DNA from: a virus
Reading direction: 5' to 3' (one strand)
DNA: 32,273 nt
Virus record (IMG/VR): IMGVR_UViG_3300025849_000131
Location: 1-32,273 of that record
The notes beneath the pieces were generated by a model. The model did no database searches. It was not told the DNA's origin and was given only the letters and a program-made list of their open reading frames with translations. Every line of letters starts with the position of its first letter. The first letter of the stretch is position 1. Below are positions 1 to 32,273 of this stretch, piece after piece. The position numbers and the translations under genes are program-made.

Positions 1-175
1 AAGTTTAGAGGCTCAAGGAACATCTGACGCATCAAGCGCGTCTATTGGCGCTTATACTACTTGGGGTATAGGTGGAGTAAATGGTGGGGGTTATGGCGAA
101 GGCAAAATAGACCAAGTAAGAATATTTAACAGAGCCTTAGACGCAGGAGAAGTTGCTCAACTATACAACGAATAA
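1..175 (+). CDS. LamG-like fibre protein, C-terminal part (5' end outside window)
   Basis: The reading frame is open from base 2 to TAA 173-175. The last residues, GKIDQVRIFNRALDAGEVAQL, match the final strand of concanavalin/LamG jelly-roll domains (a GxIDxVRIxNRAL pattern), so this is the end of a carbohydrate- or surface-binding tail appendage. It is followed with a TAATG overlap by a small membrane protein gene. The N-terminal half of a LamG protein lies at the other end of the window, and the two may be one gene split by linearisation of a circular genome. The exact ligand cannot be told. Confidence 0.75.
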   Translation, partial: SLEAQGTSDASSASIGAYTTWGIGGVNGGGYGEGKIDQVRIFNRALDAGEVAQLYNE

Positions 176-315
176 TGCAAGATTTAAAGATAGCCTTTAC
201 GAATTTATTCGCACTTGGGTTAAGTATAACAGAAGCAAATCCAGTATTACAAACGGTATCTTTAGTATTAGCTATCGGATATACTACAATATCAATATAT
301 AAAAAACTTAAATGA
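175..315 (+). CDS. Small membrane protein, 46 aa, unknown
   Basis: ATG overlaps the previous stop (TAATG) and the stop overlaps the next ATG (ATGA), which supports a translationally coupled gene. It has one hydrophobic stretch at about residues 24-41 (VLQTVSLVLAIGYTTISI) and a lysine-rich C-terminus. It sits at the head of the lysis block, so a role as holin accessory or other membrane helper is possible, but no family was recognised. Confidence 0.6.
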   Translation: MQDLKIAFTNLFALGLSITEANPVLQTVSLVLAIGYTTISIYKKLK

Positions 316-716
316 AATTACCTAGAAACGGAGTAGCGAGAGAGATAAGAAGTTATGTAGGTTCGTTACTAATATTCCTTTTTGTTATTGGTTTAATTAT
401 AGCTTTGATACAGTTTCCTGTACTTGATACAAATAAGGAGGTTGTAATGATGCTGATAGGTACTATAAGCGCCTCTATTGGAATAACAGTCGCTACTATA
501 ACAGGAAGTAAGCCTGACGATATAAACTCTCTTAAACAGTCGCTAGAGAAGAAAGAACATCAAATAGAAATGCTAGTAGCAGCTAAAGATAATCTTGAAG
601 AAATGGTAATTAACTTGCAAAAAGAGATGTTACAAAACCAAGATAATATGATGGATAAAATCATCCTTAAAGCTGCTATGGATTTTGACGATAAGAATTA
701 CCCACCTAAAAAATAA
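312..716 (+). CDS. Membrane protein with coiled coil, lysis region (134 aa)
   Basis: Two hydrophobic segments, at about residues 17-36 (LLIFLFVIGLIIALIQF) and 45-64 (VMMLIGTISASIGITVATIT), are followed by a charged, heptad-like region at about 70-115 that should form a coiled coil, and a short charged tail. Two membrane spans plus a coiled coil between LamG and endolysin genes would suit a holin, antiholin or spanin-like protein. A GTA-type holin is encoded downstream, so this may be an accessory. No specific family was recognised; the function is inferred only from topology and position. Confidence 0.8.
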   Translation: MKLPRNGVAREIRSYVGSLLIFLFVIGLIIALIQFPVLDTNKEVVMMLIGTISASIGITVATITGSKPDDINSLKQSLEKKEHQIEMLVAAKDNLEEMVINLQKEMLQNQDNMMDKIILKAAMDFDDKNYPPKK

Positions 717-719
717 ATT

Positions 720-878
720 ATGATAAAAAAGTATTACGATATAGCAAAAGCAGAAGTTATTAAATGGATATTTAATGGATGGAATAGCGACAGTATATTT
801 GAGAAAGGTAAGGTTATCTTTGTAGGTTTTGTACTGTTCTTTATTCTTTGGAAATTAATTTATAGCATATTTGTATGA
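720..878 (+). CDS. Small membrane protein, 52 aa, lysis region
   Basis: ATG 720 and TGA 876-878; the stop overlaps the ATG of the endolysin gene (ATGA at 875). The N-terminal half is charged and aromatic, and the C-terminal half has one hydrophobic segment at about residues 32-50 (VIFVGFVLFFILWKLIYSI). Its coupling to the endolysin gene suggests a part in lysis (pinholin, antiholin or spanin-like), but this rests on position and topology only. Confidence 0.65.
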   Translation: MIKKYYDIAKAEVIKWIFNGWNSDSIFEKGKVIFVGFVLFFILWKLIYSIFV

Positions 879-1231
879 ACCTTAATTACTTTTCCTTATC
901 AGAGTTTGACTGTCCTAGTTTACCTAATTCAGGTAAGAATATGGATATTAACTTTCTTTATAAACTTGAACACGCAAGAGAACTTGCAGCAATACCCTTT
1001 AAAATCACAAGTGGTTACAGAACAGCAGGTCACAACGAAGCAGTTGGAGGTGTGCCTAACTCAAGCCACCTTATCGGAGTTGCAGCAGATATTGCTGTTG
1101 GAAGCGGAAACGAAAGATACATTATACTTAACGCCCTTATTAGAGCAGGATTTAAACGTATTGGAGTTGCAAAAGGATTCATCCACTGTGATACAGATGA
1201 CTCCAAGTCAAACTCTGTTTGGACTTACTAA
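875..1231 (+). CDS. Peptidase M15 family endolysin (118 aa)
   Basis: A zinc-dependent D-Ala-D-Ala-type carboxypeptidase or endopeptidase that cuts peptidoglycan cross-links. Visible marks of the M15 family (M15A_3-like): SGYRT at 46-50, then SSHLIGVAADI with zinc ligands His65 and Asp72, then GFIHCD with His104 and Asp106. The length of about 118 aa is usual for phage M15 enzymes without a cell-wall-binding domain. No signal peptide is visible, so it should depend on a holin for export; a 3-TM holin gene follows directly. A divergent paralogue is encoded at 2011-2376. Confidence 0.92.
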   Translation: MNLNYFSLSEFDCPSLPNSGKNMDINFLYKLEHARELAAIPFKITSGYRTAGHNEAVGGVPNSSHLIGVAADIAVGSGNERYIILNALIRAGFKRIGVAKGFIHCDTDDSKSNSVWTY

Positions 1232-1249
1232 TACCGTAGGCACTACCTT

Positions 1250-1666
1250 ATGTCTGACAAAAAGAAATTTAAAGATACCCAAGTAGGACAATTCCTCTTA
1301 AACAAAATACCTAATGTTGTAGAAGCAGTAGTAGGAGATACATTAGCAGGAAGTGTAATACAGGCTATTATAGGGGGTTCTGGAATGTCAGAAGAAGATA
1401 AGTCCGTAGCACTAAAGAAACTTGATTTAGAGAGGGCTGAGATAGACGGTACTACTCGTAGATGGGTTGCTGATGCTCGTAGTGGTTCTTGGTTAGCTTC
1501 TAATGTAAGACCATTAGTATTAGTATTTTTAACTGTAAGTTACATTATAGGATGGTATCTTAACTATCCTTTAGATTCTATCACAGGGTTATTATCAATC
1601 GTTATTGGTGGATATTTCGGTTCAAGAGGAGTAGAGAAAGTCTTTGGTAATTCAAAACATAAATAA
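1250..1666 (+). CDS. 3-TM holin, GTA_holin_3TM type (138 aa)
   Basis: Probable holin that opens the inner membrane for the M15 endolysin. The stretch RRWVADARSGSWLASNVRPL at 70-89 followed by hydrophobic segments at about 90-106 (VLVFLTVSYIIGWY) and 112-125 (TGLLSIVIGGYFG) is the pattern of the phage and gene-transfer-agent holin family PF11351. A weaker hydrophobic stretch lies near residues 30-43. The gene starts 18 nt after the endolysin stop and ends with a TAATG overlap into a small basic protein gene. Family assignment is from memory of the motif. Confidence 0.85.
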   Translation: MSDKKKFKDTQVGQFLLNKIPNVVEAVVGDTLAGSVIQAIIGGSGMSEEDKSVALKKLDLERAEIDGTTRRWVADARSGSWLASNVRPLVLVFLTVSYIIGWYLNYPLDSITGLLSIVIGGYFGSRGVEKVFGNSKHK

Positions 1667-1800
1667 TGGCAAAACTTCAAATAAACAATTATAACAAGAG
1701 TAATAAAGTTAAACGTAAGGGAGTACACTCTAAGTCTAAAACAAGCTCTCTAAAGACCTCTAAGAACTATTCTAAGACATATAGAGGACAGGGTCGTTAA
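1666..1800 (+). CDS. Small basic protein, 44 aa, unknown
   Basis: ATG overlaps the holin stop (TAATG). The product is strongly basic and rich in Lys, Ser and Thr, with a C-terminus TSKNYSKTYRGQGR. Such short Lys/Ser proteins ending in YRGQGR are, as far as I recall, common in Bacteroidota phages, but I cannot verify that here. It could bind nucleic acid or be a small structural component. It is the last gene before a 210-bp non-coding region, and a repeat-like GTTAAACACAGTGG overlaps its stop codon. Confidence 0.65.
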   Translation: MAKLQINNYNKSNKVKRKGVHSKSKTSSLKTSKNYSKTYRGQGR

Positions 1801-1809
1801 ACACAGTGG
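1796..1809 (+). repeat. Solitary copy resembling the 12.6-kb tandem repeat
   Basis: GTTAAACACAGTGG resembles the consensus (C/G)TTAAACGCAGTAGG of the array at 12583-12686: 12 of 15 positions match if the following T is counted. Like the array, it lies at the very end of a gene block, here overlapping the TAA stop of the 44-aa gene. One copy could be chance. Confidence 0.4.
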
Positions 1810-1975
1810 TTAAATAGCTTTAAAAGAAAAGAAAGAAAGCAGAACAACACTAAAGAAGAAAAAAGAAAGAAAAGAAAAAGCCCCCCTAGAAAAACAAACA
1901 ATCTAAAAGTATCTGATCCAACAGGCTATCTCAACTGAAGTATTGTAATTTTTATAGTAGATTTACTGCTACTGT
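1801..1975. other. Non-coding region with polypurine tract
   Basis: No convincing ORF lies between the 44-aa gene and the second M15 gene. About 1820-1880 is almost entirely A and G on the + strand (with a short break at 1840-1851) and ends in a run of six C at 1881-1886. AGTAG (1956-1960) and CTACT (1969-1973) can form a small hairpin. A leftward promoter at 1980-2009 would transcribe this stretch as RNA. A role in packaging or replication is possible but unsupported. Confidence 0.5.
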
Positions 1976-1976
1976 T

Positions 1977-2006
1977 TTGCAAATATATATATTTTATTTA
2001 ATTTAG
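1977..2006 (+). promoter_or_regulatory. Rightward promoter with TAnnTTAG box
   Basis: TTG (1977-1979), a 19-nt spacer and TAATTTAG (1999-2006) lie directly before the ATG at 2011. The box differs from TAnnTTTG at one position and shares TTAGC with the candidate boxes before 2530 and 7914, which may be a phage-specific variant. If used, the leader would be only a few nucleotides long. Confidence 0.45.
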
Positions 2007-2009
2007 CAA
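1980..2009 (-). promoter_or_regulatory. Leftward promoter, Bacteroidota type
   Basis: On the minus strand, TTG (2009-2007), a 19-nt spacer and TATATTTG (1987-1980) match the Bacteroidota -33/-7 consensus. It would start near 1973 and read left through non-coding DNA, antisense to the end of the lysis block. No ORF follows on that strand, so it may make a regulatory RNA. It overlaps the rightward promoter of the gene at 2011. Confidence 0.5.
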
Positions 2010-2010
2010 T

Positions 2011-2376
2011 ATGGATTACAAATATTTTTCTTTTGATGAATTCGATTCCCCTGATAAAGTTGGTAGTGGCTATAAATATATGGATAGGGAGTTTATAGAG
2101 ATGTTAGATGAAGCTCGTGATATAGCAAAGCTAGAGTTCAAGATACTTAGTGGATATAGAACAAAGTATGCCAACACTAATATATGGTGTGCTTCAACTG
2201 CAAGCTCACACTTGATTGGTAGAGCTGCTCATATAAGATGTTTGAACTCCAAATTCAGATTAAGGATTGTCGAGGCTGTTTCTATGGTAGGATTTAGGAG
2301 AATTGGAATACACAGGGATTATATTCACGTAGATAATGATGATTTAAAACCTCCATCCCTTTGGTTAATAGCGTAA
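2011..2376 (+). CDS. Divergent M15 peptidase-like paralogue (121 aa)
   Basis: Clearly related to the endolysin at 875-1231: both start with a YFS(F/L).EFD motif, share SGYRT, SSHLIG and a final IH.D block, and have nearly equal length. Predicted zinc ligands are His67 and His105, but the Asp expected at the second ligand position is His74 (SSHLIGRAAHIRC). The HN..VGG..N loop before the first ligand is also changed (SGYRTKYANTNIWCASTASS). The enzyme may be altered or inactive. The gene stands alone between two non-coding regions with its own promoter, apart from the lysis cassette. A modified endolysin, a decoy or a regulator are all possible. Confidence 0.85.
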   Translation: MDYKYFSFDEFDSPDKVGSGYKYMDREFIEMLDEARDIAKLEFKILSGYRTKYANTNIWCASTASSHLIGRAAHIRCLNSKFRLRIVEAVSMVGFRRIGIHRDYIHVDNDDLKPPSLWLIA

Positions 2377-2391
2377 CCTTTTGTATATTTG
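2361..2391 (+). promoter_or_regulatory. Rightward promoter, perfect TAnnTTTG box
   Basis: TTG (2361-2363), a 20-nt spacer and TATATTTG (2384-2391) match the flavobacterial housekeeping consensus. Transcription would begin near 2398 and meet the terminator at 2422-2456. It would make either a short RNA of about 60 nt or, with read-through, an early transcript of the replication genes. The -33 part overlaps the 3' end of the M15 paralogue. Confidence 0.6.
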
Positions 2392-2421
2392 CAAAGTAAT
2401 CGGACATTATTTCTTTGGTAG

Positions 2422-2456
2422 AAAGGAGGGTGAAGTTAAGTAGCCCTCTTTTTTTT
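2422..2456 (+). terminator. Intrinsic terminator
   Basis: AAAGGAGGG (2422-2430) pairs with CCCTCTTTT (2444-2452) over a 13-nt loop, followed by a T run ending at 2456. It would end transcripts from 2011 or act as an attenuator for the promoter at 2361-2391. Confidence 0.75.
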
Positions 2457-2485
2457 GTCTATATGTTAAAGTTTTGTTAAAATTC

Positions 2486-2514
2486 TTGTTGGTAACATTT
2501 TTTTTGTACCTTAG
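2486..2514 (+). promoter_or_regulatory. Promoter candidate for the replication operon
   Basis: TTG (2486-2488), an 18-nt spacer and TACCTTAG (2507-2514; 7 of 8 to TAnnTTTG) lie 15 nt before the ATG at 2530 and just after the terminator. The box ends in TTAGC, as does the one before 2011. Confidence 0.5.
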
Positions 2515-2529
2515 CTGAAAATAACAAAG

Positions 2530-2724
2530 ATGAAACACTTTTACGACTTATCCTCTTACTTCACTATGAGGATTACTGCATTAGAATCTAAAAATGCAGA
2601 TTACAAAAAAGAGATAGACAGATTGACAACATTTCTATATGAGGTGTGTGACCCTGATTGTCCTGATGAATATAAGGGTATAGTCAGAAAAGAAATCGTC
2701 AAAGAAGATTTATTAACCGATTAA
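2530..2724 (+). CDS. Small coiled-coil protein, 64 aa, unknown
   Basis: First gene of the replication block. Residues 12-38 have a heptad-like pattern (ITALESKNADYKKEIDRLTT) that suggests a coiled coil. A CDPDCPDEYKG segment follows, with two cysteines that might bind metal or form a turn. It lies 11 nt before the ERF gene. No family was recognised. Confidence 0.7.
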   Translation: MKHFYDLSSYFTMRITALESKNADYKKEIDRLTTFLYEVCDPDCPDEYKGIVRKEIVKEDLLTD

Positions 2725-2735
2725 TTTTAATTATT

Positions 2736-3287
2736 ATGAACATTACTGAAAAACTATTGAAGATTCAAACAGAGTTAAAAGCTCCTAAGAATCAACGAAA
2801 CGCATTTGGGAAGTATAACTACCGAAGTGCAGAGGACATCCTAGAGGCAATTAAACCTTTAGCTGCTAAGCACAACGTGCTATTTAAGATTACAGAAGAG
2901 GTGAAAGAGATAGCAGACAGAGCTTGTCTTATCTCAACAGCTAAGATGATTGATGCTAGCGACCCTAGCTCCTCTGTAGAGTCTAATGCAACAGCATTTA
3001 TAGACTTTGGTGCTAAAGGTATGCAAGCACCTCAACAGACAGGTTCTGCATCCTCCTACGCTAAGAAGTATGCTTTAGGTAATTTATTACTTATAGACGA
3101 TACTAAAGATTCTGATGCTACTAACGACCACAGTACTACAAGTGCTATTCCTTCTTTAATGAAAGGTTCAGCTAACTGGTCTAAGGTTGTTAAGTATTTA
3201 CAGGAAGGTGGAGACTTGAATAAAGTTATTCAAAAGTATAGTGTTAGTTCTGCACTTAAAACTGAACTACAAAGTTTAACCAATTAA
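2736..3287 (+). CDS. erf: ERF-family single-strand annealing recombinase (183 aa)
   Basis: ERF proteins anneal complementary single strands in phage recombination and genome circularisation. Visible family marks: the N-terminal helix KLLKIQTELKAPKNQRN (6-22), FGKYNYRSAEDILEAIKPL (24-42) and the signature TGSASSYAKKYAL (102-114) followed by LLLIDDTKDSD. The C-terminal 55 residues are more variable, as usual. It is followed 10 nt later by an SSB-like gene, and a RecE-like exonuclease lies at 7914; together these make a phage recombination set. Confidence 0.93.
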   Translation: MNITEKLLKIQTELKAPKNQRNAFGKYNYRSAEDILEAIKPLAAKHNVLFKITEEVKEIADRACLISTAKMIDASDPSSSVESNATAFIDFGAKGMQAPQQTGSASSYAKKYALGNLLLIDDTKDSDATNDHSTTSAIPSLMKGSANWSKVVKYLQEGGDLNKVIQKYSVSSALKTELQSLTN

Positions 3288-3297
3288 TATATATATT

Positions 3298-3588
3298 ATG
3301 ATTTTTAATGCAAGTATTGACTTAACTAAAATTGAGAAGTCTAAGATTATCAAAGGTAAAAAAGGTAGTTACTTAAACATTACCGGCTTTGTTAATGATG
3401 AAGTTGACCAGTATGGCAATAACGTTTCCATTATTGTATCTCAATCTAAAGAAGAAAGAGAAGCAAAAACTACTAGAGTTTATTTAGGTAACGGTAAAAC
3501 AAATACTGTTAATGCACCAGCCAACGCTGCGCTAGAGACTAACACTCAAGCACCTGCTTCAGTAGGTGTGGATGATTTACCATTTTAA
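3298..3588 (+). CDS. SSB-like single-stranded DNA-binding protein (96 aa)
   Basis: Short protein with a beta-rich N-terminal half, a low-complexity Ala/Asn/Thr linker at about 63-88 and the acidic C-terminal tip VDDLPF. Such a tip is the protein-interaction tail of bacterial SSB (DDDIPF in E. coli). Position directly after ERF fits. At 96 aa it is shorter than cellular SSB (about 150-180 aa), and the OB fold cannot be confirmed by eye, so the call rests on the tail and the neighbour. Confidence 0.7.
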   Translation: MIFNASIDLTKIEKSKIIKGKKGSYLNITGFVNDEVDQYGNNVSIIVSQSKEEREAKTTRVYLGNGKTNTVNAPANAALETNTQAPASVGVDDLPF

Positions 3589-3592
3589 TTAT

Positions 3593-3628
3593 AAGGGGGT
3601 GGCAGAAATGTTGCCCCCTTTTATTTTC
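3593..3628 (+). terminator. Intrinsic terminator after the SSB-like gene
   Basis: AAGGGGGTGGCA (3593-3604) pairs with TGTTGCCCCCTT (3609-3620) around a GAAA tetraloop, then TTATTTT. A strong hairpin only 6 nt before the next ATG should limit expression of the downstream genes relative to ERF and SSB. Confidence 0.8.
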
Positions 3629-3633
3629 CGATT

Positions 3634-4074
3634 ATGATAGAACGTCAAGTAAGAATATTATCCGATTATATCTCAAGACAGAATAATGCAACTTGGAGAG
3701 AGAAACAGGCTTTTAATGATTTAGTAAATCACTGTGAAATGCTTGACAACAACTACAAGGATAAAACTTTGTACTTAGAAAGATTAGCCTCTTGGTATAT
3801 TGACCATATATTTGAGTTGAATCAAGAGCATATAAAAGAAGTTAGTTGGGGGTTTTTTAAGCATATATTATTAGATAAGTTGGCAATAATATTAAACACT
3901 CCTTCAGAATATTACTATACAAGCCTAGAAAATAACATACTAGGTTTAGATATACAAAATAATAACAAGATAAAGCCCTACGGAAGCGTTTTAAGAGCCT
4001 CTAAGCTACTTATTAAAGATGTTATAGTAAATAATACCAAAGACAAATATGAACCAATTAAAGATAGATTATGA
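3634..4074 (+). CDS. Unknown protein, 146 aa, upstream of the RecA-like ATPase
   Basis: Mostly helical-looking, soluble, rich in Asn, Lys, Leu and Tyr; no motif was recognised. It overlaps the ATPase gene by 26 nt, so the two are translated together. By position it could be a partner of the replicative ATPase (helicase loader or primase-associated), but nothing in the sequence shows this. Confidence 0.75.
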   Translation: MIERQVRILSDYISRQNNATWREKQAFNDLVNHCEMLDNNYKDKTLYLERLASWYIDHIFELNQEHIKEVSWGFFKHILLDKLAIILNTPSEYYYTSLENNILGLDIQNNNKIKPYGSVLRASKLLIKDVIVNNTKDKYEPIKDRL

Positions 4075-4876
4075 GCAGAAATATAAAGCAATCTTGGAAA
4101 GTAGCTACGTCGATCCTCTTGGAAATGTATCGCAACCGCCCCTTGCCCTTTCTTATGGCCTTAGTGGTGGTTATAATCCTCTCCCCACTGGTATTGCCAC
4201 TTACGGGAATTTCAGCTTTGTACAGGCTCCTCCGAAATCGAAAAAGACGTTCTTCCTTTCACTTATAGCTTCGGCTTATGTTGGGGGTAAGACACAGAGA
4301 ACAGGCGATATGTTAGGACACAGAGAAGGTAAGAAGTTAATACACTACGATACAGAGCAAAGTACATTCCACGCTCAGAAGGTTTTTCGTAGGGTTAATG
4401 ATATCTGTGGCACTACAGAAGATTACTATACTTACGCTTTAAGAGCTTACTCTGCCCCTGAACGATTAGACTTTATAGATTGGCATTTATACAATACTGA
4501 CAATATTGGGTTAGTAATAATAGACGGTATTGCTGATTTAGTTTTAGACAGTAATGATTTGATACAATCAAGCAAGCTCGTTCAATATCTTATGAAGTGG
4601 ACACAGGAGTTAAATATTCATATAATAACAGCAATCCATTCTAATTGGAACTCTGAAAAGCCTACAGGACACTTAGGTTCGTTCTTAGAGAAGAAAGCTG
4701 AAACCCAAATAGCTTTAGAGTTAACAAGCGACAAGAGTGTTGCTGTAGCTAAATGTAAAAGGAGCAGGGGATATTCTTTTGATGATTTTGCTTTTCAAGT
4801 AGATCCAAAAGGATTACCTTTTATATTAGAATCAATCCCTGATCAGATAGACAAAGATAAATATATAAAGATATGA
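4049..4876 (+). CDS. RecA/RepA-like AAA ATPase (275 aa), replication
   Basis: RecA-superfamily ATPase of the RepA/AAA_25 kind, probably the phage helicase or a helicase loader. A degenerate Walker A is at 60-68 (APPKSKKTF), a DTEQS segment at 101-105, the Walker B LVIIDG at 155-160 and a sensor-like AIHSN near 196-200. TGHLGSFLEKKAE and the C-terminal KCKRSRG resemble the family's strand-pairing region. The Walker A lacks the usual first Gly (GxxxxGKT becomes APPKSKKT), as in some plasmid RepA-like and phage relatives. It overlaps its upstream neighbour and a micropeptide gene downstream. Confidence 0.85.
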   Translation: MNQLKIDYEQKYKAILESSYVDPLGNVSQPPLALSYGLSGGYNPLPTGIATYGNFSFVQAPPKSKKTFFLSLIASAYVGGKTQRTGDMLGHREGKKLIHYDTEQSTFHAQKVFRRVNDICGTTEDYYTYALRAYSAPERLDFIDWHLYNTDNIGLVIIDGIADLVLDSNDLIQSSKLVQYLMKWTQELNIHIITAIHSNWNSEKPTGHLGSFLEKKAETQIALELTSDKSVAVAKCKRSRGYSFDDFAFQVDPKGLPFILESIPDQIDKDKYIKI

Positions 4877-4956
4877 TAGTTTATTTACTATTTCTTTTGG
4901 TTTTAATAGTGATTTTGATTAAATTGTTCACTTATAAACCATCAAATAAAGAATAA
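4873..4956 (+). CDS. 27-aa membrane micropeptide
   Basis: ATG 4873 overlaps the ATPase stop (ATGATAG) and the TAA touches the TTG start of the nuclease gene. Residues 2-19 are wholly hydrophobic (IVYLLFLLVLIVILIKLF), followed by a polar tail YKPSNKE. It is one of several micropeptides of this design in the window. Function unknown. Confidence 0.55.
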   Translation: MIVYLLFLLVLIVILIKLFTYKPSNKE

Positions 4957-5406
4957 TTGAGGAGAAAACCTAGAAAGAAAGGACCAGTACAGTCAAGGAA
5001 GATATCTTATGATGGTATCAACTTCGCCTCTGGACTTGAAAAGTATATGTATATGGCTCTAAAGAAACATAAGATAAAAGCAAAGTATGAAGGTGAAACC
5101 TTTGTACTGATTAATGGATTCCATTTTGAGAATGAGTCTTATGAGAGACAGGCCAACGGAAAAGGAGAGCTAGTTAATAGAGGCTCAAAAAGAATATTAC
5201 CTATAAAGTACACACCTGATTTTATCGGTGAAGACTTTATAATAGAGACTAAAGGTAGGGCGAATGAATCGTTCCCTATCAGATGGAAGTTGTTCAAAAA
5301 ATTGATTACAGAACAGTTTCCTGCTTACACCCTATATAAACCTCAAAACCAAAGAGAATGTGATAGGGTGATTGAATTAATTTTAAATAAATATGAGAAC
5401 AATTAA
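4957..5406 (+). CDS. PD-(D/E)XK endonuclease, DUF1064-like (149 aa)
   Basis: Predicted nuclease, perhaps a junction resolvase or recombination endonuclease. The active-site set is visible: Glu28 in FASGLEKYM, Asp88 in YTPDFI, and Glu97-x-Lys99 in FIIETKG. The first 16 residues are very basic. The frame begins with TTG directly after the previous TAA; no ATG occurs before residue 31, which would remove Glu28, so TTG is the likely start. It lies in the recombination/replication operon between the ATPase and the sigma-like gene. Confidence 0.85.
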   Translation: MRRKPRKKGPVQSRKISYDGINFASGLEKYMYMALKKHKIKAKYEGETFVLINGFHFENESYERQANGKGELVNRGSKRILPIKYTPDFIGEDFIIETKGRANESFPIRWKLFKKLITEQFPAYTLYKPQNQRECDRVIELILNKYENN

Positions 5407-5500
5407 AATGATTTTTGTTTCACTAGGGTTTGTAATGACGAGTACCTTGTGGGGCTATATAATTTTAGTAGTATTAAAAAAATTAAGATATATAATATGA
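5393..5500 (+). CDS. 35-aa membrane micropeptide
   Basis: ATG 5393 overlaps the nuclease gene by 14 nt (an in-frame ATG also occurs at 5408) and TGA 5498-5500 overlaps the next ATG at 5497. A hydrophobic segment spans about residues 7-27 (FVSLGFVMTSTLWGYIILVV), followed by a basic end. Function unknown. Confidence 0.5.
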   Translation: MRTIKMIFVSLGFVMTSTLWGYIILVVLKKLRYII

Positions 5501-5661
5501 ATATACAATTTGAAATGATAAGAGGATTCCTATTAGGAATAGATTATTTGAATGATATCGAACAGGAAGATGTTTACGGTGTCGTTACTTTTGATCTACT
5601 TCGGATAAGTGTAGGATTTTTCTTTATACACATTATGTTGAATGCTAGAGATTCTAAGTAA
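5497..5661 (+). CDS. Small conserved-looking protein, 54 aa
   Basis: The start is placed at ATG 5497 because it overlaps the upstream stop (ATGA); the frame is open further upstream but this is the only coupled start. The sequence MNIQFEMIRGFLLGIDYLND and the C-terminal segment LRISVGFFFIHIMLN suggest an amphipathic protein, perhaps membrane-associated. The gene overlaps the sigma-like gene by 20 nt. I recall similar short genes beside sigma-like genes in flavobacterial phages, but cannot check. Function unknown. Confidence 0.65.
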   Translation: MNIQFEMIRGFLLGIDYLNDIEQEDVYGVVTFDLLRISVGFFFIHIMLNARDSK

Positions 5662-6214
5662 AAACCACAGCATTTGGGTGTCTATGGGGTTGTCTATCGG
5701 CATCCCCAATAGTATCGTGGAGGACTTTGTTCACGAGACTTATCTTAGATTAAACAAGTATGTTGGAAATCCTGAGAAGATAATGTATAATGAAACTGAA
5801 GTTAATAGGTTTTACGTCTACATAACCTTAAAGAATTTATGGACTGATTACAACAAAGCTAAGTCCAAGTATGTCGTTTATAAGATGGATGACTATGACG
5901 GTGAATATGATTTCAATACTCCAGATTGGGCCTTGTATGAAGAGGTAAGCTACGATAAGGAAAAGGCTCAGGAGTATATTTTAGCTAAGATAAACGAAGA
6001 GGTAGAGTCTTGGGATTACTGGTATGACAAGAAACTGTTTAAGTTATATTACAATACGGATTTAAGTCTTAGGAAGCTGGCTAGCGAAACTAATATCTCA
6101 GTCACTTCTATTTTTAATAGTTGTAAAAACTATAAAGATATTATTAGAAGTAAATTTGGAGAAGACTTTGAGGATTATTTAAATGGAGATTTTGAGTTAA
6201 TATATGAGGACTAA
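5642..6214 (+). CDS. Sigma-factor-like transcription regulator (190 aa)
   Basis: Resembles a two-domain sigma factor. The segment VEDFVHETYLRLNKY (26-40) looks like region 2.2, and LSLRKLASETNISVTSIFNS (141-160) looks like the region 4 helix-turn-helix, followed by an acidic C-terminus. The middle part is Tyr- and Asp-rich. At 190 aa it has the size of ECF-type factors. It could direct host RNA polymerase to the tail, head and lysis genes, for which no TAnnTTTG promoter was found. A DNA-binding adaptor that is not a true sigma factor is the alternative. Confidence 0.75.
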   Translation: MLEILSKNHSIWVSMGLSIGIPNSIVEDFVHETYLRLNKYVGNPEKIMYNETEVNRFYVYITLKNLWTDYNKAKSKYVVYKMDDYDGEYDFNTPDWALYEEVSYDKEKAQEYILAKINEEVESWDYWYDKKLFKLYYNTDLSLRKLASETNISVTSIFNSCKNYKDIIRSKFGEDFEDYLNGDFELIYED

Positions 6215-6333
6215 TGGAAGATGAATTATTAGATTTTTTAGATTGGTACAACGTTATGTGCCATAACATAGAAGGTAAGACTTCTAGGGAAATAATTAAT
6301 ATGTATATGTATTTTTTAAATAATAAGATATGA
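6214..6333 (+). CDS. Small acidic protein, 39 aa, unknown
   Basis: ATG overlaps the previous TAA (TAATG) and the TGA overlaps the next ATG (ATGA). Acidic N-terminus (MEDELLDFLDWYN), then CHNIEGKTSREIINMYMYFL. No family recognised; overlaps on both sides support translation. Confidence 0.6.
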   Translation: MEDELLDFLDWYNVMCHNIEGKTSREIINMYMYFLNNKI

Positions 6334-6764
6334 GTGAAGAAAAATTACCACAAAAACCAAAGGATAAAAGAACTAAGCAATACAAGGAATGGGTTGCTAA
6401 GTATGAGACTGCCTCAGAGGGAGTTGGAGACACAGTAGCTAAGATTACTAAAGCTACAGGAATAGACAAGGCTGTGAAATTCTTAGCTGGTGAGGACTGT
6501 GGGTGTGATGATCGTAAAGATACTCTAAATCACCTATTTCCTTATAATAAACCTAACTGCTTTACAGAGCAGGAATTTGAAGTTTTAGATGAGTTATTCT
6601 CTAATCCTAATTGGAGATTAAGGACTCTGTTAGGTGAGGAGATAAAAGCTCTTTATGTTATATACAATAGGGTTATGAATACTTCTGACGTTCCTAGTGG
6701 ATGTGGTAGTTGTGTTACAGGTAGGCTGAACAAGCTAGAGCGTTTATACAAAGAGTATTTATAA
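6330..6764 (+). CDS. Cys-rich conserved-looking protein (144 aa), unknown
   Basis: The N-terminal 25 residues are very basic. A Gly/Thr segment GVGDTVAKITKATGIDKAVKF (31-51) follows, then two cysteine groups: Cys57, Cys59 and Cys77 (GEDCGCDDRK, KPNCF), and Cys125 and Cys128 (GCGSCVTG). These could bind zinc. I recall related proteins with the GEDCGCD motif in Bacteroidota phages, but no function. It starts with ATGA overlap and ends with TAATG overlap into the next gene. Confidence 0.75.
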   Translation: MSEEKLPQKPKDKRTKQYKEWVAKYETASEGVGDTVAKITKATGIDKAVKFLAGEDCGCDDRKDTLNHLFPYNKPNCFTEQEFEVLDELFSNPNWRLRTLLGEEIKALYVIYNRVMNTSDVPSGCGSCVTGRLNKLERLYKEYL

Positions 6765-7153
6765 TGGATATGTGGAATGAACAGAGATTGTTCGATTATC
6801 TCGTAGGGTGTTGCTATAGTGATTTAGTCAAGGCTAAGAAACAAATGAGTAGATGGGATTGCTATAGCCCTCAAACATTCCACAGAATAGAATTGAAGTG
6901 CAGAAGTAAGCATTATGATGGCTTATTGATAGAGAAGAAAAAGTTTAATGCACTGATAGAAAAGTGCCACGACAACTTAGACGTTCCTATTTATATTAAC
7001 TCAACCCCTAGTGGGGTTTTTAGGTTTAATCTATATAATGTAGAACCTAACTGGAGAGTTGATCACTTTAAGAAAACAACCCAGTTTGCTAATAACAATA
7101 GGATACCTAAAGAGGTGGCTTATTTAGACGTAAAAGATGCAGAGATATTATGA
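6764..7153 (+). CDS. Possible PD-(D/E)XK-like protein (129 aa)
   Basis: Contains HRIELKCRSKHYD (40-52), in which Glu43-x-Lys45 preceded by Asp32 resembles the core of PD-(D/E)XK nucleases, and a following IEKKKFNALIEKC helix like the one after the catalytic strand. The rest is not recognisable. It may be a small nuclease or a non-catalytic relative. Coupled by overlaps to both neighbours. The family call is tentative. Confidence 0.6.
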   Translation: MDMWNEQRLFDYLVGCCYSDLVKAKKQMSRWDCYSPQTFHRIELKCRSKHYDGLLIEKKKFNALIEKCHDNLDVPIYINSTPSGVFRFNLYNVEPNWRVDHFKKTTQFANNNRIPKEVAYLDVKDAEIL

Positions 7154-7419
7154 GTGATTCAATAAAGAAATACGAAGAGATGATGGAGGATGGGCAGTGG
7201 TCTACAGATAGCACAGGCTACTCCTACAATAACTTACCCAAAGACCCAATAGTATTGAGTGTTTTGGATAAGTATAAGGCACGTTCTAGGGATGGTATTA
7301 TAAAATATGGTACAACCCTTCACGATAGTCCTGATGGCTTCTACGCTTTCCTTACTCACTTACAGGAGGAACTTATGGATGCTACTTTATATATAGAGAA
7401 ACTAAAACAACAAAAGTAA
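7150..7419 (+). CDS. MazG-like nucleotide pyrophosphohydrolase domain (89 aa)
   Basis: The segment DKYKARSRDGIIKYGTTLHD (40-59) followed by HLQEELMDATLYIEKL (70-85) has the EExxD-type helix and spacing of small MazG-like proteins, which hydrolyse nucleoside triphosphates such as dNTPs. Candidate metal ligands are Glu73, Glu74 and Asp77; the second EXXD pair of full MazG is not evident. It may adjust nucleotide pools during infection. Overlaps both neighbours by 1-4 nt. Confidence 0.65.
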   Translation: MSDSIKKYEEMMEDGQWSTDSTGYSYNNLPKDPIVLSVLDKYKARSRDGIIKYGTTLHDSPDGFYAFLTHLQEELMDATLYIEKLKQQK

Positions 7420-7676
7420 TGCAGATAGAGGAGAGAATTAGAAAGATACAGGGATATAAGACTTGGTCCATTAAGAGAAAGGTTGATGAACTGTTAGAGA
7501 TTGATGCTCACAATTATACCAATCTAGGTATTGATTCTTCTAAGGCTGAAAAGAAAGCTGTTAAGGATATCAGTAGAAAGATATATAGAGCTATATCAAT
7601 TATAAACCCCTTGGATGGATATATCCTAGAGGCCCATATGAATGAGAAGGACCTAACTAAAGCAATAGATCAATAG
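7419..7676 (+). CDS. Unknown helical protein, 85 aa
   Basis: Starts with a TAATG overlap after the MazG-like gene. Mostly helical with many Lys, Ile and Asp; EERIRKIQGYKTWSIKRKVD at the N-terminus and NYTNLGIDSSKAEKKAVKDI in the middle. No motif recognised. Confidence 0.75.
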   Translation: MQIEERIRKIQGYKTWSIKRKVDELLEIDAHNYTNLGIDSSKAEKKAVKDISRKIYRAISIINPLDGYILEAHMNEKDLTKAIDQ

Positions 7677-7763
7677 ATGTTAGTCTTATTGATTGATGTT
7701 ATTACTGTGATAGTAGGACTGGTCCTCTGGTTCTTTGTGATTAAATATATAATAGAAAATTAA
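7677..7763 (+). CDS. 28-aa membrane micropeptide
   Basis: ATG starts directly after the previous TAG and TAA is at 7761-7763. Almost the whole peptide is a single hydrophobic helix (residues 2-25, with LLIDVITVIVGLVLWFFVI). Similar in design to the peptides at 4873 and 5393. Function unknown. Confidence 0.5.
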   Translation: MLVLLIDVITVIVGLVLWFFVIKYIIEN

Positions 7764-7765
7764 AT

Positions 7766-7885
7766 ATGAAAGAGTCTACACTGGTTAAGATGCAGTATGA
7801 TCTTAGAATAGCACAACAGGCCTTAGTTGTTGCTTTAGAAAGAATAAAGAAATTAGAGGAAAAAAATATAGAAGAAAAAGAGTAG
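7766..7885 (+). CDS. 39-aa coiled-coil peptide
   Basis: ATG lies 2 nt after the previous stop. The sequence from residue 9 on has a regular heptad pattern (QYDLRIAQQALVVALERIKK) and a Glu/Lys end, so it should be a single amphipathic helix, perhaps oligomeric. Last gene before a short gap and the exonuclease gene. Function unknown. Confidence 0.55.
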   Translation: MKESTLVKMQYDLRIAQQALVVALERIKKLEEKNIEEKE

Positions 7886-7901
7886 TTGTTAAAAAATTGT
7901 T

Positions 7902-7909
7902 TATATTAG
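7902..7909 (+). promoter_or_regulatory. Promoter-box-like TATATTAG before the exonuclease gene
   Basis: TATATTAG followed by C matches the TAnnTTAGC form seen before 2011 and 2530, just ahead of the ATG at 7914. The nearest upstream TTG (7886-7888) is only 13 nt away, which is too close, so this is weak. Confidence 0.25.
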
Positions 7910-7913
7910 CAGT

Positions 7914-8702
7914 ATGAAAACAATTAAATTACTAGACAATAAGGATTGGGATGTATCTGAAATCTTAGATAAGATGGAGGATGACTCCTTTTATTATGGA
8001 TACTTAGGAAAGTATGCATTATCATCCTCTTCTTCTAAAGACCTTTATAAGTCCCCTAAGAGTTACTTTAATAAGACTCAACAAGTTAATGGTGATATAC
8101 CTGCTCTAAGAGAGGGTAGACTAATTCACACTGTAGTTCTTGAAGAGGAAAAGATTAATGATAAGTATGACTTTGTTGATATAGGTGGAAGAAACACTAA
8201 GACCTTTAAGGAGGCTAAGGTGGAAGCTACTAACAAAGGGAAAGAGATTATGTTGGTTAGTGAACTTAATAAGGCTAACGAGCTTTGTAACTCTATTAGA
8301 TTCAACAGTGATGCTAATGAACTATTCACAGGAGGTTCTGCTGAGGTCCCTGCTATTGGTAATTTGTTTGGTATTCCTTTTAGGGGAAAGGCTGACTACT
8401 TGAAAGATGGACACTTAATAGACTTAAAGACTACAGCTAAGCTAGATGGATGGGAGAGAGCTGCTAAATATAGTTGGCATTATGATATGCAGGGTTGGAT
8501 TTATTGTGAACTCTTTGGAGTTGAGAGGTTTACTTATGTAGTTATAGAGAAAGGTTCTGGTGATATAGGAATATTTGAACTCACTAAGAACACAAAAGAA
8601 ATAGGTGGTGATAAGGTTAAGCAAGCCGTAAACACTTACAAGGAATATTTTATAGAAAAAAGAAGCAAGGTTAATGACTTTACAATCAGAGGATTCCTTT
8701 AG
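7914..8702 (+). CDS. RecE-like PD-(D/E)XK exonuclease (262 aa)
   Basis: Exonuclease of the RecE/exodeoxyribonuclease VIII type (PF12684-like), expected to resect double-stranded DNA and hand the single strand to ERF. Core residues are visible: His72 in EGRLIHTVV, Glu144 in GSAEVP, Asp161 in RGKADYL, Asp170-Leu-Lys172 in LIDLKTT, and the QGWIY motif at 193-197. The N-terminal YALSSSSSKDLYKSPKSYF is the usual opening of this family. It is about the full length of the nuclease domain alone. The next gene overlaps it by 29 nt or starts 19 nt later. Confidence 0.92.
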   Translation: MKTIKLLDNKDWDVSEILDKMEDDSFYYGYLGKYALSSSSSKDLYKSPKSYFNKTQQVNGDIPALREGRLIHTVVLEEEKINDKYDFVDIGGRNTKTFKEAKVEATNKGKEIMLVSELNKANELCNSIRFNSDANELFTGGSAEVPAIGNLFGIPFRGKADYLKDGHLIDLKTTAKLDGWERAAKYSWHYDMQGWIYCELFGVERFTYVVIEKGSGDIGIFELTKNTKEIGGDKVKQAVNTYKEYFIEKRSKVNDFTIRGFL

Positions 8703-8934
8703 TTTATTTGAGGAAGAGAAGATGCTATATTACTACCTATCCTTAATTGACTTACTTCACGGAGTGAGTATAAAACAACTAGAAGAGGATATATCTATCT
8801 ACGAGCAGATAGAGTCTTATGAGGCTTGTGCAGGTATTAAGGAAGCGGTTGAAGTAGCTAGATATAAAACGTATCAAGATATAAAATTGATAGCGTTAGA
8901 AGTGCAAGAGAAGTACCAATTTGAAATAGATTAA
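8674..8934 (+). CDS. Unknown acidic helical protein (86 aa)
   Basis: Two starts are possible: ATG 8674, overlapping the exonuclease by 29 nt, or ATG 8722, 19 nt after its stop and preceded by a purine-rich GAGGAAGAGAAG that could serve as ribosome-binding site. The shared part has KQLEEDISIYEQIESYEACAG, which resembles short UVR-type helical hairpins, but this is not firm. Function unknown. Confidence 0.65.
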   Translation: MTLQSEDSFSLFEEEKMLYYYLSLIDLLHGVSIKQLEEDISIYEQIESYEACAGIKEAVEVARYKTYQDIKLIALEVQEKYQFEID

Positions 8935-8956
8935 ATAACAATTAAAAACGATTAGA

Positions 8957-9508
8957 ATGATTACACATTTATTAAAAAATGTAGTAGAAGAATACTACGA
9001 ATTAGATTTAACTTTAAACACTAGACGAAGAACTCACGTTGAAGCTAGAGCTATCTACTTTAGACTGCTAAGAGATAAAACTAAAATGAGTCTTGAAGCT
9101 ATAGGTAAGACTGTTAATAGGGATCACGCCACTGTCTTGTATGCTAACAGAAAGTTAAAAGATTGGATTCAATATGATTCAAAGATTAAAAAAGAGTACG
9201 AGATTATTAGAAACAAATTTGAACACGCTTTGTCAAACAGAGTTGATCACGCTTTATCATTATCTGACACAAGTGCTGAAGAAGATTATTCAACAATAGA
9301 AGGGTTTTATGAAAAGAAATATAAGGAGCTAGAAGCAAAAACGATAGAAGCTCTTGCTAAAGTTGAAGGTAAGGAGTTTGAAGATATCAATTCAGTACAA
9401 GCCTTTGAAGCATTAGATAACTTGTTTACTAAGTACAACTTCTTAAAGGCAAGTTTTTATAGAACTCACCCTAAGATAGCTAAGTCTGGTAAATTTGATT
9501 TAGTGTAG
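8957..9508 (+). CDS. DnaA domain-IV-like DNA-binding protein (183 aa)
   Basis: Residues 22-68 match the DNA-binding domain of the replication initiator DnaA: TRRRTHVEARAIYFRLLRD, then the helix-turn-helix SLEAIGKTVNRDHATVLYA with the RDHxTVLxA signature at 55-63, where DnaA has GGRDHTTVLHA. The ATPase domain of DnaA is missing. The C-terminal 110 residues are unrelated and partly coiled coil. It may mark the phage origin or act as a competitor of host DnaA. The repeats at 12583-12686 are possible binding sites, though they do not resemble the DnaA box TTATCCACA. Confidence 0.85.
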   Translation: MITHLLKNVVEEYYELDLTLNTRRRTHVEARAIYFRLLRDKTKMSLEAIGKTVNRDHATVLYANRKLKDWIQYDSKIKKEYEIIRNKFEHALSNRVDHALSLSDTSAEEDYSTIEGFYEKKYKELEAKTIEALAKVEGKEFEDINSVQAFEALDNLFTKYNFLKASFYRTHPKIAKSGKFDLV

Positions 9509-9570
9509 TTAAGGCTAAGAAGGTTGCAGTAGACTATTCCGTTATAAATCAAGAGGCAGCTAAGTGGTGT

Positions 9571-9780
9571 ATGGATAGAGGTTATAAGATATATCCTACA
9601 CCAGTTGAGTTTAAGAATTTAAATGAAAGAACTAAGAAGGGGATTAAGTTTAAATTGGTTGTAGAGTTTGGTGGTGCTAAGAAAGTTGGTACTAAACTTT
9701 ATACTGATGTTGAATGGTCTAATGCAATATGGTCAATATATAGTTACCTATATAACAAACACGGAAGGAATGGACAATAG
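9571..9780 (+). CDS. Unknown protein, 69 aa or longer
   Basis: ATG 9571 is the first standard start in this frame, but the frame is open from 9499, and the upstream codons give a plausible protein sequence (AKKVAVDYSVINQEAAKWC) running straight into residue 1. The true product may start at a rare codon after 9499. The C-terminal part has VEWSNAIWSIYSYLYNKHG. No family recognised. The gene overlaps the methyltransferase start by 11 nt. Confidence 0.6.
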   Translation: MDRGYKIYPTPVEFKNLNERTKKGIKFKLVVEFGGAKKVGTKLYTDVEWSNAIWSIYSYLYNKHGRNGQ

Positions 9781-10891
9781 CAATATGGGAGTAAAGATCA
9801 ACTTATTGGATTTGTTTAGTGGGATAGGTGGATTTCACCTTGGACTAGAAAGAGCAGGGTTTGAAATCAACTCTTACAATTCAGAGATAGATAAATACGC
9901 AACACAAGTATATAAACATAACTTTAAAAATAGCAAGTATGTCGGATCAATTACAGATGTTCGAGGACAAGAATTACCAAGAATCAATGGAATCACCTTC
10001 GGAAGCCCTTGCCAGGATTTTAGCCTTGCAGGAAAAAGGAGAGGTATGTCTGGAGAAAGATCAAGTCTCATCCTTGAAGCGATTAGGCTTATCAAAGAAT
10101 GCCGACCAGATTTTTTTATCTGGGAAAATGTTAAAGGAACATTCAGCTCAAACAATCGCCAAGACTTTGCAGCAATCTTGCAAGCGTTTGCCAACATTAG
10201 GGGTTATAGACTCGAATGGCAATTGCTTAATACAAAGTGGTTTCTACCCCAAAATAGAGAGAGAGTCTACCTTGTTGGATATCTTGGAGACGGAAGTAGA
10301 GGACAAATATTTCCTATCTCAGAAGGCTGTAGACAGGTTAATGTCCTACAAGGACAACAAGCAAATACCTGTACCCTCACAACAAGATATGGAGCAGACG
10401 GAAATGGATCGTACATTACTGAACGTAAACAGTATGCACAAGAAAAAAAAATAACATCAGGAACTAAAAGAGGATATGAGACTGCTACATATGGAGATGG
10501 TATTGATTTAGCTTTTCCCGGTAGCACTTCTAGAAGAGGTAGGGTTGGCAAAGGTTATGTTCACACATTAGACACTGCTTGTAATATGGGTGTTTTAGAA
10601 GTGGGTGATTATAGATATGATAAGGGTTATAGGAAAAGAGAGGATGGAATCTCTCCAACTTTAAGAGCTAAAGCATCCACTGATATTTCTAGTACACCTA
10701 CTATAAATAAAATTAGGAGACTTACACCAATAGAGTGCGAAAGACTACAGGGGTTTCCTGATAATTGGACTAAGTACGGAAGTGAAGGGTTAATATCAGA
10801 TACACAAAGATATAAGATGTGTGGTAATGCTGTAACAGTTGATGTAGTAAAAGCTGTAGGTGAAAGAATTAAAGATGTAGTATATGGGTAG
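9770..10891 (+). CDS. DNA cytosine-5 methyltransferase (373 aa)
   Basis: Transfers a methyl group from S-adenosylmethionine to C5 of cytosine, probably protecting phage DNA from restriction. All key motifs are present: motif I DLFSGIGG (14-21), motif IV GSPCQDFS with catalytic Cys81, motif VI ENV (119-121), motif VIII QNRERVYLVG (161-170), then after the recognition region RRLTPIECERLQGFP and the final GNAVTVDVV. ATG 9770 is chosen because the frame upstream reads as the shadow of the previous gene; ATG 9785 is an alternative. No restriction enzyme gene is adjacent. A second ORF of 171 codons lies wholly inside it in the +1 frame. Confidence 0.95.
   Translation: MDNSNMGVKINLLDLFSGIGGFHLGLERAGFEINSYNSEIDKYATQVYKHNFKNSKYVGSITDVRGQELPRINGITFGSPCQDFSLAGKRRGMSGERSSLILEAIRLIKECRPDFFIWENVKGTFSSNNRQDFAAILQAFANIRGYRLEWQLLNTKWFLPQNRERVYLVGYLGDGSRGQIFPISEGCRQVNVLQGQQANTCTLTTRYGADGNGSYITERKQYAQEKKITSGTKRGYETATYGDGIDLAFPGSTSRRGRVGKGYVHTLDTACNMGVLEVGDYRYDKGYRKREDGISPTLRAKASTDISSTPTINKIRRLTPIECERLQGFPDNWTKYGSEGLISDTQRYKMCGNAVTVDVVKAVGERIKDVVYG
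9939..10454 (+). CDS. Nested ORF inside the methyltransferase gene (171 aa)
   Basis: An uninterrupted ATG-initiated frame in the +1 register relative to the methyltransferase. The protein looks natural: an acidic N-terminus, few odd residues, an even composition and a Lys-rich end. Residues near 120-140 (LLDILETEVEDKYFLSQKAV) match a DILExxVxxKYFLSxKA phrase that I remember from phage cytosine-methyltransferase-associated proteins, and NGNCLIQSGFYPKIERES before it also fits. This argues for a real overlapping gene rather than a chance ORF. Function unknown; possibly a partner or remnant of a second methyltransferase lineage. No clear ribosome-binding site. Confidence 0.5.
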   Translation: MSDQLQMFEDKNYQESMESPSEALARILALQEKGEVCLEKDQVSSLKRLGLSKNADQIFLSGKMLKEHSAQTIAKTLQQSCKRLPTLGVIDSNGNCLIQSGFYPKIERESTLLDILETEVEDKYFLSQKAVDRLMSYKDNKQIPVPSQQDMEQTEMDRTLLNVNSMHKKKK

Positions 10892-11270
10892 AAAACCAAA
10901 AGAAAGGAAGTTCGTTAAAGCTACAGATGGTAGACGTAATAACGGTAGGAAGAAAGGTGACAAGGTAAACAAACCTGTTATGGCCACTCCTAGTGCTATT
11001 AATGAAGCTAAGAAGAATCGAGTAGGGATATATGCTTTGAACGCTATGCAGAAAGTATTCGGGTCCGAGGAAGAGGCTTGGGCATCACTAGCAGAGCAAG
11101 CTAAGGATTCCTTTCCCCATATGAAGTTGTTGTTTGAATATAAGTATGGTAAGCCTGATGAATCAAGGTTAGGTGGTGAGAAGCCTAAAGTAAATATAAA
11201 TATAAAAAACCTGTTCGCAGGAAACCAAGAAGATAACAATAACGATATAATAGACATTACAGATGAATAA
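10884..11270 (+). CDS. Probable terminase small subunit (128 aa)
   Basis: Placed directly before terL, overlapping the methyltransferase end by 8 nt. The N-terminus is very basic (GRKPKERK, RRNNGRKKGDK) and could bind DNA. The middle has EEEAWASLAEQAKDSFPHMK and LLFEYKYGKP, a pattern I associate with small terminase-like proteins of Bacteroidota phages. The C-terminus is acidic. The call depends mainly on position. If right, it recognises the packaging site and recruits TerL. Confidence 0.65.
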   Translation: MGRKPKERKFVKATDGRRNNGRKKGDKVNKPVMATPSAINEAKKNRVGIYALNAMQKVFGSEEEAWASLAEQAKDSFPHMKLLFEYKYGKPDESRLGGEKPKVNINIKNLFAGNQEDNNNDIIDITDE

Positions 11271-11400
11271 GGAATTTCCAGAGAATTGGTGGGATTATGG
11301 ACTAAACCCTATACTAGGTTATAGATACAATCCAGACGGTAAGGGGTTACCTGTTAAATTTAGAAAGTTAAGTATTGAAAACACCTCAGTTAAACGATAA
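11263..11400 (+). CDS. Small protein between terminase genes, 45 aa
   Basis: ATG 11263 overlaps the previous gene's end and the ORF overlaps the terL start by 26 nt. MNKEFPENWWDYGLNPILGY and a basic second half. No family recognised. Translation of this ORF would carry ribosomes to the TTG start of terL. Confidence 0.5.
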   Translation: MNKEFPENWWDYGLNPILGYRYNPDGKGLPVKFRKLSIENTSVKR

Positions 11401-12580
11401 ATATCAAGCACTAGGTAATGACAGTAGGTATTTTGTAACTACTGGTGGGAGGGGTAGTGGTAAGTCTTTTGGAGTTACCTCTTTCCTTGCACTGCTTACT
11501 ATGGAGAAGGGTCATAAGATATTGTTTACTCGATATACTATGACCTCTACAGCTAATTCTATTATCCCTGAGTTTATAGAAAAGATTGAGCTTTATGGTA
11601 TTGCTCAGCATTTCAGAATAACCAAAGATGAGATTATAAATATCTCTACAGGAAGCTCTATAATGTTTAGGGGTATCAAAACCTCAGCAGGTAACCAGAC
11701 GGCCTCTCTAAAGTCCTTACAAGGTGTTACTACCTTTGTATTGGATGAAGCAGAGGAACTTATTAATGAAGATGATTTCGATAAGATTGATCAGTCTGTA
11801 CGTTCTAAATCTAAACAGAACAGGGTTATATTAATACTTAACCCTACCACTAAAGAACACTGGATATACCAGAGGTTCTTTGCAGCTAAAGCAATTAAGA
11901 GTGGATGGAATGGTTGGAAAGATAATATTACTTATATACACACTACCTTTAAAGATAACTTAGATCACTTATCAGAATCTTTCTTATTCCAAATAGAAGA
12001 GATTCGTAGACGTAGGCCAGACAAATACAATCACCAGATATTAGGAGGTTGGTTAGATAAAGCTGAAGGTGTAGTATTTACAAGATGGGATGTTGGTGCT
12101 TTTAATGAGTATTTACCTTATATATATGGTCAAGATTTTGGGTTTTCAGTCGATCCTACGGTCCTTCTGAAGATGGCTATAGATAAGGATAGGAAGAAGA
12201 TATATTTAAAGACACAGTACTGTAAAGTAGGCTTGTCTACAAAAGAGATAGGTGAGCTAAATAGGAGATATGCTGGTGAGGATCTTATTATTTGTGATAG
12301 TGCAGAGCCTAGACTTATACAGGAGCTGAAGATATATTGTAATATTAAACCTACAATAAAGAAGCAAGGTAGCATACTAACTGGTATAGCCTTGATACAA
12401 GATTACGATTTAGTTGTTGACCCTGAATCTACAGAGTTAATCAAGGAGCTTAACAATTATGTTTGGCACAGTCGTAACGAAAGACCAATCGATAAATGGA
12501 ATCACCATCTTGATAGTATGAGGTATGGTATTCAGTATTACTTAAAGAATATAAACAAAGGAAGTTACGTCATTCGATAA
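11375..12580 (+). CDS. terL: Terminase large subunit (401 aa)
   Basis: Packaging motor with ATPase and nuclease domains. Walker A GGRGSGKS at 24-31, Walker B FVLDEAEE at 121-128, a coupling-like ILNPTTKEHW near 154-163, and nuclease acidic residues Asp254 (GQDFGFSVD), Asp308 (IICDSAEP) and Asp380 (HHLDSMRYG). It resembles the PBSX-type family (Terminase_3 plus its C-terminal nuclease). The start is TTG at 11375; no in-frame ATG precedes the Walker A motif. The 401 aa length is normal to slightly short. Directly after the stop begins an array of 15-bp repeats. Confidence 0.95.
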   Translation: MKTPQLNDKYQALGNDSRYFVTTGGRGSGKSFGVTSFLALLTMEKGHKILFTRYTMTSTANSIIPEFIEKIELYGIAQHFRITKDEIINISTGSSIMFRGIKTSAGNQTASLKSLQGVTTFVLDEAEELINEDDFDKIDQSVRSKSKQNRVILILNPTTKEHWIYQRFFAAKAIKSGWNGWKDNITYIHTTFKDNLDHLSESFLFQIEEIRRRRPDKYNHQILGGWLDKAEGVVFTRWDVGAFNEYLPYIYGQDFGFSVDPTVLLKMAIDKDRKKIYLKTQYCKVGLSTKEIGELNRRYAGEDLIICDSAEPRLIQELKIYCNIKPTIKKQGSILTGIALIQDYDLVVDPESTELIKELNNYVWHSRNERPIDKWNHHLDSMRYGIQYYLKNINKGSYVIR

Positions 12581-12582
12581 CT

Positions 12583-12686
12583 CTTAAACGCAGTACCCTC
12601 TTGAACGCAGTAGGTTCTTAAACATAGTGGGTCTTCTTAAACGCAGTAGGTATCGTTAAACGCAGTAGGCTCTTAAACGCAGTAGG
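12583..12686. repeat. Six tandem 15-bp repeats (iteron-like)
   Basis: Six copies of (C/G)TTAAACGCAGTAGG start at 12583, 12600, 12617, 12636, 12655 and 12672, that is, every 17 or 19 bp. Copies 4-6 are near-identical; copies 1 and 2 each have one or two changes and copy 3 has three. The even spacing, short direct repeats and AT-rich DNA downstream are the look of an iteron origin or a multi-site operator. The array begins 2 nt after the terL stop. Spacers of 2-4 nt exclude a CRISPR array. Confidence 0.85.
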
Positions 12687-12925
12687 GTTTTTTGCCCTTT
12701 GATTGCATTTTGCAATTAAGCGATATAAGCCCCTCAAATTTGTTCTATGTAGGGTTATACCTAAAAAGGTATAGAGTCTCTTAAATCGTCTCCAAATAGC
12801 TTTCACGTTAATTTTATTAGTAATACAAAAAAAGATATAATTGATAGGTAAAAAAAGTCTCTTTTCACTTGTATATTAAAAAAGTTTTATGTATTCGCGT
12901 GCGTTCCTTAATTATATAGAAAAAT
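12687..12925. other. Non-coding AT-rich region with hairpins
   Basis: No supported gene. It holds two small perfect hairpins: ATTGCA-TTT-TGCAAT at about 12702-12716 and TATACC-TAAAAA-GGTATA at 12756-12773. AT-rich sequence with runs of A follows. Next to the repeat array, this could be the unwinding part of an origin; this is inference. Confidence 0.5.
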
Positions 12926-12947
12926 AATTGTTAGTTAATTGTTGGTT
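12926..12947 (+). promoter_or_regulatory. Operator candidate: two 11-bp direct repeats
   Basis: AATTGTTAGTT (12926-12936) and AATTGTTGGTT (12937-12947) are adjacent and differ at one base. The second copy contains the -33 TTG of the cassette promoter, so a bound protein would block it. A similar element, GTTAATTTGTTGATTAAC, occurs at 14725-14742 beyond the cassette. Confidence 0.5.
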
Positions 12948-12971
12948 AATTAAAAAATAATATTATCTTTG
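12942..12971 (+). promoter_or_regulatory. Promoter of the accessory cassette
   Basis: TTG (12942-12944), a 19-nt spacer and TATCTTTG (12964-12971) match the flavobacterial consensus perfectly. Transcription would start near 12978, 23 nt before the first ATG of the cassette. A matching terminator lies at 14673-14710, so the seven genes form one independent unit. Confidence 0.7.
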
Positions 12972-13000
12972 AATAAGTTTAACCAATAACACAAAACAAA

Positions 13001-13096
13001 ATGAAACTTTTAAAATTACTTAATCAATTTACTTTATTATTTACACTTTTATTTTTAGCCTATATTATTGGGCAAGTTATAAGAGCTATTTTTTAA
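13001..13096 (+). CDS. 31-aa membrane micropeptide, first in cassette
   Basis: First ATG after the cassette promoter. A basic N-terminus (MKLLKLLNQF) is followed by a hydrophobic segment FTLLFTLLFLAYIIGQVI and a basic end; it should be a single-span membrane peptide. Ends 19 nt before the SH3-like gene. Function unknown. Confidence 0.55.
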   Translation: MKLLKLLNQFTLLFTLLFLAYIIGQVIRAIF

Positions 13097-13115
13097 CCAA
13101 CTAAAAACTAAAGAA

Positions 13116-13436
13116 ATGACACAAAAACAATTATTCCAGGAAATTACAAGCGGTAAGATATTCACCGCTCAATTTATCAAGAAAGACGGATCAAGGCGTT
13201 TAATGAATTGCCGTACTAATGTTAAAAAGTTTACTAACGGCAAAGGGTTGAGTTTTGACCCAATAGCTAGAAACCTCTTGCCAGTTTACGATCTAAAAGT
13301 TAAAGATTATCGTTTTATAAATTTGTCTACTCTAATTAGTGTAACTATAAAAGGTAAAAAATACTTTATTAATGATATTATAATTAATGATAGTATTGAT
13401 AATATTAAGGAATTAAATAAAACTATATTAAAATGA
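13116..13436 (+). CDS. SH3-fold protein, WYL_2-like (106 aa)
   Basis: The pattern KKDGSRRLMNCRTNVKKF (22-39), then GKGLSFDPIARNLLPVYDLK and a YRFINLSTLISVTI strand, fits the small SH3-barrel family PF10902 (WYL_2), common in Bacteroidota genomes and phages; this is from memory. The domain probably binds nucleic acid or a small ligand. The C-terminal 25 residues are AT-rich coded (many Ile, Asn). The stop overlaps the next ATG (ATGA). Confidence 0.75.
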   Translation: MTQKQLFQEITSGKIFTAQFIKKDGSRRLMNCRTNVKKFTNGKGLSFDPIARNLLPVYDLKVKDYRFINLSTLISVTIKGKKYFINDIIINDSIDNIKELNKTILK

Positions 13437-13597
13437 AAGTAAAATTAAAAGATGCTGAACTTTATGCAAATTGGCTATTAAGTGAGTGTAGTTGTCCAAT
13501 AGATGAAATTACATTTTTAGTCAGTACAATTTTAGAAAGCGATAGGAGTCATATAATTAAAGAAGTAATAGAAATAACTAAAAACGAAAACAAATGA
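13433..13597 (+). CDS. Small protein in cassette, 54 aa
   Basis: ATGA overlaps at both ends (13433 and 13594) support translation. Mostly helical: MKVKLKDAELYANWLLSECS, then CPIDEITFLVSTILESDRSH. Two cysteines (20, 21). No family recognised. Confidence 0.6.
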   Translation: MKVKLKDAELYANWLLSECSCPIDEITFLVSTILESDRSHIIKEVIEITKNENK

Positions 13598-14205
13598 ATC
13601 TATTGACACAAAACACAAAAATAAAAGAAACGGGAAACTATCTAAAAAAGAAAGTTTTTAATTTTAGTATACCGGCCTACAAAAGTGCAACCGGAAAAGT
13701 AACTTGTCCCTTTGCAGATAGTTGCATAAAATTCTGTTATGCACAAAAGGGAAACTATAAAAGGTTTCCGTCAGTTGCTAAAGGTATGGAAAAAAAATAT
13801 TTGTTAAGCAAACAAAGTAATTTTGTAGACTTAATGAATAAGGAAATAATAAAGAAAAAACCCGACTTTATTAGGGTTCACGATAGCGGAGACTATTACA
13901 GTAAAGCATACTTAAATAAATGGCTAACTATTGCGGAGCAAAACCCAAAAGTAAAATTCTATTCCTATACTAATAGTATAAAATTTATTAAGGAGCTCCA
14001 GGAGATCCCTGGGAACTTTGATTTTATTTTTTCGGATAGCGGTAAACAAAGTAATTTGATAGATAAGGCAAAAGACAGACACACAAAGATTTTCAAGAGT
14101 ATTGATAGTCTTAATAAACTTGGGTACACTGACGCCTCAAAAATAGACTTAATGGCTACAAAATGGTTTAATTCTACTAATAGAGTAGGGTTGATCTTTC
14201 ACTAA
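13594..14205 (+). CDS. GP88-family protein (203 aa)
   Basis: Member of the phage Gene product 88 family (PF17338), of unknown function. Marks: a cysteine set C38, C44 and C48 in VTCPFADSCIKFCYA, and RVHDSGDYYS (94-103) followed by YLNKWLTIAEQNPKVKFYSYT. The Cys group suggests a metal or cluster, and the charged HDSGD loop could be catalytic, but neither is proven. The protein seems somewhat short at the C-terminus compared with what I recall of the family. It is the largest gene of the cassette. Confidence 0.8.
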   Translation: MNLLTQNTKIKETGNYLKKKVFNFSIPAYKSATGKVTCPFADSCIKFCYAQKGNYKRFPSVAKGMEKKYLLSKQSNFVDLMNKEIIKKKPDFIRVHDSGDYYSKAYLNKWLTIAEQNPKVKFYSYTNSIKFIKELQEIPGNFDFIFSDSGKQSNLIDKAKDRHTKIFKSIDSLNKLGYTDASKIDLMATKWFNSTNRVGLIFH

Positions 14206-14226
14206 TTAAACTAAATTAAAATTAAT

Positions 14227-14379
14227 ATGAAAAACAATATGCACTTAACGATTGAGGATCAGGAGTTTTTACTATGGTTACTTAATAACCATATTGAGGA
14301 GTGGGAAAACTTTTTCAGTAGTAATAAAGAAGCAAAAAGGATTATTAATAAAATTGAGTCGATATATTATGAGGAATAA
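14227..14379 (+). CDS. Small acidic protein in cassette, 50 aa
   Basis: ATG 14227, with AT-rich leader. Residues 6-28 (HLTIEDQEFLLWLLNNHIEEW) look like an amphipathic helix pair. It overlaps the zinc-ribbon gene by 11 nt. No family recognised. Confidence 0.6.
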   Translation: MKNNMHLTIEDQEFLLWLLNNHIEEWENFFSSNKEAKRIINKIESIYYEE

Positions 14380-14518
14380 AATAGATAATATTTGTAGTTG
14401 TTGCAATAAAGATAATGATCCCGATAACTTTCTTTGTGAGTATTGCGGGTTTTATATGGATATGTCAATTGCTTTAGATGATACGTTTAACTTACCAATA
14501 ATAATAAATAAGAAATGA
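14369..14518 (+). CDS. Zinc-ribbon miniprotein, 49 aa
   Basis: The start is placed at ATG 14369, overlapping the upstream gene end; the frame is open further upstream but that part is a shadow of the preceding gene. Cys9-x2-Cys12 and Cys23-x2-Cys26 (ICSCCNKD, FLCEYCGF) form a typical zinc-ribbon pair. The rest is acidic and hydrophobic. Such miniproteins often contact nucleic acid or another protein. The TGA overlaps the next ATG. Confidence 0.7.
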   Translation: MRNKIDNICSCCNKDNDPDNFLCEYCGFYMDMSIALDDTFNLPIIINKK

Positions 14519-14649
14519 AATATATAAAACAATTAAACCAAACATTTTATTCAATTGAATTGGATAATAAATATTTTATATCTAATATGACCGGATTAAA
14601 CAAACGAATAAGTGAGGAGGAATATTTTAAACTCACTGAACAGAACTAA
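14515..14649 (+). CDS. Small protein, last gene of cassette, 44 aa
   Basis: ATGA overlap with the zinc-ribbon gene. MKYIKQLNQTFYSIELDNKY then FISNMTGLNKRISEEEYFKL; beta-rich start and helical end. No family recognised. The stop lies 23 nt before the terminator stem. Confidence 0.6.
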   Translation: MKYIKQLNQTFYSIELDNKYFISNMTGLNKRISEEEYFKLTEQN

Positions 14650-14672
14650 AGTACTTTTTTTGTTTTGCTTGA

Positions 14673-14710
14673 ATACCTCTAAGGATTAATTTCTTTAGGG
14701 GTATTTTTTT
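14673..14710 (+). terminator. Intrinsic terminator of the cassette
   Basis: ATACCTCTAAGG (14673-14684) pairs with CTTTAGGGGTAT (14693-14704) over an 8-nt loop, followed by a run of T. Twelve base pairs including wobbles; a strong terminator. Confidence 0.85.
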
Positions 14711-14945
14711 GGATATATTCTAAAGTTAATTTGTTGATTAACAATATAGTTGATTATCTTGAGTATACCGCCCTCTCTCTTTATCACCCCCTTCTCAAGC
14801 CCCCTCAGAGCTCTCCTAAGAGACTTTTATACTAATTAAGTACCTAAGCCCCATTCAGGGGTAAAGTTGCTTAAATTGACGTAAAATGCGTATTGGCAGG
14901 TGTGGGGTATCAGGTTTTGGAAAATCAGACACTTTTGGAATAAAC
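14711..14945. other. Non-coding region downstream of cassette
   Basis: No supported gene. An inverted repeat GTTAAT-TTGTTG-ATTAAC (14725-14742) is followed 18 nt after its TTG by TATCTTGA (14755-14762), a degenerate echo of the cassette promoter. A C-rich stretch (14767-14818) has several CCCCC runs. A small CCCC-ATTCA-GGGG hairpin is at 14849-14861. Confidence 0.45.
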
Positions 14946-14975
14946 GAAAAAACCCTCCTAATATCCAAGGAGGGT
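14946..14975 (-). terminator. Minus-strand intrinsic terminator
   Basis: ACCCTCCT (14952-14959) and AGGAGGGT (14968-14975) form an 8-bp perfect stem with an 8-nt loop. On the minus strand it is followed by six T (14952-14947 read in reverse). On the plus strand no T run follows, so it acts on leftward transcripts, although no minus-strand gene is known here. Confidence 0.65.
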
Positions 14976-15031
14976 CTAATCAATTAACTATAAAAACTAA
15001 AATCTAAAAAAATGCACCACATATGAGGGTA
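14947..15031 (-). ncRNA. Candidate small RNA on the minus strand (about 80-90 nt)
   Basis: On the minus strand a TATATTTG box (15044-15037) is followed by a small hairpin (TGTACC/GGTGCA with a 9-nt loop, about 15033-15013), a linker and the intrinsic terminator at 14975-14946. There is no ORF. The layout of promoter box, folded RNA and terminator fits a small RNA. No -33 TTG was found at the right distance, so the promoter is uncertain. Confidence 0.4.
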
Positions 15032-15248
15032 CATTTCAAATATAGTAATAATAATTTAAATATAAGGGAGATTTGAGAAAAGAATATAGTTAGGGCTTTC
15101 CTGACTTGGGGTGTATGATAACCTAGAGTTCTCTAAAGATATAGTTTGCTATAGATTTAATAGCCCACTTGTTGTGGTCTATTGGTTATCTGTAGATATA
15201 ACTGACTTTTATGCAAAGTGTTTTATTTTCTAGCTAAATACAGAATAG
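15032..15248. other. Non-coding region before the tail genes
   Basis: About 215 bp with no supported gene. The promoter for the tail operon should be here, but no TTG plus TAnnTTTG pair at normal spacing was found; it may depend on the sigma-like protein at 5642. TATAGTTTG near 15141-15149 is close to the box but has one extra base. Confidence 0.4.
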
Positions 15249-15974
15249 ATGTTTAGTGGTTATATAGGTATGAGTCAGAAATTTACATTAGAAATACCAA
15301 AAGACCTGTCCGCTATCACACTACAACAGTACCAGAAGTATCTTAAAGTTATGGAGGGTAAAGAAGATTCGGAAGATATGGAATTTATGAATCTTAAGGT
15401 GCTAGAGATATTTTGTGGTGTAACTATGAAAGAGGCTTATAATTTACCTTTAGCTAAATTTAGTTTTATCATAAACCATATTGTAGATATATTTAAAGAG
15501 AGTACACCTCTACAAAGAGACTTTACTTTAACAGACCCTAAAGGTGACAGTGTAACGTTTGGTTTTATACCAAAGTTAGATGATATAACACTAGGGGAGT
15601 TTATTGACTTAGATAATTACATAGGTGATTGGGATAATATGCATAAGGCTATGGCTGTATTGTATAGACCTATAACCTTCCGTAAGGGTGATTTGTATTT
15701 GATAGAGGATTATGAAGGTACAGACAAGTATTCGGAGACAATGAAGGATTCACCTGTAAACGTAGCTTTAGGTGCGATTGTTTTTTTTTATCGTTTAGGG
15801 AACGTTTTGTCGGGATATTTAGCGGACTCTTTAACCAAGGAGCTGATGGAGGATCAGGAGCTGAAGGATCATTTGGAAGCAAATGGGGATGGTATCAATC
15901 AATATATGCAATCGCTAAAGGAGATATCACAAAGTTTAAAGAGATTACAAAACTATCAGCTTCCGAATGTCTAA
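15249..15974 (+). CDS. Tail assembly chaperone, short form (241 aa)
   Basis: First gene of the tail block, probably the counterpart of lambda gpG. It has IPKDLSAITLQQYQKYLKV near the N-terminus, FGFIPKLDDITLGEFIDLD in the middle and ALGAIVFFYRLGN before an acidic end with NGDGINQYMQSL. Two starts are possible, ATG 15249 or ATG 15270 (MSQKFTLEIPKDL); the second better resembles what I recall of relatives. A second frame overlapping its 3' end continues to 16042 and reads as a conserved-type C-terminal domain, so a -1 frameshift product is likely. Confidence 0.85.
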   Translation: MFSGYIGMSQKFTLEIPKDLSAITLQQYQKYLKVMEGKEDSEDMEFMNLKVLEIFCGVTMKEAYNLPLAKFSFIINHIVDIFKESTPLQRDFTLTDPKGDSVTFGFIPKLDDITLGEFIDLDNYIGDWDNMHKAMAVLYRPITFRKGDLYLIEDYEGTDKYSETMKDSPVNVALGAIVFFYRLGNVLSGYLADSLTKELMEDQELKDHLEANGDGINQYMQSLKEISQSLKRLQNYQLPNV

Positions 15975-16042
15975 CTTGGTTAGAGTTTGAAAAGGAGAAG
16001 AACGAATTAGAAACAAAGATGTTAAAACAGAAAACTAAATGA
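15788..16042 (+). CDS. Frame -1 extension of the tail assembly chaperone (gpGT-like)
   Basis: The -1 frame is open from 15716 to TGA 16040-16042. It encodes a Gly-rich linker, then FGSKWGWYQSIYAIAKGDI and KFKEITKLSASECLTWLEFE, ending in a charged helix; this looks like a real domain, not noise. It has no start of its own. The shift most likely occurs at T TTT TTT (15782-15788, inside a run of nine T), giving a fusion of about 264 aa. TTTAAAG at 15935-15941 is also a classic slippery heptamer in the right phase, but using it would skip the WGWY segment. The coordinates mark the part read after a slip at the T run. Confidence 0.75.
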   Translation, partial: LSFRERFVGIFSGLFNQGADGGSGAEGSFGSKWGWYQSIYAIAKGDITKFKEITKLSASECLTWLEFEKEKNELETKMLKQKTK

Positions 16043-16500
16043 GACAAGTATATACTGTAATAGACAAGTTGAATGAAAAGCTAAAGGAGAATGGAATTAC
16101 TAATACAGTCACCTTCGGGGATATACTGGAGGTTGATTTGGACAAAACAACTATTTATCCATTATCCCATATATCAATGGGGGATGTTGTCTTCTCGGAT
16201 AGAATAATAACGGCTACAATACAATTGTTCTGTTTAGATGTAGTTGATAAGAACAACGAATTAACAGATGAGGAGTCAATTTATGGAAATGACAACTTAC
16301 AAGACGTATTAAACACTCAGCTTCAAGTGGTTAATGATGTGCAGCAAGAGTTGAGGAGGGGTGAGTTGTTTAGCGATAGACTACAACTTACTACAGATAT
16401 AACTGCATCACCATTTCTAGACAACTTTGAGAATCAATTAGCTGGGTGGGCTGCTACTATAAGTATAGAGATGCCTAATACAGAACACACTATCTGTTAA
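16039..16500 (+). CDS. Probable tail completion/terminator protein (153 aa)
   Basis: ATG overlaps the TGA of the chaperone -1 frame (ATGA), which independently supports that frame being translated. The protein has VTFGDILEVDLDKTTIYPLS and the C-terminal block FLDNFENQLAGWAATISIEM, a pattern I associate with tail-terminator-like proteins in flavobacterial phages. It would cap the tail tube at the head side. Function rests on position and memory of relatives. Confidence 0.65.
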   Translation: MRQVYTVIDKLNEKLKENGITNTVTFGDILEVDLDKTTIYPLSHISMGDVVFSDRIITATIQLFCLDVVDKNNELTDEESIYGNDNLQDVLNTQLQVVNDVQQELRRGELFSDRLQLTTDITASPFLDNFENQLAGWAATISIEMPNTEHTIC

Positions 16501-16967
16501 TGGCAAAGAAGAAAAAGTATACAGAGAAGGTTCTTGATAACTACAAGAAGATATTGGTTAATGAATTCAAGAAAGAATTAAATAAGCCTAATAGTTACTT
16601 AGAAAAGAGTATTGTCGGTGAAGAGATTAAGAATAGAAGTGGGTTTACTATATCTATGAATGAATATGGCCTTAATGTAAATCAAGGTCGTAGTGCGGGT
16701 AAAGGAGTCCCACCTCAAAAAATAGATGAATGGGTTAGAAGGAATAGTACAATACTAAAATTAAAAGATACTAAACCATCAACTATTAAGCAAGTTGGTT
16801 ATTTAATCAACAGGTCCATCAAAAACAAAGGTATTAAGCCCCATAGATTTATAGATATAGTAAGAGATAAGTTTGAACCTAGATTAACACTAGATTTAGC
16901 GGATGCTTACAGAAGAGAGATACAAGAAGAGCTAGATAAAGCCACTCCTTCAGCTAAGAAGGGTTGA
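16500..16967 (+). CDS. HK97-gp10-like tail completion protein (155 aa)
   Basis: TAATG overlap with the previous gene. A basic N-terminus, then LNVNQGRSAGKGVPPQKIDEW (near 59-79) and a C-terminal block with YLINRSIKNKGIKPHRFID, like the pattern of HK97 gp10-type proteins (a GRxPGxxPP loop, and a GxxPxPF block near the end). These join head and tail. Moderately sure of the family. Confidence 0.65.
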   Translation: MAKKKKYTEKVLDNYKKILVNEFKKELNKPNSYLEKSIVGEEIKNRSGFTISMNEYGLNVNQGRSAGKGVPPQKIDEWVRRNSTILKLKDTKPSTIKQVGYLINRSIKNKGIKPHRFIDIVRDKFEPRLTLDLADAYRREIQEELDKATPSAKKG

Positions 16968-17011
16968 TAGCACACTTTAATAAAAAAAGGTTATATAATA
17001 AAAGATAAATA

Positions 17012-18247
17012 ATGCCAGAAGATATCCAAAAAGTAAATGTTAGGAGTCCTTTTTTCATTACTGCTACAGGCGAAGGAGCTCCAGAAGACCCAGCAACACC
17101 TTCTGACCCTATAACTGATCCAACAACACCCACAGAATATGTTCAACCCGAAACATTAACTCAAAATATAATTTGTGGAGAAACTATAAAAGTAGGGGAA
17201 GATGTCGGAGGAAAACGATATTTATTAAATGTAGGCACTGCTACAGGGAATATTAATATAAGTTACACTGTAAATATACCTATAAGCATAATAGCATATT
17301 GGAATCAAACAGTGCCAGACTTTCAAAATACAGGTTATGTTGGTAATAATCTTTATGAACAAGATTTGTTAGATGCAGGGATATCAGCAGGTAATATGAA
17401 CTTAGGTTCTGGAACACAAAGCGGAACTGTAACTATAAACAAAACTGCGGCTACACCAGAGACTGTAGCTATTTTAGTTTCCGCTCCATTAAAAACAGAT
17501 GATTATCAATTAACTTTTGGATGCCCAACAGCACCTGCTGTACCCACCTCTACATTACCTACTCCTGGGGTTCAGTCTAGCGGTACTTTATTTGATGTAG
17601 TACCTGCATTTTACATAAATGTTTTAGGTAATGTAAAAGCTAGTTTAAGGGTTAATGATGTACTAGTAAATTCAAACTTAGAATCAAATAGATACTATGC
17701 TTTCACAGATCATTCTAGTGTTGGGCCTTTTGGAATAGGGATAGGTTACGAGACATATACAGAAAATAATGGTGTAAGAACCGAAAACACACCTACAACG
17801 CATTTAGCCAAATCTACATACTTTAATCAAAACATAAATAAAATAGAGTTTACCTTTGAACAAATAGCCTCAGGTCAACCAACGGTTGCTACAATGCATT
17901 ATCAAAAAGGAGGTATTGTTTTTGACGGCCCTAGTAATATTTACAGGTATATAACCGACAATTCTACAGATTTAAATAAGTTTGGTATAAAGTATGGAGG
18001 TGGTTCAAAAGGTGGTTTTATAGGGGATGACTCGATAATATCAACTCGTCAGCTTTATGGCACACCTCCTAGTGGTTCAAGAAAGATGATATTTTACTAT
18101 AGAAATGACCCTTCTTCTTCAGCAGGTTTAGACCACCCTAGAAAGCCAACCTACGCAGATGACTATACTAAAGGAACTTATGTTAGCGAGATTAACTCAG
18201 GCGTTGAAAGTGTTGGTAGTTTGTTTGGATTAAGGCTTCATAATTAA
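17012..18247 (+). CDS. Large tail-associated structural protein (411 aa)
   Basis: Starts with QKVNVRSPFFITATGEG, followed by a Pro/Thr/Asp-rich linker and a beta-rich domain containing GETIKVGEDVGGKRYLLNVG and GYVGNNLYEQDLLDAG. A second half with TLFDVVPAFYINVLGNVKAS looks like another beta domain. Many Thr, Gly and Asn, as usual in virion surface proteins. I recall the VRSPFxI opening from flavobacterial phages. Likely part of the tail tip or tube decoration; exact role unknown. Confidence 0.7.
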   Translation: MPEDIQKVNVRSPFFITATGEGAPEDPATPSDPITDPTTPTEYVQPETLTQNIICGETIKVGEDVGGKRYLLNVGTATGNINISYTVNIPISIIAYWNQTVPDFQNTGYVGNNLYEQDLLDAGISAGNMNLGSGTQSGTVTINKTAATPETVAILVSAPLKTDDYQLTFGCPTAPAVPTSTLPTPGVQSSGTLFDVVPAFYINVLGNVKASLRVNDVLVNSNLESNRYYAFTDHSSVGPFGIGIGYETYTENNGVRTENTPTTHLAKSTYFNQNINKIEFTFEQIASGQPTVATMHYQKGGIVFDGPSNIYRYITDNSTDLNKFGIKYGGGSKGGFIGDDSIISTRQLYGTPPSGSRKMIFYYRNDPSSSAGLDHPRKPTYADDYTKGTYVSEINSGVESVGSLFGLRLHN

Positions 18248-18258
18248 AAAAAATAGTA

Positions 18259-19422
18259 ATGAATTTAGACAGTGCAGAATTAAAAATATATATATATAAA
18301 AGTGGAGGAAAACCTTCTTCACCTCAATACACGTTGTCTAAATCAAAAATATCGAATGACAGTGTTATAAGTTTTGAAATATCAGAATTAATAAAAGATT
18401 ATATTGATGTTTCTTTTGATGGAAGTTATGGTCTTGCTTCTTTTACGGCTTTTGTTGATACAGAACTTACTAGAACATTTAAAGCTACAGTAAGTGGTAC
18501 TGAAGTAACAAAAACAGATGCAACACCTTTAACTAGAAAATTCTTAGCGTTTAGAGGTTATGGAGAATTAGAAGATGAGAATTTATATTTAACAGCTCCT
18601 TATTATGGTAAAAACATAAACCCTACTCTATCAAAAGATGTTTTAATTAGTAACAGAAAAATATATCATAAAAAAGGAGAACCCTTATATGTTCCTTTCT
18701 ATACGACAACAGATGGTGTAAATCAAGTTAAGTTTTTTGACGGAACAACGGAATTAACTAGTCAAATATATGGTGGTTCTGTATCTAACATAAGAGCAGA
18801 CAAAACAGATGTTTATGCTGACAACTTCACAGGTGCGCTAGATTACTATAGTGCTGATATGACCTTTAGAAGAAACGAGAATGCCGATGATACAACTAAG
18901 ACGGCAGTTGGGGGCGGAACTACAACAAGGGTGGTTTATACAACTCCTACAGGAGTAGATGTTACTATACCTGTAGAGGAGATAGAAGAATGTAAGTACA
19001 CTTCTTATAAGGTAACATTTTTAAATAAATTTGGAGCATTACAGGACTTATGGTTCTTTAAGAAGAGAGTTGATTCGTTCTCTACCAATAGAGAGAGTTA
19101 TAATAGAAATATATTAATCAATACCACAACAGGAGTAGATTATAGTAGATTCTCTCACACTAGCTCTTTATTAGATGTTTCTAGTGAAGAAAGTTTTGTA
19201 ATGAACACAGGATTTATTAGTGAGGATCATAATGAAGTAATCAAACAACTTATGGTAACTGAATATGCTTGGGTTCACGAGCAAACAAACTTTAACTTTG
19301 AGCCTGTACCTATTGTTCCAAAAACCTCATCCTTTACTAGCAAAACAGCTTTAAATGACAAACTAATAAACTTTGAAGTGGAATTTGAATATGCTAACAG
19401 TTACATACAAAATGTTAGGTAA
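18259..19422 (+). CDS. Tail/baseplate structural protein (387 aa)
   Basis: Beta-rich protein with SVISFEISELIKDYIDVSFD (33-52) and the block YTSYKVTFLNKFGALQDLWF (about 248-267), which I associate with tail proteins of Bacteroidota phages. The last part FEVEFEYANSYIQNVR leads into the next gene with a TAATG overlap. It probably belongs to the distal tail near the tape measure; no enzymatic motif. Confidence 0.7.
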   Translation: MNLDSAELKIYIYKSGGKPSSPQYTLSKSKISNDSVISFEISELIKDYIDVSFDGSYGLASFTAFVDTELTRTFKATVSGTEVTKTDATPLTRKFLAFRGYGELEDENLYLTAPYYGKNINPTLSKDVLISNRKIYHKKGEPLYVPFYTTTDGVNQVKFFDGTTELTSQIYGGSVSNIRADKTDVYADNFTGALDYYSADMTFRRNENADDTTKTAVGGGTTTRVVYTTPTGVDVTIPVEEIEECKYTSYKVTFLNKFGALQDLWFFKKRVDSFSTNRESYNRNILINTTTGVDYSRFSHTSSLLDVSSEESFVMNTGFISEDHNEVIKQLMVTEYAWVHEQTNFNFEPVPIVPKTSSFTSKTALNDKLINFEVEFEYANSYIQNVR

Positions 19423-21791
19423 TGCAGAGACTACAATTATATATTGAGGATAATGAAGGGAACTACCCTTTAGTTGATTTGTTTGATGATGAAATAATTG
19501 AATTAACCTCAACTATACAAGATGTTAAGGATATAGGGAAAGTGTTTACAGACTACTCTCAGACCTTTACAGTTCCAGCATCAGATACGAATAACAAGAT
19601 ATTTCGTCACTATTATAATTATAACATTACTGGGAATGCTTTTGATTCAAGAAGGAAGAAAGAGGCGTTACTTCATATAAACTACGCTCCATTCAGGAGA
19701 GGTAAAATATACCTTAACAGCGTTAAGATGAAAGACAATAAGGCATACGCTTATGAACTCATATTCTACGGTAATACTGTATCGCTAAAGGATTTATTGG
19801 GAGATGATGAACTTACTGATTTGCCTTATTTGAATAATTTTAATCATAAATATACAGATGCAGTAGTAAAAGAAGGATTTGAAGATGGATTAGACTTTGT
19901 GGTTAACACTGAAACAAAATCGGATGCAATTATATATCCCTTAATAACCTCAAAAAAGAGATTATTCTTTAATTCTGATGATCAAAATGATATAGAATTT
20001 AATTCAACTGGAAACATATATTATAATGATAACCCACAAGACACTACTAGAGGTCTTGAATTTACTGACTTAAAACCGGCAATAAGGGCATATAACATAA
20101 TAGAAGCAATAGAGGATAAGTACAATTTATCATTCACTAAAGATTTCTTTAACTCTCCAGCTTTTGACAATCTATACTTGTGGTTAAGTAATGTAAAAGG
20201 CGAATTTAATGAGCAGGAAGATTTTAAACTATTTGAGTATTATGTAAAAACTGCTGAATATCAAGACAACACTACATACAGAGGTCCGGGAAGTTCTTGG
20301 ACAAATCAAGACATTCCTGAAGTTACTTTTGAGAACGATATCGTAACAATAACCAAATCAACAGGAGTAGATGAATATAAGATAGCACTTAGATCACTAT
20401 ATTCTCCTAAAACAGCTTTCGATATTGTTTTCACTGAAATTGATGAACTTGGTAATGAAATAGGAGAATACGTCACTAAGATAGGAGAGGTGCTTTCAGC
20501 TCCAGACTACGGAACTTTTGTTGGATATTACACTGCCTTTCCTTCTTCTTCCAGTGCTGGAACTAGAAGATTTAAGACAAAGGTTAGGTCTGATAATTGG
20601 TCCTCTATAAGTCCAATATTACACGTTATAAAGGACTCAGGAGGAACTCCTGTTCTTCAGGCGTGGTCCAGCATATCTAGTGACGTTAGGTTAGAAATTG
20701 ACATATCTATAACAGATGATTATGTTATCCCTAAAATGAAGGTTATAGATTTTTTAATAGGGCTGTTTAAGATGTTTAATTTAACCGCATATTATATTGA
20801 CGATTTAGATGACAGTGATTATAATTTAAACAATAAACCTACAATATATGTAGATACGTTGGATAATTATTATGCGGATGCTGTGAATAACAAACTAGGG
20901 GCAACTATAGATATAACTAAATATGTTGATTCAACTGAGCATATGGTAAGTTCTGTTATGCCTTTTTCTGATATAGAATTTAAATATAATAGTAATGATT
21001 CTTTACTAATGAGGAATCACGAAGAACAATTTAATGAAATATTTGGAGATGCTGAATTTGACGTTAGAAATGACTTTACAGATCCAGTAACAGGCGAATA
21101 CCTTATTGACAGAGGCACTAAATATCCAATAGATGTTCCTTTTACTCATATGAAATTTGAAAGGCTAATTAATTTAGCTAGACTAGATGATGCCTACGAA
21201 CAAACTGACAATACATCAATTCAGTGGGGTTATTCTGCTGGGGGAGAATTTAACGCAGATACTGACGTAAGCCCTCCTACAGGTGATTATGACTCTTTAG
21301 ACGTGAAGCCATTATTGTTTTACGCAATTAGAGAGACAGACTTACCAGTAGCTAGTGCTGCTAATGACTACGTAGATGGAAGAATTAATTGGATTTTTGG
21401 AGGGAACTCTAATGCTATTTCAAACTATTGGAGACCTTCAAATAGTAATGAGTCTGGAAATTCAACAACTCCACCTGCATACACTTTAAATTTTGATCAA
21501 GAAGTTGATGAATGGCAGAAGATAAATTATTCAACTGATGTAGCTGGAGCTGAAACAAATTCCTTGTATTATGTTTTTTACAGAAGTTATGTGAGAAGTG
21601 TATTTAACCCTGCAAAGAGAATGTTTAAATTGACAGCATACTTGCCAACAAGAATAATAATCAACTATAGATTAAATGACCAAATAAAAATACACGACAA
21701 GATGTTTAGGATTAATTCAATAACAACAAACCTAAATACTGGTAAATCAGAATTAGAATTGTTGAATATATTTTCAAATGAGACATTATGA
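19422..21791 (+). CDS. Large tail protein, tail tip or hub (789 aa)
   Basis: Starts with MQRLQLYIEDNEGNYPLVDL, then VFTDYSQTFTVPASDTNNKI and FRHYYNYNITG, a pattern I recall from tail proteins of flavobacterial phages. The protein is Asp/Asn/Tyr-rich and beta-rich throughout, with a final INYRLNDQIKIHDKMFRINS block resembling hub-type beta domains. No peptidase or lysozyme motif was seen. It lies between the baseplate-like protein and the tape measure, and overlaps the next small gene by 4 nt. Confidence 0.75.
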   Translation: MQRLQLYIEDNEGNYPLVDLFDDEIIELTSTIQDVKDIGKVFTDYSQTFTVPASDTNNKIFRHYYNYNITGNAFDSRRKKEALLHINYAPFRRGKIYLNSVKMKDNKAYAYELIFYGNTVSLKDLLGDDELTDLPYLNNFNHKYTDAVVKEGFEDGLDFVVNTETKSDAIIYPLITSKKRLFFNSDDQNDIEFNSTGNIYYNDNPQDTTRGLEFTDLKPAIRAYNIIEAIEDKYNLSFTKDFFNSPAFDNLYLWLSNVKGEFNEQEDFKLFEYYVKTAEYQDNTTYRGPGSSWTNQDIPEVTFENDIVTITKSTGVDEYKIALRSLYSPKTAFDIVFTEIDELGNEIGEYVTKIGEVLSAPDYGTFVGYYTAFPSSSSAGTRRFKTKVRSDNWSSISPILHVIKDSGGTPVLQAWSSISSDVRLEIDISITDDYVIPKMKVIDFLIGLFKMFNLTAYYIDDLDDSDYNLNNKPTIYVDTLDNYYADAVNNKLGATIDITKYVDSTEHMVSSVMPFSDIEFKYNSNDSLLMRNHEEQFNEIFGDAEFDVRNDFTDPVTGEYLIDRGTKYPIDVPFTHMKFERLINLARLDDAYEQTDNTSIQWGYSAGGEFNADTDVSPPTGDYDSLDVKPLLFYAIRETDLPVASAANDYVDGRINWIFGGNSNAISNYWRPSNSNESGNSTTPPAYTLNFDQEVDEWQKINYSTDVAGAETNSLYYVFYRSYVRSVFNPAKRMFKLTAYLPTRIIINYRLNDQIKIHDKMFRINSITTNLNTGKSELELLNIFSNETL

Positions 21792-21931
21792 TTAGAGAGA
21801 TAGTGGACTTATTAAAGCAGAGAGATTTTTACGGTGTTGATCCTATTATTGATATTGCTAAGGGTAAATATAAAGCTCCTGTAACTGTAAAAGAATTAAA
21901 AGAATCCGTAAAGAGAAGAAGTAATGGCTGA
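21788..21931 (+). CDS. Small basic protein before the tape measure, 47 aa
   Basis: ATGA overlap with the upstream gene and an 8-nt overlap with the tape measure ATG support it. MIREIVDLLKQRDFYGVDPI and a basic C-terminus (KESVKRRSNG). Perhaps a tail assembly helper; unknown. Confidence 0.6.
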   Translation: MIREIVDLLKQRDFYGVDPIIDIAKGKYKAPVTVKELKESVKRRSNG

Positions 21932-24308
21932 TAATAATAAAAAGATAATATATACCGTAGAGGTAAATGACAAGGGCAAGGTCAAAGTAGAAGGGTTAAC
22001 TAAAGGCTTTATTAACGCTAGTACAGCAGTTAAAAATCTTAATAAGGATTTGATACAGCAAGGCCAAATAATGAAGGACAACAATAGAGTCAATCAAAAT
22101 ATGATTGATAAAACAGGTCTTGCAGGAGCAACTCTTGTCGAATTAGGTCGTACTATATCAGACTCTAACTACGGTATTAGGGGTATGGCGAACAACTTGT
22201 CTCAGTTGTCTACATTAATGATTACTTTAATAAGCACCACGGGTGGTGTTGTAAATGGTGTTAAAGCATTAGTGTCTGCTTTTATGGGTCCATTAGGTTT
22301 TATTATTGCGTTTCAGGCAGTTATTGCTTTAATAGAAAGGCAGGATATGGAGGCTCAAAAACTAAAGCGCACAATGGGTGTTCTCGGTTCGGGAGTTGCT
22401 GATACGGCAGGTAATTTTGAAATATACATAAGAAAACTACAAGACTCAAATGAATCTCAAGAACAACAAGCTATAGCTATACAGAAGTTAAATAAAGAAT
22501 TCCCTGATTTTGTAAAATCACTCAAGGAGTCTGGTTCTAGTATGGATGATATAAAAAACAAGACCTTTGATGCTATACAAGTTATCAACGAATACAGAAG
22601 ATCTATTGTTGCTCTAGCTTATTCAGAAGCTGCTCGTAAAAAAATAAAAGATTTAGCTGCAAAAGAAATAGATGCGGAAAAGACTGCTATCGATGAGCTT
22701 AAAGAGGGCGGTATGTCTTTAGATAGGGCTAGAACGCTTTGGGCCAAAAGAGAGGAGATAAGACAAAACGATCAACTATCTGATTCTGAGAAAGTAATGG
22801 CTATAAACAAGATGTTTAGAAAAGAAATAGTTGAGGGTTCTGAAGAATTTTCTAAATTTAATCTAGACAGATCTGCCGACATAATTGATTCATTAAATGC
22901 TGAAAATATAAGCATACAGGAACAAATAAATCTACTTGTTAATAGGGTAATACTAGAAGAGGATAACTTAAAAAAAGGATTATCTAAAGATAAAAAGTTT
23001 AAAGCTAGTCAACTTGATTTTGAGAAAGAGATAATAAAATCACAAGGGAGAATAAGTGCGTCTTTAATAACAAATAATGAATTGAGAGTTAAAGAAGAGT
23101 TTGACACTATAAGAGAGTTGGCTGTTCTAAAGCAAAAAGATTTTGTCGAAGCACAACAGAGAAGAGTTGACGCTATAACAGACGAAAAATTAAAGGCAAA
23201 AGCTCAAAAGAAAGTCAACAAAGAGATTGCTGATTCCGAAGAATCACTTGTTAAATATATAATTCAGTTAAGAGCAGAAAGGGATAGAACTATAAATCAA
23301 ATGAGGATTGATGATTTGTCTAATGCATCATCCTTAATGGAGGAAGAGCAAGGGATAAGAAAGCAATCAGCCTTAGAATTTAATTCTTTTCTAGCACTAA
23401 CTAACAAGCAGAGGTTTGATGCGGATATAGAATTAGAAAAGTTAAAGACTGAAATAATAATACAAGAGTTAGAACAACAAATTGAAGTTAAAAGAATAGC
23501 AGGTGAATCTACTATAGGTCTCGAGGAAAAACTAGACAGAGTAAGAGAGGAGTTGTCTCAAAAGCAGGTAGAAAGAGGTGTTAAACTTATAGACGAAGAA
23601 GCTAAAAGGATAAACGGAATAATAAAAGCAACTCAAGGAGCTTTTTCTCAATTGAGTAATGTTTTCACTTCTTATACTGATGCTAGAATAGAAGCTCTAG
23701 CCAGAGAAAGGGACTATGTGTTAAATTCAGAGACATTAACAGGAGAGGCTCAAAAGAAAAGAATTGAAGACATACAAAGAAGAGAATTACGAGCGCAGAA
23801 AAATAAGATAAGACTAGAGAGAGAATTGTTTACAATAAAACAATCAATGCTTATAGCTGAACAAGTAATGAAGGCCAAGGCTGTTTTAGCAGAAAATGCA
23901 CTAAAATTAAACGTTGCTTTAGCTGATGTAGGTACTGAGGCTGCCGTTCAAGCAGGGAAAGCTCAGATGTCTATAGGTACTTTTGTTGCTAAAGGTGGGG
24001 CAGCAGGTTTAGCTACATACGCTATAACAATTGGTGGATTACTAGCGTCTATCTTTGCTGCAAGGAAAAAGGCTCAATCACAAATAGCATCATTAGGTGG
24101 TCCTGGTGTTGGAGCTATTGGTGGAGGAGCAGGTGGCGGTGTAGAAGCTCCAGACTTCAATATAGTAGGCGCATCTCCTGAATCGCAGTTAGCACAGACA
24201 GTTGCGAATCAACAATCAAAACCTTTAAGAGCATTTGTAGTAGGTAAAGATATCACTAACCAACAAGAGCTTGATAGAAACGTTGTATCCAACTCTAGTT
24301 TAGGATAA
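21924..24308 (+). CDS. Tape measure protein (794 aa)
   Basis: Sets tail length and helps DNA delivery. It is the longest gene, with a long helical and coiled-coil Lys/Glu-rich region from about 140 to 640. A hydrophobic stretch lies at about 96-137 (STLMITLISTTGGVVNGVKA and following) and a second near the C-terminus (GGAAGLATYAITIGGLLASI), followed by a Gly-rich linker. If about 0.15 nm per residue applies, the tail would be near 120 nm. The size and hydrophobic segments support a long tail. Confidence 0.9.
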   Translation: MADNNKKIIYTVEVNDKGKVKVEGLTKGFINASTAVKNLNKDLIQQGQIMKDNNRVNQNMIDKTGLAGATLVELGRTISDSNYGIRGMANNLSQLSTLMITLISTTGGVVNGVKALVSAFMGPLGFIIAFQAVIALIERQDMEAQKLKRTMGVLGSGVADTAGNFEIYIRKLQDSNESQEQQAIAIQKLNKEFPDFVKSLKESGSSMDDIKNKTFDAIQVINEYRRSIVALAYSEAARKKIKDLAAKEIDAEKTAIDELKEGGMSLDRARTLWAKREEIRQNDQLSDSEKVMAINKMFRKEIVEGSEEFSKFNLDRSADIIDSLNAENISIQEQINLLVNRVILEEDNLKKGLSKDKKFKASQLDFEKEIIKSQGRISASLITNNELRVKEEFDTIRELAVLKQKDFVEAQQRRVDAITDEKLKAKAQKKVNKEIADSEESLVKYIIQLRAERDRTINQMRIDDLSNASSLMEEEQGIRKQSALEFNSFLALTNKQRFDADIELEKLKTEIIIQELEQQIEVKRIAGESTIGLEEKLDRVREELSQKQVERGVKLIDEEAKRINGIIKATQGAFSQLSNVFTSYTDARIEALARERDYVLNSETLTGEAQKKRIEDIQRRELRAQKNKIRLERELFTIKQSMLIAEQVMKAKAVLAENALKLNVALADVGTEAAVQAGKAQMSIGTFVAKGGAAGLATYAITIGGLLASIFAARKKAQSQIASLGGPGVGAIGGGAGGGVEAPDFNIVGASPESQLAQTVANQQSKPLRAFVVGKDITNQQELDRNVVSNSSLG

Positions 24309-24344
24309 ATTTATAACGAATAGAAATCAAATAGTTATTTATAT

Positions 24345-25364
24345 ATGGAACGCATTATAGAACTTATTATAGACGAAGAAAACGAGTTTAGTGGAATAGA
24401 AGCTATCTCTGTTGTTGAAAATCCTGCTATTGAAGAAGACTTTATAGCCTTAAAAGAGCATAAAGAAGTAAAATTGGCTGAGGTAGACAAAGAAAAAAGG
24501 ATTTTGATGGGTGCAGCTCTTATACCTAACAAGAAGATATATAGAAACAGTGGAGAAGATGAGTATTATATCTTTTTCTCTGAAGATACCGTCAGAAAGG
24601 CTTCTGAATTGTTTTTAATGAAGGGCAATCAAAACAACAGTACTTTAGAGCATCAGGTAGAGCTAGAAGGTATGTCTGTAGTCGAATCTTGGATTATAGA
24701 AGATGAAGACAAGGACAAATCAAGAAAGTATGACTTTAATCTACCTATTGGTACTTGGATGGTATCTGTAAAGGTCAATAATGATGATATTTGGGATCAG
24801 GTAAAAGCAGGTGAAGTAAAAGGTTTCTCTATAGAGGGTTACTTTGCGGATAAAATGGATGGACCTAAGGAGTCTTTGCCTGAACAGATGTGTTCTGAGT
24901 GTCTAGAAGAATTAAACGCTGAATATGAGCTCCTAGAGGCCTTAGAAAGCCTATCTGAAGAGGTTGAATTAGAATCTTATGGAGGTTATCCTGAATCTGC
25001 ATCTAATAATGCTAAACTGGGGATAAAAAGAAATAAAGAATTAGGAAATAAGTGTGCTACTCAGGTTGGCAAGGTTAGAGCTAGACAGCTAGAGAGAAAA
25101 GAGAAGTTTACAGTATCTACCTTAAAGAGAATATACTCTTATTTAAGTAGAGCTGCTGAATATTATAACCCTAGTAAGCCTGAGGCTTGTGGGACTATAA
25201 GTTATCTTCTTTGGGGAGGCAAAAGTATGTTAAACTGGACTGAATCTAAATTAAAAGGATTAGAGAAACTAGAGGATGTGAACCCTTGCCAAGAAGGTTA
25301 TGAGATGGTTGGGTTTAAGAATAAGAACGGTAGAAAAGTGCCTAATTGCGTACCTAAAAAATGA
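24345..25364 (+). CDS. XkdF-like prohead protease with C-terminal domain (339 aa)
   Basis: The N-terminal 170 residues match the phage serine protease family Peptidase_S78_2 (XkdF-like): His103 in STLEHQVELEG, then PIGTWMVSVKVNNDDIWDQV and Ser162 in KGFSIEGYF. It should mature the capsid. After an acidic linker comes a second domain (about 213-305) with ASNNAKLGIKRN, NKCATQVGKVRARQLERKE and LWGGKSMLNW, a module I have seen attached to other phage proteases; its function is unknown. The end has a Cys-Pro motif, NPCQEGYEMVGFKNKNGRKV. Confidence 0.85.
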   Translation: MERIIELIIDEENEFSGIEAISVVENPAIEEDFIALKEHKEVKLAEVDKEKRILMGAALIPNKKIYRNSGEDEYYIFFSEDTVRKASELFLMKGNQNNSTLEHQVELEGMSVVESWIIEDEDKDKSRKYDFNLPIGTWMVSVKVNNDDIWDQVKAGEVKGFSIEGYFADKMDGPKESLPEQMCSECLEELNAEYELLEALESLSEEVELESYGGYPESASNNAKLGIKRNKELGNKCATQVGKVRARQLERKEKFTVSTLKRIYSYLSRAAEYYNPSKPEACGTISYLLWGGKSMLNWTESKLKGLEKLEDVNPCQEGYEMVGFKNKNGRKVPNCVPKK

Positions 25365-25576
25365 TAAATAAGATGAAAGAAACTCCAAGCTATTCTTCTC
25401 CTAAAAGCAGTAAGAGAGGATGTCTTTGTAAGGATGGAAGAACATACTCAAGAAAATGTTGCAACGGCACATTAATAGCTCAAGGCGTGGGTAGTGTTAC
25501 TAGATATTTGTTTCACCTATACACTGAAGACGGGAAAAAGTTAATGCAAGAAAACACACATAAATTATATCAATAA
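25361..25576 (+). CDS. Small Cys-rich protein, 71 aa
   Basis: ATGA overlap with the protease gene; a later ATG at 25373 is also possible. The centre reads KRGCLCKDGRTYSRKCCNGT, with four cysteines in a compact loop, then LIAQGVGSVTR and a beta-like tail. I recall this CLCKD...KCC pattern from structural blocks of Bacteroidota phages. Possibly a minor virion protein; unknown. Confidence 0.65.
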   Translation: MINKMKETPSYSSPKSSKRGCLCKDGRTYSRKCCNGTLIAQGVGSVTRYLFHLYTEDGKKLMQENTHKLYQ

Positions 25577-26031
25577 TGGCAGATCAAAAAATATCAGAAC
25601 TAACAGATGCTACTACACTTACAGGTACAGAGCAAATCCCTTTAGTACAAAGTAGTACAACAAAGAAAGCTACTATAAACGACATAACAAATCATATTAT
25701 AACTGTAGCTAAAACAACTTCAGCGGATGAGGTTGTTGATTTAGATTCTTCTACATACGAAAACGCTATGATGATAAAATTGACTTGGGATGGCGCTTCA
25801 GGAACTGCAACATACACATTACCAGATGCAACCTCATCTAACTCAACAAATAGGGTCTTAAGATTTATAACAGATAGTACATTTTCTGCTAGTACAAGGG
25901 TTGATATAACTCCTGCTAGTGGTCAGAATCTGGATGGTGCTACATCCTCATATGAAATAAATAAAGCATATGAAGGTATAGCCGTCTGGAGTGATGGTGT
26001 AGAATGGTTTATTGTTCAGAAAAAAGCCTAA
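25576..26031 (+). CDS. Head fibre/decoration-like protein (151 aa)
   Basis: TAATG overlap with the previous gene. The N-terminus ADQKISELTDATTLTGTEQI followed by PLVQSS is a motif common at the start of phage fibre-like proteins, where it anchors to the virion. The remainder is Thr/Ser-rich and beta-like, ending in EGIAVWSDGVEWFIVQKK. Located among head genes, so it may decorate the capsid; a tail fibre is the alternative. Confidence 0.7.
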   Translation: MADQKISELTDATTLTGTEQIPLVQSSTTKKATINDITNHIITVAKTTSADEVVDLDSSTYENAMMIKLTWDGASGTATYTLPDATSSNSTNRVLRFITDSTFSASTRVDITPASGQNLDGATSSYEINKAYEGIAVWSDGVEWFIVQKKA

Positions 26032-26082
26032 AAATACAACACTTTGAGGGTTAGTCAGTAATATTTATAAATATTAAATTTT

Positions 26083-26523
26083 ATGAAAGCAAGTGAAATC
26101 GTTTCAAAACTGAAAGAAGTGCTTTTATCTTCAACAGAAGATGTGGAAACTCAAGATACAATACAAGAAGAAGTACAACTTGAAGAATCTACTCCAGAAG
26201 TTAAAGAGGAAGTACAATTAGAGGAAACTCCCGAAGGTGAGGTTTCTGAAGATGATTTAGCAGAAGAACCTGCTGAAATGTCTTACGCAACAAAAGAAGA
26301 ACTAGCGGAAGTTAGAGCTTTAGTTGAAAAGATGATGGGTCAATTAGAGGCTAAAGAAGAATCGAAAGTAGATGTTCCTCAAGAACTTTCTGCTGACGAA
26401 GCTCCTGAACAACCTTTAATGCACTCTCCTGAGAATGTATCAGAGAATGCTCCATTAAACCTTTACGCACAAAATAGAGCTACGACTACTTTAGATCGTG
26501 TTCTTCAAAGAATTAGTAAATAA
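26083..26523 (+). CDS. Probable capsid scaffold protein (146 aa)
   Basis: Very acidic, with a repeated EEVQLEEs/tPE module at about 29-55 and a helical segment YATKEELAEVRALVEKMMGQ (69-88), typical of scaffold proteins. The C-terminal RATTTLDRVLQRISK is basic and could bind the capsid shell. It lies directly before the major capsid gene, the normal scaffold position. The sequence is low-complexity, so the call rests on composition and place. Confidence 0.75.
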   Translation: MKASEIVSKLKEVLLSSTEDVETQDTIQEEVQLEESTPEVKEEVQLEETPEGEVSEDDLAEEPAEMSYATKEELAEVRALVEKMMGQLEAKEESKVDVPQELSADEAPEQPLMHSPENVSENAPLNLYAQNRATTTLDRVLQRISK

Positions 26524-26546
26524 AACACAAAAATCAAATTTAAATT

Positions 26547-27500
26547 ATGGCAACTACAACTTCAATCACTACTACTTATGCAGGTGAATTTGCTGGAAAG
26601 TACATTTCGGCTGCATTGTTAGAAGGTTCTACTATCTCTAGCGGTGGTATTACTGTTAAACCTAACGTAAAGTTAAAAGAAGTAATCAAGAAAGTATCTA
26701 CTAACGATTTAGTTAAAGATGCAACTTGTGACTTTGACGCAACTTCTACAATCACTCTTACTGAGAGAATTTTAACTCCAGAAGAGCAACAAGTAAACTT
26801 ACAATTGTGTAAGAAAGATTTCCATTCAGACTGGGAAGCTATTCAAATGGGATACTCTGCATTCGATAGCTTACCTCCTAGTTTTGCTGATTTCTTAATC
26901 GGACACGTTGCTGCTAAAGTAGCACAAAGAACTGAGCAGTCTATCTGGGCAGGTGATACATCAACAAACGGACAATTTGATGGTCTTTCTACTATCGTAG
27001 CAGCAGATGCAGGATTGCCAACAGCGCAAGAAGTTGCAGGAGCAACTGTAACGTCTTCAAACGTAATCACAGAGCTTGGTAAAATTGTAGACGCTATTCC
27101 TTCTTCTCTTTATGGAAGCGAAGACCTTAATGTATATGTATCTCAGAATATCGCAAGAGCTTACGTAAGAGCTTTAGGTGGATTTGGTGCAGCAGGATTA
27201 GGTGCAGCAGGTACAAACGCTATGGGAACTCAGTGGTGGAACAACGGAAGTTTATCTTTTGACGGAGTTAAACTATTTGTTGCAAACGGACTAGCTGATA
27301 ACACAGCTATGGCAGCAGAAAAATCTAACTTATTCTTCGGTACAGGATTGATTTCTGATCATAACGAAGTAAAAGTTATTGATATGGCTGACTTAGACGG
27401 TTCTCAAAATGTGAGAGTTGTAATGAGATTTACAGCAGGTGTACAGTATGGTGTCGTTGAAGATATTGTAACATACGGTATTACAAACGCTGCGAACTAA
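26547..27500 (+). CDS. Major capsid protein (317 aa)
   Basis: HK97-fold type capsid protein inferred from size, position after the scaffold and pattern: an N-terminal ATTTSITTTYAGEFAGKYIS, an ERILTPEEQQVNLQLCKKDF strand-loop near 73-92, an E-loop-like Gly/Ala-rich region (GGFGAAGLGAAGTNAMG), and a final RVVMRFTAGVQYG strand. Codon use is noticeably richer in preferred C-ending codons than its neighbours (many AAC, GAC, TTC), as expected of a highly expressed gene. Followed by a strong terminator. Confidence 0.88.
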   Translation: MATTTSITTTYAGEFAGKYISAALLEGSTISSGGITVKPNVKLKEVIKKVSTNDLVKDATCDFDATSTITLTERILTPEEQQVNLQLCKKDFHSDWEAIQMGYSAFDSLPPSFADFLIGHVAAKVAQRTEQSIWAGDTSTNGQFDGLSTIVAADAGLPTAQEVAGATVTSSNVITELGKIVDAIPSSLYGSEDLNVYVSQNIARAYVRALGGFGAAGLGAAGTNAMGTQWWNNGSLSFDGVKLFVANGLADNTAMAAEKSNLFFGTGLISDHNEVKVIDMADLDGSQNVRVVMRFTAGVQYGVVEDIVTYGITNAAN

Positions 27501-27520
27501 TAAATAATTAAATAACTATA

Positions 27521-27558
27521 AAGGGTGGGTAAGCCAAGATGCCTACTCACCCTTTTTT
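27521..27558 (+). terminator. Intrinsic terminator after the major capsid gene
   Basis: AAGGGTGGGTAAGC (27521-27534) pairs with GCCTACTCACCCTT (27541-27554) with one mismatch, then T run. It would limit expression of the genes after the capsid gene. Confidence 0.85.
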
Positions 27559-27572
27559 AATACTAAAAAGAT

Positions 27573-28133
27573 ATGGCTTGTGATTTAACTAGAGGGCGTA
27601 AAGAAGGCTGCAAAGATCAGGTTGGTGGTCTAAAAGCTATCTACTTCACCGATTTTGGTGATTTAGGTACTATTACATATGCTGATGCAGCAAATGAGGA
27701 TTACCAAATAACTGACCTTTCAGGCACTTTTACTGCCTACAAATATGAACTAAAAGGGAATAGTAATTTCGAACAAACGATTACTGCGAACCTAGAGAAT
27801 GGAACTACGTTCTTTGAACAATCTTTAAATGTTACGTTAAAGCAACTAAGTAAAGAGGACCACAAAGAATTGAAGTTACTATCTTATGGTAGACCACATA
27901 TTGCTGTGGAAGACTATAATGGAAATGTATTTTTAATGGGTACAGAGCACGGTGCTGAATTATCCGGAGGTACAATTGCTACAGGAGCATCAATGGGTGA
28001 TTTAAGTGGATACAGCCTTACCTTCACAGGTATGGAGAGAAGACCTGCAAACTTTGTAGACTCACCAACTGATGGTAGTCCTTTCGCAGGAATGGCTTCA
28101 GCTTCTGCTACAATTACAGAAGGTACAAACTAA
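27573..28133 (+). CDS. Tail tube-like structural protein (186 aa)
   Basis: The sequence has KDQVGGLKAIYFTDFGD (14-30), NGTTFFEQSLNVTLKQL (77-93) and GYSLTFTGMERRPANFVD near the C-terminus, which I associate with the major tail/tube protein of flavobacterial phages. The size and the high content of Gly, Thr and Phe fit a tube-forming protein. It lies between two strong terminators, separate from the tail genes at 15-24 kb; this placement is unusual, so a head decoration role is possible. Confidence 0.7.
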   Translation: MACDLTRGRKEGCKDQVGGLKAIYFTDFGDLGTITYADAANEDYQITDLSGTFTAYKYELKGNSNFEQTITANLENGTTFFEQSLNVTLKQLSKEDHKELKLLSYGRPHIAVEDYNGNVFLMGTEHGAELSGGTIATGASMGDLSGYSLTFTGMERRPANFVDSPTDGSPFAGMASASATITEGTN

Positions 28134-28158
28134 TAAGAGTTCATTTTGATGAGAAGAT

Positions 28159-28188
28159 GGGGTGGCTTTATGGTCACCCTTTTTTTTT
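28159..28188 (+). terminator. Intrinsic terminator after the tube-like gene
   Basis: GGGGTGG (28159-28165) pairs with TCACCCT (28174-28180) with two wobbles, followed by at least eight T. A good terminator in a 87-bp gap. Confidence 0.75.
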
Positions 28189-28220
28189 GAACAAAATCAA
28201 AGGTATTTAGTTATACTTAT

Positions 28221-28577
28221 ATGATAAGACTTTTGCCAAATACAAATTCACAAACACTAAGTATAATACCTAGGTCATATACTGCTGCTAGTGATTTAAC
28301 ATTAAAAATTGTTGAAGATGGCACAAAAAAGAATGAGACACTAACTGACTTAACCTCAACAGTTAATGGTAATTTCTTAGATATACCTTGTACTTTTAGT
28401 ATACTATCTGATGATTCGGTTTATTCTATAGAAGTGAAGCAGGGTTCAACATTACTTTACAGAGATAAGGTTTACGTTACGTCTAAAACAGATACTACAG
28501 TATCTCACACATTAAATACCAGTCAGTATAATAATTATGATGCTGAAACTGATGAGCAACAATATATGATAATATGA
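28221..28577 (+). CDS. Small structural protein before the portal, 118 aa
   Basis: Beta-rich, with an N-terminal MIRLLPNTNSQTLSIIPRSY and a C-terminal YNNYDAETDEQQYMII, an ending I recall from Bacteroidota phages near portal genes. Overlaps the portal ATG by 4 nt. Probably a minor virion or head-joining protein; unknown. Confidence 0.7.
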   Translation: MIRLLPNTNSQTLSIIPRSYTAASDLTLKIVEDGTKKNETLTDLTSTVNGNFLDIPCTFSILSDDSVYSIEVKQGSTLLYRDKVYVTSKTDTTVSHTLNTSQYNNYDAETDEQQYMII

Positions 28578-29857
28578 GTCGAAAAAGTATAAAAGCGAAT
28601 AGAAATATCCAAAGGCCTAGAAATATAGACCCTAATATGAGGGTTATTAACCTATCTGGTTATGAAATACCCAAGGTAAAAGAGAATACTAGAAAAGAAT
28701 GGGTTGAATATGGAGATGACAATAACTACTTTTATGAGCTTATTGAAAGATATCTAGGAAGTCCAACAAACTCTAGGTGTATCAATGGTATTGTTGATAT
28801 GATTTATGGTAGAGGCTTAAATGCAACAGATTCTACAGATAAACCTGAGATGTTTGGTAAGATGCAGGCTTTGTTAAAGCCTACAGATATAAAAAGGATA
28901 GTTAATGACATTAAGATGCTTGGTCAAGCTACGATTCAAGTTGTTTACAAAGCAGGTAAAAAAGAAATAACAGGACTGCATCACTTCCCAACAGAAACAT
29001 TAAGAGCGGAAAAGGCAAAAGATGGAAAAGTGCAGGCTTACTATTATCATCCTGATTGGGTAAATATAAAGCCAAGTGATAAACCAAAAAGAATACCTTC
29101 GTTTAGAAATGGTGGTAAAAATGAAAAAATAGAAATTTATTGTATTAAACCATATAGAGCAGGGTTTTATTACTATAGCCCTGTAGACTATCAAGGGTGT
29201 TTACAATATTGTTCTCTAGAAGAAGAGGTATCTAACTATCATATCAATAATATAAAGAATGGACTGCAACCTTCTTTATTATTAAACTTCAATAATGGTA
29301 TACCTACAGATGAGATACAAGAACTTATTGAAAGAAAGATATATGATAAATTCAGTGGGTCTTCTAATGCTGGTAGGTTTATATTAGCTTTCAACGAAAG
29401 CACAGAGACACAGGCCAATATAGAGCCTATACATCTTCCTGATGCTCACGCTCAGTACGACTTCCTAGCTAAAGAGAGTAGAGAAAAAATTATGATTGGT
29501 CACGGTGTTGTATCACCTATATTGTTAGGTATAAAGGATAACACAGGCTTTGGTAATAATGCTGAAGAACTTAGAACAGCATCTATTCTTATGGATAATA
29601 TTGTTATCAGACCGTTCCAGACATTACTTATTGATGCATTTAAGGAGCTTTTGTCATTTAATGGAATATTTCTTGATCTATACTTTACCACTTTACAACC
29701 GATAGAGTTTACAGAACTAGAAAACATATCTACTAAGGTTAAGAGAGAGGAAGAGACTGGTGAAAAACTATCTTCAGATAAGGTAGAAGATTTAGAAATA
29801 GAAGATATAGAGGTAGATGTTGAGGTAATTCAACCAACTGAAAATAAAGAAGAATAG
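28574..29857 (+). CDS. Portal protein (427 aa)
   Basis: Forms the DNA entry ring at the capsid vertex. Marks include WVEYGDDNNYFYELIERYLG (43-62), then NSRCINGIVDMIYGRGL, FPTETLRAEKAKDGKV and the later GHGVVSPILLGIKDNTGFGN, as in portals of this phage type, and the final acidic Glu/Asp/Val tail. The 427 aa length is typical. It lies downstream of the capsid gene, whereas most long-tailed phages have terminase, portal, protease and capsid in that order. Confidence 0.85.
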   Translation: MSRKSIKANRNIQRPRNIDPNMRVINLSGYEIPKVKENTRKEWVEYGDDNNYFYELIERYLGSPTNSRCINGIVDMIYGRGLNATDSTDKPEMFGKMQALLKPTDIKRIVNDIKMLGQATIQVVYKAGKKEITGLHHFPTETLRAEKAKDGKVQAYYYHPDWVNIKPSDKPKRIPSFRNGGKNEKIEIYCIKPYRAGFYYYSPVDYQGCLQYCSLEEEVSNYHINNIKNGLQPSLLLNFNNGIPTDEIQELIERKIYDKFSGSSNAGRFILAFNESTETQANIEPIHLPDAHAQYDFLAKESREKIMIGHGVVSPILLGIKDNTGFGNNAEELRTASILMDNIVIRPFQTLLIDAFKELLSFNGIFLDLYFTTLQPIEFTELENISTKVKREEETGEKLSSDKVEDLEIEDIEVDVEVIQPTENKEE

Positions 29858-29862
29858 TTACT

Positions 29863-30360
29863 ATGAAGGCATTATTTATAACAATAAAGGAATTAAAAAG
29901 GAAATCTATATTTGATGGAAACCTTGATTCTGACAAGATAATTCAGTTTATTGAAGTGGCTCAAGATACAGAGATACAGACATATCTAGGTACAAAACTA
30001 TATAAAAAACTACAGGCTGATATTATAGGAGACACTTTAACGGGTGACTATAAAACGTTAGTAGACGATTATATAAAGCCAATGCTTGTTTGGTATACTC
30101 AGGCTGCATTTATTCCTTACGCAGCTTATCAGATATCTAATGGTGGTATATATAAGCATAATTCAGAGAACGCTACCTCTGTAGATCAATCTGAGATAAA
30201 TTCTTTGGCTAGTCACGCTACAGAAACTGCTGAGTTTTATACTCAAAGATTTATGGACCATATGAATTATAACAGTAATTTATACCCTGAATACATATCA
30301 AATCAAAATGATGGTATGTACCCTGAGAAGGATGTTAATTTCACAGGTTGGGTTTTGTAA
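29863..30360 (+). CDS. Head-tail connector, DUF6712-like (165 aa)
   Basis: Starts with MKALFITIKELKRKSIFDGN, then DSDKIIQFIEVAQDTEIQTY and LGTKLYKKLQ, the pattern of the Bacteroidota-phage connector family DUF6712, and later DDYIKPMLVWYTQAAFIPYA. It likely bridges the portal and the tail. The stop overlaps the next ATG (TAATG). Confidence 0.8.
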   Translation: MKALFITIKELKRKSIFDGNLDSDKIIQFIEVAQDTEIQTYLGTKLYKKLQADIIGDTLTGDYKTLVDDYIKPMLVWYTQAAFIPYAAYQISNGGIYKHNSENATSVDQSEINSLASHATETAEFYTQRFMDHMNYNSNLYPEYISNQNDGMYPEKDVNFTGWVL

Positions 30361-30491
30361 TGGCGAAAAAGAAAAGAATAGGTTATAAGCCTAAGAAAGA
30401 GAACGAAATTAAATTAAATAGTTATTTAATAAAGAACGACGATGAGTTGGGGAAAGATATACGAAACAACACATTTCGGAGAAATAAATAA
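30360..30491 (+). CDS. Small basic protein, 43 aa
   Basis: TAATG overlap with the connector gene. MAKKKRIGYKPKKENEIKLN and FRRNK at the end; strongly basic. The next gene starts inside it at 30442, a 50-nt overlap in another frame. Function unknown; both frames look plausible, so translation should be checked. Confidence 0.5.
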   Translation: MAKKKRIGYKPKKENEIKLNSYLIKNDDELGKDIRNNTFRRNK

Positions 30492-30615
30492 CAGTATAGG
30501 TTGGGGAGATATTTATCAAAATATCGTAACTACCTCTGCTAGGTCTTTAGCTAGTACGACAAATATATTTGCCGATACTATCAACTATCTAGCGAGTAAT
30601 TTTTACAGTGAATAA
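30442..30615 (+). CDS. Small virion-type protein, 57 aa
   Basis: Starts MSWGKIYETTHFGEINNSIG followed by WGDIYQNI, a W-G-x-I-Y repeat that I recall from short structural-region proteins of flavobacterial phages. The gene ends with a TAATG overlap into the next small gene, which shares the SW opening. Probably a minor virion component. Confidence 0.6.
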   Translation: MSWGKIYETTHFGEINNSIGWGDIYQNIVTTSARSLASTTNIFADTINYLASNFYSE

Positions 30616-30719
30616 TGGCAAATACAATAAGTTGGGCGGTTTCGTATTGTAGTAGTTGGTGGGGTAATAACTCTAATCAGTCTACTATAAACATAAATTC
30701 TAAACCTCCCTGTCTATAA
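30615..30719 (+). CDS. Small protein, 34 aa
   Basis: TAATG overlap with the previous gene. MANTISWAVSYCSSWWGNNS has a similar aromatic opening to its neighbour and two adjacent Trp. Very short; supported mainly by coupling. Confidence 0.45.
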   Translation: MANTISWAVSYCSSWWGNNSNQSTININSKPPCL

Positions 30720-30735
30720 TCAATAACAATAAGAG

Positions 30736-31353
30736 ATGGCTAAACAAGTAATAGGAATTGGGAGTGCAGCAAACGATGGAACAGGTGATCCGTTAAGAAC
30801 AGCATTTGATAAGATCAACGACAATTTTACGGAATTGTATAGTGATGATGCAGGTGATGTTAATTCGGTAAATGGTGCAACAGGAACAGTAGTATTAGAT
30901 TCAGATGATATTGCAGAAGGTACTACTAATGAGTATTATACAGAAGCAAAGGTATCAGCAAATACAAGCGTAACAGCAAATACCGCAAAAGTAACAAATG
31001 CAACTCACACAGGAGATGTAACTGGTTCTACTGCACTTACAATAGCAAATGATGTAATAGACTACGACAAGCTAGGAGCGGAGTTCACAACAACTGCAGC
31101 AGTAACAACAGCATTAGATTTTAGTGCTGCACAAATATTTACTAAGACTATGACAGCGGACACTACTTTCACTTACTCAAATGTAGGTATTGGAATGGTT
31201 AAGGACTTTATTTTAACAGGTGCATTTGTACCTACCTTTCCAAGTGGTACTAAAACAGTAGCAGGGACTTATGACGGTTCTGTATCTAACTTAATTCAAA
31301 TAGTCGCAGTAGCAAGTGGAGATTACTGGATGTCAATTTCAAAAGCACAATAA
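30736..31353 (+). CDS. Fibre/appendage protein (205 aa)
   Basis: The N-terminus KQVIGIGSAANDGTGDPLRT followed by AFDKINDNFTELY is the well-known anchoring motif of phage tail-fibre-like proteins. The middle is Thr/Ala/Asn-rich beta repeats with NATHTGDVTGSTALTIANDV, a pattern of beta-helix fibre repeats, and the end is a compact beta domain. Probably part of the receptor-binding apparatus with the LamG protein downstream. Confidence 0.85.
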   Translation: MAKQVIGIGSAANDGTGDPLRTAFDKINDNFTELYSDDAGDVNSVNGATGTVVLDSDDIAEGTTNEYYTEAKVSANTSVTANTAKVTNATHTGDVTGSTALTIANDVIDYDKLGAEFTTTAAVTTALDFSAAQIFTKTMTADTTFTYSNVGIGMVKDFILTGAFVPTFPSGTKTVAGTYDGSVSNLIQIVAVASGDYWMSISKAQ

Positions 31354-31354
31354 A

Positions 31355-31939
31355 ATGAAAGCAAAAGATTTCAACGGAACAATTAGAACTTATAGAAGAT
31401 TGCCAAATGTTTGGGAAGATGACAACGGTGTACACTTAAACTTTAGAAAAGCTAACCACGCTTCTTTTGGGTTTTATGATGTAGTTAAACCTTCTTACGA
31501 TAGCATAAGCCAAAGGTTAGGGGCAATTGAGTTTGATTCAGATAATGACGTATTTACTTATCCTGTAATTGATATTGACTTTGCTTCTACTTATGACGTA
31601 CACACACCTATTGTAGACGAAGATGGAGAAGCAGTATTAGATGAAGATGGAGAACCAACTTATGACGTAACTACTGAAAGCACTTACAAGATTGACGAAT
31701 TAAAGTCAGATAAGAAGAAAGGGGTAAACGAAGAAGCAGGAAGGTTACTAAAGCCAACTGACTGGTATGTAATTAGAAAGTCTGAAAGAGATATTGATAT
31801 CCCTACTGATATTGCTACCGAAAGAGCGGATATTATTACAAAGGCTAACGGATTTGTAGATGCTATTGATGCACTAGAAACTGTAGAGAGCGTTTTAAGA
31901 TATACGTTTGCGTATTACCCAAGTGAAGATTTAGTATAA
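31355..31939 (+). CDS. Fibre-associated protein, possible assembly chaperone (194 aa)
   Basis: The start is placed at ATG 31355, right after the TAA of the fibre gene; the frame is open further upstream but that part lies within the fibre gene. The C-terminal half has KPTDWYVIRKSERDIDIPTD and ATERADIITKANGFVDAIDA, which resemble tail-fibre assembly proteins. A short internal repeat DEDGEAVLDEDGEP occurs near the middle. Its place between fibre and LamG genes suits a chaperone. Confidence 0.7.
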   Translation: MKAKDFNGTIRTYRRLPNVWEDDNGVHLNFRKANHASFGFYDVVKPSYDSISQRLGAIEFDSDNDVFTYPVIDIDFASTYDVHTPIVDEDGEAVLDEDGEPTYDVTTESTYKIDELKSDKKKGVNEEAGRLLKPTDWYVIRKSERDIDIPTDIATERADIITKANGFVDAIDALETVESVLRYTFAYYPSEDLV

Positions 31940-31952
31940 TTTAATTTAAGAT

Positions 31953-32273
31953 ATGTTAGGCAAAAGAATTATTAATACTGCGACAGGAGCAGCAGCAGCT
32001 TGTACAACAGATACAGTTCAAATATTAGGAGATACTTCTTGTGTAGCATATTATAAAATGTCAGATGCTACTGACCAAACAGGTTCTTATGACGGTACAC
32101 CTACAAACGTTAATTTCAACGTAGCAGGTAAGTTTGGTAATGCAGCGAGTTTTAATGGGAGTAGTAGTTTAATTTCAAATACTGTTGGTGCTACCCCAAT
32201 TACATCTTTTAGTATGTGGGTTAAATTTAATTCTACATCTCAAGGTTCTTATTTGCAAGTGTTTGATAATAAT
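31953..32273 (+). CDS. LamG-like fibre protein, N-terminal part (3' end outside window)
   Basis: ATG 31953, open to the end of the window (107 codons). After an Ala-rich start come CVAYYKMSDATDQTGSYDGT, FGNAASFNGSSSLISN and ITSFSMWVKFN, the typical first half of a LamG/concanavalin jelly-roll. Such domains on phage tails bind surface sugars. The matching C-terminal half lies at bases 2-175. Confidence 0.8.
   Translation, partial: MLGKRIINTATGAAAACTTDTVQILGDTSCVAYYKMSDATDQTGSYDGTPTNVNFNVAGKFGNAASFNGSSSLISNTVGATPITSFSMWVKFNSTSQGSYLQVFDNN

Follow-up and report, generated by a model that had tools for sequence, protein, structure and literature searches.

Evidence for a gene nested in the +1 frame of phage C5 cytosine-specific DNA methyltransferase genes, and its possible relation to the sliding clamp

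Does an open reading frame that lies wholly within a phage DNA methyltransferase gene encode a second protein and, if it does, what might that protein do? The question is raised by a viral sequence of 32,273 bp (IMG/VR record IMGVR_UViG_3300025849_000131, analysed at full length and referred to here as the window), in which a C5 cytosine-specific DNA methyltransferase (MTase) gene, identified from Pfam, TIGR00675 and the sequence, occupies positions 9770..10891 on the + strand (start ATG at 9770 or 9785). The first-pass annotation of this DNA had recorded a +1-frame ORF of 171 codons inside the MTase gene at 9939-10454, with an ATG start. These details were exact, and the ORF ends in a TAA stop. 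The ORF (9939..10454, + strand, 171 aa) is treated here as a gene on the basis of a match to PHROG_16143 and the selection tests described below. As it lies wholly within an MTase of about 370 aa, the overlap comprises the entire nested gene and slightly less than half of the host gene. By its gene content and sequence, the window appears to come from a marine phage of flavobacteria. The large terminases (TerL) nearest to that of the window are those of Nonlabens phages (54 % identical), and exonuclease VIII-like, Erf-like and terminase genes lie in the neighbourhood. A 69-aa ORF at 9571-9780, directly 5' of the MTase, ends at the MTase start and has no PHROG match.

The host frame is that of an intact C5 MTase. 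Motifs I (about 9809-9832), IV (FGSPCQDFS, about 9998-10024), VI (ENVK, about 10124-10135), VIII (QNRER, about 10250-10264), IX (RRLTPIECERLQGFPDNW, about 10718-10771), all on the + strand, and X are kept, as the first-pass annotation had stated. The protein matches Pfam PF00145 along its whole length (E=4e-71) and TIGR00675 (E=4e-70), and the catalytic PCQ, ENV and QxRxR together with the C-terminal motifs IX-X satisfy membership of the C5 class. The features of the nested gene are on the same strand. Its start ATG (9939..9941) is drawn from the MTase Tyr51 codon, TAT, and the first base of codon 52, and is preceded by an A-rich leader without a Shine-Dalgarno (SD) sequence (TTTAAAAATAG..., 9920..9938). 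Nested residues 4-8 are QLQMF (9948..9962), which fits a published beta-clamp-binding motif. An SGKM segment (10119..10130), identified by alignment, is common to the P1-like clade described below as SGK[MT]. The nested core, TLLDILETEVEDKYFLSQKAVDRLMSYKDN (residues 111-140, 10269..10358), is under the strongest synonymous constraint (ratio 0.10), and its DNA is also read as the tail of MTase motif VIII, RVYLVGYLGDGSRGQIFPISEG.

Relatives were gathered using the nested protein and, to avoid the bias that this introduces, using the MTase protein. The first set contained 158 loci. In 154 of these, the alignment begins at nested residue 1, with ATG at that position in every case, and 152 have no stop across the aligned nested part. 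Relatives recruited via the MTase frame rather than the nested frame likewise have an open +1 frame. The nested ATG is found in 98 of 102 non-redundant MTases, and about 98 % have a +1 frame that is open for at least 130 codons; the +2 frame is never open for more than 45 codons. The Tyr51 codon is TAT in 98/98, and across these genes Tyr is encoded by TAT 922 times and by TAC 510 times. When the synonymous codons of the same MTases were permuted, about 5e-5 of trials gave a +1 frame open for 135 codons or more. Set against the roughly 98 % seen, this excludes chance as the source of the nested frame.

The nested frame is widely distributed. A tblastn search of phage records matched 151 records, mostly streptococcal and annotated as cytosine MTase. 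A core probe, serving as a lead only, matched 132 phage records, including P1 Dmt, P7 and Vibrio, Sinorhizobium, Providencia, Mycobacterium and Faecalibacterium phages. The DILExxVxxKYFLSxKA core was found in the +1 frame of the MTases of streptococcal, lactobacillar, enterococcal, Clostridioides, Vibrio, Sinorhizobium and Mycobacterium phages and of P1 Dmt. In the phage loci retrieved, the core match occupies the +1 frame of a C5-MTase in every case except Faecalibacterium phage Toutatis (L167:2054-3474), where a natural frame change splits the MTase and the annotated gp14 begins as MTase and ends as nested core. The core is nested in the +1 frame in 80/80 P1-like IMG/VR loci, and no standalone copy outside a C5-MTase was found among these 80 loci or the phage and plasmid matches that were checked. 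C5-MTases with the nested frame are also carried by plasmids of Lactobacillus johnsonii (L255), Listeria monocytogenes (L257) and Levilactobacillus (L256), which places the gene outside phages as well. In the archaeal Methanobacterium virus Drs3, the +1 frame is open over the core and a start codon was not identified. A lack of homologues would have refuted the first-pass proposal of a second gene; hundreds of records and the PHROG_16143 match were found. The same annotation had called this degree of overlap rare, which holds for its kind but not among phage C5-MTases, where it is common.

The window-like and P1-like clades are related through the nested frame more clearly than through the MTase frame. 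Over the core, the nested frames share 40 % identity (mean BLOSUM 35.2) and the MTase frames of the same DNA 20 % (BLOSUM 1.1). Alignment of the full nested alignments of both clades with hhalign gave a probability of 95.5 (E=1.4e-8), to which the shared MTase frame may contribute in part. Landmarks common to both clades are a QxxMF-like N-terminus, SGK[MT] and LSxILE...KYFLSxKA, and nested residues L60, G62, K63 and M64 are at least 90 % conserved in the alignment.

Stops in the nested frame, which were sought in relatives as a possible refutation, proved rare (2 of 154 aligned loci, and premature in about 6/136 of the MTase-chosen set of the second clade). In L145, the MTase is intact and the nested frame stops after 38 codons, which may be a natural knockout or a sequencing error. 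The Morganella-type prophages L386, L394 and L429 share one stop (SYGKT*KGF) in the N-terminal half of the nested frame, and downstream of it the core is intact. Since an intact MTase accompanies a broken nested frame in a few relatives, the nested protein is not strictly needed for retention of the MTase. In two Pectobacterium prophages, L462 and L472, the MTase frame continues as the nested frame, placing the N-terminal part of the MTase and the nested core in one chain; a relative, L476, retains both frames. Mycobacterium phage KashFlow gp113 (L165:1324-2847) has an MTase insert of roughly at least 200 residues before the nested core, and the nested frame there is only 82 codons.

The nested starts have initiation signals, though not of one type. 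In the window clade, an SD-like sequence precedes the start in only 4/102; there is an A-rich leader instead, with TTT in 95/98 Phe codons at F46 and AAA in 94/97 Lys codons at K47. An A-rich, SD-free leader would fit initiation in Bacteroidota, although this is an inference. Javan246 has AAAGGAG upstream of the nested ATG, several P1-like members have AAGGAG about 8-9 bases 5' of it, and SD-like signals were found overall in 19/60 P1-like members compared with 9.2 expected. These starts bear on whether the nested frame is merely part of a frameshift product that joins the C-terminal half of the MTase. In the window, nine consecutive A stand just 5' of the nested stop, and natural frame changes occur nearby in some prophages and in phage Toutatis. 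However, at least seven A near the nested stop were found in only 1/52 relatives, on which ground a frameshift fusion was rejected, the positions of the nested stops vary, and the nested starts are conserved with initiation signals of their own. We regard a frameshift origin as very improbable.

Selection was examined in both frames. Across 102 relatives, the ratio of observed to expected synonymous codon entropy in the MTase was 0.82-0.89 outside the overlap, was 0.10-0.61 in successive intervals across residues 41-220, and climbed to 0.76 just beyond the nested end at residue 222. The first-pass annotation had held that conservation explained by the MTase frame alone would count against a second gene; as synonymous variation is depressed only in the overlap, that frame alone is insufficient. 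In close pairs of sequences, changes silent in both frames were found at 10.4 times expectation, and those altering both frames at 0.50. Changes silent in the MTase only were at 1.79 times expectation in the overlap compared with 3.1-3.2 times in control regions, and changes silent only in the nested frame were at 0.99 compared with 0.16-0.21. MTase-silent changes creating a nested stop were at 0 in the overlap and at 13-17 times expectation in control regions.

A similar pattern was found in the P1-like clade, where the substitution classes over the core were SS 11.6, SN 1.69, NS 1.27 and NN 0.32, and the nested N-terminal half is under weaker constraint than the core. In 80 P1-like loci, synonymous entropy fell from about 0.9 to 0.13-0.32 over the core and was 0.88 after it. 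However, these loci had been picked by their nested-frame pattern, and the test was therefore redone with loci picked by MTase residues 1-98, which are outside the overlap. In this MTase-chosen set, the median open run was 146 codons in the +1 frame and 57 in the +2 frame, a recognisable nested core was present in 125/143, and most of the core had an entropy of 0.21-0.30, compared with 0.85-0.94 over the roughly 150 residues that follow it. Dcm-type MTases, used as a negative control, gave a flat synonymous ratio (0.84-0.96) and no nested signal. We note that sequences within clades share descent, so that these counts are not independent events, and that the sequence collections overlap.

Reduced synonymous variation by itself names no cause, but the possibility that RNA structure, a DNA signal or codon bias constrains the DNA and leaves the open frame as a by-product is scarcely credible and already contradicted, given that changes silent in both frames are enriched tenfold while MTase-silent changes altering the nested protein are depressed, nested stops are avoided, nested amino acids are kept from one clade to another despite divergence of the nucleotides and of the MTase residues, and the start codon and initiation signals are conserved. 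Both frames are under purifying selection, and that on the nested frame exceeds what the MTase frame would impose; translation is inferred, as there are no ribosome profiling or mass spectrometry data. With homologues across phages and mobile elements that, where checked, are always in the same frame inside a C5-MTase, we are almost certain, from comparison of sequences alone, that the +1 ORF is a genuine dual-coded gene.

What the predicted protein does is less clear. It is not itself a methyltransferase. Pfam and NCBIfam searches gave no methyltransferase match for it, and this candidate was rejected as the protein contains no methyltransferase motifs. A split C5-MTase of the M.AquI alpha/beta type was also rejected, because the host frame bears all of the motifs and the nested chain none. 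AlphaFold2 gave no confident fold for the nested protein of the window (pLDDT 52.7), and in a P1-like homologue only the C-terminal helical core was confident (pLDDT about 95). Foldseek found no match in the PDB at E<=0.001, and the best viral match (E=0.0098) was a homologue of the nested ORF in Mycobacterium phage Thibault. A sequence search for solved structures gave no match to the nested protein, and matches to phrog_13773 and phrog_22526 were weak.

One lead comes from the N-terminus. The beta-clamp-binding motif is defined as Q-aliphatic-x-[LM]-[FL] or Q-aliphatic-x-[LM]-x-[FL] (PMC11139829). The nested N-terminus meets this definition, from which binding to DnaN is inferred; there are no binding data. 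The motif is present in 45/51 close relatives in the window clade, where 1.8 are expected from synonymous permutation, and in 19/60 P1-like members, where 0.7 are expected. Variants include QLQMF (in the window), QLTMF, QLDLF, QISMF, QMSMF and, in MM1 and Listeria, QMTLF. In some clades, the motif lies 10-20 residues before MTase motif IV and in another about 20 after it; because its position varies in this way, it does not simply mirror any single conserved segment of the MTase. However, P1 and many enterobacterial prophages lack the Phe, and 35/60 P1-like members have no recognisable motif.

A second lead comes from the core, which matches the profiles MTase_II and DrmMII; the PADLOC matches of the nested protein cover only a non-catalytic segment of 40-50 residues. 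The core of the window clade resembles the segment of Dcm/M.MvaI-type MTases that leads into the target-recognition domain (hhalign E=7e-5; score 39.7, compared with 14.7 +/- 2.9 and a maximum of 23.9 for shuffled sequences), with which it shares the pattern LxDILExxVxxKYxL[ST]. The P1-like core alone did not match that segment significantly (E=0.07). In the Dcm type, the segment is in frame and downstream of motif VIII, whereas the nested core is in the +1 frame on the motif VIII DNA itself. Common descent is thus hard to picture, and convergence or mimicry is possible. This segment is missing in cis from the phage MTases, in which motif VIII and the TLTTRYG segment are about 33 residues apart, compared with about 80 in Dcm. 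The first-pass annotation had linked DILExxVxxKYFLSxKA to phage MTase-associated proteins. The pattern does occur in such nested proteins, but it is also found in frame in Dcm-type MTases, so that it would not on its own prove a nested gene. In-frame core matches in an Acinetobacter Dcm-type MTase were considered as a contradiction and set aside, as they represent a separate in-frame segment in another MTase type with no nested signal.

We suggest that the nested protein is an accessory factor of the MTase that also binds the sliding clamp, and put the probability of this at roughly 0.4; function, partner and binding are all inferred. The N-terminal part, mostly disordered, would end in a clamp-binding peptide that docks on the host DnaN clamp, and the C-terminal helical core, with its resemblance to the Dcm-type segment that is absent in cis from the phage MTases, would dock on the MTase. 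Made in fixed stoichiometry from the same mRNA as the MTase by internal initiation, the protein would recruit the MTase to phage DNA that has just been replicated, or modulate MTase activity at such DNA. DNMT1 carries a PIP box that couples it to PCNA, and is alike in having a clamp-binding peptide linked to a C5-MTase. This is an analogy only, as the nested peptide is on a separate polypeptide, the clamp is bacterial and no binding has been shown. Against an accessory role, there are no translation data and no partner has been shown, and readings that involve only the clamp or only an MTase subunit remain close to it.

The nested protein may instead be real and independent of the MTase, for example binding the host sliding clamp and modulating host or phage replication, in which case it would still lie inside the MTase gene only because it was born there by overprinting. 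The N-terminal clamp motif in several clades is compatible with this, as are the Pectobacterium prophages, which keep the core although the MTase is broken. However, an independent gene would be expected to escape at some time by duplication, and every checked copy, including all those in the P1-like loci, remains in a C5-MTase; in addition, the core resembles an MTase segment. We find this independence doubtful. Somewhat harder to accept is a role as an obligatory MTase subunit, in which the protein would contribute a target-recognition module in trans and the clamp would play no part. A streptococcal record, DQ113772, labels the two frames as C5 methyltransferase alpha and beta subunit, and the resemblance of the core to an in-frame segment before the target-recognition domain that these MTases lack in cis would suit such a role. 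Yet all of the catalytic motifs are already in the host frame, some relatives with an intact MTase have a broken nested frame, and the conserved N-terminal clamp motif would be left unexplained. We consider a required subunit unlikely, and retain the clamp-binding accessory factor as the preferred reading.

The nested ORF as such is not new. Sampath and Vijayakumar reportedly described overlapping C5-MTase ORFs in Tn5252 in 1998, and Obregon is said to have described an overlap of ORF13 and ORF14 of phage MM1 in 2003. An 'apparent total overlap' of two C5-MTase ORFs was noted in Streptococcus thermophilus phages of the 5093-group (McDonnell 2017, PMC5601072), and that paper cites the same overlap for phage MM1 and a streptococcal conjugative transposon, with Tn5252 in its reference list. 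It contains no selection test, no clamp motif and no extension to P1-like, flavobacterial or mycobacterial phages (PMC5601072). The streptococcal overlapping ORFs are the same nested +1 ORF, homologous by sequence (the Tn5252 sequence was not compared), and the annotated genes MM1 ORF14 and P0092 gp45 occupy the corresponding position; in these elements, however, the product is labelled as a second methyltransferase. The nested protein of the window matches PHROG_16143 (DNA methyltransferase, 139 aa) over residues 1-134 (E=9.6e-16), and by sequence homology and nesting in the +1 frame of a C5-MTase it meets the requirements for placement with PHROG_16143 and the streptococcal overlapping-ORF family. 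Of 60 mostly P1-like nested members in an alignment, only 29 match PHROG_16143. The methyltransferase label of PHROG_16143 is inherited from the host gene, and the nested protein has no methyltransferase motif. McDonnell 2017 and PHROG_16143 together mean that the ORF was already known in streptococcal elements under a wrong label. No report of a phage-wide family, of its presence in P1 dmt, of evidence of selection or of the clamp motif was found in the open-access literature searched.

Annotation pipelines miss this gene, or mislabel it as a second methyltransferase, and it is carried by hundreds of phage contigs. To our knowledge, dsDNA phages rarely have long nested genes on the same strand, and such genes are usually judged by open length alone. 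The Rz/Rz1 spanin pair of lambda is a widely conserved case in which the whole of one phage gene lies in the +1 frame of a second; the proteins and their function are unrelated to those considered here, and joint function is proven for Rz/Rz1 but not for the nested gene. Dual coding is backed here by independent tests and extends to a textbook gene, P1 dmt, which opens it to standard genetics; in the window, the nested start could be removed without altering the MTase protein. At its broadest, and speculatively, the finding might reflect a single ancient overprinted gene, carried within C5-MTases by phages and conjugative elements from several bacterial phyla and perhaps by an archaeal virus. 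Its product would be a partner that binds the clamp and ties DNA methylation to the replication of the mobile element, the equivalent in bacterial viruses of DNMT1-PCNA coupling, and the gene would have gone unnoticed in the well-studied P1 dmt. We think it improbable that all of this is correct. The nested gene itself provides a link, open to testing, from DNA methylation in phages to the replication clamp.
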